Origin: Myxococcus stipitatus DSM 14675
GTDB lineage: Bacteria > Myxococcota > Myxococcia > Myxococcales > Myxococcaceae
NCBI RefSeq assembly: GCF_000331735.1
Contig: NC_020126.1
Coordinates: 7,257,501 to 7,321,500 of the forward strand
Length of the DNA: 64,000 nucleotides
Direction of reading: 5' to 3'
A program made the position numbers and the translations under genes. The notes beneath the pieces are model-generated. The model worked only from the letters and a program-made list of their open reading frames with translations, did no database searches and was not told where the DNA came from. Below, piece by piece: positions 1 to 64,000 of this stretch; the first letter of the stretch is position 1, and each line of letters opens with the position of its first letter.

Positions 1-585
1 AAGGCGCGCGCGTGGAACTCCGCCTACGAGGTGGACACCAAGGTGGAGGAGCTGTTGCGCCAGTGGGAGGCCGCGCGAGGCACCCGCCCCCTGGTCGTCT
101 TCACCGGAGACCACGGCGAGGAGTTCCGCGAGCACGGCCGCGTGGGTCACGCCAGCGACGTCACCGAGCTCCAGCTGCATGTCCCCATGCTCATCTTCGA
201 CGAGCGCCTGGCGCCCGGCGAGGTCGACTCCGTCACGGGCCACATCGACCTGGTGCCCACGCTGTTCGACCTGCTCGGGGATACACATCCGCCGGAGAAG
301 CTGGGCGACGGCATTCCGATGACGCGGCCGGACCCTCGGCGCTACCTGCTCACCACCATCGGCTGGGAGCCTCGCTACGCGCTCATCGGCCGGGAGCTGA
401 AGGTGCGCTTCGGCGCGGGACTCCCGGGCACGGAGCTCTCGGACATGTGGGACCGCCCGCTGCCGGACGCGCAGGAGCGCTTCGCCGCCGAGGCCCCTCG
501 CATCCTCCGCCGCCTCCGAGGGGGCGACGCGGAGCGCGAGGAGTCCCCCGAGCCCACGAGCACCGCGACGACGCCTCCACGCTGA
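1..585 (+). CDS. Sulfatase / alkaline-phosphatase-fold hydrolase, C-terminal part
   Basis: The gene is open at the window edge; only about the last 194 codons are present, in the frame that begins at base 1. The motif FTGDHGEEFREHG followed by GHASD is the metal-binding DHG region of arylsulfatases and related phosphatase-fold enzymes, and HVPMLIF then DLVPTLFDLLG is the usual stretch after it. The segment carrying the modified Cys/Ser nucleophile would lie upstream of the window. It probably hydrolyses a sulfate or phosphate ester, or transfers a phospho group; substrate cannot be told. It ends 24 bp before the converging gene at 610. The family call is fairly secure, the specific reaction is not. 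Confidence 0.75.
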   Translation, partial: KARAWNSAYEVDTKVEELLRQWEAARGTRPLVVFTGDHGEEFREHGRVGHASDVTELQLHVPMLIFDERLAPGEVDSVTGHIDLVPTLFDLLGDTHPPEKLGDGIPMTRPDPRRYLLTTIGWEPRYALIGRELKVRFGAGLPGTELSDMWDRPLPDAQERFAAEAPRILRRLRGGDAEREESPEPTSTATTPPR

Positions 586-609
586 GGCGACGCGCGGAGC
601 GCCCGCACC

Positions 610-1203
610 TCAGAAGCGGAGCCGAGCCCCCAGCGCGAGCGAGAACAGCCCCGTGTTCACCGTGAGCGGGTTCTGGACGAACTGGACGATGCGGTAGTCG
701 GTGGCGACCAGCTCGTAGTAGCCCTCCAACACGGACACGCCCAGCTCCGGCATGGCGTGCCCCACGCTTCCACCCAAGAGGAGCGCGGGGCGCAGCGCCG
801 TCTTGAACCAGTAGTAGCCGGGCTCGTAGCGGTCCGGCAGCGTCAGGAAGTATCGGTCGCCGAAGGTGTAGCTGAACGCCGCGCCCACGGTGAGCGGGCG
901 GATGCTCCAGTCTCCCCGGGCGATGTGGAACGGATGCCACTGGGCCTTGAGGGTCAGCGTCACGAAGTCCGCGCCCGCGACGGCTCGAGGCGCCCAGCCG
1001 AGCAGCACCTGCACGTCCACCTGCTCATCCAGGAACGCCCACCCCGGCCCCGCGGCCAGCATCCCGAGGGAGCCCGCGAACTGGAGTGACGCGTGGTCCG
1101 GCACGTACCACGGCGCCTCGGAGGCCCGAGACTCCGCGCGCGCGGGAAGCCCCAGGAGCAGCCACACCACCAGCAGTCCCGCCGCGAGTCCCGAGCGATT
1201 CAT
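610..1203 (-). CDS. Secreted/outer-membrane beta-barrel-like protein
   Basis: This 197-aa protein has a clear Sec signal peptide (MNRSGLAAGLLVVWLLLGLPARA, cleaved near ARA-ES). The mature part has alternating aromatic and polar stretches and a final Arg-Leu-Phe; a C-terminal Phe is the usual signal of outer-membrane beta barrels. No enzymatic motif is visible. Its ATG overlaps the stop of the upstream phosphoesterase gene in the arrangement TGATG, so the two are translationally coupled and probably act together at the cell envelope. Function unknown; a small outer-membrane barrel is the best reading. Confidence 0.6.
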   Translation of the reverse strand: MNRSGLAAGLLVVWLLLGLPARAESRASEAPWYVPDHASLQFAGSLGMLAAGPGWAFLDEQVDVQVLLGWAPRAVAGADFVTLTLKAQWHPFHIARGDWSIRPLTVGAAFSYTFGDRYFLTLPDRYEPGYYWFKTALRPALLLGGSVGHAMPELGVSVLEGYYELVATDYRIVQFVQNPLTVNTGLFSLALGARLRF

Positions 1204-1976
1204 CAGTAGAAGACCTGCTCGATGCGCACCGAGTCACCCGCGACGGTGACCACCAGGTAGTTCCGCAACTCGAGTGCATCGGTGATGAAGTAGCGCACGC
1301 CCTCGCGCACATCGCTGCTGAAGCGGTGGACGTGGCCGTGGAAGGACACCACGACATCGCGCTCCGCCTGGAGGTGCTCGAAGGGCTCCTTCAGCGACGG
1401 GTCGAAGTCCGAATGCCACGGCGGAACATGGGAGAAGGTGAACAGGTGTCCTCCGCGCGGCGGCGACATCAACTCCGCGCGCAGCAGGTCCAGGTCCGGC
1501 ACGTCGCCGGGGTAGTCGAACTCGCGGGAGTTCGAATCGAAGAGGACGAAGCGGCTGCCGCCGTAGTCGAACGACAGGTCCGCCGCGCCGAAGTGGTGGA
1601 GGAAGAGCTGCCGCCCCGTCCCCAAGAGGTCGTGATTACCGATGACGGCCAGTGCGGGCACCGGCGCATCGTTGAGCAGGCTCGCCACCCGGCCATACTC
1701 CTGGGCCGAGCTGAACTCCGTCAGGTCGCCCACCTGGATGACGAAGTCGACCTCCCGCGTCGCCACGTCCTTCATGGCGTCGTTCGCCTCCCTCAAGAAG
1801 ACGCCGATGTCGCCCATCACCGCGAAGCGGAAGGCGCCGTCACCGCGGTCTCTCGGGAGCTTCTCGAGCGCGCGCGCGTTCACGTCCTGCTCGCCCCCAC
1901 GGACCTCGTAGGGGTGCAACTCGAAGACGCCGCACCCCGCGAAGAGCAGCAACAACCATGGGAGCCAATACCTCAC
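1203..1976 (-). CDS. Calcineurin-like metallophosphoesterase lipoprotein
   Basis: The motifs of a binuclear metallophosphoesterase are in order: FAVMGDIG (D-x-x), VIQVGDLTEF (GDxx), VIGNHDLLG (GNHD), FTFSHVPPW (H) and SFHGHVHRF (GHxH). All metal ligands except the first DxH histidine are obvious. The GTG at 1976 gives a short signal VRYWLPWLLLLFAGC ending in a lipobox, so the enzyme is probably a lipoprotein facing the periplasm. A longer frame reaches 2045, but that leader would put an untypical 37 residues before the Cys. The gene is coupled by TGATG to the beta-barrel gene downstream. Substrate unknown. Confidence 0.72.
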   Translation of the reverse strand: MRYWLPWLLLLFAGCGVFELHPYEVRGGEQDVNARALEKLPRDRGDGAFRFAVMGDIGVFLREANDAMKDVATREVDFVIQVGDLTEFSSAQEYGRVASLLNDAPVPALAVIGNHDLLGTGRQLFLHHFGAADLSFDYGGSRFVLFDSNSREFDYPGDVPDLDLLRAELMSPPRGGHLFTFSHVPPWHSDFDPSLKEPFEHLQAERDVVVSFHGHVHRFSSDVREGVRYFITDALELRNYLVVTVAGDSVRIEQVFY

Positions 1977-2248
1977 GGCCGTCCAGGTAACGACGTGATG
2001 CAACCTCTTCAACCCTTGGGCCGAGTCCACCGCCCGACATGACACATGTGCTCATGCCCACCATCACCTGACGGACACATCTCGCGCGCGCAGTGCGCGC
2101 TCGAAGCCGATGACGTTGTCGACTGCTTCGCCCTCGCCGCGTTGTCCGAGCGTCACAGTCTCTTCACCCTCCGGCCGTGAGCGCCGGATATGTCCTGCGC
2201 ACGGAGGTCCATCCCGGGCCTGCGTGAGGAAGCCAGGAGCACACGAAC

Positions 2249-2677
2249 GTGAGCGCCTTGCTGTCGTTCATCATGGTGGCGGCCAGTCCCGTGGGCGGCA
2301 TGCTCGCGGCCGTGCCGCTGGGCATCCTCGGCCTGGGCTATCCTCCGTGGGCCGTGGTCGTCGCGTGCGTGCCGCTGGGATATCTCCAGGTCCTCGCCGT
2401 GGACCTGGGCTGGGACGCACTCGAGCGCGTGGAGCTGTGGCGGCGGCTGCGCTCCCGCCCCCGCGGAGCGATGGTGCACCAGTTGCTGTCGCACTGCGGT
2501 GGCTTCTGGTCCACCGCGGCGCTCGTCCCGTTGGTGGGACCGTGGGCCGTGATGGGGCTGATGCGGACCGCGGGAGTGCCTCAACGCCGCGTGGCCTTCC
2601 CCATCCTCTTCGCCTTGACGGTGATTGCGTCCCTCCTCGGAATCGTGTGTGCCGTGGCCCCCGAGTGGGTTCGTTGA
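2249..2677 (+). CDS. Small integral membrane protein, unknown function
   Basis: The 142-aa product has about four hydrophobic segments (residues 5-25, 30-50, 85-105 and 118-138) with a basic loop WRRLRSRPR between the second and third. The GTG start has an AGGAGC element about 8 bases upstream. The sequence is not recognised beyond a distant look of small transporter-like membrane proteins. It sits just before the D-glutamate genes on the same strand, 78 bp upstream, but nothing ties it to them functionally. Confidence 0.5.
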   Translation: MSALLSFIMVAASPVGGMLAAVPLGILGLGYPPWAVVVACVPLGYLQVLAVDLGWDALERVELWRRLRSRPRGAMVHQLLSHCGGFWSTAALVPLVGPWAVMGLMRTAGVPQRRVAFPILFALTVIASLLGIVCAVAPEWVR

Positions 2678-2755
2678 CCTTGCCGGCATCTCGGGGAAGT
2701 GCTGAAAAGTCCTGCAACCGAGAAGGCCCCAGACCGGGGCGCGGGGAGGACGTTG

Positions 2756-3772
2756 GTGGAGATCCAGAAGCCCTACCTGTTGTTCCTGGGGGATGTACCC
2801 GACCAGCTCGCGGCGAAGACGGCGCACGGCATCGTCGACTGGAGGCCCGAGTGGTGCGTCGGCCAGCTCCGGCTCCCTGGCTGCAAGGCGGACTGCGGCC
2901 TGACGGACCTGGACATCGCCCAGGCGAAGGCGAAGGGCGTCAAGACGCTCATCGTCGGCGTGGCCAACGCGGGAGGCGTGCTGCCGGAGCACTGGGTGGG
3001 CAAGTTGGTGGAGGCGCTGGATGCGGGCATGGACGTGGCGACGGGGCTGCACAGGCGCCTGTCGTCCTTCCCCGCCATCGCGGAGGCGGCCCGGCGCAAC
3101 GGCCGCGCGCTGCATGACGTGCGGATTCCGGACATGGAGTTCGCGACGGGCAAGGGGACTCGGCGTCAGGGGTTGCGGCTGCTGACGGTGGGGACGGATT
3201 GCTCGGTGGGGAAGAAGTACACGGCGCTCGCGCTGGAGAAGGAGATGCGCGCGCGAGGACTCCAGGCGGACTTCCGCGCCACGGGGCAGACGGGCATCTT
3301 CATCTCGGGCCGCGGGGTGGCCATCGACGCGGTGGTGTCCGACTTCGTGGCCGGCGCGGCGGAGTGGCTGTCACCGGAGAACGCGGTGGACCACTGGGAT
3401 TTGGTGGAAGGACAGGGGTCGCTGTTCCACCCCTCGTTCGCGGGGGTGACGCTCGGGCTGCTGCACGGCGCGCAGCCGGACGCCTTCGTCGTCTGCCATG
3501 AGCCGACGCGCACGAAGATGCGGGGTGTCCAGCATGCGCTCCCCTCCATCCAGGCGGTCATCGAGCGCACCGTGCTGGAGGGGCAGCTGACGAACCCTGG
3601 CATCCGGTGCACCGGGTTGGCCATCAACACCGAGCACCTGGCGGAGCCGGAGGCCCTGGGGCTGCTGGAGCGGCTGGGGCGGGAGCACGGGCTGCCGTGT
3701 GTCGACCCCATTCGGACGGGTGTCGGGCCGCTGGTGGATGAGCTGGTGCGCCGCTTCCCGGCTCGGGGCTGA
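2756..3772 (+). CDS. dgcN: DUF1611-family protein DgcN (D-glutamate N-acetylation, D-Glu catabolism)
   Basis: The protein begins VEIQKPYLLFLGDV and continues AAKTAHGIVDWRPE, the hallmark N-terminus of the DUF1611/DgcN family. A P-loop-like segment TVGTDCSVGKKYTAL lies near residues 140-154. Members work with DgcA: DgcN is reported to acetylate D-glutamate and DgcA converts N-acetyl-D-Glu to the L form. The GTG at 2756 is preferred because a strong GGGGAGGA ends 5 bases before it and homologues start here; an upstream GTG at 2699 adds 19 unconserved residues. dgcA follows after 6 bp, so the two form an operon. Family call strong, exact chemistry from family knowledge. Confidence 0.85.
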   Translation: MEIQKPYLLFLGDVPDQLAAKTAHGIVDWRPEWCVGQLRLPGCKADCGLTDLDIAQAKAKGVKTLIVGVANAGGVLPEHWVGKLVEALDAGMDVATGLHRRLSSFPAIAEAARRNGRALHDVRIPDMEFATGKGTRRQGLRLLTVGTDCSVGKKYTALALEKEMRARGLQADFRATGQTGIFISGRGVAIDAVVSDFVAGAAEWLSPENAVDHWDLVEGQGSLFHPSFAGVTLGLLHGAQPDAFVVCHEPTRTKMRGVQHALPSIQAVIERTVLEGQLTNPGIRCTGLAINTEHLAEPEALGLLERLGREHGLPCVDPIRTGVGPLVDELVRRFPARG

Positions 3773-3778
3773 GGGTCC

Positions 3779-4765
3779 ATGCGCAAGGTCACCATCAAGC
3801 ATGAGAGCTGGCCCATCGCGGGCAGCTTCACCATCTCCCGAGGCTCGAAGACCTCCGCCGAGGTGGTGGTCGTCACGCTCGAGGAGGGCGGCGCCGTGGG
3901 GCGCGGCGAGTGTGTCCCCTACGCGCGTTATGGCGAGACGGTGGATGGGGTGCTGCGGGCCTTGGAGGCCGCGAGGCCGCGAATCGAGGCGGGCCTGGGG
4001 CGAGACGGTGTCCCCGAGGTGCTGGAGCCCCGGGCTGCGCGCAATGCATTGGACTGTGCGCTGTGGGACCTGGAGGCGAAGAAGGCGGGAAAGCCTGTCT
4101 GGGAATTGCTGGGCATGGCCGCGCCTGGACCACTCGTCACCGCGTACACGCTGAGCCTGGACACGGTGGAGGCCATGGGTGCCGCCGCGAAGAAGTCCGC
4201 GCACCGGCCCTTGCTCAAGGTGAAGCTGGGGCGAGGGAGCACGGAGGACCTCGAGCGGCTGCGGGCCATTCGCGCGGGAGCGCCCGCGAGCCGGCTCATC
4301 GTGGATGCGAATGAAGGGTGGAGGCCCGAGGAGCTGCCCACGCTGCTGGCGGCCTGTGCGGAGCTGGGGGTGGTGATGGTGGAGCAGCCGCTGCCCGCGT
4401 CCGATGATGAGGCATTGCGAGGGTTGCGCCGTCCGGTGGCGGTCTGCGCCGATGAGTCCGCGCATGACCGTCATGGATTGACAGAGCTTGTCGGCAAGTA
4501 CGACGCCATCAACATCAAGCTCGACAAGACGGGAGGACTCACCGAGGCCCTGGCCCTGGCCCGGGAAGCGCGAGGGCATGGGCTTCAGCTCATGGTGGGC
4601 TGCATGGTCTCCACGTCGCTGGCGATGGCGCCCGCCGCGCTGGTGGCACAAGGCGCCGAGGTGGTGGACCTGGATGGGCCGCTGCTGCTCGCCAGGGACC
4701 GCGAGCCGGGCATCCACTTCGAGGGCAACACCCTCTTCTGGCCGCCCCGGGAACTGTGGGGCTGA
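3779..4765 (+). CDS. dgcA: Enolase-superfamily racemase DgcA (N-acetyl-D-glutamate racemase / dipeptide-epimerase type)
   Basis: This 328-aa enolase-superfamily protein has the muconate-lactonising subgroup layout: the KVK catalytic motif at residues 147-149, metal ligands D176 (VDANEGW), E202 (VEQPL) and D225 (ADES), and the second-base Lys in NIKLDKTGG near 247-250. This pattern is shared by dipeptide epimerases and by DgcA. The neighbour dgcN, 6 bp upstream, argues for N-acetyl-D-glutamate racemisation rather than L-Ala-D/L-Glu epimerisation, although both would recycle D-Glu from peptidoglycan. The gene converges on the metalloprotease array, with a 14-bp hairpin between them. Confidence 0.85.
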   Translation: MRKVTIKHESWPIAGSFTISRGSKTSAEVVVVTLEEGGAVGRGECVPYARYGETVDGVLRALEAARPRIEAGLGRDGVPEVLEPRAARNALDCALWDLEAKKAGKPVWELLGMAAPGPLVTAYTLSLDTVEAMGAAAKKSAHRPLLKVKLGRGSTEDLERLRAIRAGAPASRLIVDANEGWRPEELPTLLAACAELGVVMVEQPLPASDDEALRGLRRPVAVCADESAHDRHGLTELVGKYDAINIKLDKTGGLTEALALAREARGHGLQLMVGCMVSTSLAMAPAALVAQGAEVVDLDGPLLLARDREPGIHFEGNTLFWPPRELWG

Positions 4766-4771
4766 GGAGCC

Positions 4772-4807
4772 CTCCTGGCCATGGGGATGTCTGCCCATGG
4801 CCAGGAG
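4772..4807. terminator. 14-bp perfect hairpin, bidirectional terminator candidate
   Basis: CTCCTGGCCATGGG at 4772-4785 is exactly complementary to 4794-4807, with an 8-nt loop. It lies between the stop of dgcA (4765) and the stop of the converging metalloprotease gene (4830), where a bidirectional terminator is expected. Related hairpins follow each of the other three metalloprotease genes. There is no strong T-run on either side. Confidence 0.6.
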
Positions 4808-4829
4808 AGTCCCGCTGAGCGCGTCGCCG

Positions 4830-5783
4830 CTACGGCGTCGTGACCGCTGAGACAATCAGAGAAGGAGCCAGGCCATAGATGGAGATGGCCGCACGGTAGT
4901 CCGTTTCCGTCTGGGCATACCCAAGCGATGACCCAGGAGGTCGACATCTGTGATAGTGCATCACTGACTGAGTGTCATACCCGCCCACGAGCAGCCGTGC
5001 ATCATCTTCGTGCCCTGGAGCTCCCACATCTTCCTCCTCGAGATCTTCAGCGGAACAGTCTGGTGTCGGCACCGCCCACATGTGCTCGTGACGGAAGCCA
5101 AGCACATGACCCAACTCATGGCGCAGTCTCCCTTCGAGCGTCTTCCCCCACGCTGTCGAGGTAAAGGCACTTGGACCGAGGTGGAGTATCTGGTCCTTGC
5201 GCAGGGCGCTCGGATAGAAGGCCAAGGCCTCATATGGGTTCGAACCCAATACCGGCGCAGGTCTGACGGCGAAAGTCACGGTGCGAGGGGTGTCGTCCAG
5301 TTCCTGCTCAAGGTCGCAGATATCGTCTTCGGACGGGATATAGCCGAAACTCACTCCGACTCGGCGACTCCAGGAGTCCCCAGCTATTTCCATCGCAGCT
5401 TTGACTTCATCCTTCTGCGTCGAGTCAAACGCATTGGAGATGCAATACGTCAACCCACGTCTCCCTGCGGGCCAGACATCGTCAACAATTGCATTCCCCA
5501 CCACCCTCCGCAGGCTGACTGTCAATGACTGGGACACACGAGTCGAGTGTTCCTTGAAATATTCGCGCAGCGCCTCCTCGCCACGAATGGCGATATCTCC
5601 CTCGACGATGAAGACGCCCGGGTGCGCGGCGCTTTCGACCACCTGAGCACGGAAAGCCTTCCACCCATCGTCAAAGGTCTCGTCACGGGAAGGGACTCCG
5701 ATGTCCGAAGCCTCGCCGCAGGAGACCGCCAAGGCGAGCACGAGTGCTTGCGCTGTTCTCAAGCCAAATCTGGGCATCCTCAT
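4830..5783 (-). CDS. Astacin-like metalloprotease lipoprotein, array copy A
   Basis: A 317-aa putative secreted zinc protease. Residues 1-22 are a signal with a lipobox-like LAVSC (Cys22). The pro-region holds FIVEGDIAI (E61, G62, D63), resembling the astacin propeptide FxGDI aspartate switch. The active site is HELGHVLGFRHEH at 222-234 (zinc His222, His226, His232; Glu223) and the Met-turn is SVMHY at 273-277. These are metzincin hallmarks, nearest to astacin/M57-type peptidases. The catalytic domain differs clearly from copies B-D, whereas residues 1-75 are nearly the same. It follows its small partner gene after 13 nt. ATG 5783 is chosen over a longer frame lacking a signal; ATG 5777 is also possible. 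Confidence 0.8.
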   Translation of the reverse strand: MRMPRFGLRTAQALVLALAVSCGEASDIGVPSRDETFDDGWKAFRAQVVESAAHPGVFIVEGDIAIRGEEALREYFKEHSTRVSQSLTVSLRRVVGNAIVDDVWPAGRRGLTYCISNAFDSTQKDEVKAAMEIAGDSWSRRVGVSFGYIPSEDDICDLEQELDDTPRTVTFAVRPAPVLGSNPYEALAFYPSALRKDQILHLGPSAFTSTAWGKTLEGRLRHELGHVLGFRHEHMWAVPTPDCSAEDLEEEDVGAPGHEDDARLLVGGYDTQSVMHYHRCRPPGSSLGYAQTETDYRAAISIYGLAPSLIVSAVTTP

Positions 5784-5796
5784 TGAGGCCCCCGAC

Positions 5797-6132
5797 TCAG
5801 TTGAAGTTGATGTAGTGGAACGTGGGGTAGGCGGGGCTCTCCACGTAACAACCCGAATCCACCACCTCGAACCGAACTTCCTTCCCCGCAAGGAACGCCC
5901 CCGTCAGCAGCGACAGGATGTTCTTCCCTCCCGTCGACGCCATCGACCAGCGCAGCGAGTTGCCCGAGCACGCCGCAGGGCCCGTCGCGGCACCCGCCAC
6001 TTCCACCCAGCACGTGTTGTCACTCACCGCGCACCCGATGTTCGTGATCGTCCGCAGCCCCGTCGAAGAGGCCGCCGCCTCACCCGCGAAACCCAGGACC
6101 GCCACCATCGACAGCATCATCAGCTTCTTCAT
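5797..6132 (-). CDS. Small secreted four-Cys protein, array copy A
   Basis: A 111-aa protein with signal peptide MKKLMMLSMVAVLGFAGEAAA and a mature part of about 90 residues carrying four Cys (GCAV, NTCW, AACS, SGCY). The centre GGKNILSLLTGAFLAGKEVRFEV looks like a helix followed by a strand, and the protein ends HYINFN. It is the first gene of its two-gene unit; the protease starts 13 nt later. The mature sequence differs from copies B-D at only a few positions. GGAGCTC upstream is the ribosome site. Function unknown; an exported partner, inhibitor or delivery subunit of the protease is inferred from the fixed pairing. Confidence 0.8.
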   Translation of the reverse strand: MKKLMMLSMVAVLGFAGEAAASSTGLRTITNIGCAVSDNTCWVEVAGAATGPAACSGNSLRWSMASTGGKNILSLLTGAFLAGKEVRFEVVDSGCYVESPAYPTFHYINFN

Positions 6133-6297
6133 AGGAATGAGCTCCAGAAATGACTTCCACTGAGTTTGAACCAACACCAGGCGCGAATATGCCTCTCGGA
6201 CCCGACCTGAGCCGGGTACACACCGAGCACCGACTTCTATTGTTCCTGTCAGCAACTCCGCACACCTGCCGCTCCGACCGCCACAGGCCCCAAAAGC

Positions 6298-6334
6298 CTC
6301 CTGGCCATGAGAATGCCTGTCCCATGGCCAGGAG
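6298..6334 (-). terminator. Hairpin terminator after metalloprotease copy B
   Basis: CTCCTGGCCATG (6298-6309) pairs exactly with CATGGCCAGGAG (6323-6334). It lies 35 nt past the protease stop at 6369, and on the minus strand the stem is followed by GCTTTT. It belongs to the duplicated unit. Confidence 0.65.
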
Positions 6335-6368
6335 ATTTTCAGCAAGCACGTCTCGCGAGATGTCGCGG

Positions 6369-7313
6369 CTACAGCGGAGTGACAGCTGAAACAATCAAGG
6401 ACGGCGCCAAGCCATAGAGGGAGATGGCCGCACGGTAGTCCGTTTCCGTCTGGGCATAGCCCCCCACTGAACCGGGAGGCCTGCACTGGGGATAGAACAT
6501 GACCGACGCCGTATCATACCCCCCCACGAGCAATCGACCGTCATCCTCAAGCCCAGGCGCTCCTGTGTCTTCCGCCTCGATGTCATCGGAACAACTGCCT
6601 ATCGGCTCCGCCCACATGTGTTCGTGACGGAATCCCAGAACATGCCCCAACTCATGGCGGAGAATCCCTTCCAGCGTACGTCCGCCACTTGACGTGGTGA
6701 AGGCATTCGGACTGATGTTCAAGATCGCCTCATGGCGAGCAGCACTCGGAAAGAAGGCCGCTGCCAAATACTCATGTTCCTCCGCCTGTGGACTAGGCTT
6801 GACGTCGAAAGTCACGTTGAGATTGAAGTCCGGTGGCTCTTGAGCACACATTCCGTCTTCAGACGGAATGTGGCGAATCGTCACCCCGACTCGTCGACTC
6901 CAAGACTCCGCGGCCGTGGCCATTGCGGTAATCACGAGACTCTTCTGTGTACCAAATGCATCAGAGATGCAATACGTCAACGAATGCTTCGCGGCGTCAG
7001 TCCAGACGTCGTCCACAAACATACCGCCCCCCACAGGCCGCTGACTGATCGTCAGCGGCTGTGACGTGCGAGCCATGAAATCATTGTAATACTTGCGCAG
7101 CGCCTCCTCGCCATGGATGGCGATGTCTCCTTCGACGATGAAAACCCCAGGCCTCGCGGAGCTTTCAACCACCTGGGCACGGAAAGCCTTCCACCCATCG
7201 TCAAAGGTCTCGTCACGGGAAGGGACTCCGATGTCCGAAGCCTCTCCGCAGGAGACCGCCAAGGCGAGCACGATTGCTTGCGCTGTTCTCAAGCCAAATC
7301 TGGGCATCCTCAT
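6369..7313 (-). CDS. Astacin-like metalloprotease lipoprotein, array copy B
   Basis: A 314-aa paralogue of copy A. The first 75 residues, including the LAVSC lipobox and FIVEGDIAI, are nearly identical to copy A. The catalytic motif HELGHVLGFRHEH starts at His220. The Met-turn reads SVMFY instead of the SVMHY of the other three copies; Met and the zinc-side Tyr are kept, so activity is plausible. The middle region (about 85-205) is strongly diverged from the other copies. Preceded by its partner gene after 13 nt and followed by a hairpin. Likely processed outside the cytoplasm; target unknown. Confidence 0.8.
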   Translation of the reverse strand: MRMPRFGLRTAQAIVLALAVSCGEASDIGVPSRDETFDDGWKAFRAQVVESSARPGVFIVEGDIAIHGEEALRKYYNDFMARTSQPLTISQRPVGGGMFVDDVWTDAAKHSLTYCISDAFGTQKSLVITAMATAAESWSRRVGVTIRHIPSEDGMCAQEPPDFNLNVTFDVKPSPQAEEHEYLAAAFFPSAARHEAILNISPNAFTTSSGGRTLEGILRHELGHVLGFRHEHMWAEPIGSCSDDIEAEDTGAPGLEDDGRLLVGGYDTASVMFYPQCRPPGSVGGYAQTETDYRAAISLYGLAPSLIVSAVTPL

Positions 7314-7326
7314 TGAGGTCCCCGAC

Positions 7327-7662
7327 TCAGTTGAAGTTGATGTAGTGGAACGTGGGGTAGGCGGGGCTCTCCACGTAACAACCCGAGTCCACCACCTCGA
7401 ACCGAACTTCCTTCCCTGCCAGGAACGCTCCCGTCAGCAGCGACAGGATGTTCTTCCCTCCCGTCGACGCCATCGACCAGCGCAGCGAGTTGCCCGAGCA
7501 CCCCGCGGGGCCCGCCGCCGCACCCGCCACCTCCACCCAGCACGTGTTGTCGCTCACCGCGCACCCGATGTTCGTGATCTTCCGCAGCCCCGTCGACGAG
7601 GCCGCCGCCTCACCCGCGAAACCCAGCACCGCCACCATCGACACCATCATCATCTTCTTCAT
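7327..7662 (-). CDS. Small secreted four-Cys protein, array copy B
   Basis: 111 aa, signal peptide MKKMMMVSMVAVLGFAGEAAA, four Cys in the mature part and the same GKNILSLLTGAFLAGKEV core and HYINFN end as copy A, with which it shares the SGCYVES ending variant. The roughly 90 bp upstream (gagctccagaaatgactt and onwards) is almost the same as upstream of copy A, so promoter and leader were duplicated too. Start ATG 7662 has GGAGCTC upstream. First gene of its two-gene unit; function unknown. Confidence 0.8.
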   Translation of the reverse strand: MKKMMMVSMVAVLGFAGEAAASSTGLRKITNIGCAVSDNTCWVEVAGAAAGPAGCSGNSLRWSMASTGGKNILSLLTGAFLAGKEVRFEVVDSGCYVESPAYPTFHYINFN

Positions 7663-7827
7663 ATGAGTGAGCTCCAGAAATGACTTCCACTGAGTTTGAA
7701 CCAACACCAGGCGCGAATACGCCTCTTGAGCCCGACCTGGGCCGGGTACACACTGAGCACTGACTTCCATTGTTCCTGACAGCAACTCCGCACACCCGCC
7801 GCACCGACCGCAACAGGCCCCAAAGGC

Positions 7828-7864
7828 CTCCTGACCATGAGAATGCCTGTCCCATGGCCAGGAG
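7828..7864 (-). terminator. Hairpin terminator after metalloprotease copy C
   Basis: CTCCTGACCATG (7828-7839) pairs with CATGGCCAGGAG (7853-7864) with one G-T type mismatch. It lies 36 nt past the stop at 7900 and belongs to the duplicated unit. Confidence 0.6.
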
Positions 7865-7899
7865 ATTTTCAGCAAGCACGTCTCCGCGAGACGTCGCGG

Positions 7900-8835
7900 C
7901 TACAGCGGCGTGACAGCAGAGACAATCAACGACGGCGCAAGCCCGTAGATGGAGATGGCGGCGCGGTAGTCAGTTTCCGTCTGGGCGTAGGCCCATGGAG
8001 AGCCTGCGGGTCGGCACTGGGCGTAGTGCATGACTGACAGGACATCATACCCACCCACGAGCTGCCGCGCGTCGTCCTGGCGCCCGGGCTGGTCCAGGTC
8101 TTCAACCTTGCACTCTGGCTCCCCTGCCACCGGAGAGATCCAGATGTGCTCATGACGGAACCCCATCACATGCCCCAACTCATGCCGCAGCGTCGCCTCC
8201 AGGGTCTGCCCATTCGCTGTCGATGAGACAAAGGCCCGCTCATAGATCCAAAGGATGCGATCAGTGGAACTCGGAGGGAAAGACAAGGCAATGAACGCAG
8301 ATGGCCCAGAGACATACCGGACCTCAAAGTTCACACGAAGGTTCGGCCCTGACTCCTCCGAATCACACCACACATCTTCAGACTCAAGATGCGCGAAACT
8401 CACCCCGACCCGCCGACTCCAGGAGAGTCCAGCAGCCGTCATCGCGGCAGCCACCCTGACCTGCTTGTCCGATGGGAACCTGGGCGAGATGCAGTAGGTC
8501 AGCGAGTGCTTCTCCGCCTCCCCCAATACGTCATCAACAATGACGCCACCGCCACTGTCCCGCAGCAGGACCGTCAACGACTGGGACGTGCGCGACATGT
8601 ACTCTTTGTAGTACTTTCGCAGCGCTTCCTCGCCGTGGATGGCGATGTCTCCCTCGACGATGAAAACCCCAGGCCTCGCGGAGCTCTCGACCGCCTGGGC
8701 GCGGAAGGCCTTCCACCCCTCCTCGAACGTCTCATCATGGGAAGGGACACCGATATCCGATGCCCCTCCACAGGAGACCGCCAAGGAGAGCACCAGCGCT
8801 TGCGTCATCCACAAGCCAAGTCTGGGCATCCTCAT
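7900..8835 (-). CDS. Astacin-like metalloprotease lipoprotein, array copy C
   Basis: A 311-aa paralogue with signal and lipobox-like LAVSC, pro-region FIVEGDIAI, catalytic HELGHVMGFRHEH starting at His218 and Met-turn SVMHY. N-terminal details (MRMPRLGLWMTQ, VPSHD) group it with copy D rather than A and B. The stretch between the pro-region and the active site is poorly conserved against the other copies, as expected for altered substrate choice. Same 13-nt spacing to its partner gene. Confidence 0.8.
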   Translation of the reverse strand: MRMPRLGLWMTQALVLSLAVSCGGASDIGVPSHDETFEEGWKAFRAQAVESSARPGVFIVEGDIAIHGEEALRKYYKEYMSRTSQSLTVLLRDSGGGVIVDDVLGEAEKHSLTYCISPRFPSDKQVRVAAAMTAAGLSWSRRVGVSFAHLESEDVWCDSEESGPNLRVNFEVRYVSGPSAFIALSFPPSSTDRILWIYERAFVSSTANGQTLEATLRHELGHVMGFRHEHIWISPVAGEPECKVEDLDQPGRQDDARQLVGGYDVLSVMHYAQCRPAGSPWAYAQTETDYRAAISIYGLAPSLIVSAVTPL

Positions 8836-8848
8836 TGGGGCCCCCGAC

Positions 8849-9187
8849 TCAGTTGAAGTTGATGTAGTGGAACGTGGGGTAGGCGGGGCTCTCCGCGTAA
8901 CACGCCGTATCCACCACCTCGAACCGAACTTCCTTCCCCGCCAGGAACGCTCCCGTCAGCAGCGACAGGATGTTCTTTCCTCCCGTCGACGCCATCGACC
9001 AGCGCAGTGAGTTGCCCGAGCACCCCGCAGGGCCCGCCGCCGCTCCTGCCACCTCCACCCAGCACGTGTTGTCGCTCACCGCGCACCCGATGTTCGTGAT
9101 CTTCCGCAGCCCCGTCGACGAGGCAGCAGCCTCACCCGTGAAACCCAGGACCACCACCACCGCCGCCAGCATCATCATCTTCTTCAT
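8849..9187 (-). CDS. Small secreted four-Cys protein, array copy C
   Basis: 112 aa, one residue longer than the others because the signal peptide is altered (MKKMMMLAAVVVVLGFTGEAAA). The mature part is otherwise almost identical, with the TACYAES ending variant shared with copy D. ATG 9187 has GGAGCTC-like bases upstream. First gene of its unit; the protease starts 13 nt after its stop. Function unknown. Confidence 0.8.
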   Translation of the reverse strand: MKKMMMLAAVVVVLGFTGEAAASSTGLRKITNIGCAVSDNTCWVEVAGAAAGPAGCSGNSLRWSMASTGGKNILSLLTGAFLAGKEVRFEVVDTACYAESPAYPTFHYINFN

Positions 9188-9285
9188 ATTTGCGAGCTCC
9201 AGAAATGACTTCCCATGAAGTTGAACCAACACCAGGCGCGGCACACGCTCCCCGAGCCTGGCTCGACGAAGCGGGACCGAAAGCC

Positions 9286-9322
9286 CTCCTGGCCACAGGT
9301 ACACCTCTCCCGTGGCCAGGAG
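9286..9322 (-). terminator. Hairpin terminator after metalloprotease copy D
   Basis: CTCCTGGCCAC (9286-9296) pairs exactly with GTGGCCAGGAG (9312-9322). It lies 32 nt past the stop at 9354, closing the first unit of the array in transcription order. Confidence 0.6.
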
Positions 9323-9353
9323 ACCTTCCGTAAGCGTCTGGGAGATGTCGCGA

Positions 9354-10283
9354 CTACAGCGGCGTGACTGCCGAGACGATCAGAGCCGGGGCCAGACCAT
9401 AGATGGTGATGGCTGCACGGTAGTCTGATTCCGTTTGGGAGTAGCCCCCTATAGAGCCAGGAGGCCTGCACTCAGGATAATGCATCACCGACAGTGCATC
9501 ATATCCACCCACGAGTTGCCGTGCGTCGTCCTGATGCCCGGGCTGTCCCTTGTCTTCATCCGGAGGATCGGGATCCTCACAGTCCTCGGGGATTGGGGTT
9601 GCCCAGATGTGCTCATGACGGAATCCCAGCACATGCCCCAGCTCGTGACTGAGGATCCCCTCCAAGGTTCTCCCCCCGCGGGACGTGGTGAAGGCCTTTG
9701 GAGCAACATAGAGAATCTTCTCGAAATAGCTCGGGAAGAAGGCCCTCGCGTTGTAGGAAGCCGCAGTTCCCTCAGGCGAAGGCTGAACCTCAAACACCAC
9801 ATTGCTGTTGGTGCCGCCATCCTCGATGGAGCAATATCCGTCCTCGGACGCAACGTGCTGGAAGGACACCCCAACCCTTCGACTCCAGGAGATTGCCGCC
9901 GCATTTATCGCGGCGACCAACCGAGGCCTCTCCCCAGCAGGAAAGCCGTCACCAATACAGTACGTCAATGAGTGCTTCTGGGCCGCAGTCCAGACATCGT
10001 CCACTCCCGCATGAAGTCGGACCGTCAATGGCTGGGAAGCACGGGCCATATACTCCTTGTAATACTTGCGCAGCGCATCCTCGCCGTAGAGAGCGATGTC
10101 TCCCTCGACAATGAAAACACCTGGGCGCACGGCACTCTCGACCACCTGGGCGCGGAAGGCCTTCCACCCATCCTCGAACGAATCATGAGAAGGGACACCG
10201 ATATCCGATGCCTCTCCACAGGAGACCGCCAAGGAGAGCACCAGCGCTTGCGTCATCCACAAGCCAAGTCTGGGCATCCTCAT
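9354..10283 (-). CDS. Astacin-like metalloprotease lipoprotein, array copy D
   Basis: A 309-aa paralogue: signal with LAVSC, pro-region FIVEGDIAL, catalytic HELGHVLGFRHEH starting at His213 and Met-turn SVMHY. Small deletions relative to A-C lie in the pro-region (SHDSFED) and near residue 92. Pro-region and signal match copy C; the middle is its own. It is the last gene of the first unit in transcription order. It probably acts outside the cell or at the outer membrane; the substrate is unknown. Confidence 0.8.
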   Translation of the reverse strand: MRMPRLGLWMTQALVLSLAVSCGEASDIGVPSHDSFEDGWKAFRAQVVESAVRPGVFIVEGDIALYGEDALRKYYKEYMARASQPLTVRLHAGVDDVWTAAQKHSLTYCIGDGFPAGERPRLVAAINAAAISWSRRVGVSFQHVASEDGYCSIEDGGTNSNVVFEVQPSPEGTAASYNARAFFPSYFEKILYVAPKAFTTSRGGRTLEGILSHELGHVLGFRHEHIWATPIPEDCEDPDPPDEDKGQPGHQDDARQLVGGYDALSVMHYPECRPPGSIGGYSQTESDYRAAITIYGLAPALIVSAVTPL

Positions 10284-10296
10284 TGGGGCCCCCGAC

Positions 10297-10632
10297 TCAG
10301 TTGAAGTTGATGTAGTGGAACGTGGGGTAGGCGGGGCTCTCCGCGTAACACGCCGTATCCACCACCTCGAACCGAACTTCCTTCCCCGCCAGGAACGCTC
10401 CCGTCAGCAGCGACAAGATGTTCTTCCCTCCCGTCGACGCCATCGACCAGCGCAGTGAGTTGCCCGAGCACCCCGCAGGGCCCGCCGCCGCTCCTGCCAC
10501 CTCCACCCAGCACGTGTTGTCGCTCACCGCGCAACCCATGTTCGTGATCTTCCGCAGCCCCGTCGACGAGGCAGCAGCCTCACCCGCGAAACCCAGCACC
10601 GCCGCCATCGACAGCATCATCAGCTTCTTCAT
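10297..10632 (-). CDS. Small secreted four-Cys protein, array copy D
   Basis: 111 aa with signal peptide MKKLMMLSMAAVLGFAGEAAA and the shared four-Cys core; one distinguishing change is TNMGC where others have TNIGC. ATG 10632 has CCGGAGC upstream. This is the outermost copy of the array. Its upstream region differs from those of A-C and leads into the noncoding stretch with three palindromes, so its promoter may be regulated differently. Confidence 0.8.
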   Translation of the reverse strand: MKKLMMLSMAAVLGFAGEAAASSTGLRKITNMGCAVSDNTCWVEVAGAAAGPAGCSGNSLRWSMASTGGKNILSLLTGAFLAGKEVRFEVVDTACYAESPAYPTFHYINFN

Positions 10633-11827
10633 ATGTATGGGCTCCGGCAATGCCTTCCAACGAGGGTGAACCGCACGCAAAGCGCGGCATTGCCAAGACG
10701 AACCATACCCGCAAGAACCAAACATCTCAATACACCCTCATCATCGAACAACCATTTTCTTCACCTATCCCTGGCAGCCCGCCTGGTCACAGAAAACTGT
10801 CACCCTGACCTCTGGCAGTGACAGAAAACTGTCTACCTGAGACGCCCCACAGTGTGATTCTTCACCCCCTGCGCTCCCGTCGCGTCTGGTGACAAAAACC
10901 GTCACCCCGTCCGGCCCCTCGACGCACCCGGGATTGCGCTGCCCTCCACGGAGAGTCTCAACGTCACACGCCGAGCGCAGGAGCCAGACCATTGACGGGT
11001 CAGCGCGCCACCACGTCTCCTGGAGGTCCCTGTTCTCGGAGAGGCCCGGCGCGCCCGCTCAATCCCAAGCACTGCAAATCAAGTGAACTCACGGACCCCG
11101 GCAAGCCGCGCCTCATTTCCAGAAGCTCCTTGTGACGGATTCACGGAGCTGGCCCAGACAGAGAGTCACTCGACGGTGCACAAGAACCCTCATGAGCGCG
11201 AACTGGCTTGGTTGGAGATGAGCGCCCTTCCTTGTGGCATGTGCCTCTGACGTGACGATCAGAGCCCCCAAGAACCGTGGGCTGCCGGAATCCGGTGGGG
11301 ACAGACGCTGGCTTGAAGCCGGACGAGGCGCTCCGACCCGCGGCCGCCATCCGGTCGTCCCCAAGGCCATGGGCGAAGGGACCTCTGGCCTCGAGCGATC
11401 CAACGGCCTCTGCACGGCCACCGCCTAAGGCCCAACAGGAGCCCCCCGCGCAGTGCATGAGCGACGCCGGGCCGGGCCGCTTCCGGGCTGGCCCAAGGTG
11501 CCTGGCCAGGAACACGGCCCCAGACCGCAAGGACGACCCGACGTGCATCGGCGCCGAGGAGACCACCCGCCATGGACGCCCTGGGCGGCACGGGACTCGC
11601 CGGGAGCTGCCTCCACCTGACGCTTGTGTCCTTCCGGCTCCACCTCGGCCGAGGCCCCTCTGCGCGCGCCGCGCTCATGTCTCAGGCAGCAGGTCCGCCC
11701 ACACCGCGGGGGGTGCGCGAAACACCCCTTTCGTGACGAGCGGCCGACGCCTGGAACGTCCGCGAAACACACCGTGACAGGGGGCCCTTGCCCTGGGGAG
11801 GCCGGAAGCACAGCATGCGCGCCCACA
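10633..11827. other. 1.2-kb intergenic region without a convincing gene
   Basis: Between the protease array and the MutS-like gene no reading frame on either strand gives a credible protein; the overlapping frames are Arg/Pro/Gly-rich, typical of noncoding GC-rich DNA. The only structured part seen is the palindrome cluster at 10786-10906. It must hold promoters for the array (minus strand) and for the MutS-like gene (plus strand). Confidence 0.5.
10786..10906. promoter_or_regulatory. Three similar palindromes, operator candidates
   Basis: Three related inverted repeats of the form GTGACAGAAAACTGTCAC occur: GTCACAGAAAACTGTCAC (10787-10804), GTGACAGAAAACTGTC (10818-10833) and GGTGACAAAAACCGTCACC (10888-10906). 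The first two have A-tract centres 32 bp apart (about three helical turns) and the third is about 70 bp further. They lie 155-275 bp upstream of the first gene of the protease array. No known regulator consensus is recognised. Confidence 0.45.
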
Positions 11828-13666
11828 GTGTCCGCGAACGTCACGCCTCCCACTCCCCACACCACGTACACCGAGCGCCGCGCCTCCGCGCAGGCCGAGC
11901 TGTCCGCCCTGGACCGCGTCAGCGCTCGCTACGCCAACCTCCGCACCCTCGCCTTCCTCTTCGCCGTCGTCCTCGGCGGACTCATCATCACCGGCCGGAT
12001 TCCCAAGACGTGGTGGTGGGGCGCGGTGGGCGCCGCCGTCGCGTACGGCGTGCTCGCCGTCCTCCATCATCAAATCTTCCGCCGCGAGGCTCGCCAGCGC
12101 CTCTACGTGACGCTCAACGAGCGCGGCCTCGCGAGACTCGGCCACGGCTGGCACGAGTTCCCCGAGCGCGGCGAGCGCTTCGCCTCCCCCTCCCACCTCT
12201 ACACCCCTGACCTGGATGTCTTCGGCCAGGGCAGCCTCTTCCAGCTCCTCAACGAGACCGCCACCCGCGCCGGAGAGGAGCGACTGGCCTCCTGGCTCTC
12301 CGCCCCCGCCTCCGTGGAGACCGTGGAAGCCCGCCAGGGCGCCGCTCGGGAACTGGCCCCGCGCGTGGACTTCCGCCAGGACCTCTGCGTCGACGCACGC
12401 ACCGTGGCCAAGGAGAAGGCCGACCCCGCCCTCTTCATCCAATGGGCGGAAGCGGGCCCCTCCCTCACGTCCATCCGCTGGTCCCGCCCCCTGGCCCTCC
12501 TCCTCCCCCCGGTGACGCTGGCCCTCTTCATCCTGGGCGAAGTCGGCGTGCTCCCCGGCTCCTCCGTCTGGGCCGGCCTCGCCGCGCAGCTCGCCGTCGC
12601 CGTCGCCACCCGCCGCACGCTGCGGAAGATGGATGAGGCCGTGGAGAAGGGAGAGCAGGGCTTCGTCCGCTACGCCCCCCTCTTCGAGCGCATGGAGAGC
12701 CAGCGCTTCGAACACCCCCTCCTGCGAAACCTCCAGCAGGGCCTCCAGCCCCAGGGCGAGCCCCCCGTCTCCGCCCACTTCCACCGCTTCAGCCAGCTCT
12801 TCTCCCTCATCGAGTTCAAGCGCCACCAGTTCCACCCCCTGGTGCACTGGCTCACCCTCTGGGATATCCACGCCCTCTTCGCGCTGGAGAACTGGCGCGC
12901 GAAGCACGGCGCCCATCTGCGCCATTGGTTCGAGTCCCTCGCCGAGCTCGAGGCGCTCTCCTGCGTCGCCGGCCTCGCGCATGACCGCCCCGCCTTCGCC
13001 TGGCCCACCCTGGAGGCCCGAGGCCCCGTGATGGAGGCGAAGCAGCTGGGCCACCCGCTCCTCGACGCCCCCGTCCCCAACGACGTCGCCCTGCCCGGCC
13101 CCGGGCACGCCCTGGTCATCACCGGCTCCAACATGAGCGGCAAGACAACGCTGATGCGCGCCATGGGCACCAACGTCGTGCTGGCCCTCGCCGGCGCCCC
13201 GGTGTGCGCCACGTCCCTGCGCCTGTCCCCGCTCCAGGTCCTCACCAGCATGCGCGTGAAGGACTCGCTCGAGCGCGGCGTCTCGTACTTCTACGCGGAG
13301 GTGCAGCGCATCAAGGCCGTGCTGGACGCGGCGCGCGCGGCGAACGGGCAGGCCCTGTTCCTCCTCGACGAAATCCTCCTGGGCACCAACACCCGCGAGC
13401 GACAGCTCGCCTCGCGCGAGGTGCTCCGGCTCCTGCTGTCCACCGGGGCCGCGGGCGCGGTGACGACGCATGACCTATCGCTGACGGCGCTCGCCGAAGA
13501 GGCCGGGGCGCACGTGCTCAACGTCCACTTCCGCGACCACCTGGAGGACGGGAAGATGGTCTTCGACTACACGCTGCGAGAGGGCGTCGTCGACACCACC
13601 AACGCGCTGCGCGTGCTGCGCCTCGCGGGTGTCCCCGTCGACGACCCGGAAGCCCCCGCGAGCTGA
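11828..13666 (+). CDS. Membrane-anchored MutS-family ATPase
   Basis: About 612 aa. The C-terminal half is a MutS domain V ATPase: Walker A GSNMSGKTTLM, Walker B LFLLDEILLGTNTRERQ and the H-loop TTHDLSL. The N-terminal part lacks the mismatch-recognition domain and instead has two membrane segments (TLAFLFAVVLGGLIITG; WWGAVGAAVAYGVLAVL), with two more near the centre (LALLLPPVTLALFILG; VWAGLAAQLAVAVA). This is the widespread membrane MutS-like subfamily, not the mismatch-repair MutS; its role is not established. The start is uncertain: GTG 11828 is used, but the frame is open upstream to 11624 with no clear ribosome site. Confidence 0.75.
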   Translation: MSANVTPPTPHTTYTERRASAQAELSALDRVSARYANLRTLAFLFAVVLGGLIITGRIPKTWWWGAVGAAVAYGVLAVLHHQIFRREARQRLYVTLNERGLARLGHGWHEFPERGERFASPSHLYTPDLDVFGQGSLFQLLNETATRAGEERLASWLSAPASVETVEARQGAARELAPRVDFRQDLCVDARTVAKEKADPALFIQWAEAGPSLTSIRWSRPLALLLPPVTLALFILGEVGVLPGSSVWAGLAAQLAVAVATRRTLRKMDEAVEKGEQGFVRYAPLFERMESQRFEHPLLRNLQQGLQPQGEPPVSAHFHRFSQLFSLIEFKRHQFHPLVHWLTLWDIHALFALENWRAKHGAHLRHWFESLAELEALSCVAGLAHDRPAFAWPTLEARGPVMEAKQLGHPLLDAPVPNDVALPGPGHALVITGSNMSGKTTLMRAMGTNVVLALAGAPVCATSLRLSPLQVLTSMRVKDSLERGVSYFYAEVQRIKAVLDAARAANGQALFLLDEILLGTNTRERQLASREVLRLLLSTGAAGAVTTHDLSLTALAEEAGAHVLNVHFRDHLEDGKMVFDYTLREGVVDTTNALRVLRLAGVPVDDPEAPAS

Positions 13667-13683
13667 CCTTCGCGCCAAAGAAA

Positions 13684-13716
13684 GCGGGCCCCGGGAAGCG
13701 CTTCCCCGGGGCCCGC
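13684..13716. terminator. GC-rich hairpin between convergent genes
   Basis: GCGGGCCCCGGG (13684-13695) pairs exactly with CCCGGGGCCCGC (13705-13716). It lies between the ends of the MutS-like gene (13666) and the thiolase gene (13749), so it likely stops both transcripts. Confidence 0.75.
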
Positions 13717-13748
13717 GAAGTTTCAGGCCCTGAAGCCCGAGCGCGCGA

Positions 13749-14921
13749 CTACTTCGCGTTCTCGATGAGCGCCGCGGCGCCCATGCCGCCACCGATGCAC
13801 ATGGTGACGACGCCGTAGCGGCCGTTGCGGCGCTTCAGCTCCTGCAGAATCGTGGCGACCAGGCGCGCACCGGACACGCCCAGCGGGTGGCCCAGGGCGA
13901 TGGCGCCACCGTTGGGGTTCACCTTGTCCTCGGAGATGCCCAGCTCACGGATGCAGTACAGCGCCTGCGGAGCGAAGGCCTCGTTCAGCTCGAAGACGTC
14001 GATGTCCTTCACCTCGAGCTTGTTCTTCGCCAGCAGCTTGCGCACCGCGGGCACGGGGCCGATGCCCATGACCTCCGGAGGCACGCCCGCGACGGCGAAG
14101 TCCAGGAAGTAGCCCAGCGGCTTGACGCCCAGCTCCTTCGCCTTCTCCTCGCTCATCACCACCGCGGCCGCCGCGCCGTCCGTCAGCGGCGACGCGTTGC
14201 CGGCCGTCACCACGCCCTTGGCGTTGAACGCGGGCTTGAGCTTGTTCAGGCCCTCGAACGTCGTCTCCGGGCGCAGGATGGTGTCCACCGACACCGTCAC
14301 CGTCTTCGCGTTGCCCTCCTCGTCGTACACGGTGGTCGTGACGGGGATGATCTCCGCGGCGAACTTGCCCTGCTCCCGCGCGGCGGCGGCGCGGCGCTGG
14401 CTCTCCGCGGCGAACTTGTCGGAGTCCTCGCGCGACACGTTGTGACGCGAGGCGATGTTCTCCGCCGTCACACCCATCGACGAGTAGATCTCCGGGTGGT
14501 TCGCCATGATTTCAGGGTTGGCGCTCACCTTGTTGCCGCCCATGGGGACCATGGACATGGACTCGGTGCCACCGCCGATGCCCACCTGGATCTGCCCCGC
14601 CTGGATGGCCGCCGCCACCTGGGCGATGGCCTGCGTTCCAGAGGAACAGAAGCGGTTGATGGTCATCGCCGGCACGTCGACCGGCAGGCCCGCCAGGAGC
14701 GTGGCCTGACGCGCCACGTTCATGCCCTGCTCGGCCTCCGGCATCGCACAGCCGAGGACCACGTCCTCGACATCCGAGCCCTTCAGTCCGGGGACCTTGG
14801 CGACCGCTTCCTTGATGGCGATGGCGGCCAGGGTATCCGGCCGCGTGTCCTTGAACTCGCCCTTGTGCGCGCGGGTGAACGGCGTGCGGACCGCGCTGGC
14901 AATCACGACTCGACCAGGCAT
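13749..14921 (-). CDS. fadA: Acetyl-CoA C-acyltransferase (3-ketoacyl-CoA thiolase)
   Basis: A 390-aa thiolase for the last step of fatty-acid beta-oxidation: CoA-dependent cleavage of 3-ketoacyl-CoA. Start [15 protein letters not shown]; nucleophile Cys in [19 protein letters not shown] motif in [13 protein letters not shown]; second catalytic Cys in CIGGGMGAA near the C-terminus. The length is normal. It follows the fadN-type gene 79 bp downstream on the same strand, giving the two-gene beta-oxidation operon. ATG 14921 is preferred over an in-frame start 12 codons upstream because it begins exactly at the family N-terminus. Confidence 0.92.
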
Positions 14922-15000
14922 TTTGCTTGTCTCCTTGCCCGAGGAGTCCCCGGGCATTCAGCGAATCTTTGTGTCGTGGTCAATGAATACCGGCGGGCCG

Positions 15001-17391
15001 CTAGTTGCGCAGCGGCTTGCCCTTCTCGATCATGAACGTCAGGCGGTCCTGGGTCTTCTCCTCGCCGCACAGGCTCAGGAAGGCCTCGGCCTCCAGCTCG
15101 AGCAGCTTGTCCTCGGTGACGAGCGCCGTGGTGCTCGTCTCACCGCCGGTCAGCACCCGAGCCAGCTTCTGGCCAATCTTGCGGTCGTGGGCGCTGACCT
15201 GGCCGTTCATCTCCATGTCGTACAGCATCATGTCGATGGTGGCGTAGCCGCTGGGGCCGCCCAGGCGGAAGCGCGTGGGGCGCGGCGCGCGGAAGCCCGA
15301 GTCCGCCATGCCCAGCACGCGCGCCTTCGCGTCCGACAGGAGGAAGTCGCGGTTGGCGCTGATGCCGTCCGACGCGGAGAGGAAGCCCGCCTCGCGCGCC
15401 TCCTCGGCGCTGGTGGCGACCTTCGCGGTGCCGATGGACAGGAACGCCTTCTTGAGGAAGGGCAGCGGATCGAAGTCCTTGTCCGTGGAGTACGCGCCGT
15501 AGAGGTTGCGCAGCAGCTGCATGTTGCCGCCGCCGCCGGGGATGAGGCCCACGCCGACCTCGACGAGGCCCATGTACAGCTCCGCGCTCGCCTGCACCGC
15601 GTTGCCGCCCATCGTCGCCTCGGCGCCGCCGCCCAGCGTCAGATTGAAGGGCGCCGTCACGACGGGCACCGGGCTGTAGCGCATGCGCTGGTTGGCCTGC
15701 TGGAAGGACGTCACCAGCTTGCGGATGTCCTCGTACTGGCCGCTCTTCGCCGCCCACACCAGCGCGACGATGTTGGCGCCCGCGGAGAAGTTGGCGCCGT
15801 CGTTGCCGATCACGAGGCCCTTGAAGTTCTTCTCCGTCTCGTCCAGCGCCGTGTGCATCATCTCGATGATCTGGTCATCGATGGAGTTCATCTTCGTGTG
15901 GAACTCCAGCAGCGTGGCGCCGTCGCCCATGTCCCACAGGGTGGCGGAGTCGTTGCCGGCGACCTTCTTGTTGCCGCGCTTGAGGTACTCCACGCGCTGC
16001 GTGCGCGCGTTCTCCGGCACCACCTTCACGGACTTCGTGGGGATGTCCCAGTACGTGTCCTTGCCGTTCGCCACGCCGTAGAAGGACTCGCGGCCCGCGG
16101 CCAGCATGTCCTCCACCCACGCGGCCGGCTTCAGGCCCAGCGCCTTCATCCGCTCGACGCCCTTCTTCACGCCGTACGCGTCCCAGACCTCGAAGGGCCC
16201 CAGGTCCCAGCCGAAGCCCCAGCGCACGCCGCGGTCCACGTTGACCACGTCGTCGGCAATCTCCGGGATGCGGCGGCTGGTGTACGCCAGCACGTCCAGC
16301 GTCACCTGCTCGGCGAACTTCGCGGCCTTGTCCGTCCCGTTGAGGACGACGGCCACGCGCTCCTTGACGTCCTCCACCTCGCGGGCGGCGCCCAGCGACT
16401 CGAAGCGCACCTTGCCCTGCGGCCGGTACTCGAGCGTCTTCAAGTCGAGCGCGAGGATGTCCTTGCCGCCGCTGCTGCGGTCCTTCTTGTAGAAGCCGCC
16501 GCCGGACTTGTCGCCCAGCATGCCCTTCTCCACCATCTTCTGGAGGAAGTCGGGGATGGCGAAGACGTTGCGCTCCTCATCCTGGGTGAGCGTGTCGTAG
16601 CAGTTCTTCGACACGTGGATGAAGGTGTCCAGGCCGACGATGTCCGCGGTGCGGAACACGGCGGACTTGGGGCGGCCCATGGCGGGGCCGAAAATCTTGT
16701 CCACCTCTTCGATGGACAGCTCCGCGGGGCCCATCGCGGCGATGGTCCGCATCATCCCGTACACGCCGATGCGGTTCGCGATGAAGTTGGTGGTGTCCTT
16801 GCCGTAGACGATGCCCTTGCCGAGGACCTCCTCACCAAAGCGGTGGAGGGTCTTCATCACCGCGGGGTCGGTCTCCGTGCCCGCCACGAGCTCCAGGAGC
16901 TTCATGTAGCGGACCGGGTTGAAGAAGTGCGTGACGAGGAAGTTCTTCTTGAACGCCGCGCCCCGGCCCTGCGTCATGCCGACAATCGACATGCCGGAGG
17001 TGTTGGAGGAGACGATGGCGTCCTTGCGCGCGTGCTTCTCCACCTTCTCGAAGAGCGCCTGCTTGACGGCCAGGTCCTCCTTCACCACCTCGATGACCCA
17101 GTCGCAGTCAGCGATGCGGTGCAGGTCGTCCTCGAAGTTGCCCACCTCGATGGCGGTGAACACCTGCTCGGACATGATGGGGCTGGGCTTCTGCTTGCGC
17201 ATGTTGGCCAGCGCCCCGAGGGCGAACTTGTTGCGGAAGGCCTTGGACGAGGTGTCCTCGCCCGGAGCGGCCTTCGGCGGAACGATGTCCAGGAGGAGCG
17301 CGCGCACGCCCGAGTTGGCCAGATGGGCGGCGATGCCGCTGCCCATCACTCCGGCGCCCAGGACAGCTACCTTGCGGATCCGCGTCGTCAT
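15001..17391 (-). CDS. fadN: 3-hydroxyacyl-CoA dehydrogenase / enoyl-CoA hydratase, FadN-type fusion
   Basis: A 796-aa bifunctional enzyme. The Rossmann NAD site VAVLGAGVMGSGIAAHLANSG is at the N-terminus, followed by the dehydrogenase domains, and the crotonase (enoyl-CoA hydratase) domain is C-terminal (NDGANFSAGANI; LIPGGGGN oxyanion-hole region). This order is opposite to E. coli FadB and matches Bacillus FadN. It carries out hydration and oxidation of enoyl-CoA, handing 3-ketoacyl-CoA to the thiolase encoded next. ATG 17391 begins the Rossmann fold directly; the open frame continues upstream only as the antisense of the M1 peptidase gene. Confidence 0.92.
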   Translation of the reverse strand: MTTRIRKVAVLGAGVMGSGIAAHLANSGVRALLLDIVPPKAAPGEDTSSKAFRNKFALGALANMRKQKPSPIMSEQVFTAIEVGNFEDDLHRIADCDWVIEVVKEDLAVKQALFEKVEKHARKDAIVSSNTSGMSIVGMTQGRGAAFKKNFLVTHFFNPVRYMKLLELVAGTETDPAVMKTLHRFGEEVLGKGIVYGKDTTNFIANRIGVYGMMRTIAAMGPAELSIEEVDKIFGPAMGRPKSAVFRTADIVGLDTFIHVSKNCYDTLTQDEERNVFAIPDFLQKMVEKGMLGDKSGGGFYKKDRSSGGKDILALDLKTLEYRPQGKVRFESLGAAREVEDVKERVAVVLNGTDKAAKFAEQVTLDVLAYTSRRIPEIADDVVNVDRGVRWGFGWDLGPFEVWDAYGVKKGVERMKALGLKPAAWVEDMLAAGRESFYGVANGKDTYWDIPTKSVKVVPENARTQRVEYLKRGNKKVAGNDSATLWDMGDGATLLEFHTKMNSIDDQIIEMMHTALDETEKNFKGLVIGNDGANFSAGANIVALVWAAKSGQYEDIRKLVTSFQQANQRMRYSPVPVVTAPFNLTLGGGAEATMGGNAVQASAELYMGLVEVGVGLIPGGGGNMQLLRNLYGAYSTDKDFDPLPFLKKAFLSIGTAKVATSAEEAREAGFLSASDGISANRDFLLSDAKARVLGMADSGFRAPRPTRFRLGGPSGYATIDMMLYDMEMNGQVSAHDRKIGQKLARVLTGGETSTTALVTEDKLLELEAEAFLSLCGEEKTQDRLTFMIEKGKPLRN

Positions 17392-17438
17392 TGGAAGAGG
17401 CTCCCTTGAGGGAATTAGGGGACTGCACAAATGTAGGC

Positions 17439-17458
17439 GATTGACCCGAAAGTCAATC
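17439..17458. promoter_or_regulatory. 7-bp perfect inverted repeat, operator candidate for fadNA
   Basis: GATTGAC-CCGAAA-GTCAATC lies 48 bp upstream of the fadN start and 63 bp upstream of the divergent M1 peptidase gene. An inverted repeat of this size in a divergent promoter region fits a TetR- or GntR-type repressor of fatty-acid genes, but no regulator gene is adjacent. Confidence 0.45.
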
Positions 17459-17520
17459 TGTTCGGAAGGTGGAGCCCCTCGCCATGGGGTCACCACCCCG
17501 GCTAAGAAAACAGACCTTCC

Positions 17521-19275
17521 ATGGCTCGCCCCGACCCGCACTCCTACAACGACAGCACGCAGCCCGAGACGGAAACCCTGGACTGGAAGGCCCGAGTGGA
17601 CTTCCACACAAGGAGACTCCACGCCGAAGCCACGTTGACGCTCAAGGAAGCATCCGCCGGCCCTCTGGATTTGGACACGCGGGACCTGGAGATTCTCAGA
17701 GTCGTAGACGCTGGGGGTCGCCCCTTGCCCTACATGCTGGCACCTCCCGAGCCCATCCTGGGGAGCCGGCTGCGGGTGGAGCTGCCTGCGGGCGTGCGGC
17801 AATTGACCGTGCACTACCGCACGTCTCCTACGGCCAGCGCGCTCCAGTGGCTGACACCTTCGCAGACGGCGGGTGGGCAGCACCCGTTCCTCTACAGCCA
17901 ATGCCAGGCGATTCACGCGCGCAGCGTGGTGCCGCTGCAGGACACGCCTCGCATCCGCATCCGGTACCGCGCGGCGCTGCGCGTGCCCAAGGCGCTCAAG
18001 GCCGTCATGGCGGCCAGCTTCGTGCGGCGCGAGGAGCACGGCGTGGAGGCGGAGGAGCAGTACGAGATGCCGCAGCCGGTGCCGCCCTACCTGCTGGCCT
18101 TCGCGGTGGGGAGCCTGGCGCCGAAGGAGCTGGGCCCGCGCTCCCGCGTGTGGGCGGAGCCGGAGCAACTCGAGGACGCGGCGGAGGAGTTCTCCGGCGT
18201 GGACGACATGCTGCGCGCCGCCGAGTCCCTCTTCGGGCCGTATGACTGGGAGCGGTTCGATTTGCTCACCATGCCCCCGTCGTTCCCCTACGGCGGCATG
18301 GAGAACCCGCGGCTGACGTTCCTCACGCCCACGCTGATTGCCGGGGACAAGAGCCTGGTCAACGTGGTGGCGCATGAGCTGGCGCACTCGTGGACGGGCA
18401 ACCTCGTCACGAATGCCTCCGCGGAGCACTTCTGGCTCAACGAGGGCTTCACCGTCTTCGCCGAGCGCCGCATCCTGGAGGCGCTGGCCGGGCAGGAAGT
18501 CGCCGCCCTGCACGCCGCGCTGGGCAGGCGGGCCCTGGACGAGGCCCTGCACCACTTCCGCGAGCACCCGCACCTGACGGCGCTGCGCACGCACCTGACG
18601 GGCGTGGACCCGGACGAGGCCTTCTCCCAGATTCCGTACGAGAAGGGCTACCTGTTCCTCCGCGCCATGGAGGACGCCGTGGGCCGCGAGAAGTTCGACG
18701 GCTTCCTGCGCAGCTACCTGGCCACGTACCGCTTCAAGGCCCTCACCACCGAGGAGTTCATCGCCTTCACGGAGCGGGAGCTGCCCGGGGTGCTCAACCG
18801 GGTCAACGCGGAGGCGTACCTGCGCCGTCCGGGCGTGCCCGTCAGCGCCCCCGCGCCCCGCTCTCGGCGGCTGGAGGCCTTGCAGCGCTTGCGCGGCACG
18901 GTGCCATCCGTCGACGCGGTGAAGGACTGGACGCCCGCGGAGTGGCAGCTCTTCCTGGAGTGGATGCCGGCGGACGCGTCCAAGGACCTGTTCCGGCAGC
19001 TCGACGAGCGCTTCGGCCTCACGCGGAGCCGCAACTCGGAGGTGCTGGTGGCGTGGCTCGTGGCGGCGCTGCGCGCGGGCTGGGAGCCGGCGGTGGGCCG
19101 CACGGAGGCGTTCCTGGGCGAGGTGGGCCGCATGAAGTACCTCAAGCCCTTGTACGGCGTGCTCAGCGCGTCCCGCGAGCACCGGGGTCTGGCGCGCTCG
19201 CTCTTCAAGCAGTACGGGGAGCGCTACCACCCCATCGCCCGGCAGGGCGTGGAGCTCATCCTGTCCCGCGCCTGA
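17521..19275 (+). CDS. M1-family zinc metallopeptidase (aminopeptidase N / LTA4-hydrolase type)
   Basis: A 584-aa cytoplasmic-type aminopeptidase with the exopeptidase motif YGGMENP and the zinc site HELAHSWTGN with the third ligand in the following NEGF Glu (LNEGFTVFAERR). Layout is N-terminal beta domain, catalytic domain, then a C-terminal helical domain (about 440-584) like leukotriene A4 hydrolase. There is no signal peptide. It removes N-terminal residues from peptides; specificity cannot be read. Transcribed divergently from fadN and convergently with the methyltransferase gene. Confidence 0.88.
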   Translation: MARPDPHSYNDSTQPETETLDWKARVDFHTRRLHAEATLTLKEASAGPLDLDTRDLEILRVVDAGGRPLPYMLAPPEPILGSRLRVELPAGVRQLTVHYRTSPTASALQWLTPSQTAGGQHPFLYSQCQAIHARSVVPLQDTPRIRIRYRAALRVPKALKAVMAASFVRREEHGVEAEEQYEMPQPVPPYLLAFAVGSLAPKELGPRSRVWAEPEQLEDAAEEFSGVDDMLRAAESLFGPYDWERFDLLTMPPSFPYGGMENPRLTFLTPTLIAGDKSLVNVVAHELAHSWTGNLVTNASAEHFWLNEGFTVFAERRILEALAGQEVAALHAALGRRALDEALHHFREHPHLTALRTHLTGVDPDEAFSQIPYEKGYLFLRAMEDAVGREKFDGFLRSYLATYRFKALTTEEFIAFTERELPGVLNRVNAEAYLRRPGVPVSAPAPRSRRLEALQRLRGTVPSVDAVKDWTPAEWQLFLEWMPADASKDLFRQLDERFGLTRSRNSEVLVAWLVAALRAGWEPAVGRTEAFLGEVGRMKYLKPLYGVLSASREHRGLARSLFKQYGERYHPIARQGVELILSRA

Positions 19276-19306
19276 GCCAGCGCGCGGGACGGAAGGGACA
19301 CCGGAG

Positions 19307-20188
19307 CTACTTCGAGGAGACGGCCTTGAGCCGCTTCTCGGAGAGCTCCAGGTACTTCGCATCCATGTCGATGCCCACGTAGCGGCGGTTCAGCTTGAGG
19401 GCGGCCACGCCCGTGGTGCCGCTGCCGTTGAAGGGGTCCAGGATGAGCGCGTCCTCAGGGGTGCTCGCCTCGATGATGCGCTCCAGCAGGGCCACGGGCT
19501 TCTGCGTGGGGTGGCTGCCGAAGGCCTTCTCCTCGCCGCCGCGCGGGACGGTGAGCGTCCACAGCCGGCCCTCGCCGTCCGCGGTGACTTCCGCGTCGCC
19601 GGAGGGAGGCAGCACCCAGGCGTCGCGCATCTGCTTGCCGCCGTTGTCCGCCTTCATCTTCGAGTAGTTGAAGACGTGCTGGAGCTTGCCGCCCGACTTG
19701 GGGGAGGCCCAGATGAGCAGCTCCGTGGAGTGCGTGAAGTAGCGGCACGCCAGGTTGGGGCTCGCGTTGGGCTTGAACCAGGTGACGGTGTTGAGGAGCT
19801 TGTAGCCGAGCTTCTGCATCGCGAAGCCGGCGTTGAAGATGACGTGCTGCGTGCCGCTCACCCAGAGCGTGCCGGTGGGCTTGAGCAGGCGCTGGCAGGC
19901 GGCGAGCCACGCCGTGGTGAAGGCATGGTCCTCCTCCACCCCGCGCGACACGTCCCAGTTGCCCTTCTGCACGGACACGCGCTTGCCCCCCTTGCAGGTG
20001 GTCCCCCCGTTGGAGAGGAAGTACGGCGGGTCCGCGAAAATCATGTCGAAGGTCTGGGGCTCGAACTGCTGCAGAAGCTCCAGGCTGTCCCCGCGCAGGA
20101 GCGTCCAGGCGTCGCCCTTCGCGTGCACGTTCTCGCTCAGGGAACGGCGGACAACCTTCAGGTTTTGGGCAGCAGCTTCCGCGAACAT
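19307..20188 (-). CDS. Orphan DpnA-type DNA adenine methyltransferase
   Basis: A 293-aa beta-class methyltransferase: the catalytic DPPY lies at residues 53-56 (IFADPPYFLSNGG) and the AdoMet motif at the C-terminal end (LDPFNGSGTTG). SNGG, the NLACRYFTHSTE segment and HPTQKP match the DpnA (M.DpnIIB) subfamily, whose members make N6-methyladenine in GATC context. No restriction gene is adjacent, so it is a solitary methylase, perhaps epigenetic or protective. A perfect 9-bp inverted repeat lies 53 bp upstream of its start. Recognition site is inferred from similarity only. Confidence 0.85.
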   Translation of the reverse strand: MFAEAAAQNLKVVRRSLSENVHAKGDAWTLLRGDSLELLQQFEPQTFDMIFADPPYFLSNGGTTCKGGKRVSVQKGNWDVSRGVEEDHAFTTAWLAACQRLLKPTGTLWVSGTQHVIFNAGFAMQKLGYKLLNTVTWFKPNASPNLACRYFTHSTELLIWASPKSGGKLQHVFNYSKMKADNGGKQMRDAWVLPPSGDAEVTADGEGRLWTLTVPRGGEEKAFGSHPTQKPVALLERIIEASTPEDALILDPFNGSGTTGVAALKLNRRYVGIDMDAKYLELSEKRLKAVSSK

Positions 20189-20240
20189 CTCGCCTCCGTC
20201 AGACTCTTCGGCTGGGACGCGGCGGACTGTGCAGTCACCT

Positions 20241-20274
20241 GGGTGCTACGTCTAATTATTGGCCTGTAGCACCC
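20241..20274. promoter_or_regulatory. 9-bp perfect inverted repeat in methyltransferase promoter
   Basis: GGGTGCTAC and GTAGCACCC flank a 16-bp AT-rich spacer containing TAATTATT. The site lies 53 bp upstream of the methyltransferase start, in the position of a promoter. An operator overlapping a -10 element is the simplest reading; C-proteins and other small regulators use such sites. Confidence 0.45.
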
Positions 20275-20407
20275 TGAAACTTGACGGGTGACTCAGGTCG
20301 TAGAAGCGCCGCGAGCAGGGCGGGAGCGCCTCTTCTGGAGGCCCTCCGTCACCCTGCTCGACGGTGCTGCTTCTCACTGTGATGTGAAGCGCGGCGACAG
20401 CCTGGAA

Positions 20408-20680
20408 TCAGGCCTTGGCCTTCTTGCCACCCTTGGCGGGGGCAGCGGCGCCCTCGGCGGGAGCAGCGGCGTCCTTCGCCGGGTTGGCCGCGTACTTCTT
20501 GCGGAAGCGGTCGATACGGCCCGCCGTGTCCATGAGCTTGTACTTGCCCGTGAAGAAGGGGTGGCAGTTCGAGCAGACTTCCACCGAGAACGAGCCGCGG
20601 GTGGAGTGGGTCTCGACGACGTTCCCGCACGCACAGGTGATGCGGGCCGGCGGGTAGACAGGGTGCATTTCCGGCTTCAT
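20408..20680 (-). CDS. rpmE: 50S ribosomal protein L31 (zinc-binding form)
   Basis: A 90-aa L31 beginning [20 protein letters not shown]. Cys16, Cys18, Cys36 and Cys39 (CAC..CSNC) make the zinc-binding C+ form, and [24 protein letters not shown] is the family core. The C-terminus is extended by about 20 Ala/Pro/Lys residues beyond the usual 66-70. The gene sits downstream of the selenoprotein candidate with about 110 bp between, probably with its own promoter. Confidence 0.95.
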
Positions 20681-20790
20681 GACGCTCTCCAAAGTGCCTT
20701 GCCCCCAGCCGCCAACGGCTAGGAGGTCCGACACTGACAGTGGCCGGCGCTTATAACGGCGCGCCGACCGGGGCACAAGCCTGGCACGGC

Positions 20791-21927
20791 TCAGTGGGCG
20801 CTCGAGCCCGGGGGCTCGATGCGCTCCACCGCCTTCTGGACGGCCGGATCTCCCGGCACGTCAGGTCCAAGCTGAATGTAGGACAGTAGATGCGTCCGGG
20901 GCGCCGGGGTTGCGCCCTCGGATGCTGTTTTCCGCAGGGCGGTGCGGCGGGCCTCCAGGCTGGCGACCGCCGAGTCGAGCGCCGCCTTCTGCGCCGGGTC
21001 CTTCGACTGGGCGCTGCGCTCCTTCGCCCGGGCGAGGTTGGACTCCACCAGGCGAAGCTGGTCCTTGGCGCGCGCCTGCTCGGAGATGTCCGTGAAGCGG
21101 CCAGGGCCGTTGATGGACAGCTCCAGCTTCGCGACCTGCCGGCCGCGCTCCCCGGGCTGCAGCAGCGTGGTCATCCCCACCCGCTGCGAGATGCCCGAGC
21201 CCCGGCCGTCATGGGACTGGAGGACGAAGTCCACGCCGTCCAGGCCACTGGCCAGTTGGAGCAGCTCGTCGTAGGGCACGGCGGCGAGCAGCACCACCAG
21301 GTCCACGTGCTCCTGCTGGCGCAGCCGCTTCGCCTCGGCGACCACCGCGGGCGCGACGGGCAGCCCCCGCCGCGTCCCGAGCGTCTTGCCCTTGACGGGG
21401 GGGTCCAGGGGCTCCGGCTCGGCCTTCGCGGGCGAGGCGCCCACGACGCCCACCTTGAACCCGCCCACCTGCGTCACCAGCGACGCGGGGAACAGGAGCT
21501 TGCCCTGCGCATCCACCAGGTTCGCGGACAGCAGCTTCAGCTTGGACTTGCGCGTCTGCTTGCGCAGGAAGTCCACGCCCAGCCCCAGGTCCCGGGTGCC
21601 CACCGCCATGGCGACGGTGCCTTGTGCCTCCATCTGCGCGAGCAGCAGCTCCGCGCGTGCACGGGCATCCGGGGCCTCACCGCTGTCCCGGCTCCTGAAG
21701 AGTGCGTTGCCCGCATCCAACACCAAGAGCGGTACGCCCTTGGAGCGCTCTTGCTCTATCGCGACTTTTCGTCTGGCCAGACCGCCAGACGGGTTGTGTC
21801 GTCAACCACAGGGGGCGATTTCGCCCCCATTGTCTCCGGTGAAGAGCAGCACGAGCTGCTTGGGCGCGGCGCCCGCCACCAGGGGCAGGAGCCAGAACGC
21901 CAGCGCGGCGAGCCGCGGGGAACGCAT
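20791..21927 (-). CDS. Putative selenoprotein: exported 5'-nucleotidase/UshA-fold protein with in-frame TGA
   Basis: Read from ATG 21927 the frame gives a signal peptide ([20 protein letters not shown]), then [15 protein letters not shown], a TGA at 21804-21802, and [18 protein letters not shown] in the same frame to 20791; about 378 residues. Exported relatives have a second Cys (PCGC then GGLARR) exactly where the TGA stands, so TGA as selenocysteine in a CGU motif is the best reading. A stem-loop suited to SECIS follows. The phosphatase DxH is replaced by DNG and later His ligands are not evident, so a redox rather than phosphatase role is plausible. The start lies 2 bp after the upstream stop (TGAGCATG). 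Automated calling would begin near 21726 and lose the signal and motif. Confidence 0.7.
21770..21791 (-). promoter_or_regulatory. Candidate bacterial SECIS stem-loop
   Basis: On the minus strand CGTCTGGC (21791-21784), loop GGTCTG (21783-21778) and GCCAGACG (21777-21770) form a perfect 8-bp stem. The apical loop starts 18 nt after the TGA and its first base is G. Bacterial SECIS elements have a loop roughly 16-37 nt after the UGA with a G in the first two loop positions, so both rules are met. Confidence 0.6.
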
Positions 21928-21929
21928 GC

Positions 21930-22778
21930 TCACTTCTTGCCTCCCTTCTTCGGAGGAGTCTTGGACTTGTCCAGCTCCGCGATGCGCTCCTTGGCCGTCT
22001 TGGCGGCGCCGGACTTGGGGTAGCTCTTCACGAGCTCCTCGAGCGCCATGCGCGACTCATCGCGCATCTTGAGCTGGGCGAAGCACTCCGAGGAGCGCAG
22101 GTACGCATCCGGCGCGGACGGCGTCTTCGGGTGGTCCTGCACCACCTTGCCGTACTCGAAGAGGGCCTCGCGGCACTTGGACTCGGAGAGGTACGTCTCG
22201 CCCAGGCCGTAGTGGGCCTCGCCCACCAGCGGGTCCTTGGTCCACTTCTTCATCAGCTCGGTGAAGAGCTGACGGGCGACGAGGACCTCACCGGCCTTGG
22301 CCTTCTCCCGCGCGAGCGCGAGGAAGTCCTTGGGGTTGTCGGGGCGCTTGAGCTCCTCGGCCTTCTTCTTGGCCTCGGCCTCCTTCACGGCGGCGGCGCC
22401 CTGCAGGGCGAGCAGCTTCTGGTCCTGCGCGCCGAGGGCCGTCTCCAGCTCGGTAATTTTGTGGACGTACGTCTCCACCTGACCGCGGAGCTGGGAGAGG
22501 TCCTCCATGGTCTTCTGGAGCTGGATGCCGATGTCCGCGTCCTTGCGGCGCGCGGCGGTGTCCAAGCCGTCGAGGGCCTTGGTGACCTCGGCGACCTTCT
22601 CGTCGATTTTCGGCAAGGTGGCGGCGAGCTGCTCGCGCGCCTCCTTCAGCTCCGCCTGCATCTGCGCGGAGTCGGCGCCGAGACGGTCGACCTTCGCCTC
22701 GAGGGCGCGGCCGCGGTCGGCGGGATAGAAACAACCAGGGAGCGCCACGAGCAGGGCGAGCAGGACGAGCCTTCGCAT
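21930..22778 (-). CDS. CpoB/YbgF-like coiled-coil TPR lipoprotein
   Basis: A 282-aa lipoprotein (MRRLVLLALLVALPGC, Cys16). Residues about 25-130 are a long coiled coil with heptads of Leu, Ala and Lys; residues about 150-265 are three TPR-like repeats (ARQLFTELMKKW, EALFEYGKVVQDHPKT, LEELVKSYPKS). This layout is that of CpoB/YbgF, the Tol-Pal associated factor that coordinates outer-membrane constriction with peptidoglycan synthesis. The selenoprotein candidate follows 2 bp after its stop. Pal-like and chemosensory genes lie upstream on the same strand. Tail is Lys/Gly-rich. Confidence 0.7.
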   Translation of the reverse strand: MRRLVLLALLVALPGCFYPADRGRALEAKVDRLGADSAQMQAELKEAREQLAATLPKIDEKVAEVTKALDGLDTAARRKDADIGIQLQKTMEDLSQLRGQVETYVHKITELETALGAQDQKLLALQGAAAVKEAEAKKKAEELKRPDNPKDFLALAREKAKAGEVLVARQLFTELMKKWTKDPLVGEAHYGLGETYLSESKCREALFEYGKVVQDHPKTPSAPDAYLRSSECFAQLKMRDESRMALEELVKSYPKSGAAKTAKERIAELDKSKTPPKKGGKK

Positions 22779-22864
22779 GGGGTCGGCATCTTACGGCCAA
22801 ATCGCCGCCCCGTCCGGACTTCTCGCGTCCGGAATTCGACTTCCCAACCCGCTCGCCTGCTTCG

Positions 22865-24259
22865 TCAGCGAGTCCCGCCCAGGGGCTCCAGGCGTCCGGC
22901 GGCGTGGGCACACGCCACGCGCAGGCGGCTGGGGTTGAGGAAGAACGGGACGGGGCGCGAGCGGCCTTCCTCCAGGGACACCAGGGCCCGGCGATACTCC
23001 ACGGCCGCGTCGAGGGGGCGGCGGCACTGCTCCAGCAGCAGCCCCAGCAGGTACCGCGCGGCGGCGTGATCCGGGTCCAGTGAGAGACACCGCCGCAAGT
23101 CCCGCTCCGCGGCCGCGTCCGAGGCCCCCGACGAGGCTCCATCCAGCACACAGGCGAAGAGCAGGTCCGCCTCGGTGAAGGCCGCGGCGGAGGCCAGCGT
23201 GTGACCGGGCTCGGCCGGCCCCTCGGGGCTTCGTCCTCCTGGAGTCGACGAGGCGTCCGCTCGCCCCGAGGAAGGGCGCGGGTCCTCGCTCGGGGCCGGT
23301 GCATCGCTCCCCGCGGGTCCGCGTGTTCCCCCGACGGAGGCACCGTCCTGGGGCCGCGCCACCTCCCAGGCCGAGCGGGAGTCCCGAGGCGCCGCGGTCC
23401 CCTCCCCGCTCCGAGGTCCCCCCACCCGGACATGGAAGAAGGCGGAGGTCGTGCGCACCACGCTCAGCGTCGGGGGCACCTGGAGCAGCGGCTCCGACGA
23501 GGACAACACCAACGTCCCGCCCGGCACCAGGCTGTCCGCCAGCGCCGCCACCGTCCGATGGAAGGACTCCACCGTGAAGTAGATGAGGACGTTGCGGCAG
23601 AAGACGACGTCGAAGCCACCCTCCTCCGGCGGCCGGGGGTACGGCGCGTCCATCAGGTTGTGGACCTGGAAGCTCGCGCGCTCTCGCAGCGCCGACACCA
23701 GCGCCAGCCGCGAGCCCTTGGGCATGAAGTAGCGCTCGCGCGGCCCCGCGGGCACCCGGCGCAGTTGCTCCGGGGTGAACGACAGCGAGCACGCACGCCG
23801 CAGCGCCGCCTCGGAGATGTCCGTGCCCAGCACGCTGCTCCCAGGACTGGCGCCGGACTCGGCCAGCAGCATCAGCAGCGTGGCCACCTCCTCCCCCGTG
23901 GAGCAGCCCGCGCTCCACAGGCGCAGGGGCCGCCCTCCCGCCCTCGCGACCAGCGGCGCGAGGACGTGGTCCCGGAAGTCGTTGAGCTGCACCTCGTCGC
24001 GGAAGAGGTCCGTCTTGTTCACCACCACCGCGGAGATGAGGCCCTCCAGGTCCGCCGCGCCCGTCGGGGACTTGAGGAACGCGAGGTATTGGTGCGGCGT
24101 GAGGCCTCGGCACCGCTCCGCGAGGCGATCATCCAGCCGTCGAATCTGGGGGCCGCTCAACGCCATGCCCGTACGCGCCGTGAGGAAGGCGCGCACGGAG
24201 GCCCATTGCCCACCCGAGGCCCGCACCGGCGGCTCAGCGCCCCACTGCGAGCGACTCAC
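22865..24259 (-). CDS. cheR: CheR-type MCP methyltransferase with C-terminal repeat region
   Basis: 464 aa. The N-terminal 270 residues are CheR: an all-helical N-domain, then the AdoMet site [22 protein letters not shown], and [11 protein letters not shown]. It methylates glutamates on chemoreceptors. After a low-complexity linker (about 275-345) the C-terminus has a TPR-like segment ([34 protein letters not shown]), as in other myxobacterial CheR proteins. GTG 24259 lies inside the end of cheB, overlapping by 26 bp. Last gene of the chemosensory operon. Confidence 0.88.
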
Positions 24260-25289
24260 CCCGGGCCAGCCGCGCCAGCGAGGCGGCGACTTCGTCTCCG
24301 TGGATGAGGTGGTCCACCGCCTTGCGCTCCACCGCCGCGCCCGGCATGCCGAACACGACGCAGGACTCCTCGTTCTGCGCCAGCGTCAGGCCTCCCGCCT
24401 GGCGGATGGCCAACAGTCCCTCCGCGCCATCGGCGCCCATGCCCGTGAGCACCAGGCCCACCGCGCGCCGGCCATACGTCCGGGCCGCGCTCTCCAGCAG
24501 CGTCGTCCCCGACGGCATGTGTCCGTCCCGCTCCACGCCGGCCTTGAGCGCCACCCGGCCCCGGAAGGGAATCATGGTGTGCTGCCCCGGCGGGGCGATG
24601 AGCACATGGCCCGGCATCAAGGGCTCGCCGTCCTGCGCCAGCCGCACCTTCAGCCGGCTGGCGTTGGCGAGCCAGCCCGCGAGCGACTCGGCGAAGGCGG
24701 CGTTGATGTGCTGGACGATGACGATGGGCGCGGGGAAGTCCGCGGGCAGCTCCGAGAGCATCCGGTAGAGGACCTGGGGCCCGCCGGTGCTGGCGGCCAC
24801 CACCACCACGCCCATGGACACCGCGGGCAGCACGGACGTCGTCACGCGCGGCGGGGTGATGCCCTTCTGGGGACGGCGCAGGTGGCGGATGACGCGCACC
24901 GAGGAGAGCAGCTTGATCTCCCGCACCAGGTTCCACGCCTCGGGGCCGGCGTCGATGGCGGGCTTTATCTGCAGCGCGAGCGCGCCCAGTTCCAGCGCCC
25001 GATACGTCAGCTCCGGCGCCTGCGAGCGAGGATCCGCCGTCAGCACCAGGATGGGCGTGGGGCACTCGGCCATGATGTGCTCGGTGGCCGTGAGCCCGTC
25101 CATGACGGGCATGTCCACGTCCATGGTGATGACGTGGGGACGCAGCTCCTTGGTCATCTCCACGGCCTGCTTGCCGTCCGCGCAGGAACCGACCACCTCG
25201 ATGTCGGGGTCCTTGCTCAGCGCCTCGCAGATGAGCTGTCGGCAGATGAGTGAGTCATCGACCACCAGCACCGACACTTTCTTGCCCAT
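24234..25289 (-). CDS. cheB: CheB-type receptor methylesterase
   Basis: 351 aa: receiver domain with phospho-acceptor Asp57 ([11 protein letters not shown]), linker, then the CheB methylesterase domain with catalytic Ser in AASTGGP, His in VQHI and Asp in GMGADGAEG. It removes methyl groups added by CheR when phosphorylated by CheA. ATG 25289 ([13 protein letters not shown]) is the receiver-domain start; the frame is open 14 codons further. Located 80 bp after cheA and overlapping cheR. Confidence 0.92.
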
Positions 25290-25369
25290 GCCCTGTCCAT
25301 ACCCCGTGCGCGAGGCGCCGAGTATAGCCAATGCACTGTCCTGTCCTCAGGAGGTTGCGCGAACTGCCT

Positions 25370-27955
25370 TCAGGACAGCAGTCGCCCCACCACATCCACC
25401 AGGTCCTGGCGCACCAGGTCCCCCTTGGTGATGTAGCCGTCCGCCCCCGCCGAGAGCCCACGCCGCCGGTCCTCCTCGCCACCACGCGTGGTGAGGATGA
25501 CGACGGGCAGCCGGGACTGGGTGGGATGCCCCTTGAGGCGCCGGGTCAGCTCCAGCCCGTCCATGCCCGGCATCTCCAGGTCCGTGACGACGAGGTCCAC
25601 CGGAGGGCCCTCCAGCACGTCCAGCGCCTCCGCCCCATCGCCCGCCACCACGGTGTCGTACCCCACCGCCTCCAGGAGGCTGGAGATGAGCTCCCGGGTG
25701 AGCGGGGAGTCGTCCACGACCAGGACCCGGCGGCGCCGGGACTCGGGCTCCACGGGTGTCGAGCGGGGCAGCTTCACCGGGGATGTCCCGTGGGCGCTGG
25801 CCGTGAGGTAGGCGGCGGACAGCACCATCGCGAGCCGGCCGTCCGCCAGGGACGTGGCCCCGGTGAGGTGGGCGAAGCGCGCGAGGACGCCTCGCAGGGG
25901 GAGGATGGCCTGGACGCGCTCCTCCAGCACCCGGTCCACCACGACGGCGGCGGCCCCGCTCTGGCTTCGGACCACGAGGACGAGCTCCCCCTCGCGCACC
26001 TCCCGCTCCGGGGAGAGGCCCAGGAGCGCCCCCAGGGAGGCCAGGGGCAACACCCTCCCCTCCACGAGGAGCGCGGGCCGGCCGGCCACCTCGCACAGGT
26101 GCAGGGGCTCCACCTTGAGGGCGCGGGAGACGTGGGTGGCGCTCAGCGCGAGTGTCTCGTGGCCCACCTGGACGAAGAGCAGGGGGGCCACGGTGAGGGA
26201 GACGGGGACGCGCAGCTCGAAGATGGTGCCCCAGCCCGGGGCGGACTCCACGCCCACATCCCCGCCCAGGCCCTGGACGGAGGCGCGCACCGCGTCCAGC
26301 CCCACGCCCCGGCCTGACAGGTCGGTGACGACGTCCCGGGAGGTGAAGCCGGGCAGGAAGATGAGCTCACGGGTGGCGGCGTCGGAGAGGGCGTTGGCGG
26401 CGCTCTCGTCGAGGATGCCCCGGCGGACGGCCACCCGGCGCAGCTCCGCGGGGTCCAGGCCCAGGCCGTCGTCCTCGACGCGGAGGATGATGCGACTCCC
26501 CTCACGCGCGGCGCGCAGCGTGAGGCAGCCTCGCGGGTGCTTTCCCGAGGTCACCCGGTCGACGCGGGTCTCCAGGCCGTGGTCCAGGGCGTTGCGCACC
26601 AGGTGCATGAGCGGCTCGCGCAAGGCTTCGACGACGGCCCGGTCCGCGCGGGTGTCCTCGCCGTCGACGACGAGTTCCACCTCCTTGCCCAGGGCGCGCG
26701 AGAGGTCGCGGACCATGCGCGGGTAGGGCTCGAAGAGGACGGAGAGCGGGAGCATCCGGAGGCCCTGCACCTCTTCGACGACTTGCCCCAGGTCTCTCAG
26801 CTCCTCGTTGGACAGGAGCTTGGATTCGCGGTGGAGGTCGGCGGCGAGCTCCTTGGCCGTGCCCAGCCGCGCCACCAGCGCCGCCGCGGCGGGCCCCAGG
26901 TCCTCGGCTTCGCGAGCCAGCTGTCCCAGCTCTCGGGCCAGGGCCAGCCGTCGAGCGTGGGCCCGCTCGCGCCGCCGCGCAATCTGGGAGAGGTTCGTCA
27001 CGGCGCTCGTCAACAGGTCCAGGCTCGCCACGTCGATGCGCACGGCGTCCAGGCGCGTCTCGGGTTGCCTCGGGACGGAGTGTGCCTTCGTGGCGGACGT
27101 GCGCGCGCCCGGGGAGGACACGGGGGTCGTCGTGAGCAGGAGCCCCGCGCCGGGCAGGGCTGGGGTTCCTCGCGCGGGCGTCGCCTCCGCTCTCGGCGCG
27201 GAGGGCCAGCCCCGCGTCGCGGCCGTCGTCGACGTGCCTGGAGTCGTCAGTGAAACGCCCGCCTCGCTTCGCGGCGTGACGACAGGAGGGATGGTCCCAG
27301 CACGTGCCGTCCCACCACCACCCTCCACCACGCGTGCTCGACGAGCGTCGTCGTCGATGCCGCCTTTGCGACCGAGTCCCGGGCCTGTCCCTGGCTCGCC
27401 TTGAACCGGAGGCTCGACACTCGTCCCCCCTGCCCCTTCGCCCTGCGGAGCCACGCGCTTCGCCTCGGCCCCCACGGACGCCGCGCGCGCGAGCGCGGCC
27501 GACGACGCACTCAGGTCCCTCGCCTTGGCCTCGCCTCCCTCGGGTGCGGCCGCTCCGGGCGGCAGGCGCTCCGCCTCCGCGCGGATGCACGCCTGGAGCC
27601 ACCCGACCAGCCGCTCCACTTCAGGCGAAGTCGTCCCCGAGGACGGCGGCGCACCCGACAGCAGCAACACCGCATCCGCCGCGCTCAGCAGCGCATCCGT
27701 GGAGTCGGCGGACAGCAGGTAGCGCTTGGGCTCCGCGCAGCGCACGAGCTCTTCCATCTCGTGCACCAGCGAGTTGATGTCGTCGAAGCCCATCATCCGG
27801 GCCTCGCCCTTGAGCCCGTGCAGCTCGCGCAGCGCCCCGCGCCCGGACTCCACGTTCGCCCCCGCCTCCAACTCCATGAGCGCCCGGTTGATGCGCTCCA
27901 GACGCACCGTCACCAGGTCCCGGAACTGCCTGAGGAGGCGCTCGCTCGGGTTCAC
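25370..27955 (-). CDS. cheA: Hybrid CheA histidine kinase with receiver domain
   Basis: 861 aa. In order: HPt domain with phospho-His46 in LHGLKGEARMMGF; a long low-complexity region (about 130-310); dimerisation helices; HATPase with N-box HLVRNALDHGLE and DDGLGLDP; CheW-like domain; and a C-terminal receiver with VVTDLEMPGMDG. A CheA-REC hybrid usually signals a pathway whose output is not a simple flagellar CheY (compare FrzE), and indeed no stand-alone cheY is in the cluster. ATG overlaps the stop of the receptor gene upstream (ATGA). Confidence 0.92.
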   Translation of the reverse strand: MNPSERLLRQFRDLVTVRLERINRALMELEAGANVESGRGALRELHGLKGEARMMGFDDINSLVHEMEELVRCAEPKRYLLSADSTDALLSAADAVLLLSGAPPSSGTTSPEVERLVGWLQACIRAEAERLPPGAAAPEGGEAKARDLSASSAALARAASVGAEAKRVAPQGEGAGGTSVEPPVQGEPGTGPGLGRKGGIDDDARRARVVEGGGGTARAGTIPPVVTPRSEAGVSLTTPGTSTTAATRGWPSAPRAEATPARGTPALPGAGLLLTTTPVSSPGARTSATKAHSVPRQPETRLDAVRIDVASLDLLTSAVTNLSQIARRRERAHARRLALARELGQLAREAEDLGPAAAALVARLGTAKELAADLHRESKLLSNEELRDLGQVVEEVQGLRMLPLSVLFEPYPRMVRDLSRALGKEVELVVDGEDTRADRAVVEALREPLMHLVRNALDHGLETRVDRVTSGKHPRGCLTLRAAREGSRIILRVEDDGLGLDPAELRRVAVRRGILDESAANALSDAATRELIFLPGFTSRDVVTDLSGRGVGLDAVRASVQGLGGDVGVESAPGWGTIFELRVPVSLTVAPLLFVQVGHETLALSATHVSRALKVEPLHLCEVAGRPALLVEGRVLPLASLGALLGLSPEREVREGELVLVVRSQSGAAAVVVDRVLEERVQAILPLRGVLARFAHLTGATSLADGRLAMVLSAAYLTASAHGTSPVKLPRSTPVEPESRRRRVLVVDDSPLTRELISSLLEAVGYDTVVAGDGAEALDVLEGPPVDLVVTDLEMPGMDGLELTRRLKGHPTQSRLPVVILTTRGGEEDRRRGLSAGADGYITKGDLVRQDLVDVVGRLLS

Positions 27956-29769
27956 CCGCCCTCCTCCCGCAGCGTCTCGCGTCCAATCTGGAACCGCTCC
28001 ACCACCTCCCGCAGGTCTCTCGCCAACACCAACAGGTCCGTGTTGGCCGAGCTCACCTGCTTCGTCGCATTGAGGCTCTGCTGCGTGATGCGGAGGATGT
28101 CCGCCATCGTCTCCGCGAGCTGGTCGGTGCCCGTCTGCTGCTGCTGCGTGGCAAGCGAGATGCTGCGCACGGCGTCCGACGTCTTCCCCGCCAGCCGGGT
28201 GATTTGCCGCAGCGACTCCGACACCTGCTGCGCCAGCGTGGTCCCCGTCTCCACCGCCTTCACGCCCCCTTCCGTCGCGGAGACCGCCGCCGCCGAGGCC
28301 TCACGCACCTCCTCGATGAGCCCCTCGATTTCCTTGGTGGACTCCAGCACGTTCTCCGCCAGCCGCCGCATCTCCGCGGCCACCAGCGAGAAGCCTCGGC
28401 CCACGTCGGCCGCCTTGGTGCCCTCCAGCTCGGCATTCAGGGCGAGCAGGTCCGACTTGTCCGCCACGCCATTGATGAACGCGACAATCTTCCCAATCTG
28501 CTGCACGCGCTTGTTGAGGCGCACCACCGCGGAGGCGATGGCCACGTTGTCCTGGCGCATCCGCTCCATCGACCCCAGGAACGACTCCGCGCTGCGCTGC
28601 CCCTGCTGCGCCGCCCCCAGCGTGCGCTGAGCGATTTGCGCCACCGAGCCCGCGTTCTCCGCGATCTGCCGAGCCGAGCGCGCCAGCTCCTCCGTCGTCG
28701 CGCTCGTCTCGTCCAGCGAGCTCGCCTGCTCCGCGGCCCCCGCCTCGTAGCGCCCCGACGTGGTGAGAATCTCCTCCGTGGTCGCGGAGATCTGCGCCCC
28801 CGCGCGCTGGAGCTGCGACATGACGTCCGCCAGGTGCGCGCGCATCGTGGTGAAGGCGGCCGACACGTCCCAGATTTCATCCTCCGCGGGCACCACGCGA
28901 GGACTGGCCAGGTCGCCCTCCGCGATGCGCCGGGCCTCGTTCGACAGCTCGCGCAGGGGCCGCCCCAGCAACGTGCCCCCCAGGTACGCCGTCGTCAGCG
29001 CGAGCCCGAAGACGAGCAACACCAACGGCCCGCCCGAAGCCAGCGCCTCCAGCCGCAGCGTCGACGCCAGCTCCGCCGTCGGAGCCCCGTTCGCCACCAG
29101 CCGGTCCAGCGCCCGCTCCCCCAGCGCCGAGGAGAGCTGCACCGACAGCACCGCCGGCGTCACCACGGAGATGAAGCCGAACGCCACCAGCCGCGCCCGA
29201 ATCTCCGCCCGCCGAGGCATCGCCGCGATGAGCTGCGCATGCGTCATGCCCAGCTCCCCCAGCCACAGCACCACCTGGCGCGAGCGGAGGATGACCAGAC
29301 AGTGGACCAGCAGCGACGTCAGCGGGCCGAACAAGAACCCCAGCCCCGCGATGCGCCGGGACATGTCCGCGTCCGCCCCCGCCAGGCCCCACAGCGACGC
29401 CCCCAGCCCCACCGTGGTGAGCAGCCACAACCCCAGCGACGTGAGGAACGCCTCGTCGGGAGCCCGCGTCACCTCGAGCACGGCGGCCTTCAGTGACTCG
29501 GGCGTCGCCGCCACATCCCCGCGCTCCAGCCCGCGCAGGGTGCGCAGCCGGCTCAGCCCCGCCGCCGCCCCCATCACCATGGCGACGCCACACAGCAGCA
29601 TCCCCAGCCGCAAGAGCAGGGACAGGCGCCCGTCCACCGCGAGCGACTCCGACAGGGTGAGCCGGGCGTAGTGAAGCCCCAGCCCCGCGCCCACCAGGTT
29701 CGCCAGGGGGATGGGCATCATCAGGTGCCGGCTGAACGACGCCTTCCGAGCGCCTCCGCGCGTGCTCAT
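27952..29769 (-). CDS. Methyl-accepting chemotaxis protein with multi-helix membrane sensor (copy 2)
   Basis: 605 aa. About six hydrophobic segments in the first 265 residues replace the usual two-helix periplasmic sensor, so it may sense within or at the membrane. A HAMP segment follows (LGRPLRELSNEARRIAEGDL) and then the signalling domain with tip KSDLLALNAELEGTKAADVG. The tip is unusual: canonical receptors read NAAIEAARAGE. It overlaps the start of cheA by ATGA and begins within the stop of its paralogue upstream. Paralogue of the next receptor, similar in layout throughout. Confidence 0.88.
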   Translation of the reverse strand: MSTRGGARKASFSRHLMMPIPLANLVGAGLGLHYARLTLSESLAVDGRLSLLLRLGMLLCGVAMVMGAAAGLSRLRTLRGLERGDVAATPESLKAAVLEVTRAPDEAFLTSLGLWLLTTVGLGASLWGLAGADADMSRRIAGLGFLFGPLTSLLVHCLVILRSRQVVLWLGELGMTHAQLIAAMPRRAEIRARLVAFGFISVVTPAVLSVQLSSALGERALDRLVANGAPTAELASTLRLEALASGGPLVLLVFGLALTTAYLGGTLLGRPLRELSNEARRIAEGDLASPRVVPAEDEIWDVSAAFTTMRAHLADVMSQLQRAGAQISATTEEILTTSGRYEAGAAEQASSLDETSATTEELARSARQIAENAGSVAQIAQRTLGAAQQGQRSAESFLGSMERMRQDNVAIASAVVRLNKRVQQIGKIVAFINGVADKSDLLALNAELEGTKAADVGRGFSLVAAEMRRLAENVLESTKEIEGLIEEVREASAAAVSATEGGVKAVETGTTLAQQVSESLRQITRLAGKTSDAVRSISLATQQQQTGTDQLAETMADILRITQQSLNATKQVSSANTDLLVLARDLREVVERFQIGRETLREEGG

Positions 29770-31556
29770 GCCTCCTCCCGCACCGCGACGTGGAAGCGCT
29801 CCACCACGCGCTTGAGGTCCCGCGCCAGCGTGGACAGGTCCGCGTTCGCCACCGCCATCTGCTTGGTCGCCGCCGAGTTCTGCTCGGTCACCCGGAGGAT
29901 GTCCCCCATGGCCGCGGCGAGCTGGTCGGTGCCCGTCTGCTGCTGCTGCGTGGCGAGCGAGATGCTGCGCACCGCGTGCGACGTCTGCCGCGCCAGCTCC
30001 AGGATGAGGCTCAGGCTCTCATCCACCTCGGCCGCCAGCACCGTGCCCGCCTCCATCGCCTTCAGCCCCGCCTCCGTGGCCATCACCGCGGCGTGCGTGG
30101 CGTCGCGAATCTCCTCGATGAGCTGCTCGATGGCCTTGGTGGAGCGGATGACGTTCTCCGCCAGGCGCCGCATCTCCGCGGCCACCAGCGAGAAGCCTCG
30201 GCCCACCTCGCCCGCCTTGGTGCCCTCCAGCTCCGCGTTGAGGGCCAGCAGGTCCGACTTGTCGGCAATCTCGTTGATGAACTCCACCACCTTGCCAATC
30301 TGCTGCACGCGCTTGTTGAGCCGCACCACGGCATCGGCGATGGCCTGGTTGTCCTGCTTCATGCGCTGCATGGCGCCCAGGAAGGCCGCCGCGCCCCGCT
30401 GGCCCGACTGCGCGGCACCGAAGGTCGACTCGGCGATGGTGGACACCGACTCCGCGTTGCCGGCGATCTGCTGCGCCGAGCGGGCCAGCTCCTCCGTGGT
30501 GGCACTCGTCACGTTGAGCGAGCTCGCCTGCTCATCCGCGCCCGACTCCTGCTCGCCGGAGGTGGCGACCAACTGCTCGGTGGTGGTGGATATCTGGAGC
30601 CCGGCTCGCCGCAGCTGGATGAGCGCCTGCCCCAGCTGCGCCTGCATCTGCGCGAAGGCGGCGGACATGGCCCACACCTCGTCCTCCGCGGCGATGACGC
30701 GTGGTGGGCGCAGGTCTCCCTGGGCGATGCGCGTGGCGTCCTCGGTGATGGCGCGCAGCGGGGCGGCGATGACGGTGCCCCCCAGGTACGCCGTGAGGAG
30801 CACCAGCACCGCGACCAGCCCCGCCACCACCAGCCCGCGCCCGTCATCCGCCCGCCGCAGCGCCGCGTCCTGCTCCCCCGGCGAGCGCGCCGACACCACG
30901 TCGTCCATGGCCCGCGAGGCCCGCGTCACCGTGGCGTCGAGGATGAAGAGCGACGGGGTGAGCACCGCGATGGCCGTGAAGAGCACCATGCGCCGGCGGA
31001 TGTGCAGCCGCCGGGGAGGCGCCGCGGCCACCACCTCCAGCGGCGAGAGTCCCCGCGCGGCGACCCGCTCCACCGCCTCCCGGCACCGGCGAACCACGAG
31101 CAGGTAGATGAGCAGCGCGGTCAGCGAGCCCAGCGACGCTCCCACCAGGATGATGCGAGGCCCCAGCGACAGCGGCGCGTCCACCCAGGGGAGGAAGACA
31201 CAGGCCACCATCAGCGCGCCCATCAGCCAGCTCTGGAGCGCGAAGGAGAAACACCGCTCGGGGAAGCCTCGCGCCTCCAGCAGCGCCGCCTTCAGGTTCT
31301 CCGGAGAGGGAGGCACATGCCCCTCGCCCACGCCCTGGAGCACCCGCAGCGAGCGCCGCGCGTGCCAGTGGATGAGCCAGAGCGACAGCGCCGCCACGCC
31401 CGCGACGAGCAGCAGGAACCGAGACCACGTCCCCGCCGGCAGCGCCTCCGCGAGCAACCCGTGCAGCAGCGCCAGGGAGATCCCCAGGGCGCTGACGGGA
31501 GCCACCGGACGGGACAGCCACCGCGCCAGGCCTCGCACGTCCTGGGGCGCCGTCAT
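29766..31556 (-). CDS. Methyl-accepting chemotaxis protein with multi-helix membrane sensor (copy 1)
   Basis: 596 aa, a tandem paralogue of the receptor that follows: about six membrane helices, HAMP (IAAPLRAITEDATRIAQGDL), and signalling tip KSDLLALNAELEGTKAGEVG with the same ELEGTK variation. The membrane parts are much less alike than the signalling parts, which suggests two stimuli feeding one kinase. Start and stop overlap its neighbours by ATGA junctions. Confidence 0.88.
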   Translation of the reverse strand: MTAPQDVRGLARWLSRPVAPVSALGISLALLHGLLAEALPAGTWSRFLLLVAGVAALSLWLIHWHARRSLRVLQGVGEGHVPPSPENLKAALLEARGFPERCFSFALQSWLMGALMVACVFLPWVDAPLSLGPRIILVGASLGSLTALLIYLLVVRRCREAVERVAARGLSPLEVVAAAPPRRLHIRRRMVLFTAIAVLTPSLFILDATVTRASRAMDDVVSARSPGEQDAALRRADDGRGLVVAGLVAVLVLLTAYLGGTVIAAPLRAITEDATRIAQGDLRPPRVIAAEDEVWAMSAAFAQMQAQLGQALIQLRRAGLQISTTTEQLVATSGEQESGADEQASSLNVTSATTEELARSAQQIAGNAESVSTIAESTFGAAQSGQRGAAAFLGAMQRMKQDNQAIADAVVRLNKRVQQIGKVVEFINEIADKSDLLALNAELEGTKAGEVGRGFSLVAAEMRRLAENVIRSTKAIEQLIEEIRDATHAAVMATEAGLKAMEAGTVLAAEVDESLSLILELARQTSHAVRSISLATQQQQTGTDQLAAAMGDILRVTEQNSAATKQMAVANADLSTLARDLKRVVERFHVAVREEA

Positions 31557-31924
31557 GCGGCCCCCCGGGGAAGCCTCCGCAAGAAGCGCTCGAAGTCCGC
31601 CAGCCCCAGCAACGGCCAGAGCTCTCCGCGCGCCAGGACGAAGCCACGCAAGCTCCCTCCCGAGGCACCCGCCACCACCCCCGGCACGGGCATCAGCCAG
31701 TGCGTCTCCGAGTCGATCTCCAGCGCATCCACCCCCACCGTGCCCCCCGAGGTCGCCACCAGCACCCTGGAGGCCGCTGGCGGAGCCCGGAAGGCCAGTG
31801 CGGCCGAGGCCGCGTCCCCCCCACCCGGCGAGGTGATGGAGACCACTTCATGGGCCTCGAAGGCGAGCCGATGCGCGCCCGCATGGCACAGCAGCATGCC
31901 CCGGACGGGACTGGCTGAGGCCAT
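31553..31924 (-). CDS. Divergent CheW-like protein
   Basis: 123 aa, shorter than usual CheW (about 140-160). The pattern LCHAGAHRLAFEAHEVVSITS is the first CheW strand pair and SLRGFVLARGELWPLLGLADF the last; the middle is reduced. It sits 3 bp after cheW and overlaps the receptor gene downstream. It may be an adaptor with altered binding or a scaffold variant. Family assignment rests on position and these two stretches. Confidence 0.6.
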   Translation of the reverse strand: MASASPVRGMLLCHAGAHRLAFEAHEVVSITSPGGGDAASAALAFRAPPAASRVLVATSGGTVGVDALEIDSETHWLMPVPGVVAGASGGSLRGFVLARGELWPLLGLADFERFLRRLPRGAA

Positions 31925-31927
31925 GGC

Positions 31928-32362
31928 TCACGCCCCCTGGCTGAGATGGTCGAACAACCCGTCGGGGTCGATGACGGCCACGTCCCTGGGGCCACTCTTG
32001 GCGGGGCCTCGCAGGTGGACCTGGACGCCCGAGGACCCCAGCGGCTCCAGCGCTCCCGTCACCGGGGAGACACCCGCCACCGTGGTCGCCGTGAGGGCCA
32101 GCGTCCCACGCGGGAGCCGTACCAGGACGGCCCTCCGCGAGGATTGGCTCACCCCGACGACCAGCAGGCCCATGTCCACCACCGGGATGACTTCTCCTCG
32201 GTGTGCGAACACGCCCAACAGGTGCGCCGGGGAGCCCGGTACCCGCGTGAGTTCGGGGAAGGTGACAACCTCCGCCGCGCTCTCCGCGGGCACCGCGTAC
32301 CAGCTACTGCCGCAGGCAAAGACGAGATAGGACTGACGCGCTTCCGGCTCGTGGACGGCCAT
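31928..32362 (-). CDS. cheW: CheW-type coupling protein
   Basis: 144 aa with CheW features: YLVFACGSSWYAVPAESAAEVV at the N-terminus and GVFAHRGEVIPVVDMGLLV, the conserved arm that contacts receptor and kinase. It couples the two receptors to CheA. First chemosensory gene in the operon; the stop and the next ATG are separated by 3 bp. The Pal-like gene ends 26 bp upstream on the same strand. Confidence 0.82.
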   Translation of the reverse strand: MAVHEPEARQSYLVFACGSSWYAVPAESAAEVVTFPELTRVPGSPAHLLGVFAHRGEVIPVVDMGLLVVGVSQSSRRAVLVRLPRGTLALTATTVAGVSPVTGALEPLGSSGVQVHLRGPAKSGPRDVAVIDPDGLFDHLSQGA

Positions 32363-32388
32363 GTGCGCACAGCCTACCCCAGCCGGAA

Positions 32389-33144
32389 CTAGCGCTGGAA
32401 CTCGACGCGGCGGTTCTCGCTCCAGGCATCCTCGCTGGAGGAGGTGTTCACCGGGCGCGTCTCACCGTAGCCCACCGTCGTCACGGCGTTGGACTTGACG
32501 CCCAGGTCCGTCAGGTAGCGCTTGACGGCCGCCGCGCGGCGGTTGGACAGCTGGAGGTTGTACTCCTCGGTGCCGCGCTCGTCGGCGTGGCCCGCCAGGG
32601 TCAGCTTGCCCTGCTGGCCCGTCTTGAGGCACGTGGCCAGGTCGGACAGACGCTGCTGGGCCTCGGAGGTCAGCGAGGACTCGTTGAAGCCGAAACGAAT
32701 GGGGCTCCAGTCACACTTGTCGGCGGCGGCCGTCACGCAGCGGCCCGAGGTGCACTCCTGGCCCTCACCGCAGTCGGAGTTGGACGCACAGGTGTCCGTG
32801 GGGGCCTGGCAGCGGCCCGCCTGGCACTTGCCGCCGGAGGGGCAGCCGGAGTCATCCTTGCACTGGGCCTCGGCGCACTTGCCGGCCTCGCAGATGCGGC
32901 CATCGCCGCACTGATTGTCGACCGTGCACTCAGGGGGCTTGGGCGCGCACTTGTTGCCCTGGCACGTGAAGCCCTCCTTGCAGTTGGCGTCGGTGGCGCA
33001 CTCCTGGCACTGGCCCTGAACGCAGACCTCGCCCTTCTCGGAGCACGTCGAGTCGTCATTGCAGTTGGGATAGGTGGGGGGGCAGCCAGTCAACACGGCC
33101 ATCGCAAGGCCGAGACCCGCCCAAAGAGAAATCCGACGCATCAT
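32389..33144 (-). CDS. Pal/OmpA-domain lipoprotein with Cys-rich repeats
   Basis: 251 aa. A lipoprotein signal ends LTGC (Cys21). Residues 22-143 hold about 18 Cys in repeats of the type CxxxxxCxxGxxCxxGxC, common in myxobacterial surface proteins. Residues 150-251 are an OmpA/Pal peptidoglycan-binding domain (LTLAGHADERGTEEYNLQLSNRRAAAVKRYL, ENRRVEFQR given here only as its ends). It anchors the outer membrane to the cell wall. It lies 26 bp upstream of cheW and may be cotranscribed, which is unusual. Confidence 0.82.
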   Translation of the reverse strand: MMRRISLWAGLGLAMAVLTGCPPTYPNCNDDSTCSEKGEVCVQGQCQECATDANCKEGFTCQGNKCAPKPPECTVDNQCGDGRICEAGKCAEAQCKDDSGCPSGGKCQAGRCQAPTDTCASNSDCGEGQECTSGRCVTAAADKCDWSPIRFGFNESSLTSEAQQRLSDLATCLKTGQQGKLTLAGHADERGTEEYNLQLSNRRAAAVKRYLTDLGVKSNAVTTVGYGETRPVNTSSSEDAWSENRRVEFQR

Positions 33145-33359
33145 TCCTCCCGAAAACTTGAAAACGAAAGAATCACCCGTAGGGGACGGGTCGTGCGTCG
33201 CGTGTAGTCTCGTTCCCAGGGGTGAGTCAAAGCATTTGTCCCGCTTGAGACACCCGCTGCGCGCCCCGAAACCCTTGAATGTCCAAATAATTTCCGTGAG
33301 ATTGTCACGAGTGCCCGCGAGCGGCCGCGTGACGTGGCCCCAGGCTGGGAGCGCCCTTC

Positions 33360-34853
33360 ATGCCCGCATCCGTGCTCATCGTCGATGACGAGAAGAACAT
33401 CCTGCTGACCCTGAGTCAGGCATTGCAGCTTGCGGGATATCAAACACATCTGGCGGCAAGCGGGCAGGTGGCCCTGGACGTGGTGAGCGCGCGCCCGGTG
33501 GACGCGGTGCTGATGGACGTGAAGATGCCGGACATGGATGGACTGACGGCGCTGGCCCGGCTCACGGAGCTCAAGCCGGAGCTGCCCGTCATCATGATGT
33601 CCGGGCACGGCACCATCGACACGGCGGTGAAGGCGACGCAGCTGGGGGCGCGGGACTTCCTGGAGAAGCCGATTGCTCGGGAGCGGCTGCTGGTGGCCCT
33701 GCGCAACGTGCTCAAGCACCAGGCGGCGATGGAGGAGCTGCGGGAGCTGAGGGAGCAGCTGGGGCGGTACGACATGGTGGGCAGCGGCCCGGCCATGCAG
33801 CGCATCTTCTCGCTCATCCAGCGGACGGCGCCGTCCGAGGGGCGGGTGTTGATCACGGGGGAGAACGGGACGGGCAAGGAGCTCATCGCGCGGGCGCTGC
33901 ACCAGAACTCGCGGCGCAAGGCCGGGCCGTTCGTGAAGCTGAACTGCGCGGCGGTGCCACACGAGCTGATTGAGAGCGAGCTGTTCGGGCACGAAAAGGG
34001 CGCCTTCACGGGGGCGGTGAGCGTGCGGCGCGGCAAGTTCGAGCTGGCGCACGAGGGGACGCTGTTCCTCGATGAGATTGGGGACATGCCTCCGGCGATG
34101 CAGGCGAAGCTGCTGCGGGTGCTGCAGGAGGGGGAGCTGGAGCGGGTGGGTGGCGCGGAGACGCTCAAGGTGGATGTGCGCGTCATCGCGGCGACGAACA
34201 AGCACCTGGAGAAGGAGATTGCCGCCGGGCGCTTCCGTGAGGATTTGTATTACCGCATCAACGTCGTCCAGATTCACTCGCCTCCGCTGCGCGAGCGGCG
34301 CGAGGATTTGCCGGACCTGATTGGGACGTTCCTGCGGGAGGCCTGTGCGAAGAACGGGCGTCGGCCGCTGACGCTGTCGCCGGACGCGCTCGCGGTCATG
34401 AGCGCCTATGACTATCCGGGCAACGTGCGTGAGTTGCGCAACCTGGTCGAGCGACTGGCCATTCTTTGCGAGGGGCCTGTCGTCACTCGCACGGATGCGC
34501 TGGAGCTTCTGCCTCGTGGGAGGGGGGGGGGGCCTCCGCCTGTCGAGACGATGCCGGTCGCGGACACTTCGCATCCGTCGGCGGATGCCGCCGTGGTGGT
34601 GGCGTCGAGCACGCCTGCGCCCTCACTAGCGACGCCTCCGCTGCCGCCTCCCGCGCAGACGGGCTTCCGGCCCCGCGCGGACAAGACGTTCCGGGAGCAG
34701 GTGGAGGACGCGGAGCGAGACATCATCCTGTTTGTCCTCGCCCACACTCACGACAACGTGACGGAGGCGGCGCGCCTGTTGGACCTGGAGCGAGGCCACT
34801 TCTACAAGAAGATGAAGGCGCTCGGGCTGCGGCGCGGCCAGTCCGACTCGTAA
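33360..34853 (+). CDS. NtrC-type sigma-54 response regulator
   Basis: 497 aa: receiver domain with Asp53 (LMDVKMPDMDG); AAA+ domain with Walker A GENGTGKE, sigma-54 contact loop GAFTGA, Walker B LFLDEIGD and the arginine-finger region NVRELRN; and a Fis-type helix-turn-helix at the end (NVTEAARLLDLERGHFYKKMKALGL). A variable linker (about 385-440) contains an 11-G tract that encodes Gly codons. The partner kinase is not adjacent. It activates sigma-54 promoters when phosphorylated; in myxobacteria such proteins often control development. Confidence 0.93.
   Translation: MPASVLIVDDEKNILLTLSQALQLAGYQTHLAASGQVALDVVSARPVDAVLMDVKMPDMDGLTALARLTELKPELPVIMMSGHGTIDTAVKATQLGARDFLEKPIARERLLVALRNVLKHQAAMEELRELREQLGRYDMVGSGPAMQRIFSLIQRTAPSEGRVLITGENGTGKELIARALHQNSRRKAGPFVKLNCAAVPHELIESELFGHEKGAFTGAVSVRRGKFELAHEGTLFLDEIGDMPPAMQAKLLRVLQEGELERVGGAETLKVDVRVIAATNKHLEKEIAAGRFREDLYYRINVVQIHSPPLRERREDLPDLIGTFLREACAKNGRRPLTLSPDALAVMSAYDYPGNVRELRNLVERLAILCEGPVVTRTDALELLPRGRGGGPPPVETMPVADTSHPSADAAVVVASSTPAPSLATPPLPPPAQTGFRPRADKTFREQVEDAERDIILFVLAHTHDNVTEAARLLDLERGHFYKKMKALGLRRGQSDS
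34518..34532 (+). repeat. Mononucleotide G tract inside regulator gene
   Basis: GGGA is followed by eleven consecutive G within the linker between the AAA+ and DNA-binding domains. Gain or loss of one G would cut off the helix-turn-helix. It may be a slippage site or a sequencing weak point; the present length keeps the frame open. Confidence 0.8.
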
Positions 34854-35171
34854 GCACCTGCATTTGCCGCCCTTTTTCTGCTTCGTGACCCGGAGCCGGC
34901 GCTTCGGCTGCCCGGCTATGTCCAGCTTGTGCTCAAGGGCAGTCGGAGAAACGAGGCGGATGGAGTTCACCCGACTCGTATGGTGCGCGATATCATGGCC
35001 AATGTAGTAGGTCATCGCCACGGCTGGTTTCGAATGTCCCGCGAGCTGCTGAGCGACGGCGACGTCCCCGCCACTGTCATGCAGCAGGCGAGTGATGAAC
35101 GTCTTCCGGAGGGTGTGGAAGGTCGTCCCCTTCGGGAGCACCACTCCCGCCCTCTTCTCGATGTTCCTCAA
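34847..35171 (-). pseudogene. Tyrosine recombinase (phage-type integrase), C-terminal remnant
   Basis: About 108 codons carry the C-terminal catalytic box: HTLRKTF (H-x-x-R), QQLAGHS (His) and MTYYIG (Tyr nucleophile). The N-terminal half with the first catalytic Arg is missing; upstream bases (35172-35372) show no continuing frame and include the 72-bp repeat. The frame reads on past the expected end into the antisense of the sigma-54 regulator. It is a decayed integrase marking one edge of a former mobile element. Confidence 0.7.
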
Positions 35172-35273
35172 CAGCTTGGCCGTCTTCCAGGTCGCTCATC
35201 TCGGCCACTTCTGCCGCTCAGCGTGGCGCAAGGCTTCCCTGCCGCCAGTTCTCGACATCTCGAGCGTCGATGC

Positions 35274-35345
35274 GCGGCCTTCCAATCCCCGCTTCTCCGC
35301 GCTCGGGTGGATCGAAGACCCGCGCTTCTTGAAGATCGCCTCCAC
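35274..35345. repeat. 72-bp direct repeat, copy 1
   Basis: The segment starting gcggccttccaatcccc and ending atcgcctccac recurs at 36855-36927 with few differences. The two copies flank the membrane-protein gene and the MuF-like and IS630 remnants. Confidence 0.75.
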
Positions 35346-35372
35346 CCTCCGGCGGAGCAACATCACTGTCAC

Positions 35373-35777
35373 TCAGGGCGGGGTTCGATTTCTGGGCTGC
35401 TTCGGCTCCTCATTCGCCGTCCAATACCACTCAGCCGTCCGATGTTTTGCGATGTACCAAAGGCGGAAGAGTAGGAATGAGAGCCACGTGAGGGCTCCAG
35501 CGCACAAGCACAGAAAAGTAGTGAACGAGAGTCCATCCGCGAATGCCTGATGCCTCGGAGTGGGTCCCACCATTCCCGTCCAGACAACAGCAGCGGCCAA
35601 CCCAACTCCAACTTGCACATAGGGTCGGGCCGCGGGCCTGAAGGCTCCGGCAATGAGGGTGAACACACCTACAGTTCCTAGTGCACCAAGGTACTTACTA
35701 AGAATGATAACCCAGTCCACCAGATCCTCCCGAGAAGACGTCTTCGCACTCCCCATTGGGCAGGTCAATCCAGCCAT
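35373..35777 (-). CDS. Small membrane protein of the accessory island
   Basis: About 134 aa with three predicted membrane segments (YLGALGTVGVFTLIAGAF; VQVGVGLAAAVVWTGMVG; FTTFLCLCAGALTWLSFLLF) and a charged tail EEPKQPRNRTPP. Start is uncertain; ATG 35777 or 35756 both fit. Base composition is lower in GC than the flanking core genes, in keeping with acquired DNA. Not recognised; it may be a phage or element passenger. Confidence 0.5.
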   Translation of the reverse strand: MAGLTCPMGSAKTSSREDLVDWVIILSKYLGALGTVGVFTLIAGAFRPAARPYVQVGVGLAAAVVWTGMVGPTPRHQAFADGLSFTTFLCLCAGALTWLSFLLFRLWYIAKHRTAEWYWTANEEPKQPRNRTPP

Positions 35778-35828
35778 CCGCCGGGCCCCTTCTGCCTCGC
35801 CACCCGTCGCGCGGGAAGCGGTCCCCAC

Positions 35829-36120
35829 CTACCATCCCAACGGAGCCATAAGCGGCCCTCCCCTGGCAAGAAAACGAAATCCTGCGTCAAGGTCCACCTC
35901 CCCCCGACGTCGCGCGTTGAAGTTGTAGAGCTCCCCGCCAGGCTGAATCTCTCGCCTGATGAACCACATGAAGGCTGCCTTGGTGTTGCGTCGGTTTCGT
36001 TGAGCACCTCCACCACGCGGTGGACGAGGCCTGTCTTGTAGCGCTCCACCTGAACGGAGTGCGCCACCGAGCGCTCGAGGAGTTCCTCGTTGACGGTGCG
36101 GGTGGGGCCGCTCACCAGGA
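35829..36120 (-). pseudogene. MuF-like phage head protein remnant, frameshifted
   Basis: One frame gives RTVNEELLERSVAHSVQVERYKTG and LVHRVVEVLNETDA, resembling the N-terminus of phage minor head (MuF) proteins; just after NETDA another frame takes over with NTKAAFMWFIRREIQPGGELYNF. The break lies near 35985. No start or full domain is present. It is likely a phage gene fragment; family assignment is tentative. Confidence 0.4.
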
Positions 36121-36194
36121 GCCCCCTGGGAGGCTGTCGAAGGCGGCAATCACCGGAGCCCCTCTCAACCAAGGATCGTGAATCTCGTCCGGCC

Positions 36195-36563
36195 TCAGGC
36201 TGAACGCCGGAGGTCGGCGCGGCGCAAGGATGGACTGGCGGAACGATGGGCGGAGCGAGCGGCGAGGTAGGCATGCATCCGAGCCATGAGCCGGTCCATG
36301 GTGCGGCAGCGATGATTGCGGGTGACGTTGGCGTGCAGGTCGAGCCACACCCGCTCGATGCGATTGCCCTGAGGGCAGTACGGCGGCAGGAAGTGCAGGA
36401 CGAATCGCCTGCCGAGCTGCGCGAGCACCCTGCGTGTCTTTCTGCTGGAGTGGACGGCGGCGTTGTCGAGGACGCGGTGGATGCGGCGAGCCCGTCGATA
36501 GTCACTCGCCAGGCGCCAGAGAAGTTGAATGAAGAGGGCGCTGGCTTTGCTCCTTCCCTCCAC
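36195..36563 (-). mobile_element. IS630-family transposase remnant (DDE domain part)
   Basis: The 122-codon frame includes RIHRVLDNAAVHSSRKTRR, LHFLPPYCPQGNRIERVWLDLH and VTRNHRC, the typical second Asp and final Glu region of IS630/Tc1-type DDE transposases. The N-terminal half and the inverted repeats are missing, so it is not mobile by itself. Confidence 0.75.
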
Positions 36564-36659
36564 TGCGTATTCCGGTCATGGTGAGCACTCGTTCCGGCTC
36601 AAGCCGAGCAGCGATTCCGGCTGATGGCGAGCGGTCGAGCGTCAGCGACGCTGGGTGAC

Positions 36660-36855
36660 TCATCCCTTGGCCTGCTTCCGACCCTTCGTCAAATTTGTCT
36701 CCGCGTACCGGATGGACCCTCCGCCCAGCTTGATGCGATGGGCGTTGTGGACCAGGCAGTCGAGGATGGCATCAGCGAGCGTCGCGTCTCCGATGACGGC
36801 GTGCCAGTCCTTTGGCTCGAGCTGAGATGTCACCACCGTGCTCGAAAGTCGGTAG
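36660..36855 (-). mobile_element. IstB (IS21-family ATPase) C-terminal remnant
   Basis: RYRLSSTVVTSQLEPKDWHAVIGD followed by ATLADAILDCLVHNAHRI is the conserved IstB C-terminus (TSQL, IGDxTLADAILDRLVHNAHRI). The Walker motifs and IstA are absent. Upstream in the same frame the sequence changes at the 72-bp repeat to unrelated DNA, showing a recombination join. Confidence 0.78.
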
Positions 36856-36927
36856 CGGCCCTCCAATCCCGCGCGTCTCCGCGCTCGGGTGGATCGAAGA
36901 CCCGCGCTTCTTGAAGGTCGCCTCCAC
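36855..36927. repeat. 72-bp direct repeat, copy 2
   Basis: Near copy of 35274-35345; the central 45 bp (tctccgcgctcgggtggat and on) are identical save one base. It abuts the IstB remnant exactly at its 5' edge. Confidence 0.75.
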
Positions 36928-37046
36928 TGAGTGATGCCACCAAGGAGCATTCCTCCCCCGCCCCCTCCGAACCAACTACACACGGTTCGGGACTTGACCA
37001 TCCCCTCAGGCATCACCACCTGGCTCCATTCACTCCTTCCGAAATA

Positions 37047-37244
37047 GGCTCGCAACAACTTAGAGGCCGCCACCTCGGCCGAGTGCTTCGAGTACCCAAC
37101 TCGCACGGCGGCCTGCGTTCCTTTGCTGTCGAGCAGGTACTCCCGGACGAAGGCCCGCAGCTTCGCCGTCAGGGCGTGCGCGGGTTCATCCGGGTCAGTC
37201 CGGGTGTCCTCGGTGTCGGGCTTCCTGGGGCGATCTCGTGCCAC
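37047..37244 (-). pseudogene. Phage terminase small-subunit N-terminal remnant
   Basis: ALTAKLRAFVREYLLDSKGTQ and AAVRVGYSKHSAEVAASKLLR match the small terminase N-terminus (LTxKQxxFVxEYLxDxNxTQAAIRAGYS). After about 66 codons the similarity ends at the junction with the repeat/IstB segment. It is a broken prophage gene. Confidence 0.72.
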
Positions 37245-37482
37245 GGCGCCCAGCTTCGGGACTCACGAGGACGGCGTCCGGCGCACCAGTGGAGCCGAGC
37301 CAAGCGTTCCACTTGCCCACACTGGAAGCCCTCACACCAAAGCCCAACGAATACTTCGGGACGATGTAACCCAAAATCAGGCGACCCCGTACAGCGCTCA
37401 ACTCAGGTGGCACCCCGCCCCTTACTACTCGATGCTCAGACGGGAGCATCCAGGAGGTGGGGCGCAGAGGAGGTCAGTCCAA

Positions 37483-38793
37483 ATGGGAAACACAGTTGAC
37501 ACGAAGAAGACGGTCTACGTTCCGCCACCTGCGCCCAAGAAGACTCCAGACGCGACTGCCCCCAAGAAGGCGCTGGCAAAGCCGCCGGTGGACAGCTTCG
37601 AGACGGCGCCACCATCCAAGTCAACTCCCGAACAGGCCGCATGGAAGGCATACGACAAGCACATCAAGAATGGCCCTCCGAAGGCCTCGGACTACCGCAA
37701 CGGGCCATTGTTCCAGGAGGCGCGGAAAGAGTACAACGACACCACGCAACGCCTCGGCGACGCCGCGAGCAAGGCATCCGTTGAGAGACTGCGGAAAGAG
37801 GTAGCCGCAACTCCGGGTAGAGGCAATACATTCCAACACCTGGACAACCGTGGCGTCCAAGTGAAGGTGCTCGACGACAAGTCCTACTCCGATCTTCCCA
37901 ATGCCGCAAAGGAAGGGCATCTCACTCCTGGAGGCCCCATCTACATTCCGCGGTCTCAGGCAACGAAAGAGAACCTGCTCCGGTATGCGGATAGCTCTGC
38001 GAGCACCCAGCCACTCTCCTTGCCCCAGAACGCCAAGGACGGCCCGAAGATTGCCGCAGCGATTGCCCAGCGGCTCGACGCGAATCCTCGCCAGCCCGTG
38101 GAGTTCACGGACAGCAGTGGCATCAAGATCGTGGCACTGAAGAACCCCCAACCCTCCGTTGTCAGCGTCGCTGAGGACAAAGAGCTAACGAGCACGGCCC
38201 AAGACATCGGAAAGCAGCCTGGGCACGACACAATCATCAACACAAACTTCTACGAGGGCCACTACCTGGACCCCAGATATATTGGCAAAGTGAGACCAGT
38301 TAATGGACAAGTCGTGGAGGATGGAAAGGTGAAGGCAGGTAGTTCCCAACCAGAGAAGTTCTATGCTGCATGGACACCGAGAGGAATCGAGTTCGGCGAG
38401 GGAAACCCGCCTTCTGACTCAAAGGTGGGCTTCGGAGGGGCCGTTCCTCTCATCATCAACAAAGAACGCTATGATTCCGACAACAAGAACGGGCTCAAAG
38501 AAGACTTGGACTTCAAGTCGCAAGAAGAAAGAGAAGCGTCGACCGGCAAGACGATTGTTGCGCATGACCGAGACACAGGAGTAACCTACGTCGTGGTTCA
38601 GGAAGACGGGCAACCCGGAAAGAAGCTCTCAGCTGTTCGAGATGCCCTCGCGAAGCTCGGCATCGACGATGCGGTGGCCTTCGATGGCTCCAACTCGTCA
38701 ACCCTCGTTCGTGACACCAAAGTTGAAGCCAAGCCCGATGACATCATCAAGGACGACCAGATCCCGTACGGACTGAATCTGCGTGTGTCCTGA
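37483..38793 (+). CDS. NAGPA-like (phosphodiester glycosidase) domain protein
   Basis: 436 aa, with a strong GAGGAGG 9 bases before ATG 37483. The first 45 residues are Pro/Lys/Ala-rich with no signal peptide. The C-terminal half (about 255-436) has features of the phosphodiester alpha-GlcNAcase (NAGPA/DUF2233) fold: TIINTNFYEGHY, VGFGGAVPLII, and AVAFDGSNSSTLV, where the family has DGGGSSTL. The gene is the only intact large gene of the island and is visibly less GC-rich than its surroundings. A Pro/Lys-rich head plus C-terminal hydrolase is seen in secreted effectors, but no immunity gene is evident. Confidence 0.6.
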   Translation: MGNTVDTKKTVYVPPPAPKKTPDATAPKKALAKPPVDSFETAPPSKSTPEQAAWKAYDKHIKNGPPKASDYRNGPLFQEARKEYNDTTQRLGDAASKASVERLRKEVAATPGRGNTFQHLDNRGVQVKVLDDKSYSDLPNAAKEGHLTPGGPIYIPRSQATKENLLRYADSSASTQPLSLPQNAKDGPKIAAAIAQRLDANPRQPVEFTDSSGIKIVALKNPQPSVVSVAEDKELTSTAQDIGKQPGHDTIINTNFYEGHYLDPRYIGKVRPVNGQVVEDGKVKAGSSQPEKFYAAWTPRGIEFGEGNPPSDSKVGFGGAVPLIINKERYDSDNKNGLKEDLDFKSQEEREASTGKTIVAHDRDTGVTYVVVQEDGQPGKKLSAVRDALAKLGIDDAVAFDGSNSSTLVRDTKVEAKPDDIIKDDQIPYGLNLRVS

Positions 38794-38874
38794 CCTGCTC
38801 GCGTGGGGGATCTCAGTGCCCCACCCGCAGGCGAGTTACCGCACCATCAACACGCCCCCGGGTCACTCGAGGCA

Positions 38875-39099
38875 TCACTCCATCTGATTGACCAGATCTG
38901 CGAGTTCGGACTCCATGAACTCGGGAGTCGTGTTCGGCGAATCCATTGAGCGCAACCAAGCCTCCATGAGCATCGGCGAGGTGAGGCGGTAGATGGCCCG
39001 AACCTCCACGTCGGTCAGCGCGCGTCCGAGCTTCTTCGTCGCCGCGATGACGAGCTCCTGTCGGCTCACGCGGACGAGGTCGTCCCAGGTCCCGGTCAC
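38875..39099 (-). CDS. Small helical protein, unknown
   Basis: 74 aa from GTG 39099, which has AGGAGAG 8 bases upstream. The sequence TWDDLVRVSRQELVIAATKKLG and the acidic end SELADLVNQME suggest a helical cytoplasmic protein. It follows a Cys-rich lipoprotein gene 22 bp upstream on the same strand. No family recognised. Confidence 0.5.
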   Translation of the reverse strand: MTGTWDDLVRVSRQELVIAATKKLGRALTDVEVRAIYRLTSPMLMEAWLRSMDSPNTTPEFMESELADLVNQME

Positions 39100-39121
39100 C
39101 GACGGCTCTCCTTCTGGCCCG

Positions 39122-39469
39122 TCAGCACGCGCACCCCGGACTCTGGTGGCACGAGGTATCCCGGGGGATGCACGCATCGCCGCACGGCTTGCTCCTGGGC
39201 CCACACTGCCTGCAGCAAGAACCGCCACCTCCACCGCCGGGCGTCGCCACACAGGAGATGGAGTCCGGGTCACAGGTGCTGCCCGTGGCACAGTCCTCGA
39301 GGAGCGCCCACGCCGGGCCCTCGGACGAGCCGGCGCACACGAGCACCTCCCCGATGCCACACGTCAGGGCTCCGACGCCGCGCTCCTCGCACGAGTCCCC
39401 GACCTCCGTCGCCGACTCGCACCCCTGAAGCGTCAGCGCGGTCAGCAGCACCACCAACCACCTGGTCAT
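39122..39469 (-). CDS. Cys-rich lipoprotein
   Basis: 115 aa. The signal MTRWLVVLLTALTLQGC ends in a lipobox (Cys17). The mature part has about 14 Cys, including SCCRQCGPRSKPCGDACIP near the C-terminus, a pattern common in myxobacterial surface lipoproteins. A Gly tract precedes it. GGGGGA lies upstream of ATG 39469. Probably an outer-membrane or surface protein stabilised by disulfides; cotranscribed with the 74-aa gene. Confidence 0.6.
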   Translation of the reverse strand: MTRWLVVLLTALTLQGCESATEVGDSCEERGVGALTCGIGEVLVCAGSSEGPAWALLEDCATGSTCDPDSISCVATPGGGGGGSCCRQCGPRSKPCGDACIPRDTSCHQSPGCAC

Positions 39470-39712
39470 CGTTCCCCCTCGACGTGAATGAGCTGGGCCC
39501 ATGGTTCCAGCGTCGAAAGGGACTCGCAAGCTCAGCAGCGGATTCTCAATCAGAGCCAGTCGCACAAGCAGCCCGGCGAGATGGATTGCCCTGTCACACA
39601 GCACGGACAGCCTGCTCAATGGCACACCCTCCTCACATCTCCTCTCCGCTGAGGCACCCAAGGACTGGTGATTCAATCGCGGGTCACTCGCGACAGACAA
39701 CGCCCCCCTCCC

Positions 39713-40765
39713 CTACTCTCGAGGCGCAGCCGGAAGGTGACGCAGTATCCCCTCACGCAGCGCGCTCGCGCTGACGGCGGGCATCAGGTGGTCCACCGTC
39801 GTCATCCGGAGAACCCCCGCGTACTGCACGTCATGGACACGGGCCTTCGCGCGGTCCTCCTGACGGTAGAAGATCTGCATCAACATCTCATCGCCATCCA
39901 CGAACCCCGCACCAGGGAAGAGCGGCTCAATCTCGGACAGGAGCCGCGCTGAGGAGTCCGGCGGCTCCGCCAGGCTCTCCACGACCGCAATCACCGCAAA
40001 CAAATCGAACGCCCCCGTCTCGGGCACATGACTCGCCTCGAACGTGAACGCATCACCATAGTGACGCTTCGCACACTCGACGACGAACTGCTTCGCCCCT
40101 TCGATGGCCGCCCCCTCCTCGACGTTGTCCAGGAGCTGCAACCCGCGGCACACGCCCCCCACCGTCCAGTCAGGAATCAGCTCGTTGCGACGCCGCTTGC
40201 GCCACGGGAACGCCGGAATCTCGATGGGCGAATCCAGGTCGCCATCCCAACGCGTCTCGAGACCGTGACTCGCCAGCGTGTCGCGGACCTTCCCCGCGAG
40301 CGCCTTCTCCAGCTCCGGCTTCACCTTGCACTTGGGCACAAGCGCCGTGGACGTGAACGAGAGCCGCAACGCCTCCCCGTTCACCAACGTCCGCGTCAGC
40401 GCCTCGCGCGAATAGAAGACCGCGCCACGAACCACCTCCGGGTGACGCACCGCTCCCGCGGCAACCTCTCCCCAGCCATCCTCCACGTCCTGCAGGGCCA
40501 CGATGCCCTCGCGCTGGAGCGCCCCGAACGCCAGGTCCAGCGCATCATTCCGCGTCGCCTCGCCACCCCACCCGTGCTCCCGAGCATCCTGCTCGTCCAG
40601 CCACCGCCGAGCCTGCTCCATCCACGACTCGAGCGCGTCCCCCACATCCGGATGCGCCGCGAACCGTGCACGCAATCGCCCAAGCACCTCCCCCTCGGAA
40701 CGGCAGCCGCCCTGGACCTCGACCTCCACCCACTGTCGCAGCGACTCCGGCATCTCCTGATTCAT
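39713..40765 (-). CDS. DUF6891-like domain protein
   Basis: 350 aa, no signal or membrane segment. The N-terminal third (about 60-150) has the pattern LAFGALQREGIVALQDVEDGWGEV that resembles DUF6891; the C-terminal part (about 220-350) is a separate acidic domain. ATG 40765 (MNQEMPESLRQ) is preferred; the frame is open 12 codons further. Function unknown. Neighbours give no clue. Confidence 0.6.
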   Translation of the reverse strand: MNQEMPESLRQWVEVEVQGGCRSEGEVLGRLRARFAAHPDVGDALESWMEQARRWLDEQDAREHGWGGEATRNDALDLAFGALQREGIVALQDVEDGWGEVAAGAVRHPEVVRGAVFYSREALTRTLVNGEALRLSFTSTALVPKCKVKPELEKALAGKVRDTLASHGLETRWDGDLDSPIEIPAFPWRKRRRNELIPDWTVGGVCRGLQLLDNVEEGAAIEGAKQFVVECAKRHYGDAFTFEASHVPETGAFDLFAVIAVVESLAEPPDSSARLLSEIEPLFPGAGFVDGDEMLMQIFYRQEDRAKARVHDVQYAGVLRMTTVDHLMPAVSASALREGILRHLPAAPRE

Positions 40766-40844
40766 GGCCCGTGACCATATCCAGGCCCCGCCGGACTTCA
40801 CAACACAGTTACTACAACACTCGGAAACACAATGGACACGCCCC

Positions 40845-41153
40845 TCAGGGAACCCCCATCAAGCGCAGCCCCGCGGCCGTGGCGGCGGCCACCATGACCA
40901 CCACGATGAACGGCGCCTGCCTCCAGGCGAGCACCGCCCCCACCAGCACCCCCACCGCCCGAGCCCCTCCCGCGAACGCCCCCTGCGCCACCAGCGTCGA
41001 CGTGGCGACGAGCGCCGCCAACATCGCGATGGTCGCCAGCGACAGCAAGTCCTGCACCCTCGCGGAGAGCCGCAGCCGCTCGCTCAAGAGCGGCCCCGCC
41101 ACCCGAAAGCCATACGTCCCCAGCGCCAGCACCAGAATCGGCAGCAGCGTCAT
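40845..41153 (-). CDS. azlD: Branched-chain amino acid exporter small subunit AzlD
   Basis: 102 aa with about four membrane helices and the AzlD pattern LALGTYGFRVAGPLL and LAWRQAPFIVVV. It forms a two-part exporter with AzlC for branched-chain amino acids or analogues. Its ATG overlaps the azlC stop by 4 bp. Confidence 0.85.
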   Translation of the reverse strand: MTLLPILVLALGTYGFRVAGPLLSERLRLSARVQDLLSLATIAMLAALVATSTLVAQGAFAGGARAVGVLVGAVLAWRQAPFIVVVMVAAATAAGLRLMGVP

Positions 41154-41839
41154 CGCAGAGCCACTCCCACCGCGAGAATCGACAACAACACCGGCAGCCC
41201 CGCGGGCAACACCGGCGTCGCCACCAGCGCGATGACCGCCCCCACCATCGCCACCTTGCGCGCCTTCGTCGCCTTGGCGCCGACCTCGGCCGCCTCCTCC
41301 TTCTTCGGAGGCAGCAACGACGGCAACAGCAGCGCGAGCATGCACGCCGGAAACGCCGCATCCAGCCCCAGCGACTCCGGGTTCCCCACCGTCTTCCCAA
41401 TCCACCCACCCGCCACCACGCCCACGTTCCACCCCACGAACAGCAGTCCGCCACACAGCCAATAGGCCGCGCGCCGACGCTCCGGGTCTCGCTGCGCCAG
41501 CGCGAACGCCACGGACTCATCCACCATCAGGTGCGCGCCCAACAGCTTCATGGGCCACTTGCGCCCCAACACATCCGCCACCACCAGTCCGAAGGGCAGA
41601 TGCCGCGCGTTGAGCAACAACCCCGCCAGCACCGCCGCCACCGGACTGCCTCCCGCGGCCACCATCCCCACCGCCACGAACTGCGAACCTCCAGCGAACA
41701 CCACCACCGACATGAGCCCGGCCATCCACACGGGCATGCCCGCCGCCACCGCGAGCGCGCCAAACGACACACCCACCACACCCGCGGCAAGCGCCACCGC
41801 CCCCACATCCCGGAGAAGGGCGCGATCCACTTTTCCCAT
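41150..41839 (-). CDS. azlC: Branched-chain amino acid exporter large subunit AzlC
   Basis: 229 aa: helices starting VGAVALAAGVVGVSFGALAVAAG, the family motif FAGGSQFVAVGM, LLLNARHLPFGL and MVDESVAFAL. It is the main AzlC permease part. ATG 41839 (MGKVDRALLRD) has a normal AzlC start; the longer frame overlaps the divergent regulator and is rejected. A divergent XRE-cupin regulator begins 47 bp away. Confidence 0.87.
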   Translation of the reverse strand: MGKVDRALLRDVGAVALAAGVVGVSFGALAVAAGMPVWMAGLMSVVVFAGGSQFVAVGMVAAGGSPVAAVLAGLLLNARHLPFGLVVADVLGRKWPMKLLGAHLMVDESVAFALAQRDPERRRAAYWLCGGLLFVGWNVGVVAGGWIGKTVGNPESLGLDAAFPACMLALLLPSLLPPKKEEAAEVGAKATKARKVAMVGAVIALVATPVLPAGLPVLLSILAVGVALR

Positions 41840-41865
41840 ACACACCAATCTGGACAGAAGCCGAC

Positions 41866-41883
41866 CGTTCGTCAATAAGAACG
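41866..41883. promoter_or_regulatory. Short inverted repeat between azlC and its regulator
   Basis: CGTTC-GTCAATAA-GAACG lies in the 47-bp gap between divergent azlC and the XRE-cupin gene, ending 3 bp before the latter's ATG. It suits an autoregulatory operator of that regulator. Confidence 0.4.
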
Positions 41884-41886
41884 ACC

Positions 41887-42459
41887 ATGCCGGTAAAACG
41901 AACGCCCAAACCGCTCCGCCCGTTGGACGCCATCGCCAGTGCACTGCGCCGGGAGCGGGAGCGCGCGGACGTCTCGCTGTCGGAGCTCGCCCGGCGCGCC
42001 AACGTCTCCAAGTCCACCCTCTCCCAACTGGAGTCCGGCACCGGAAATCCCAGCATCGAGACCCTGTGGGCCCTCGCCGTGGCCCTGGGCATTCCGTTCA
42101 GCCGGCTGGTGGACCCACCCATCCGACAGGTGAAGGTCATCCGCGCGGGTGAGGGCGCCGCCATCCGCTCCGAGCAGGCCCACTTCACGGGCATCATGTT
42201 GTCGGCCTGTCCTCCCGGTGCGCGCAGGGACCTCTATGTCATCAACCTGGAGCCCGGCTCCTCGCGCCAGGCCCAGGCCCACATCCCGGGCAGCGTCGAG
42301 CACCTCTACGTCAGCAAGGGGCGCCTGCGCACAGGCCCCACGGACACCACCGTGGAGCTCGGCCCCGGGGATTACGCGACCTTTCCCGGCGATGTTCCCC
42401 ACTTCTACGAGGCGCTCGCCCCGCACACCGTCGCGGTCATGCTCATGGAGCACGTGTAG
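41887..42459 (+). CDS. XRE-family regulator with C-terminal cupin
   Basis: 190 aa. Residues 14-72 form an XRE helix-turn-helix (VSLSELARRANVSKSTLSQLESG) and residues 110-185 a cupin barrel (SVEHLYVSKGRL, PGDYATFPGDVPHFYEA). Such proteins sense small ligands and often control a neighbouring amino-acid exporter; the divergent azlCD pair is the evident target. Confidence 0.88.
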   Translation: MPVKRTPKPLRPLDAIASALRRERERADVSLSELARRANVSKSTLSQLESGTGNPSIETLWALAVALGIPFSRLVDPPIRQVKVIRAGEGAAIRSEQAHFTGIMLSACPPGARRDLYVINLEPGSSRQAQAHIPGSVEHLYVSKGRLRTGPTDTTVELGPGDYATFPGDVPHFYEALAPHTVAVMLMEHV

Positions 42460-42525
42460 GAACCCACACACCGTCGAATCTCCGGGGCTGAACCGGCGCG
42501 CGGGACATGGGAGACTCCCAGGCGC

Positions 42526-44040
42526 ATGAGTACGGCGCCCATCCTCGGAATCGACTTCGGGACCACCAACACGTCGGCGGCCTTCTTCGACAAGGCAGGC
42601 AAGCTGAGGGTGGTGCCCGTCACGGACAAGAGCTTCACGCTGCCCTCGGTGGTGTGGTTCCACGCGGCGGACAAGGCCATCGTCGGCCATGCGGCGCGTC
42701 GGCAGATCATCGACGACCCGCGCCATACCGTCTTCGGCGCCAAGCGCTTCCTCGGCCGCCGCTACCAGTCCGAGTACGTCACCCAGCACAAGGACAAGTA
42801 CGCCTTCGAGCTCGTCGAGGCCCCCGACGGCTACACCGCCGTGAAGATGTACGGGAAGGTGACATCGCTGACGGACGTCACCCAGCTGGTCATCAAGCAG
42901 ATTCTCACCCTGGCGAACCACGCCGCCGGAGAGCCCTTCCGCGAGTGCGTGCTGACGGTGCCCGCGCACGCCAGCATCCGCCAGCGCGAGGCGGTGCGAC
43001 AGGCGGCCGAGCAGTGTGGCCTCCAGGTCCGCGCCATCATCAACGAGCCCACCGCCGCCGCGCTGTACTACGCCAACCTGCGCAACCCCGAGCAGACGGT
43101 GATGGTGTTCGACCTGGGCGGCGGCACGTTCGACGCCACGCTCCTCGCCGTGCACAACCGGGTGGTGAAGGTGCTGGCCACCGGCGGCGATGCGTTCCTC
43201 GGCGGCGCCAACTTCGACGAGCGCATCGTCGAGTTCCTCGTGTCCGACTTCCAGCGCCAGCACGGCATCGACCTGCGCGCGAACCAGGTCGTGATGCAGC
43301 GGCTGGTCTTCGCGGCCGAGTCCGCGAAGATGACGCTGAGCACGCGCGACTCCACCGTGATGCGCGTGCCCTGCATCGCCCAGAAGGACGGCGGCTTCGT
43401 CGACTTCGACTACACGCTCACGCGCAAGCAGTTGGAGGAGATGGTGTTCCAGCTCATCGAGCGCGCCGCCTCCGCGTGCGACGACGTGCTGGAGCGCGCG
43501 AAGCTCAAGGCGGACAACATCGACGAGCTGGTGCTGGTCGGTGGACAGACGCGCATGCCCGTCATCCGCCAGCGCTTCTCGCACTTCAAGCGGCTGTCCT
43601 CGGACAAGGAGGTCAACCCGGAGCTGGGCGTGGCGGTGGGCGCGGCCATCCTCGGCCGCAACCTGGCGCGTGGCATCAGCGGGCTGACGGACGTGGTGCC
43701 CATGCCCATCGGCATCATGGTGCCCGGTGGCGCCCAGCACGAGGTCATCCCCGCCAACACCCCCGTGCCCGCGACGCGGTCCGTGACGCTCGAGCTGCCG
43801 CTCATCCCGGGCCCCATCTCCGTGGCCCTGTTCGAGTCCCTGGACACCACCACCGTGGAGCGCGAGCTCTTGGGCACCGTGCGCATCGAGCTCGACTGGC
43901 GGACGACCCACAAGGGCCCCACCACGCTGGAGCTGCGCATGGGCCAGGACTTCATCCTCAACGCGGCGCTCGTCTCCCCTCAGGGCACGCGCCACCCGCT
44001 CACCATCACGGACCTGCGCGCGCCCAAGCGGACCTCGTAG
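42526..44040 (+). CDS. Hsp70/DnaK-like ATPase
   Basis: 504 aa. The nucleotide-binding domain has ILGIDFGTTNTSAAFF, INEPTAAALYYANL, VFDLGGGTFDATLL and LVGGQTRMPVI, all phosphate and connect motifs of Hsp70. After about residue 385 a beta-sandwich substrate part follows, but the alpha-helical lid and C-terminal tail of DnaK (about 130 residues) are missing. No dnaJ or grpE is nearby. It is one of the short DnaK-like proteins common in myxobacteria, not the housekeeping chaperone. Confidence 0.85.
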   Translation: MSTAPILGIDFGTTNTSAAFFDKAGKLRVVPVTDKSFTLPSVVWFHAADKAIVGHAARRQIIDDPRHTVFGAKRFLGRRYQSEYVTQHKDKYAFELVEAPDGYTAVKMYGKVTSLTDVTQLVIKQILTLANHAAGEPFRECVLTVPAHASIRQREAVRQAAEQCGLQVRAIINEPTAAALYYANLRNPEQTVMVFDLGGGTFDATLLAVHNRVVKVLATGGDAFLGGANFDERIVEFLVSDFQRQHGIDLRANQVVMQRLVFAAESAKMTLSTRDSTVMRVPCIAQKDGGFVDFDYTLTRKQLEEMVFQLIERAASACDDVLERAKLKADNIDELVLVGGQTRMPVIRQRFSHFKRLSSDKEVNPELGVAVGAAILGRNLARGISGLTDVVPMPIGIMVPGGAQHEVIPANTPVPATRSVTLELPLIPGPISVALFESLDTTTVERELLGTVRIELDWRTTHKGPTTLELRMGQDFILNAALVSPQGTRHPLTITDLRAPKRTS

Positions 44041-44064
44041 TGCCCGCGCCTGGCGGGCCGCGGC

Positions 44065-44376
44065 TCACTGGAGGTCTTGCGGGAGGATGCCCGTGATGGA
44101 GGTTCCCTCGCCTGGGTCCATCACGATGACCTCCGCGGCCACGTGGACTCCCGCGGCGATGTAGAAGCCCACGCGCACCTGGGCCGCGTCGGTGAGGCGG
44201 CCCCGCACCCGCGAATCGGTCCAGAGGTAGCGGGTGCGGTCGTCGATGCGAAGGGTGAGGTCCTCGCCCGCGCCCACGTCATGCACCGTGAGGTGGTCCG
44301 GTCCCGCTTCGACAATGGGACCGCTCACCGCCTCGTCTACCTTGTCCAGGTCAATGCTCGCGCTTCCCGTCAGCAT
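44065..44376 (-). CDS. Small beta-rich protein, DUF5666-like
   Basis: 103 aa without a signal peptide from this start. The pattern VSGPIVEAGPDHLTVHDVGAG then LTLRIDDRTRY and RVGFYIAAG resembles OB-fold DUF5666-type repeats, which bind unknown ligands. Ends 25 bp from the converging Hsp70-like gene. Tentative. Confidence 0.5.
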   Translation of the reverse strand: MLTGSASIDLDKVDEAVSGPIVEAGPDHLTVHDVGAGEDLTLRIDDRTRYLWTDSRVRGRLTDAAQVRVGFYIAAGVHVAAEVIVMDPGEGTSITGILPQDLQ

Positions 44377-44696
44377 GGCGCTCCCATTCCGGAGGCTCGC
44401 TGCTCGGCCTCGCCCGACTCACCAGCCGAGCCCGAGCCCCTTCACCCGCCCGACACGGTGAAGCCTGGCCCCCATCCAGCCCACAAGCTGTCCCCGACTC
44501 CCGGCCGGGGCCAGCCACGCCAAGCCCCCTGCCCCTCCACTCACCGGGGGAGCAATCGGCGCCCCACGCGAGGATGCGGTGATTCCTCGGAGGACATCCT
44601 CGCGCAGGCAAGGACAGCGTCCGGTGGACACAGGCTGTCGCACAGGTCCCGGGAGACAGGTCCCAGTCCTGGTGTGAGCCCACGCACCTCCGAGCG
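44377..44696. other. 320-bp gap, no gene seen
   Basis: Frames here are short and of shadow composition (Arg/Pro/Ser-rich). It lies upstream of the minus-strand DUF5666-like gene and downstream of the yedK stop, so it should hold the promoter of the former. Confidence 0.4.
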
Positions 44697-45371
44697 CTAC
44701 GCGGCCACTCGCGCCACGCACTCAGCCACGTCATTCGTGGGCGAGTTGACCACGCGCGATACCTCGTACGTCTCCAGCCCGCCATCGGCCGCGGGCACGA
44801 GCAGCGGCAGCAACACGGACGCGTCCTGCGGCTCGGGGCGCAGCCACACCTCCTGCGCCTGAGGCGGGAGGATGACGGGCATCCGGTCGTGGATGGGCGC
44901 CATCAGCGTGTTGGGGCCCGTGGTGATGATGGTGCAGGTGCGCAGCACCTCGCCCGTGTCCGGCGCCGTCCACTCCTCCCACAGGCCCGCGAGCGCCAGA
45001 GGCTTTGCGTCTTCGCGCTGGAAGAGAAAGGGCGTCTTCGGCTTCGTCGACTGCTTCCACTCGTACCAGCCATCCACCAACACCAGGCACCGGCGCCGCT
45101 TCAGCGCGCTGCGGAAGCTGGGCTTCTCCGCCACCGTCTCGCCTCGCGCGTTGATGAGCTTGCTGCCGATGCTGGCCTCCTTCGCCCACGAGGGGATGAG
45201 TCCCCAACGGAAGGCATCCAACATCCTCGCGCCGTCGTTGGGCACCACGGGCATGAGCTGCGTGGGGGCCAGGTTGAAGCGTGGACGGTCCACCGCCGCG
45301 CGAATGCCGGCGAGGCCCAGTTCCACGACGAGCTGATCAGGAGACGTTCGGACGGTGACTCGGCCACACAT
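44697..45371 (-). CDS. yedK: SOS-response-associated protein YedK/HMCES
   Basis: 224 aa starting MCGR, where Cys2 becomes N-terminal and forms a thiazolidine crosslink with abasic sites in single-stranded DNA. Other family marks: FNLAPTQ, WGLIPSWA, NARGETV, CLVLVDGWYEW and IHDRMPV (active-site His). It shields abasic sites at replication forks. The extended frame upstream of 45371 is antisense to the lipoprotein gene and lacks the mandatory MCG start. Confidence 0.93.
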   Translation of the reverse strand: MCGRVTVRTSPDQLVVELGLAGIRAAVDRPRFNLAPTQLMPVVPNDGARMLDAFRWGLIPSWAKEASIGSKLINARGETVAEKPSFRSALKRRRCLVLVDGWYEWKQSTKPKTPFLFQREDAKPLALAGLWEEWTAPDTGEVLRTCTIITTGPNTLMAPIHDRMPVILPPQAQEVWLRPEPQDASVLLPLLVPAADGGLETYEVSRVVNSPTNDVAECVARVAA

Positions 45372-45480
45372 GGGCGCGGAGTATCGCCCTGTCTGGGACT
45401 GGACCCAAGCCATCCGTGCAGGGAGGCCCCCGGAGCAAGCAAACACCGCGGGCTTCCCTCCTGGTCTACATAGACGGGCC

Positions 45481-46131
45481 ATGAACCGGTCCACGCTCGT
45501 GTCCGTCTGTGCCGCCACCCTGCTCCTCGCCTGCACGGAGCGCTCGTCCAGTCCCTCCGCCCCCGCGGACGCGAGCCCGCCACCGCCCGCCACCGAGGCA
45601 CCGGCCCCCACTGCCCCCAGCGCGACCGCCCCCGCCGCGGACTCGGGCCCTGCGCCGAGCGAGGTGAAGTGCTCCGCGAAGGCCCTGCCCCCCAGGCCCA
45701 CGAGCGCCACTGTCCCTCCCCTGCCCACGCCCGTGGAGACCATGCGGGAGAACATCATCGCGGCGGCTCGGGCGTGTGATTACGCGCGGCTCGCGAAGCT
45801 GGTGGATGAGAACGGGCAAGGCGTGCGCTTCACCTTCGGCGAAGGCAATGACGCGGTCGCGTACTGGAAGGAAGAGGAGGCCCGGGACGTGCCCGTCCTC
45901 GCACGCATCGCGCAGGTGCTCGAGCTCCCGTATGCGAAGGAGGGAGACCTCTACTACTGGCCCTCCGTCCACATCACCGGCCTCAAGAGCGCGAAGGACT
46001 GGAAGCCGCTCGTCGGCATCTATCCGGAGGCCCAGCTCAAGGCGATGCAGAAGGACAACGGCTCGTATCTGGGGCTGCGCGTGGGCATCGACAAGGCGGG
46101 AGACTGGCAGCTCGCCGTCGCGGGGGACTGA
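45481..46131 (+). CDS. Lipoprotein of unknown function
   Basis: 216 aa. Signal MNRSTLVSVCAATLLLAC with lipobox Cys18, then a Pro/Ala/Ser-rich tether (about 20-75) and a compact domain (about 85-216) with YARLAKLVDENG, FTFGEGNDAVAYWKEEE and YYWPSVHITG. Similar domains occur in other myxobacterial lipoproteins, without known role. Confidence 0.65.
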   Translation: MNRSTLVSVCAATLLLACTERSSSPSAPADASPPPPATEAPAPTAPSATAPAADSGPAPSEVKCSAKALPPRPTSATVPPLPTPVETMRENIIAAARACDYARLAKLVDENGQGVRFTFGEGNDAVAYWKEEEARDVPVLARIAQVLELPYAKEGDLYYWPSVHITGLKSAKDWKPLVGIYPEAQLKAMQKDNGSYLGLRVGIDKAGDWQLAVAGD

Positions 46132-46238
46132 GGCCCTGCCCCACCGTTCGCTGCTCGGGGTGGACCACTCGCCGCGTCTCCCTCGCCGTTCCCTGCACGC
46201 GTCCGTTCCACTCAGCCGCCAGTGACATCCTGGCGCGC

Positions 46239-47774
46239 ATGAGAAGACCTCGACTGCTGCTCCTGTTCGCCGCCCTGCTCTTCGCCACGTCAGCGGCCTC
46301 CGCCGAGGACCTCGCGCGTCCCCGCCTCCAGGCGGCACTCGAGGCCATGGGCGGAGAGGCGAAGCTGCGGGCCCTCTCCAGCCTCCGCATCGGTGGTATC
46401 GGCCACTGGAACCTCATGGAGCAGTCCGAGCGGCCCTCGCCCCCCTGGCTCGTCATGTACGAGCAGGTCGACGAGGTACGAGACCTTCGTCAGCGCCGCC
46501 TGCGCCAGAAGACCGAGGGCCGCGGCGCCGGTGGCCGCGACGCGTGGGAAGGCGCGACGATGGTGTTGTCCGACGGCGTGGTGGGCTTGGAGATGGGCGG
46601 GCAGTGGCGTCCCGCGGGCGGCGCGCAGCTGCAGGACATGGAAGAGCGCCTCGACTTCGCGCCCGAGCGAGTCCTCCTCACCGCGCTGGCCGCCACCGAC
46701 CTGCGCTCCGCTCCCGACACCGTGTTGCAGGACGTCCCGCACCACGTGCTGACGTTCCGCCATGGGCAGGCATCGGCGAAGCTGTTCCTGAATGCACGGA
46801 CCCGGCTGCCCACGCAGGTGGAGCTCATCGCCGCGCATCCGGGCGACATGTTCTGGAGTGTCTGGGGGGACGTCCGCACCCGACTCATCTTCCAGGCCTG
46901 GGCGCTGGAGCCCGGCGGCCTGCGCTATCCGCGCCACTGGGAGTGGGAGCGCAACGGCGGCTCCTACCATGCCTTCACCATCACCCGGCTGGAGCTGGAC
47001 GCCAGGCTCGTCGACGCGGACTTCACCCTTCCCGACACCGTGAAGCAGGCGTTCGCCGCGCGGAGCAAGAACACCGTCGAGGACCGCCCTCTGGGTCGCC
47101 CCGACCGTCCCGCCGTCGAGCTGGTGCCCGGAGTGGTCCACATCCCCGGTGCATGGGACATCGCCCTGGTGAAGCAGGACGACGGACTGGTCATCATCGA
47201 GGCCCCCATCTCCTCGGGCTACTCGGCGCGGGTGATGGAGGAGGTCCAGCGCCGCTTCCCTGGCGTGAAGGTGAAGGCCACGGTGTCCACCAGCGATGCG
47301 TGGCCCCACGTGGGCGGTGTGCGGGAGTACGTCGCGCGCGGAGTTCCGCTCCACGTGCTGGACGTCAATGTGCCGCTCGTGGACCGCGTCGTGAAGACGC
47401 CGCGCACGCTTGCTCCGGATGCACTCGCGAAGGCACCTCGCGGCGCGGTGCTCCGCCCCGTGGGCAAGCGCACCCCGCTGGGCTCCGGGAAGAATCGGAT
47501 GGAGCTGGTGCCCGTGCGAACGGAGACCGGCGAGCGCATGCTCTTCGTCTGGTTCCCCGAGCACCGCCTCCTCTACACCAGTGACCTGGTGCAGCCGATG
47601 CCGGATGGCTCGTTCTTCAACGTGCAGCAGGTCTCCGAGACGGTGGAGGTCGCTGCCCGGGAGAAGCTCGACGTGGCGCGCGTCTTCGGCATGCACCTGG
47701 CGGCCACCGATTGGCCCGCGCTTCCTCGAGCGGTGGAGAAGGTGCGCGCGCCCGTCGCGGACACGACGCCCTGA
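46239..47774 (+). CDS. Exported metallo-beta-lactamase-fold protein with degenerate metal site
   Basis: 511 aa with a signal peptide (MRRPRLLLLFAALLFATSAASA). The C-terminal half (about 285-511) follows the MBL fold: VHIPGAWDIALVKQDDGLVIIEAP, then VSTSDAWPHVGGVREYV where active enzymes have TTHxHxDHxGG, and later LLYTSDLVQPMP in place of the Asp motif. Most zinc ligands are replaced; only the final His of the first motif is kept. It may be a binding protein rather than a hydrolase. Confidence 0.72.
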   Translation: MRRPRLLLLFAALLFATSAASAEDLARPRLQAALEAMGGEAKLRALSSLRIGGIGHWNLMEQSERPSPPWLVMYEQVDEVRDLRQRRLRQKTEGRGAGGRDAWEGATMVLSDGVVGLEMGGQWRPAGGAQLQDMEERLDFAPERVLLTALAATDLRSAPDTVLQDVPHHVLTFRHGQASAKLFLNARTRLPTQVELIAAHPGDMFWSVWGDVRTRLIFQAWALEPGGLRYPRHWEWERNGGSYHAFTITRLELDARLVDADFTLPDTVKQAFAARSKNTVEDRPLGRPDRPAVELVPGVVHIPGAWDIALVKQDDGLVIIEAPISSGYSARVMEEVQRRFPGVKVKATVSTSDAWPHVGGVREYVARGVPLHVLDVNVPLVDRVVKTPRTLAPDALAKAPRGAVLRPVGKRTPLGSGKNRMELVPVRTETGERMLFVWFPEHRLLYTSDLVQPMPDGSFFNVQQVSETVEVAAREKLDVARVFGMHLAATDWPALPRAVEKVRAPVADTTP

Positions 47775-47874
47775 CCTCGCGCCAGGCCCCCGGGAATGAA
47801 TGAAGGTCGACCCGCCGCGGCACTGCGCCGCCGCGGGATGCCGCGCGCGGTCGGTCGAAGGGAGGTCCGGGGGC

Positions 47875-48687
47875 TCAGCGAGCCCGCCCGAGCCTGCGCT
47901 CCAGCACGTCCTTGCGGCCACGGCTGACCCGCAGGCGCTGACCGGTGCTCAGCACCACCACCGTCTCGGTGGGTGAGTCATGGTGGAGCTCACGAATGCG
48001 CTCCACGTTGACGATGGCCGAGCGGTGGATGCGCACGAACCGCTCGGCATCCAGTTGAGCCTCCAGCGCCGCGAGGCTCTCGCGCAGCACGTACTCCTTG
48101 TCCCCCACGTGCAGCGTGACGCAGTAGTCGTCGGCCGCGACCCAGTCGATGTCCGGCACCGGCACGAGCACCGAGCGCGTCCCCACCTTCACCAGCAACC
48201 GGCCCAGCCCAGGCTCCACGGGTGTCTTCACGACGTCCGGCACCGGCGCGGAGGCAGGCCGGGCCGACGCATCCGAGAGCAGCGCCGCGAGCTTCCGCCC
48301 CAGCTCCGCCGCCTCCTCCTGGCGCAGCCGTGAGCGCGCGCGACTCAGCGCCTCATCGAAGCGCTCCTCCGCGAAGGGCTTCACCAGATAGTCCACCGCA
48401 TGCGCATCGAACGCGCGCACGGCGAAGGCGTCATACGCGGTGATGAAGATGACCGCGGGCATCCGCGCCACGCCCACCTCGCGGATGACCCCGAAGCCAT
48501 CCAGCTCCGGCATCTGCACGTCGAGCAGCACCAGCTTCGGCTTCAGCGACGCGATGGCCTCCACCGCTTCGCGTCCGTCGCGGCACTCCCCGCACACCAC
48601 CACGTCCGCGTGACGCGACAGGGCCTGCCTCAAGCCTCGCCGCGCGAGCGGCTCGTCATCCACCAGCAGGACACTCAGCTCAGCCAC
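47875..48687 (-). CDS. LytTR-family response regulator
   Basis: 270 aa: receiver domain with Asp56 (VLLDVQMPELDG) and C-terminal LytTR DNA-binding domain (DIDWVAADDYCVTLHVGDKEYVL; FVRIHRSAIVNVERI). GTG 48687 overlaps the end of the kinase gene by 8 bp. It pairs with the LytS-type kinase upstream; targets unknown. Confidence 0.9.
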   Translation of the reverse strand: MAELSVLLVDDEPLARRGLRQALSRHADVVVCGECRDGREAVEAIASLKPKLVLLDVQMPELDGFGVIREVGVARMPAVIFITAYDAFAVRAFDAHAVDYLVKPFAEERFDEALSRARSRLRQEEAAELGRKLAALLSDASARPASAPVPDVVKTPVEPGLGRLLVKVGTRSVLVPVPDIDWVAADDYCVTLHVGDKEYVLRESLAALEAQLDAERFVRIHRSAIVNVERIRELHHDSPTETVVVLSTGQRLRVSRGRKDVLERRLGRAR

Positions 48688-49816
48688 GCGCGCCCCCAGA
48701 GACGGGGAAGGGCAGGAGCGGGAGGAGGACGGTGGCCACCGTGCCCACGCCTTGCGACGGTGCGCCCACGCTGACACGCCCCGCCTCGCCATAGAGCTGC
48801 GAGAGCCGCGCCCGTGTGTTCGACAGGCCGATGCCAGGGCTGCGCTCCAGGTCGAAGCCCTCCGGGAGGCCGGGCCCGTCGTCCTCCACCACCAACTCCA
48901 GCACGTCCCCCCGCCTCCGAGCGCCGATGCGCAACCGGCCCGCGGCGGAGCGCGCGGAGACCCCATGGCGGATGGCGTTCTCCACCAGCGGCTGGAGCAC
49001 GAGGTTCGGGACTCGCGCGTCGAGGAGCGCGTCATCCACCTCCCACGTCACGCGCAGCCGGTCCTGGAAGCGCAGTTGTTGAATCTCCAGGTAGCGCGAG
49101 AGCACCGCGACCTCGTCCCGCAGGGAGACCTCTTGCGTGGCGCCCTGCTGGAGCAGCCGGCGCAGGATGTCACTCAACAGCACGAGCATCCTCGCGGCCG
49201 TGTCCGTCTCGTTCGCGCGCACCAGCACGACGATGGCGTTGAGCGTGTTGAACAAGAAGTGCGGATGGAGCTGGACCTGGAGGGCCAGGAGCCGGGCCTC
49301 CGCGAGCTCGACGGCCAGCGCCGCCGCCTGCCGCTCCTTCTCCCGCGCGCGCTCCTGCGAAGCCAGCGACTGCGCCACCGCCACCACCGCCGCGTACGTC
49401 ATCGCCACCATGGGCATCCAGCCCAGGATGTAGCGCAGCACCATCGAAGAGAAGGACAGCGCCCCGGCCGCCGCCAGGCCCGAGGAGAAAGCGTCCTGGC
49501 ACAGCGAATACGCCAGGGCGAAGAGGCCCCCCACGCCCAGACACGTCACCCCATGGCCGGCCCAGGCCTTCGCTTGGAAGGGCCTGCCCAAGGGCCACCG
49601 CCGCACCAACAGGAGCACCAGCGGCGTGACGGGGACCCACACGTACCAGGCCGGAAGCTGCGTCACGACCGCGCGCCAGAACGGCATGGGCCGCTGCGCC
49701 GACAGGCTGAAGAAGTACGTCTCCACTGCGGAGAACATCCCGGGCGCGGACCACACGGCGACCCACTTCAGCACTCGCCGCCACGGGCTGGACGGCGTCT
49801 GTTCCACGGGGCTCAC
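48680..49816 (-). CDS. LytS/YehU-type sensor histidine kinase
   Basis: 378 aa. Four or five membrane helices in residues 30-160, then the His-kinase motif LQVQLHPHFLFNTLNAI and an HATPase domain with LVENAIRHGV and DDGPGLPEG. It phosphorylates the LytTR regulator encoded next. No extracytoplasmic sensor domain is seen, so the signal is likely a membrane change. Confidence 0.9.
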   Translation of the reverse strand: MSPVEQTPSSPWRRVLKWVAVWSAPGMFSAVETYFFSLSAQRPMPFWRAVVTQLPAWYVWVPVTPLVLLLVRRWPLGRPFQAKAWAGHGVTCLGVGGLFALAYSLCQDAFSSGLAAAGALSFSSMVLRYILGWMPMVAMTYAAVVAVAQSLASQERAREKERQAAALAVELAEARLLALQVQLHPHFLFNTLNAIVVLVRANETDTAARMLVLLSDILRRLLQQGATQEVSLRDEVAVLSRYLEIQQLRFQDRLRVTWEVDDALLDARVPNLVLQPLVENAIRHGVSARSAAGRLRIGARRRGDVLELVVEDDGPGLPEGFDLERSPGIGLSNTRARLSQLYGEAGRVSVGAPSQGVGTVATVLLPLLPFPVSGGARG

Positions 49817-49955
49817 GAGGCCCTCAGTCTAGCGAAGTCGCGCGGACTTCGATGTGCATTCCCGTCGCCACCTCGGAGGGTCGGGGCGCGGGCAGGTGGC
49901 TCGCTTGCGCGCCTCGTCTTCGGTGACCACTTGTCCAGGGAGGAGGTCACGACAC

Positions 49956-50411
49956 ATGGCACTTGGAAGAACGAAGGCGGTCCCCACCCTCGCGGTGACG
50001 GACCTGGGCGCGGCTCGCAGGTTCTATTCGGAGGTGCTGGGGTTCGAGGAACGTCACGACGGCGGGGAGGAAGGCGCCGCCCTGTACGAGGTGAGCGACG
50101 GGTCCTTCCTCCTGATCTATGAGCGCTCGACGCCGTCCGGCTCCACCGCCACCGCCTGTGCGTTCGCGGTGGAGGACGTGGAGGCCACCGCCGATGCGCT
50201 GCGCCGCGCGGGCGTGAAGCTCGAGGACTACGACATTCCGGAGATGGGCATCCAGACGAAGAACGGCGTCGCAACAATGGGCGACATCAAGTCCGCCTGG
50301 TTCAAGGACCCGTCCGGCAACATCCTCGCCATCGACGACTCGCTCTCCCTGCTGGAGCGCCGAGGCCGGGAGTCGCGCACGGGCGCGCCCCAGGAAGGAC
50401 TGCATGCCTGA
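49956..50411 (+). CDS. VOC-superfamily (glyoxalase-like) protein
   Basis: 151 aa with one VOC fold: PTLAVTDLGAARRFYSEVLGF at the start and FKDPSGNILAI at the end, the usual metal-side motifs. A GAGGAGG lies 9 bases upstream of ATG 49956. Members include glyoxalases, dioxygenases and resistance proteins; the substrate cannot be inferred. Confidence 0.85.
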   Translation: MALGRTKAVPTLAVTDLGAARRFYSEVLGFEERHDGGEEGAALYEVSDGSFLLIYERSTPSGSTATACAFAVEDVEATADALRRAGVKLEDYDIPEMGIQTKNGVATMGDIKSAWFKDPSGNILAIDDSLSLLERRGRESRTGAPQEGLHA

Positions 50412-50429
50412 GGCGCGACGGGGGCGGCG

Positions 50430-51872
50430 CTAGGTCGGCAGCTTGATGCCCGACAGCCGCTGGTAGAGCGCCACCGCGAAGCCATCCGTCATGCCGGAGA
50501 TGTAGTCCGTGACACACAGGAGACGCTGGTACTTGGACAGCCGCGCCAGCGCTCCGTCGATGTCCTCTCCGCGCAGCGGCGTGTCCGAGCGCTGGAACAA
50601 CTCCAGGGGGAGGAGCTGCCGCAGCTTCTTCTCCTCGCGGTTCGGCGTGTCCGTCACCACCGCCGCCGCGAACATGTCCAGCAAGCCGCCCAGTGTCTTG
50701 AAGCCCGCGCTCTCGATCTGCAGCACGCGCTCGTTCTCGTAGCCGTGGCGTCGCGTGTGCTCCTTGATGACCTTCAGCGGCAGACGGACATCGTCGCGCG
50801 CGGAGACCAGCGGCGTCTCCCACTCCCCTGCCTCCATCGCCTCCACGTGCTCCAGGAACACGCGCACCGACGCCTGGATGAGCACGCCGATGGCCCTGGC
50901 GCGCGCCTGCGCCATGCGCGTCTCGGGGTGCGCGGGCGGAGGCCGGGCGTCAGTCTTCGCCGGAGCGGGCAGCATCGCGTCCAGGAGCTCGCAGGCCTCC
51001 TTCGTGGGAATCAACCCCAGCTTCGCGGAGTCCTCCAGGTCGATGACCGCGTAGCAGATGTCATCCGCCGCCTCGACGAGGAAGGCCAGGGGATGCCGGG
51101 AGAACACCCCCTCCTCGCGCTCCCGCAGACCCGCGGCGCGATACGCCTCCAGCGCCAGCTCGCGGTCGTCCTGGAAGTAACCGAACTTCTTCTCCGACAC
51201 GCGCGCCTTCTCCGACGCACGCCCCCCCGGCAGCACCGAGGGGCGGGGATACTTGCTCATCGCCCCCAGCGTCGCCGCCGTGTAGCGCAGGCCGCCGCGC
51301 CGCTCGCGGGACTGGAGGCGGTTGAGGATTCGGAAGCCCTGCGCGTTGCCCTCGAAGCTCTCCAGGTCCTTCCACTCCTCGCGAGACTTGAAGGGGCTCA
51401 CACGCTCCGGTGTCCCAGGCGCCACGAGCCGCTGCTCCACCCAGTGCTGGATGGCCGCCTCACCCGAGTGACCGAAGGGCGGATTGCCGATGTCATGCGC
51501 CAGACACGCCGCCGCGACGATGGTGCCCAGGTGCGAGGGCTCCACCTTCACGTCCTGCATCTTCAGCCCACGCCCCGCGAGCTGCCCCAGGGAGCGCCCC
51601 ACACAGGACGCCTCGATGCTGTGCGTCAGCCGCGTGCGCGTGTAGTCGCTCGTCGACAGGGGGAAGACCTGCGTCTTGTCGTGCAGGCAACGAAACTCGC
51701 TGGAGAAGACGATGCGGTCGTAGTCCACGTCGTACGGCGTGCGCTCGTCCAGCGGCAGGTGCTCCTCGTGGACGGGAGGCCGCTCCACCAGCGCCTCCGT
51801 GGGCTTCAGGTCCGAACCCACCCGGTGCCCCGAGAGGAACCGCCGCCACTGCTCCGTTCGACTGCTGCCCAC
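50430..51872 (-). CDS. dGTPase-like HD-domain triphosphohydrolase
   Basis: About 480 aa. HD-domain ligands: TRLTHSIEAS (H), CLAHDIGNPPFGHSGE (HD), and later VEAADDICYAVIDLED (D). FRCLHDKTQVFPL is the dGTPase-family substrate region. It hydrolyses dNTPs to nucleoside and triphosphate, perhaps controlling the dNTP pool. The start is uncertain; GTG 51872 gives RTEQWRRFLSGHR, close to family N-termini, while the frame is open to 52361 over the divergent OmpA gene. Confidence 0.85.
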   Translation of the reverse strand: MGSSRTEQWRRFLSGHRVGSDLKPTEALVERPPVHEEHLPLDERTPYDVDYDRIVFSSEFRCLHDKTQVFPLSTSDYTRTRLTHSIEASCVGRSLGQLAGRGLKMQDVKVEPSHLGTIVAAACLAHDIGNPPFGHSGEAAIQHWVEQRLVAPGTPERVSPFKSREEWKDLESFEGNAQGFRILNRLQSRERRGGLRYTAATLGAMSKYPRPSVLPGGRASEKARVSEKKFGYFQDDRELALEAYRAAGLREREEGVFSRHPLAFLVEAADDICYAVIDLEDSAKLGLIPTKEACELLDAMLPAPAKTDARPPPAHPETRMAQARARAIGVLIQASVRVFLEHVEAMEAGEWETPLVSARDDVRLPLKVIKEHTRRHGYENERVLQIESAGFKTLGGLLDMFAAAVVTDTPNREEKKLRQLLPLELFQRSDTPLRGEDIDGALARLSKYQRLLCVTDYISGMTDGFAVALYQRLSGIKLPT

Positions 51873-52095
51873 GGCTGCCTCGCTGTCGCTCTCGTGGAAG
51901 GACTTCGGGTGGGCATGCTGCCCCCCTCGCACGCCGAGGCAAGTTTTCCCGGCCCAGTGGAGCGAAGCCCCCCACCACCAGGCGGGCGGGCGCCGTTCTG
52001 GCGCCTGGGATGGCATGTGCCCCTGGACGGGCGACCCGCCCCTGGGCAGCCTGCGCCCGGTTCCCATCTCCACCGGAACCCAAGGAGTCTCACGT

Positions 52096-52611
52096 ATGAA
52101 GCTCAAGGCGTTGTGCATCGCCGTGTCGCTGGTCGCTCTCCCGGGCGTGGCCGCCGCGCAGAGCCCCTTCGATTCCATCAAGAAGGCCGCGGGCGACGCG
52201 GGCAAGGCCTCCGTCGAGAAGCGCGTCAACACCAAGCTGACCGATGAGGCGAAGAAGAACCAGTGCAGCTTCAAGACGGGCACCGCCGAGCTGGCCCCTG
52301 GCTGCGACGGGAAGCTCAAGAAGCTGGCCTCCGCGCTCATCGACGCCAAGAAGCAGCTCACCGCCGCGGGCGTGAAGAGCTACAAGTTCGAGGTCTCCGG
52401 CCACACCGACTCGACGGGTGACGCCGCCAAGAACAAGAAGCTCAGCGAGGAGCGCGCGGAGGCCATCGTCAAGGAGCTGGTCTCGCGTGGCATCGAGCGC
52501 GGCGAAATCAACGCCGTGGGCCTCGGCTCCGAGCGGCCCCTGGTGAAGCCGGACAACACCGAGGCCAAGAAGGCCAAGAATCGCCGGTACGAGCTCCAGG
52601 TCCGCCTGTAG
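52096..52611 (+). CDS. OmpA-domain periplasmic protein
   Basis: 171 aa: signal peptide MKLKALCIAVSLVALPGVAAA, a short Lys/Ala-rich head, then an OmpA C-terminal domain (FEVSGHTDSTGDAAKNKKLSEER; AVGLGSERPLV; KNRRYELQV) that binds peptidoglycan. No beta barrel. Convergent with the GMC oxidase gene. Confidence 0.85.
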   Translation: MKLKALCIAVSLVALPGVAAAQSPFDSIKKAAGDAGKASVEKRVNTKLTDEAKKNQCSFKTGTAELAPGCDGKLKKLASALIDAKKQLTAAGVKSYKFEVSGHTDSTGDAAKNKKLSEERAEAIVKELVSRGIERGEINAVGLGSERPLVKPDNTEAKKAKNRRYELQVRL

Positions 52612-52617
52612 CCCGAC

Positions 52618-54246
52618 TCAGCGGTTCGCGTGCTTCAACGGCGCCATCTCACCGGATGGCGCCTGCTCGTCCACCTCCCGCGCGTGAGGGATGAACGTCA
52701 TGGCGCGCTCCGCGAGCGCGGTGATGGTGAGCGAGGGATTGACGCCGGGGTTCGCGGAGATGGCCGAGCCGTCCACCACGTACAGGCCCTGGTAGCCGAA
52801 GACGCGGTGGCGGTGGTCGATGACGCCCGTCTCCGCCGAGTCCCCCATGCAACACCCTCCGAGGATGTGCGCCGTCGTGGGGATGCCCAGCACCGTCTCG
52901 CTCACCATCGTCATCGGGTAGCCGTCCAGCTTCTCCGAGACACGCTGGGCCAGGTCGAACGCCTCCGGCATGTTGGTGGTGGGCGCGGGGCCTTCTTGCA
53001 ACCCGGTGACGAGTCCCTTGCGCAGCCCCGTGGTCAGCCCGCGCCGGCGCTGCATGCGCAGGTGCCCTTCCAACGTGCGCATGTAGAGGAGGATCACGGT
53101 CCGCCGCGCGAAGTTCGGGACGAACCAGGCCTTGAGGAAGCGCAGCGGGTGCCGCGCGAGCAGCCCCACGAGTCGGGCCAGCCGCGAGAGCATCCTCGCG
53201 CCGCGCACCTGGGGCGCCATCAGCAGCCGGAAGAACCCCGAGCCCTCCGGGTAGCGCACCGGCTCCAGGTGCGAGCGCTCGTCGGTGTGCAGGATGGAGC
53301 CGATGGCGATGCCCTTCGAGAGGTCCAGTTCCTTCCGCCCGCTGACGATGCCGATGAGCGCCTCGGAGTTGGTGCGCACGCCGTCCCCCAGGCGCTCGGA
53401 CAGCCGGGGGAGTCCGTCCGGGTGCTCCTTGAGTCGAAGCAGCAGGTCCAGGGTTCCCAGCACGCCACCCGCGAAGATGACGTTGCGCGCGAGGAAGCGC
53501 CGCTTCCTTCGAGGCAGCCAGCCCGAGCCCTGGCGCGCCTCCACCTCGTAGCCGCCTCCGGGCAGCGGACGCACCCACGTCGCCTCGGTGTCGGCGTGCA
53601 GCGACAGGCCCCGCTTCTCCGCGAGGTAGAGGTAGTTGCGGTCCAGCGTGTTCTTCGCGCCGTGCCTGCAGCCCAACATGCAACCGCCACAGGCGATGCA
53701 GCCGGTGCGGTCCGGCCCCTCTCCACCGAAGTAGGGGTCCTTCACGGTGACACCCGGCTCGCCGAAGTACACGGCCACCGTCGTGGGCTGGAAGTCCGTC
53801 CGGCCCAGGTCCTGGCCTACCTGCTCGAGGACGCGGTCCGACTCGGTGACGAGCGGATTGACGGTGGCGCCGAGCATGCGCCGCGCGGTGAGGTAGTGCT
53901 CGGGCAGTTCCTGCTTCCAGGGGGCGAGGTGGCCCCAGGACGGTGCATCGAAGAAGTCGTCCTTCGGAACCGGCAGGGTGTTCGCGTAGACGAGCGAGCC
54001 TCCGCCCACGCCCACGCCGGACAACACGGTGACGTGCCGGAAGAACGTCATCTTGAAGAGCCCGCGCCAGCCGAGCCGGGGCATCCACAGCCAGCGCCGC
54101 AGGTTCCAGTTCGTCTTCGGAAAGTCAGCGGGGCCCAGCCGCCGGCCCTTCTCCAGCATCACCACGCGGTAGCCCTTCTCGGTCAACCGCAGCGCACTGG
54201 CGCTCCCGCCAAAGCCCGAGCCGATGATGAGCCAGTCGCAATCCAT
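52618..54246 (-). CDS. GMC-family FAD oxidoreductase with extra Cys cluster
   Basis: 542 aa. The FAD motif IIGSGFGGSASALRLTEKG is at the N-terminus, followed by GVGVGGGSLVYANTLP; the C-terminal GMC segment has TTAHILGGCCMG, DGSAISANPGVNPSLTITALAERA. Closest by layout to cholesterol-oxidase-type enzymes. A ferredoxin-like CIACGGCMLGC near residue 190 suggests a bound iron-sulfur cluster, giving electrons another exit than oxygen. No signal peptide. Substrate (sterol or alcohol) unknown. Confidence 0.82.
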   Translation of the reverse strand: MDCDWLIIGSGFGGSASALRLTEKGYRVVMLEKGRRLGPADFPKTNWNLRRWLWMPRLGWRGLFKMTFFRHVTVLSGVGVGGGSLVYANTLPVPKDDFFDAPSWGHLAPWKQELPEHYLTARRMLGATVNPLVTESDRVLEQVGQDLGRTDFQPTTVAVYFGEPGVTVKDPYFGGEGPDRTGCIACGGCMLGCRHGAKNTLDRNYLYLAEKRGLSLHADTEATWVRPLPGGGYEVEARQGSGWLPRRKRRFLARNVIFAGGVLGTLDLLLRLKEHPDGLPRLSERLGDGVRTNSEALIGIVSGRKELDLSKGIAIGSILHTDERSHLEPVRYPEGSGFFRLLMAPQVRGARMLSRLARLVGLLARHPLRFLKAWFVPNFARRTVILLYMRTLEGHLRMQRRRGLTTGLRKGLVTGLQEGPAPTTNMPEAFDLAQRVSEKLDGYPMTMVSETVLGIPTTAHILGGCCMGDSAETGVIDHRHRVFGYQGLYVVDGSAISANPGVNPSLTITALAERAMTFIPHAREVDEQAPSGEMAPLKHANR

Positions 54247-54488
54247 TCCGTGTCCGTCCTCGAACGTCCCCGCGCGGACAGGTACTCCGCGCGCGTGGCG
54301 ACCTCAGCGACTCCGAGGAGCTTACGCGAAACACCCGTGTGCTCAGCGCACCATGCATGCGCGCTCGCGCCTTCGCATGACGCCCGCCCGACAGGAGGGC
54401 ATGGGTGGCGCCCTTCGGGTTCGAGTCCTCGACACAGATGGGGGGGCTTGCTTCGTTGAGCGCCGGACAGGCTCGGGGAGCCAAGAAG

Positions 54489-54521
54489 AAGCCCGCCGGG
54501 ATGGACACCCACGGCGGGCTT
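54489..54521 (-). terminator. Hairpin terminator
   Basis: AAGCCCGCCG (54489-54498) pairs with CGGCGGGCTT (54512-54521); on the minus strand the stem is followed by TTCTTCTT. It lies 19 bp past the stop of the Arg-rich gene at 54540. Confidence 0.7.
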
Positions 54522-54539
54522 CGGGCTCGACGCGAGAGC

Positions 54540-55028
54540 TCAGCGGCGAGATGCCATCTTGCGCGTGCGGCGCATCGCCGGCGTCCGCGTCGCGTAGCGG
54601 CGGCTCGTCCGAGAAGCCACGCGCTTGGGACGCGACGTCCTGACGCTCCGCCGCGCGCGCGTCGTCCCGGTGCGCATGCGCGATGACATGCGAGCCGAGG
54701 ACACGAGGTGCTTGCGGGCACTCGGCTTCCGCATGCGGTAGCCGCCCCCGGCCTTCTCGTACTCGGACTTCAGGAGCTGTGCCTTGCGCGCGCTCCAGTG
54801 CCCCGCGCGCCCGCCTCGCGAGCCCGCCAGCAGGCGCTTGCGGATGCGCTCCCGCATCGCCGGCCGCGTATACCGACTGCTGGCGGTGGCACGGGCCCCC
54901 GCCGTCACACGGCGCCGGGACACGGCGACACGGCGCGGACGCGACACGCGCGTGCGAGAAACCATCCGCCTCCGACGAGGCATCATCCGGGTGCGCGACG
55001 TGGCGCGCGAGTTCTTCCTGGCAACCAT
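54540..55028 (-). CDS. Arg-rich basic protein with DUF5872-like core
   Basis: 162 aa, about one third Arg/Lys with Ser/Thr/Ala between, like protamines or histone H1 tails. The centre WSARKAQLLKSEYEKAGGGY resembles DUF5872-type proteins (SARKAQLLxxEYxKAGGGY). It probably binds nucleic acid; nucleoid packing in stationary phase or spores is possible but inferred from composition only. Followed by a good terminator. Confidence 0.6.
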   Translation of the reverse strand: MVARKNSRATSRTRMMPRRRRMVSRTRVSRPRRVAVSRRRVTAGARATASSRYTRPAMRERIRKRLLAGSRGGRAGHWSARKAQLLKSEYEKAGGGYRMRKPSARKHLVSSARMSSRMRTGTTRARRSVRTSRPKRVASRTSRRYATRTPAMRRTRKMASRR

Positions 55029-55147
55029 CAAGTCCCCCCTCCCTGCAACGGGCCTGCTCGCCACAGGTGGGGACGGCCAAGGCACCACGCAATCGCCCCG
55101 CCCTCGCGCCTGCCTCCGGCGACGAGGGCCTGCTCCCTCCGCTGCCC

Positions 55148-55336
55148 TCACTTCGCTCCGGCTTCGGCGGGACGGAAGAGCGCGCACGCCCGCACCGGCT
55201 GCGGCGGGTACTTCCCTGGCAACAGCGGGCACATGATGAACACCGACGTCCGCGTCTCGACATAACGCGGAGGCGCGGCACAGCGATGACACAGGCTCTC
55301 CGGGAACGGGAGTGACTCGGGCCGCGGCGTCGTCAT
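55148..55336 (-). CDS. Small Cys-containing protein, unknown
   Basis: 62 aa from ATG 55336: CHRCAAPPRY, then FIMCPLLPGKYPPQPVRACALF. The CxxC and two later Cys may bind zinc. Similar short proteins appear scattered in myxobacterial genomes, without known role. Confidence 0.55.
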   Translation of the reverse strand: MTTPRPESLPFPESLCHRCAAPPRYVETRTSVFIMCPLLPGKYPPQPVRACALFRPAEAGAK

Positions 55337-55402
55337 GGTGCCCTCGATTGTAGACACCCGCGGGCAGGGCCGCCTGGACATCTCGCTCCAGGGGCCCGTG
55401 GC

Positions 55403-56194
55403 CTACGGGCCGCTCACGGCTGGGGGCGCTTCGCGAAGCCACTGAACGGCCGCTTGGACCACGTCCTTGGGGATGGAGTGGCCTCCGGAGAACTCGTGGT
55501 AGTGCACCTGAAAGCCCGCCGAGCGCAATTCCGCGACAATGCGCCGGCCGCTGCCTTCGACGGAGAGCACCTGGTCCTTGTCGCCATGCGCGACGAAGAT
55601 GAATGGCATGCCTCGCGGCTCGTCCGCGTGAACGAACCCAGGCGAGAAGGCGAGGACGCGAGAGAACAGGTCCCCGTTGAGGATTCCCAGCGCCAAGGCA
55701 TAGGACCCGCCCGCGGAGAACCCCGCCACGCTGATGCGCTCCCGCGCCACGAGGTGACGGGAGAACACGTGCGCCAGCGCGCGGTCGATGAAGCGCAGGT
55801 CCTCGCCGTGCTTCCCCATCTTGTCGTCCCACGTCAGCCCCCGTGAGTCGGGGATGAGCATCAGGAGACCCTCGGAGTCCGCCAGCGCTTGCAGCGCCTG
55901 GAGCATCTGACCCGCGTTACCTCTGGAGCCATGCAGCACGAGCATCAGCGGCGCGGGCTGGTCCGGGCGAAGGGACTTCGGCACGTACAACAGGCCGTCC
56001 CGCGCTCCGCCCAAGCCCAGGGCATGCACACCGGGGGATGCGGGCGTGCCCGTCACCTGTCCCGGGCGTGCATCCACGCGGCCCGAGGTGTCCACCTGTG
56101 GCGCTGCTGTCACCGTGCTCGCGGGCTCGGCTTCACGGGGCGCGACGCAGCCCGCGAGGCTCAGCACCAGACAGGCCGCGAGGAGGCTTCGCAT
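55403..56194 (-). CDS. Alpha/beta-hydrolase lipoprotein (PHB depolymerase/LpqC-like)
   Basis: 263 aa. The lipoprotein signal MRSLLAACLVLSLAGC has Cys16. The hydrolase core has LMLVLHGSRGNAGQ (oxyanion), the nucleophile elbow VAGFSAGGSYAL (Ser), VAHGDKDQVL (Asp) and GGHSIP (His). Secreted esterase on the cell surface; substrate unknown. ATG 56194 starts the signal; an earlier in-frame ATG adds residues that hide it. Confidence 0.78.
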   Translation of the reverse strand: MRSLLAACLVLSLAGCVAPREAEPASTVTAAPQVDTSGRVDARPGQVTGTPASPGVHALGLGGARDGLLYVPKSLRPDQPAPLMLVLHGSRGNAGQMLQALQALADSEGLLMLIPDSRGLTWDDKMGKHGEDLRFIDRALAHVFSRHLVARERISVAGFSAGGSYALALGILNGDLFSRVLAFSPGFVHADEPRGMPFIFVAHGDKDQVLSVEGSGRRIVAELRSAGFQVHYHEFSGGHSIPKDVVQAAVQWLREAPPAVSGP

Positions 56195-56572
56195 GACGGG
56201 GAGGCCCCCCATGGGCTCGAGGCCTGAAAGGGAACCTGGGGAATGGCGCATGCGCGGCTCCTCGGGGAAGCACCTCGTGATGGCGCATCATCCAACGTGG
56301 AGCACGACTCGAACGCATCTGGTTGCCGGCGCGGGGTGATGCGCGAACCTCGACGCACCGCACCTTGCCGAGCGCCCGCGTCGGCAAACCACCCTGGACA
56401 AGCAGGCGCTCGCCAGTGCCTCTCGCGAAGCCCCGAGGGAGCCAAGTGCCTCGTCTCCGACACACGTGTCGCCCCGCCCGGACTCAACCACCCCGGGCGG
56501 GAATCTCTCCGCGCTCGTGACGCTGGCGAGGACACCCAGGCGCATGAGCGCCTCGCCCCGAATCGCGTGCGG
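56195..56572. other. 378-bp gap, no gene seen
   Basis: Between the hydrolase lipoprotein start and the esterase stop. Frames are short and Arg/Pro-rich on both strands; it probably holds only the hydrolase promoter. Confidence 0.4.
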
Positions 56573-57430
56573 CTACCGCGGGGCCACGGGCGGCAGCCAC
56601 TTGCGCAGCACCGCCGGCGCGGATGACCGGTAGATGTTGTCGTGGCGCAGGTCCGGGCGGGGCTCGACCTCCCACTTCAGCCCCGGAGGCGCGCTCGCCT
56701 GAAGGACCTCGCGCAGCCGCGCCACGGCGGGGACGATGTCCTCCGTCTCGTTCGACGAGGACACGAACAGCGCCGCGCGCAGGTCCGAGCGACTCGCCAG
56801 ACGCGCTCCCGCCTCACGCACCAGCGCCTCCTCGTTCCACCAGAGGCTGGGGCTCAGCGCCAGGTACGTGCCGAACAGTTCCGGCTGGAGGAAGAAGGTC
56901 TCCATGATGAACAGCCCCGCGAGCGACTCGCCGATGATGGCCCGCTCTCCCGTCACGCGGAACCGCTTCTCCACCTCGGGAATCAGCTCGTCGCGGATGA
57001 AGTCCCGGAACGCCGCCGAGCCGCCCGAGCCAGGCACCCACTCCAAGTCCCTGGGAACCGAAGAGGGCCCCGTCATGTCGCGCTTGCGCACCGTGTTCTC
57101 GATGCCCACCACGAGCATCGGCCGCAGCTCTCCCGCGCGAATCGCCGCGTCCACCGCGCTGGCGACATGCGGGAAGTCCTCCTGCAGCCCGCCGTCCGGC
57201 ATGTAGAGCACCGGGAAGCGCGTGTCCTTCGCCGCGTCGTAGCCCGGAGGCAGGTACACGGTGAGACGGCGGTCCTCCTTCAGCTTCGCGGACGCGAGCA
57301 CGAAGACCTGATGCGCGGGCACCGGCTCGGCCGCGACGGGAGGCGCGCTGCCCACCGTCGCACACCCCGCGATGAACAACCCCAACCCCACGCACACCAT
57401 CGACTGCCACAACCCCACGCGCTTGCGCAT
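56573..57430 (-). CDS. Esterase-D/enterochelin-esterase-like lipoprotein
   Basis: 285 aa: lipobox signal ending IAGC, then the alpha/beta-hydrolase of the Fes/esterase-D type: YLPPGYDAAKDTRFPVLYMPDGG, nucleophile IIGESLAGLF (Ser), LALSPSLWWN and a C-terminal RHDNIYRS region with the His. It may hydrolyse siderophore or other esters outside the cell. ATG 57430 starts a proper signal peptide. It lies 20 bp from the end of the xthA remnant. Confidence 0.78.
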   Translation of the reverse strand: MRKRVGLWQSMVCVGLGLFIAGCATVGSAPPVAAEPVPAHQVFVLASAKLKEDRRLTVYLPPGYDAAKDTRFPVLYMPDGGLQEDFPHVASAVDAAIRAGELRPMLVVGIENTVRKRDMTGPSSVPRDLEWVPGSGGSAAFRDFIRDELIPEVEKRFRVTGERAIIGESLAGLFIMETFFLQPELFGTYLALSPSLWWNEEALVREAGARLASRSDLRAALFVSSSNETEDIVPAVARLREVLQASAPPGLKWEVEPRPDLRHDNIYRSSAPAVLRKWLPPVAPR

Positions 57431-57449
57431 CACGGTCCGTTTCCCTCCG

Positions 57450-58215
57450 TCAGTCCCGAAGCTCCAGCCACACCGGCGCATGGTCCGAGGGCTGCTTGCC
57501 CTTGCGAGCCTCCCGGTCCGTGTCCGCCCCCGTCAACCGCGGCACCAACTGCGCGGACACGTACAGGTGGTCGATGCGCAGGCCCCGGTTCTTCGGGAAG
57601 GCCAACATCCGGTAGTCCCACCACGAGAAGCGCTGCGTGTCGGGGTACAGCTTCCGGTACGCATCCGACAGCCCGAAGGCGCACAGGAAGCGCGTCGCGC
57701 TCCCGCACCGTGCAGAGCGTCTGCCCCTCCCACTCCTTCGGGTCGTAGATGTCGATGTCCGCGGGCGCGATGTTCCAGTCGCCGCCGAGCACCAGCGCCT
57801 CATCGGGGTTGTGCCGCGTGTCCAGGTAGCGCCGAAGCCGGCCGTACCACTCGAGCTTGTACTCGTACTGCGGCGAGTCCAGCGACTGCCCGTTGGGCGC
57901 GTACGCGCTCACCACACGGAGGCCGCCCACCGTCGCGGCGATGAGGCGCGCGTGCGTGTCATCCACGCCGTCCGACAGCCCCTTCACCACGTCGCGCGGC
58001 TCCTCCTTCGCCAGGATGGCCACGCCGTTGTAGGTCTTCTGCCCGTGGACCGCCGCGTGGTAGCCGGCATCGCGCACGGCCTCCATCGGGAAATCGTCCT
58101 CCGTGCACTTCAGCTCCTGAAGGCACAGCACATCCGGCTGCGCGCTCTTCAGCCACTCGAGCAGCCGCTCCTGACGCGCCCGCACCGAGTTCACATTCCA
58201 GGTGGCGATTTTCAT
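57450..58215 (-). pseudogene. xthA: Exodeoxyribonuclease III, frameshifted
   Basis: The first part, MKIATWNVNSVRARQERL through DWNIAPADIDIYDPKEWEGQ, is normal ExoIII with Asn and Glu metal ligands (LQELKCTEDDFP). Near 57690, after TVRERDAL, the frame ends and the rest (FLCAFGLSDAYRKLYPDTQ, RIDHLYVSAQLV, SDHAPVWLEL) continues in another frame. The span is 766 nt, not a multiple of three, so one base is extra or two are missing. Either the gene is broken or the read has an error. ExoIII repairs abasic sites. Confidence 0.85.
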
Positions 58216-58410
58216 CGCGGGCACCGTCGCACGCCACCCACGCCCTCGCCACGCTTTTCCCCTCGCGTGCGGCTCCAAAGCCACACCGCGTCTCACGCCC
58301 CCGAGGCAATTGGCTGGCACGGCCATCGCAATAGCCCCAGGTGGGAGGACGCCCACAGGTGTCCTCCTGGAGCGCTCTTTCCGGGCGCCCCGCCTGGAGT
58401 CGAGGTCGCC

Positions 58411-59466
58411 ATGAGCCCGAGGACGAGGAAGGCCCCCCGCCGCACCCTGGGTTTCACCCTGCCCCCCGCGCTGAAGAAGGCGCTGCTGCCCTCGTGCCTC
58501 GCCGCGCTGGGCCTGGCCGCCTGGAGCGACGTCCCCATTCCGGCGACCTGGCGCCCGTGGGTCGCCCTCGCGGAGCAGCAGGTGCGCACCGCCCCCAAGC
58601 CCGCCCCCGTGAGCGACGCGAGCCACGGCTTCACCACCGCGCCCCTGCCGCTGCCGGCCCACGCCCCGGAGGCGCCTCGGGAGCACCTGGAGCCCGCGCC
58701 TCGCCCCGCGCCCGAGGACGCCCTCGCGCTGTCGCACGAGCACACGCGTCGGGTGGACCACCTGAGCCGCGCGCGCACCCTGAAGGACCTGGGCGACGTG
58801 TCCGGCGCGCTCACCGAGGTGCGCCGCGCGCTCCATGACGACCCGGCCGACACGGCTGCGCTCGCGATGGCCGCGCGCCTGGCCCGCCTCCACGGGCAGC
58901 CCGAGGTCGCGCTGCTCGCCTACGCCCGACTGGGGAACCTCGCGCCCGAGGAGGCCGGGGCGCTCATCCAGCAGGCTCGCCTGCTCGTGTCCCAGGGGCG
59001 CCACGCGGAGGCCGTGCGCGTGGGTGAGGAGGCGGTGCTTCGCGCTCCGGAGGACGCGGAGGTGTACCAGGTGCTCGGACGCGCGCACCTGGGCGCGGGC
59101 GAGCTGAGCGCGGCCATCCTCCGCTTCCAGCAGGCCGTCCACCTGGACCCCGAGCATGGCTACGCCCTCAACAACCTCGGGTTCGCGTACCTGCGAGCGG
59201 GCGAGGATGCGAAGGCCGCCGAGGTGCTCGCGCAGGCCGCGCAGCTGCTGCCCCACGTGGCCTATGTGCACAACAACCTGGGCGTGGCCTGGGAGCGGCT
59301 CGGGAAGAAGGACGAGGCCCGCGCCGCGTACGCCACCGCCACCCGGCTGTCTCCGCGCTACGTCCAGGCCCGCGTCAACACGGACCGGATGGATCGCCTC
59401 GCCCAGGCGGACCTGGGCTCGCCTGGGCTTGGGGCCCGGGAAGTCCCGGCCCTCTCCGCGCCGTGA
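58411..59466 (+). CDS. TPR-repeat protein
   Basis: 351 aa. A hydrophobic stretch (ALLPSCLAALGLAAW) near residues 27-42 may anchor it; residues 50-110 are Pro/Ala-rich and residues 115-335 hold about six TPR units (e.g. YQVLGRAHLGAGELSAAILRF, ALNNLGFAYLRAG). Likely a scaffold at the inner membrane. The hairpin terminator follows, so it is separate from the PBP gene. Confidence 0.78.
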   Translation: MSPRTRKAPRRTLGFTLPPALKKALLPSCLAALGLAAWSDVPIPATWRPWVALAEQQVRTAPKPAPVSDASHGFTTAPLPLPAHAPEAPREHLEPAPRPAPEDALALSHEHTRRVDHLSRARTLKDLGDVSGALTEVRRALHDDPADTAALAMAARLARLHGQPEVALLAYARLGNLAPEEAGALIQQARLLVSQGRHAEAVRVGEEAVLRAPEDAEVYQVLGRAHLGAGELSAAILRFQQAVHLDPEHGYALNNLGFAYLRAGEDAKAAEVLAQAAQLLPHVAYVHNNLGVAWERLGKKDEARAAYATATRLSPRYVQARVNTDRMDRLAQADLGSPGLGAREVPALSAP

Positions 59467-59472
59467 CGCCTC

Positions 59473-59500
59473 CCCGCCTGGAGACCGGACTCCAGGCGGG
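59473..59500 (+). terminator. 11-bp perfect hairpin terminator
   Basis: CCCGCCTGGAG (59473-59483) pairs with CTCCAGGCGGG (59490-59500), loop ACCGGA. It begins 7 bp after the TPR gene stop. Confidence 0.75.
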
Positions 59501-59561
59501 TGTCGCAGCGGTTCCCGTTCCCGGCCCGGCAGTCTAACGTGCAGCCCCCGTCGAGAAGCAC

Positions 59562-62180
59562 ATGACCCTGGCCTCTGTGATGCCCAATCCGCCCGAAGCT
59601 TCGCCTCCGTCCACCCCGGCCCCCGTGCCTCCACGCCCCAGCCTGGGCGCGCGCCTCTGGAAGTGGACGAAGCGGCTGCTCATCACCGGGGCCGTGGGCC
59701 TGGTCCTGTGCCTGCTCGTCGCCGTGGGCACGTACCTCTACTTCAGCCGCGACCTGCCCTCGGTGGACACGCTGCGCAACTACCAGTTGCCCCAGGTCAC
59801 CAAGGTGACGTGTGGCGACGGGAGCATCTGCGCCGAGTACGCCTTCGAGAAGCGCACCGTGGTGCGCGTGGAGGCCCTGCCGTCGCACGTGCGCGACGCG
59901 TTCCTCGCCGCCGAGGACGCGGACTTCTACAAGCACGTGGGCCTGGACCCCTTCGGCATCGCGCGCGCCACCGTCAAGAACCTCATCCCCGGCAGCACCA
60001 AGTCCGGCGCCTCCACCATCACCCAGCAGGTGGTGAAGAACCTGCTGCTCACGCCGGAGCGCAAGCTGTCGCGCAAGATTCGCGAGTGGATTCTCACGCC
60101 GCGCGTCGAGGAGGCGCTCACCAAGGACCAGATTCTCGGCCTCTACATCAACCAGTCCTACTACGGGCAGCGGCGGTACGGCCTGGAGGAGGCGGCGCTC
60201 TATTATTTTGGCAAGAGCGCCAAGGACTTGAGCGTGGGAGAGGCCGCCGTCCTCGCGGGCACGGTGCAGAGTCCGCACCGCATCAACCCGGTGACGAACA
60301 TGACGCGGGCCAAGTCCCGCCAGCGCTACGTGCTGCGGCAGATGTCCAACCAGGGCTTCGTGCCGTTGAAGATCGTGGAGGGGGAGCTGGACAAGCCCAT
60401 CGTCCTGGCGCCCCGCCCCAAGCCGAGGGTGGGCCCGTACTACGCGGAGGAGATTCGCCGCACCCTCATCGAGCGCTATGGCGAAGAGGCGGTGATGCGA
60501 GGTGGCCTGCGCGTGGACATCGCCATGGTTCCGCACCTCCAGGTCGCCGCGGAGCAGGCGGTGCGCGACGGGCTGGAGGCGATGGACCGGCGCCAGGGCT
60601 ACCGAGGTCCCCGCGGCACGCTGGAGGACGCGCGGTGGGCGCGGCTTCGCGGCATGGTCGTCACCCGCATCGAGGAGGCCGGTCGCCGGCAGAAGGACCA
60701 GGGCTACGTCGCGGACCTGTCGCCGCTCGCGCAGGTGGAGAAGCCCGCGGAACCGAAGCCCGGCGCCGTCACGGAGGCCGAGGTGGAAGGCGCGGAGGAG
60801 CAGCGCCCGGACCTGTCGTCCGAGGACGAGGCCCCTCCGTCGGAGGAGGAATTGCTGGTGGGCGCGGTGCCCTTGCAGCCGCTGGAGGAAGGGCTGCGGC
60901 TGACGGGCTACGTGTCCGAGGTCGATGAGAAGCGCAACATCGCGCGCGTGGACCTGGTGGGCCGCACCGCGGAGGTGGCGTACTCCACCGTCACCTGGGC
61001 CCGGCAGAAGGGAAAGAGCGCGCCGAAGAACATCTCGGACGTGTTCGCGAAGGGGCAGCTCGTCTTCGTGCGAGTCCTGAAGGCGCCGCCCGCCCCGGCC
61101 TTCGTGGAGGCCGCGCTGGACCAGATTCCGGAGGTGCAGGGCGGCCTGGTGGCCATCCGCCCGGACAACCGGCACGTCGTCGCGCTGGTGGGTGGGTACG
61201 ACGCGGCGCGCTCGTCGTTCAACCGCGCCACCCAGGCGAAGCGTCAGCCGGGCTCGTCCTTCAAGCCGTTCCTCTACGGCGCCGCGATGGCGAGCGGACG
61301 CTACACGCCGCTGTCCCAGGTGAACGACGCGCCCGAGGCGATTCGCGACCCGTACACGGGCAAGACGTGGAAGCCGCAGAACTACGACCGCAAGTTCGAA
61401 GGCCCCATGACGCTGCGCCAGGCGCTCACGAAGTCGAAGAACACCGTGTCGGTGCGCCTCATCGAGTCGCTCACGCCGCCCACTGTCATCGACTTCGCGC
61501 GGCGGGCGGGCATCCACTCGGCCATGCCGGAGAACCTCACGCTGGCGCTGGGCACCGGCGAGGTGACGATTCTGGAGGCGGTGAACGCGTACGCCACGCT
61601 CCAGGCCAATGGCCGCTACGCGGAGCCGCTCATGCTGCTGCGCGTGCGCGACTCGCGCGGCAAGGTGCTGGAGGAGCATCAGCCGGGCTTCGAGGAGACG
61701 CTGCCTCCCGCCGTCGCGTACCTCACCACGTCGCTGATGCGCAGCGTGGTGGAGGAAGGGACCGCGAAGGCGGTGCGCGAGCTGAACCGCCCCGCCGCGG
61801 GCAAGACGGGCACCACGCAGGAGTCTCGGGACACGTGGTTCTCCGGCTACACGATGGACTACGTGGCCAGCGCGTGGGTGGGCTTCGATGACAACTCCCC
61901 CATGGGGAGCAGCGAGACGGGTGGACGCGCCGCGCTGCCCATCTGGCTCCACTTCATGCGCACCGCGCACGAGGGCCTCCCCGCGCGCGACTTCGAGGTG
62001 CCCTCCGGCGTCCTCCAGGTTCGCATCGACCCCGTCACGGGGCTCCTCGCCGGGGCATCCGTTCCGGGCCGGGTGGAGCCGTTCCTCGATGGCACCCAGC
62101 CCACCGCCGAGGCCCCTCCGCCGGGCCAGGTGACCACCGACGAGTTCTTCCTCAACGAAGGCAACAGGAAGGGCCTGTGA
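59562..62180 (+). CDS. Class A penicillin-binding protein (PBP1A type)
   Basis: 872 aa: cytoplasmic head, one membrane helix (about 40-62), GT51 glycosyltransferase with AAEDADFYKHVGLD, and the transpeptidase with catalytic S565 and K568 (PGSSFKPF), SKN (TKSKNTVS) and KTGTT (AGKTGTTQ). An OB-like insert (about 415-520) lies between. It polymerises and crosslinks peptidoglycan. Start may be ATG 59562 or 59580. The next gene starts inside its stop codon (GTGA). Confidence 0.92.
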   Translation: MTLASVMPNPPEASPPSTPAPVPPRPSLGARLWKWTKRLLITGAVGLVLCLLVAVGTYLYFSRDLPSVDTLRNYQLPQVTKVTCGDGSICAEYAFEKRTVVRVEALPSHVRDAFLAAEDADFYKHVGLDPFGIARATVKNLIPGSTKSGASTITQQVVKNLLLTPERKLSRKIREWILTPRVEEALTKDQILGLYINQSYYGQRRYGLEEAALYYFGKSAKDLSVGEAAVLAGTVQSPHRINPVTNMTRAKSRQRYVLRQMSNQGFVPLKIVEGELDKPIVLAPRPKPRVGPYYAEEIRRTLIERYGEEAVMRGGLRVDIAMVPHLQVAAEQAVRDGLEAMDRRQGYRGPRGTLEDARWARLRGMVVTRIEEAGRRQKDQGYVADLSPLAQVEKPAEPKPGAVTEAEVEGAEEQRPDLSSEDEAPPSEEELLVGAVPLQPLEEGLRLTGYVSEVDEKRNIARVDLVGRTAEVAYSTVTWARQKGKSAPKNISDVFAKGQLVFVRVLKAPPAPAFVEAALDQIPEVQGGLVAIRPDNRHVVALVGGYDAARSSFNRATQAKRQPGSSFKPFLYGAAMASGRYTPLSQVNDAPEAIRDPYTGKTWKPQNYDRKFEGPMTLRQALTKSKNTVSVRLIESLTPPTVIDFARRAGIHSAMPENLTLALGTGEVTILEAVNAYATLQANGRYAEPLMLLRVRDSRGKVLEEHQPGFEETLPPAVAYLTTSLMRSVVEEGTAKAVRELNRPAAGKTGTTQESRDTWFSGYTMDYVASAWVGFDDNSPMGSSETGGRAALPIWLHFMRTAHEGLPARDFEVPSGVLQVRIDPVTGLLAGASVPGRVEPFLDGTQPTAEAPPPGQVTTDEFFLNEGNRKGL

Positions 62181-63538
62181 GCCGAGCCCTGGTTCTCGTC
62201 CTCGCCTGGGGACTGTGCGCGTTCGCGGCGCCCGTGTCCCCTTCCACACCGGACAACAGTGCCCCCGCGGTGCAGCGCCTGTCGCAGGCCCTGGCCACGT
62301 CGGTGCGTGCGTTGCCCGCGGAGGCGCCTGTCGCGCTGTATCTCTCGGGTGGCTCGGCCGAGCTGCGGCGCGCGGTGGGAAGTGTCCTCGCGGGACGCCT
62401 CGCGGCCGTGGGGCTCGCACCCACGCTGGTCGATGCCCCGAGCGCGGAGGCGGCCGAAGGGGTGGCGCGTGCCCAGGGGGCGCGCACGCTGGTGCGGCTG
62501 ACGCTGGATGTGGAGGCGGGCGCCCTGCGCGCGCGGGGAGATGCGCTGGGCACGTGGGTCAACTTCTGGTCGGGCCGTGCGCCCACGCGTCCGGCGAAGC
62601 CTTCAGGGGCGCTCGCCGAGTCGGTGGACGCGGACGCGGAGGTGCTGGCCCTGGCTTCGCTGGGTCTGCCTCCGACGTCGACGGGCTCACCGGAAGGGCC
62701 CACCAAGAGCATCCGATTGCTGGGCGCCACGTGGGTTCGACTCGAGCAGCCGGTGGCCGCGCTCGCCGCCGGGGACCTGGATGGGGATGGCCGGGATGAA
62801 ATCGCGGTGATGACGGAGGCGGACGTGTCCGTCTTCGGCGCGGATGGGCGGCTGCTGGCGCGCAGGGAACTGAGCGCCCTGCCCTTCTCGAGTGCGCCCA
62901 CTCGCGAGCCCTTTGGGGTGATGGCCGTGTTGCCAGGACCGCCTCGGCTGGCGGCGTGGAGTTCGCGGCGTGCGCAGGGGGAGGTGCTCGTGTTGGACAA
63001 GGGGCGCGGCACGCTGCGGCCCGTGGGCCCTCTCGACGGTGCGCCGTTGGGAGCCGTGGAGAGAGGGAGCTTCGTGCCGGGCCAGACGTCGTTCCAGGCC
63101 GAGGTCCGGTCCGCCGATGGCAAGGTCCAGGTGCTTCCCGCGCCCTTCTCCACCGCGAGCCTCGCTCCGCCTCGGATGCTCTTCGTGCATCCGGATGCGA
63201 CGGCGTCTCTCTATGCGCGCCCGGGTGCGCCTCCCACGCGCCTCCTGGGACTGGGCACGGGCAGTGCGCTGGGAGACCTGGATGGCGACGGCACGCCCGA
63301 GCTGCTCACCACGTCGGCCCTGCTCCAGCCGGCTCCGGATGTGCTGCGGGTCCACTCGCTCAAGGCGGAGGACCCCGTCGCGCACGAGCCGCTCTGGCAG
63401 GGCTCGCTCCCCCCGGGCCGGGCGCTGTTCGTGGTGGTGGCCGACCTGGATGGCGATGCGCGCCGCGAGGTGGTGGTGGGGCTGTGGAAGCCCGACGGCA
63501 CCGGAGAGCTGTTCCTTCTTCGCCAGGGTGCGCCATGA
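62177..63538 (+). CDS. Exported FG-GAP/VCBS-repeat protein
   Basis: 453 aa with signal peptide MSRALVLVLAWGLCAFAAP. Three calcium-type repeats are seen: AAGDLDGDGRDEIAVM, ALGDLDGDGTPELLTT and VVADLDGDARREVVVG, each a beta-propeller blade end. The N-terminal domain (about 25-150) is Ala-rich and unassigned. GTG 62177 overlaps the PBP stop; its own stop overlaps the next ATG, so the three genes form one operon, suggesting an envelope role. Confidence 0.75.
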   Translation: MSRALVLVLAWGLCAFAAPVSPSTPDNSAPAVQRLSQALATSVRALPAEAPVALYLSGGSAELRRAVGSVLAGRLAAVGLAPTLVDAPSAEAAEGVARAQGARTLVRLTLDVEAGALRARGDALGTWVNFWSGRAPTRPAKPSGALAESVDADAEVLALASLGLPPTSTGSPEGPTKSIRLLGATWVRLEQPVAALAAGDLDGDGRDEIAVMTEADVSVFGADGRLLARRELSALPFSSAPTREPFGVMAVLPGPPRLAAWSSRRAQGEVLVLDKGRGTLRPVGPLDGAPLGAVERGSFVPGQTSFQAEVRSADGKVQVLPAPFSTASLAPPRMLFVHPDATASLYARPGAPPTRLLGLGTGSALGDLDGDGTPELLTTSALLQPAPDVLRVHSLKAEDPVAHEPLWQGSLPPGRALFVVVADLDGDARREVVVGLWKPDGTGELFLLRQGAP

Positions 63539-64000
63539 CGTCCCGCTTCAGTGTCGCGAGCCTCGTGCTCCTGGGCTCCTTGTCCGCGCTCGCCGCGAGC
63601 CGTCCGCGCTATGGCGGCGAAGTGCGCGTGGCCCATGCCGGGCCTCCCGAGGTCGGCGAGCCTTCGCTCGCGGATACGCCGCTGGAGGCCACGCTCCTGG
63701 GCCTGCTGTCGCGGCCCGTCTGCTCGGTGACGGCCGAGGGCGAGGTGCATCCCGCGCTCGCGCGTGAGCTGTCGCGCCCGACGCCGCAGGTCTCGCGGCT
63801 GACGATGCCCACCGCGACCAGCGCGGGGGCGATGGCTCGGGCGTGGATGCGGCTGGCGAGTGCGGAAGGTGCGTCGCCGTACCGTGCCCTGCTCTTCCCG
63901 CTGCGCGGAGAGGGGCGGCAGATCAGCGCGAGTGGCGCCACGCTGGACCTGGCGCTCGCCTTCCCGTGGCCCGACCTGGAGCGAGGGCTGTGTCATCCGG
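63535..64000 (+). CDS. Solute-binding-protein-like exported protein, N-terminal part
   Basis: The first 155 codons are present; the gene runs off the window. Signal peptide MTSRFSVASLVLLGSLSALAA, then RPRYGGEVRVAH and ADTPLEATLLGLLSRPVCSV, the beginning of family-5 (peptide/oligopeptide) substrate-binding proteins. ATG overlaps the FG-GAP stop by ATGA. No ABC permease is seen in the window. Confidence 0.65.
   Translation, partial: MTSRFSVASLVLLGSLSALAASRPRYGGEVRVAHAGPPEVGEPSLADTPLEATLLGLLSRPVCSVTAEGEVHPALARELSRPTPQVSRLTMPTATSAGAMARAWMRLASAEGASPYRALLFPLRGEGRQISASGATLDLALAFPWPDLERGLCHP

Follow-up and report, generated by a model that had tools for sequence, protein, structure and literature searches.

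A gene on the minus strand of the Myxococcus stipitatus DSM 14675 genome very probably encodes a selenoprotein of an already described family. It lies in the window, that is, the whole stretch of 64,000 nucleotides that was analysed (contig NC_020126.1, positions 7,257,501 to 7,321,500). Judging from sequence comparisons, we put at about 95% the probability that its in-frame UGA stands for selenocysteine (Sec) and that the product is a heme-less member of the UshA-like PCGU family. The UGA at 21804-21802 would be decoded by SelA, SelB, SelD and tRNA-Sec, directed by a hairpin at 21791-21770. The features are as follows.

20791-21927, minus strand: predicted selenoprotein gene, 378 aa, with UGA codon 42 as Sec and a terminal TGA at 20793-20791 (translation; one-TGA orthologues in 27 of 27 searched genomes of the genus)
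21802-21804, minus strand: in-frame UGA, putative Sec codon 42 (translation; TGC or TGT instead in Cys forms)
21802-21813, minus strand: PCGU motif, residues 39-42 (translation and alignments; motif as in NF041198, UshA_like_PCGU)
21865-21927, minus strand: predicted signal peptide, about residues 1-21, with n-region, hydrophobic stretch and AxA-type site (by eye)
21770-21791, minus strand: bacterial SECIS-like hairpin, 8-bp stem and 6-nt loop GGUCUG at 21783-21778 (windows, codon counts and shuffles)
21930-22778, minus strand: upstream partner, a CpoB/YbgF-like TPR lipoprotein of 282 aa (TIGR02795, Pfam TPR_6 and adjacency)

With the TGA read through, the gene forms a single frame in which codon 42 is the sole internal TGA, separate from the terminal one. 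This agrees with the sequence-only reading, which had proposed an exported protein with a frame intact across the TGA. Ala18 and Ala20 of the signal peptide are invariant in 27 aligned sequences. The ATG at 21927 is separated by 2 bp from the stop of the upstream gene (21932-21930), a coupling that had also been described there. The same reading had predicted that ordinary gene calling would start near 21726 and drop the motif; a table-11 ORF caller indeed chose the TTG at 21726 and returned 311 aa, losing both signal peptide and PCGU motif.

That mechanically called ORF is what would be expected if the TGA were an ordinary stop, whether a nonsense mutation or sequencing error has put it into a gene in decay or translation restarts at the TTG and yields a shorter protein. 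We consider this very improbable, because the TGA is shared too widely. The protein finds a match at E <= 1e-10 in 107 of 145 genomes of the order, the named relatives of the gene being mostly Myxococcus, Pyxidicoccus, Corallococcus and Archangium. Each of the 27 searched genomes of the genus gives a best match of essentially full length with exactly one TGA, at the same codon. The Sec form occurs in 88 genomes of the order and the Cys form alone in five; the tally omits 14 of the 107 matched genomes, where residue 42 was uncovered or the match was another family member. Among the loci read that cover codon 42, the codon is only TGA, TGC or TGT. The Cys orthologues thus read through the site, with Cys exactly where it had been expected from the first inspection of the DNA. 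After the TGA, residues P46, G48, G49, L50, R52 and R53 are invariant in 27 sequences. Close strains retain the intact UGA frame, and the random stop and decay that would have spoken for a dying gene were not seen among them. On the other side, dN/dS of the stretch from TGA to TTG adds little, since close species pairs have too few changes to prove constraint by this measure alone.

How often have Sec and Cys replaced each other? On a tree in which 10 of 80 rows are Cys forms, eight changes are required. This tree was made by a quick method and its long branches were flagged, so we claim repeated exchange without assigning a direction, except that the Cys row L051 is placed beside Sec rows (L and G numbers are our handles for loci and genomes). 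Identical rows and L090, L116 and L122-L124 are omitted from both the tree and the Cys count. Several genomes (e.g. G043 and G044) carry extra Cys paralogues, L052, L054, L055, L075 and L088, away from the TPR gene. One locus, L095 (BNCN01000006.1), comes from a record titled Comamonas sp. KCTC 72670 and is of Myxococcus type; the title is probably a mislabel.

The genome has the machinery for selenocysteine insertion. In the single contig of 10,350,586 bases, selA (558.8 bits), selB (292.7 bits) and selD (385.8 bits) each exceeded the curated cut-off, and tRNA-Sec scored 66.3 bits against a gathering score of 47; ARAGORN called the same tRNA SeC with anticodon tca. The lack of this machinery, named beforehand as an observation that would speak against a selenoprotein, was therefore not found. 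Formate dehydrogenase was considered as a reason for keeping the machinery and rejected: its two matches both fall under the Fdh-alpha cut-off and both are without TGA.

Across the order the TGA goes together with selA. At a completeness of 90% or more, the Sec form occurs in 82 genomes with selA and in none without it, and Cys alone in one with selA (G129) and in three without (G077, G092 and G144), which gives a Fisher P of 3.9e-5 that is not corrected for relatedness. At all completeness levels, the counts with and without selA are 86 and 2 for Sec and 1 and 4 for Cys only. The cleanest case of co-loss is G077, a complete genome that lacks selA, has no selB at E <= 1e-60 and carries TGC at the site. 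Its best tRNA-Sec match reaches 46.8 against the cut-off of 47; a tRNA-Sec-like match of 44-47 bits is present in most of the 14 genomes compared. Its sister G079, with an 87% identical protein, has selA, selB, a tRNA-Sec of 71.6 bits and TGA. Some genomes fit less neatly. In the Sec-form genome G050 (80% complete) selA was not found; given that selB and tRNA-Sec are present, the gap probably lies in the assembly. In G124 (87% complete, TGA form) neither selA nor selB was found and no tRNA-Sec passed the cut-off; its contig is probably the same as L122. Two Cys-only genomes without selA and selB nonetheless show a tRNA-Sec match above the cut-off of 47, at 47.6 bits in G092 and 51.6 bits in G144. 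In G129, where the site is Cys, selA and selB are both present and no tRNA-Sec match passes the cut-off.

Read-through of UGA by other tRNAs is possible in principle, and relatives accept Cys at this site, so the codon might be recoded as another residue such as Cys or Trp. The presence of tRNA-Sec, SelA, SelB and SelD, the association of the TGA with selA across genomes, the SECIS-like hairpin and the listing of UshA-like proteins as a selenoprotein family all argue against this, and we regard it as even less probable than an ordinary stop.

A bacterial SECIS element is a hairpin that closely follows the UGA and whose apical loop begins with G. The hairpin of M. stipitatus fits this rule, the distance from UGA to loop being 18 nt, and so bears out the stem-loop reported from the sequence alone; a few relatives are off register. 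For the comparison, 89 Sec rows gave 48 distinct windows and 11 Cys rows gave 10, with the short L123 omitted and some genes present twice among the rows via two collections. GGT encodes the second Gly in 47 of the 48 Sec windows, the exception being L073 (GGC). None of the 10 Cys windows has GGT in that column; the count rises to one when account is taken of the loss of a single codon in L072. Stem codons that are rare in reference use are frequent in Sec windows: TCT in 31 of 48 and AGA in 33 of 48, against 2 of 181 Ser and 4 of 253 Arg codons in six window ORFs taken as genes. The mean contiguous stem is 6.29 bp versus 1.77 bp in codon-usage-weighted synonymous shuffles. In the observed register 89% of the cells are paired, at most 57% when the register is slid, and 61% in Cys genes; between L068 and L069 the stem changes on both sides. 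By folding energy, it is mainly the members with 7-8 bp stems that stand out from the shuffles, and most short-stem members are unremarkable, for which reason the codon and loop counts carry the SECIS argument. In the common register the stem of L057 is down to 3 bp, and no pairing is seen in L071, L081 and L084.

The Cys genes are without the GGUCU loop and mostly without the stem. One of them, L051, still has a stem of 6 bp, and its loop has become GGCTTG. Such a residual stem is what would be expected after a recent Sec/Cys change, and is not proof of it. Outside the order, GGTCT was present in all seven Sec genes read and absent from the sole Cys gene read. This tie of hairpin and codon bias to the TGA form is a further point against an ordinary stop.

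The best curated match of the protein is NF041198 (UshA_like_PCGU), with residues 19-370 aligned to model positions 18-374 of 519. The score of 185.4 bits lies below the cut-off of 275, so we call the protein a variant related to the family and not an equivalog member. None of the 145 genomes of the order reaches this cut-off; the NF041198 model alone would therefore not flag the clade. The protein resembles the family in the PCGU/PCGC motif, in a degraded domain of 5′-nucleotidase type and in the Sec/Cys exchange. It differs in having no C-terminal region (after about position 374), which is tetraheme in the relatives L158 and L159. The likeness to UshA-like family 2 (NF049981) is distant, 36.3 bits over residues 25-93, far under the cut-off of 140, and the M. 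stipitatus protein has CxU where family 2 has CxxU.

The family has been in print since 2008: the text of PMC2398784 that treats it describes a COG0737 UshA-like family with CxU, counts 76 UshA-like selenoproteins and 92 homologues with Cys from marine metagenomes, and places the family apart from those with conserved Cys-based redox motifs. It is also among the tabulated families in PMC9312934, and a table of PMC13188914 gives it under NF041198 together with the CxxU family 2 (NF049981). The family's terms were looked for in PMC12013277 and not found. In the open-licence literature we found the family only as entries in tables or passages, and no paper on a myxobacterial member. By sequence, then, the gene is best described as a heme-less variant related to the known UshA-like PCGU family, missed or unflagged, and not as a new selenoprotein family. 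The earlier proposal of a missed selenoprotein is upheld; what is added is that the family (NF041198, CxU) was already known.

Pfam gave no match for the 378-aa protein, neither to a cytochrome nor to the C-terminal 5′-nucleotidase domain, so the fold assignment depends on NCBIfam, phmmer comparison to solved structures and a structural model. The AlphaFold2 model, built from 27 window and named-locus sequences, has a mean pLDDT of 86.4 and is least certain around the PCGU motif (62-73). It superposes on 1ho5_A, a 5′-nucleotidase catalytic domain, with Z 30.2 and rmsd 2.7 A over 275 aligned residues, and on 2wdd with Z 29.0 and rmsd 2.8 over 270. The modelled protein thus has the catalytic-domain fold in common with 5′-nucleotidase/UshA and SoxB, from which it differs by the PCGU loop and by the replacement of most metal ligands.

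These ligands were compared with those of a solved 5′-nucleotidase and of a SoxB-like protein that M. stipitatus also encodes, using the metal-binding residues of 5′-nucleotidases, which we take to be D-x-H, G-D, G-N-H, H and G-H-x-H. In the M. stipitatus protein Gly34 stands in place of the D-x-H His and Asn74 in place of the G-D Asp (several divergent members have Asp there), G-N-H has become G-T-R (Thr111/Arg112), the His of the third motif is Ala (His in L066, L068 and L071-L073), and G-H-x-H is S-H-x-G. Asp32 is invariant and His239 nearly so in 27 sequences, and some divergent members retain more of the ligands. By motif alignment, an intact dinuclear set is absent from the M. stipitatus protein, which supports a dinuclear metal site that has been largely dismantled. 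The description of the product as of 5′-nucleotidase fold is consequently right for the fold and should not be extended to the metal site, most of whose ligands are gone. The SoxB-like protein of the same genome (L136:5897-7492, plus strand) has kept the metal-ligand motifs; it scores 276.2 bits with TIGR04486, whose cut-off is 550.

Several relatives carry a cytochrome in the same polypeptide. L125, L135, L158 and L159 have a C-terminal multiheme region of the Cytochrome_C554 type, which L125 combines with PCGC. L158 (2100-3596, minus strand), from another family of the phylum, is a Sec form with PCGU fused to four CxxCH motifs. L159 has PCGC and four CxxCH and, at 281.4 bits, is over the NF041198 cut-off. 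M. stipitatus itself has a paralogue, L135:5576-7168 (plus strand; G000:C1 at about 8131575-8133167), a lipoprotein with PCGC and multiheme Cytochrome_C554 that scores 227.5 bits, below the cut-off.

The gene upstream is a probable operon partner. Its product scores 80.8 bits with TIGR02795, below the cut-off of 90.1. By tblastn, a TPR lipoprotein gene lies upstream on the same strand, at most 181 nt away, in 88 of 90 Sec-form locus rows, which include the same gene twice; it was not found upstream at the Sec rows L067 and L073. Of the 11 Cys rows, five have it upstream, namely the orthologues L051, L059, L063, L072 and L074, and it is absent upstream of the Cys paralogues L052/L111, L054, L055, L075 and L088. 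The gene was also found in front of L152 (heme-less Sec) and L159 (tetraheme Cys), and was not found at L153-L158. Farther upstream in the window (22865-27955, minus strand), ORFs resemble the chemotaxis genes CheR, CheB and CheA by eye.

What might such a protein do? The product would be exported, and the loop that bears the first metal ligands in 5′-nucleotidases would carry Cys40-Gly-Sec42 instead. The mature part has no Cys besides Cys40 in 65 of 70 distinct Sec forms; exactly two are present in 8 of the 10 Cys forms. This lone Cys-x-Sec pair and the cytochrome fusions of relatives are the reasons for a redox reading, in which Cys40 and Sec42 would cycle between selenol/thiol and selenenylsulfide; we give such a centre about an even chance. 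The electrons could be exchanged with periplasmic c-type cytochromes, the counterparts of the tetraheme domain fused in relatives, which is a more tentative step, and the protein may work with the CpoB/YbgF-like lipoprotein encoded upstream.

The chief rival accepts the selenoprotein and makes Cys40 and Sec42 metal ligands that rebuild the site, so that the enzyme would be a hydrolase acting on phosphate esters or, like SoxB, on sulfur compounds. The fold, the correspondence of the motif loop to the metal-binding loop of 5′-nucleotidases and SoxB, the conserved Asp32 and His239, and the third-motif His kept in L066, L068 and L071-L073 are consistent with it. Points that speak against the redox step are the separation of UshA-like proteins from Cys-based redox families in the relevant text of PMC2398784, the metal ligands still present (Asp32, often His239, and more in some divergent members) and the low certainty of the model at the motif. 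Against the rival, M. stipitatus has other residues in place of the D-x-H His, both Asn and His in G-N-H, and the last His in G-H-x-H, and the relatives with fused tetraheme cytochromes point to electron transfer. We therefore think a rebuilt metal site unlikely, at perhaps one chance in a few, and prefer the redox reading. Sec decoding, the family, the degraded metal site, the operon and the fusions are supported by the comparisons above. That a phosphoesterase scaffold became a selenium redox enzyme, by loss of its metal site and gain of Cys-x-Sec in the loop, coupled to multiheme cytochromes and a CpoB/YbgF-like lipoprotein, is a possibility to which we give somewhat less than an even chance.

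With this gene the myxobacteria, predators rich in metabolites, gain a selenoprotein that is carried by all 27 searched genomes of the genus and lies below the curated family model. The pair G077 (TGC, machinery absent) and G079 (TGA) offers a natural comparison of Cys and Sec forms. More interesting than the identity of the selenoprotein are the testable leads to the function of this uncharacterised family: the loss of the metal site, the Cys-x-Sec pair standing alone, tetraheme fusion and a conserved operon partner. If the redox reading is true, the system would be a periplasmic selenium-dependent electron-transfer module present across Myxococcota and unflagged by the curated family model.
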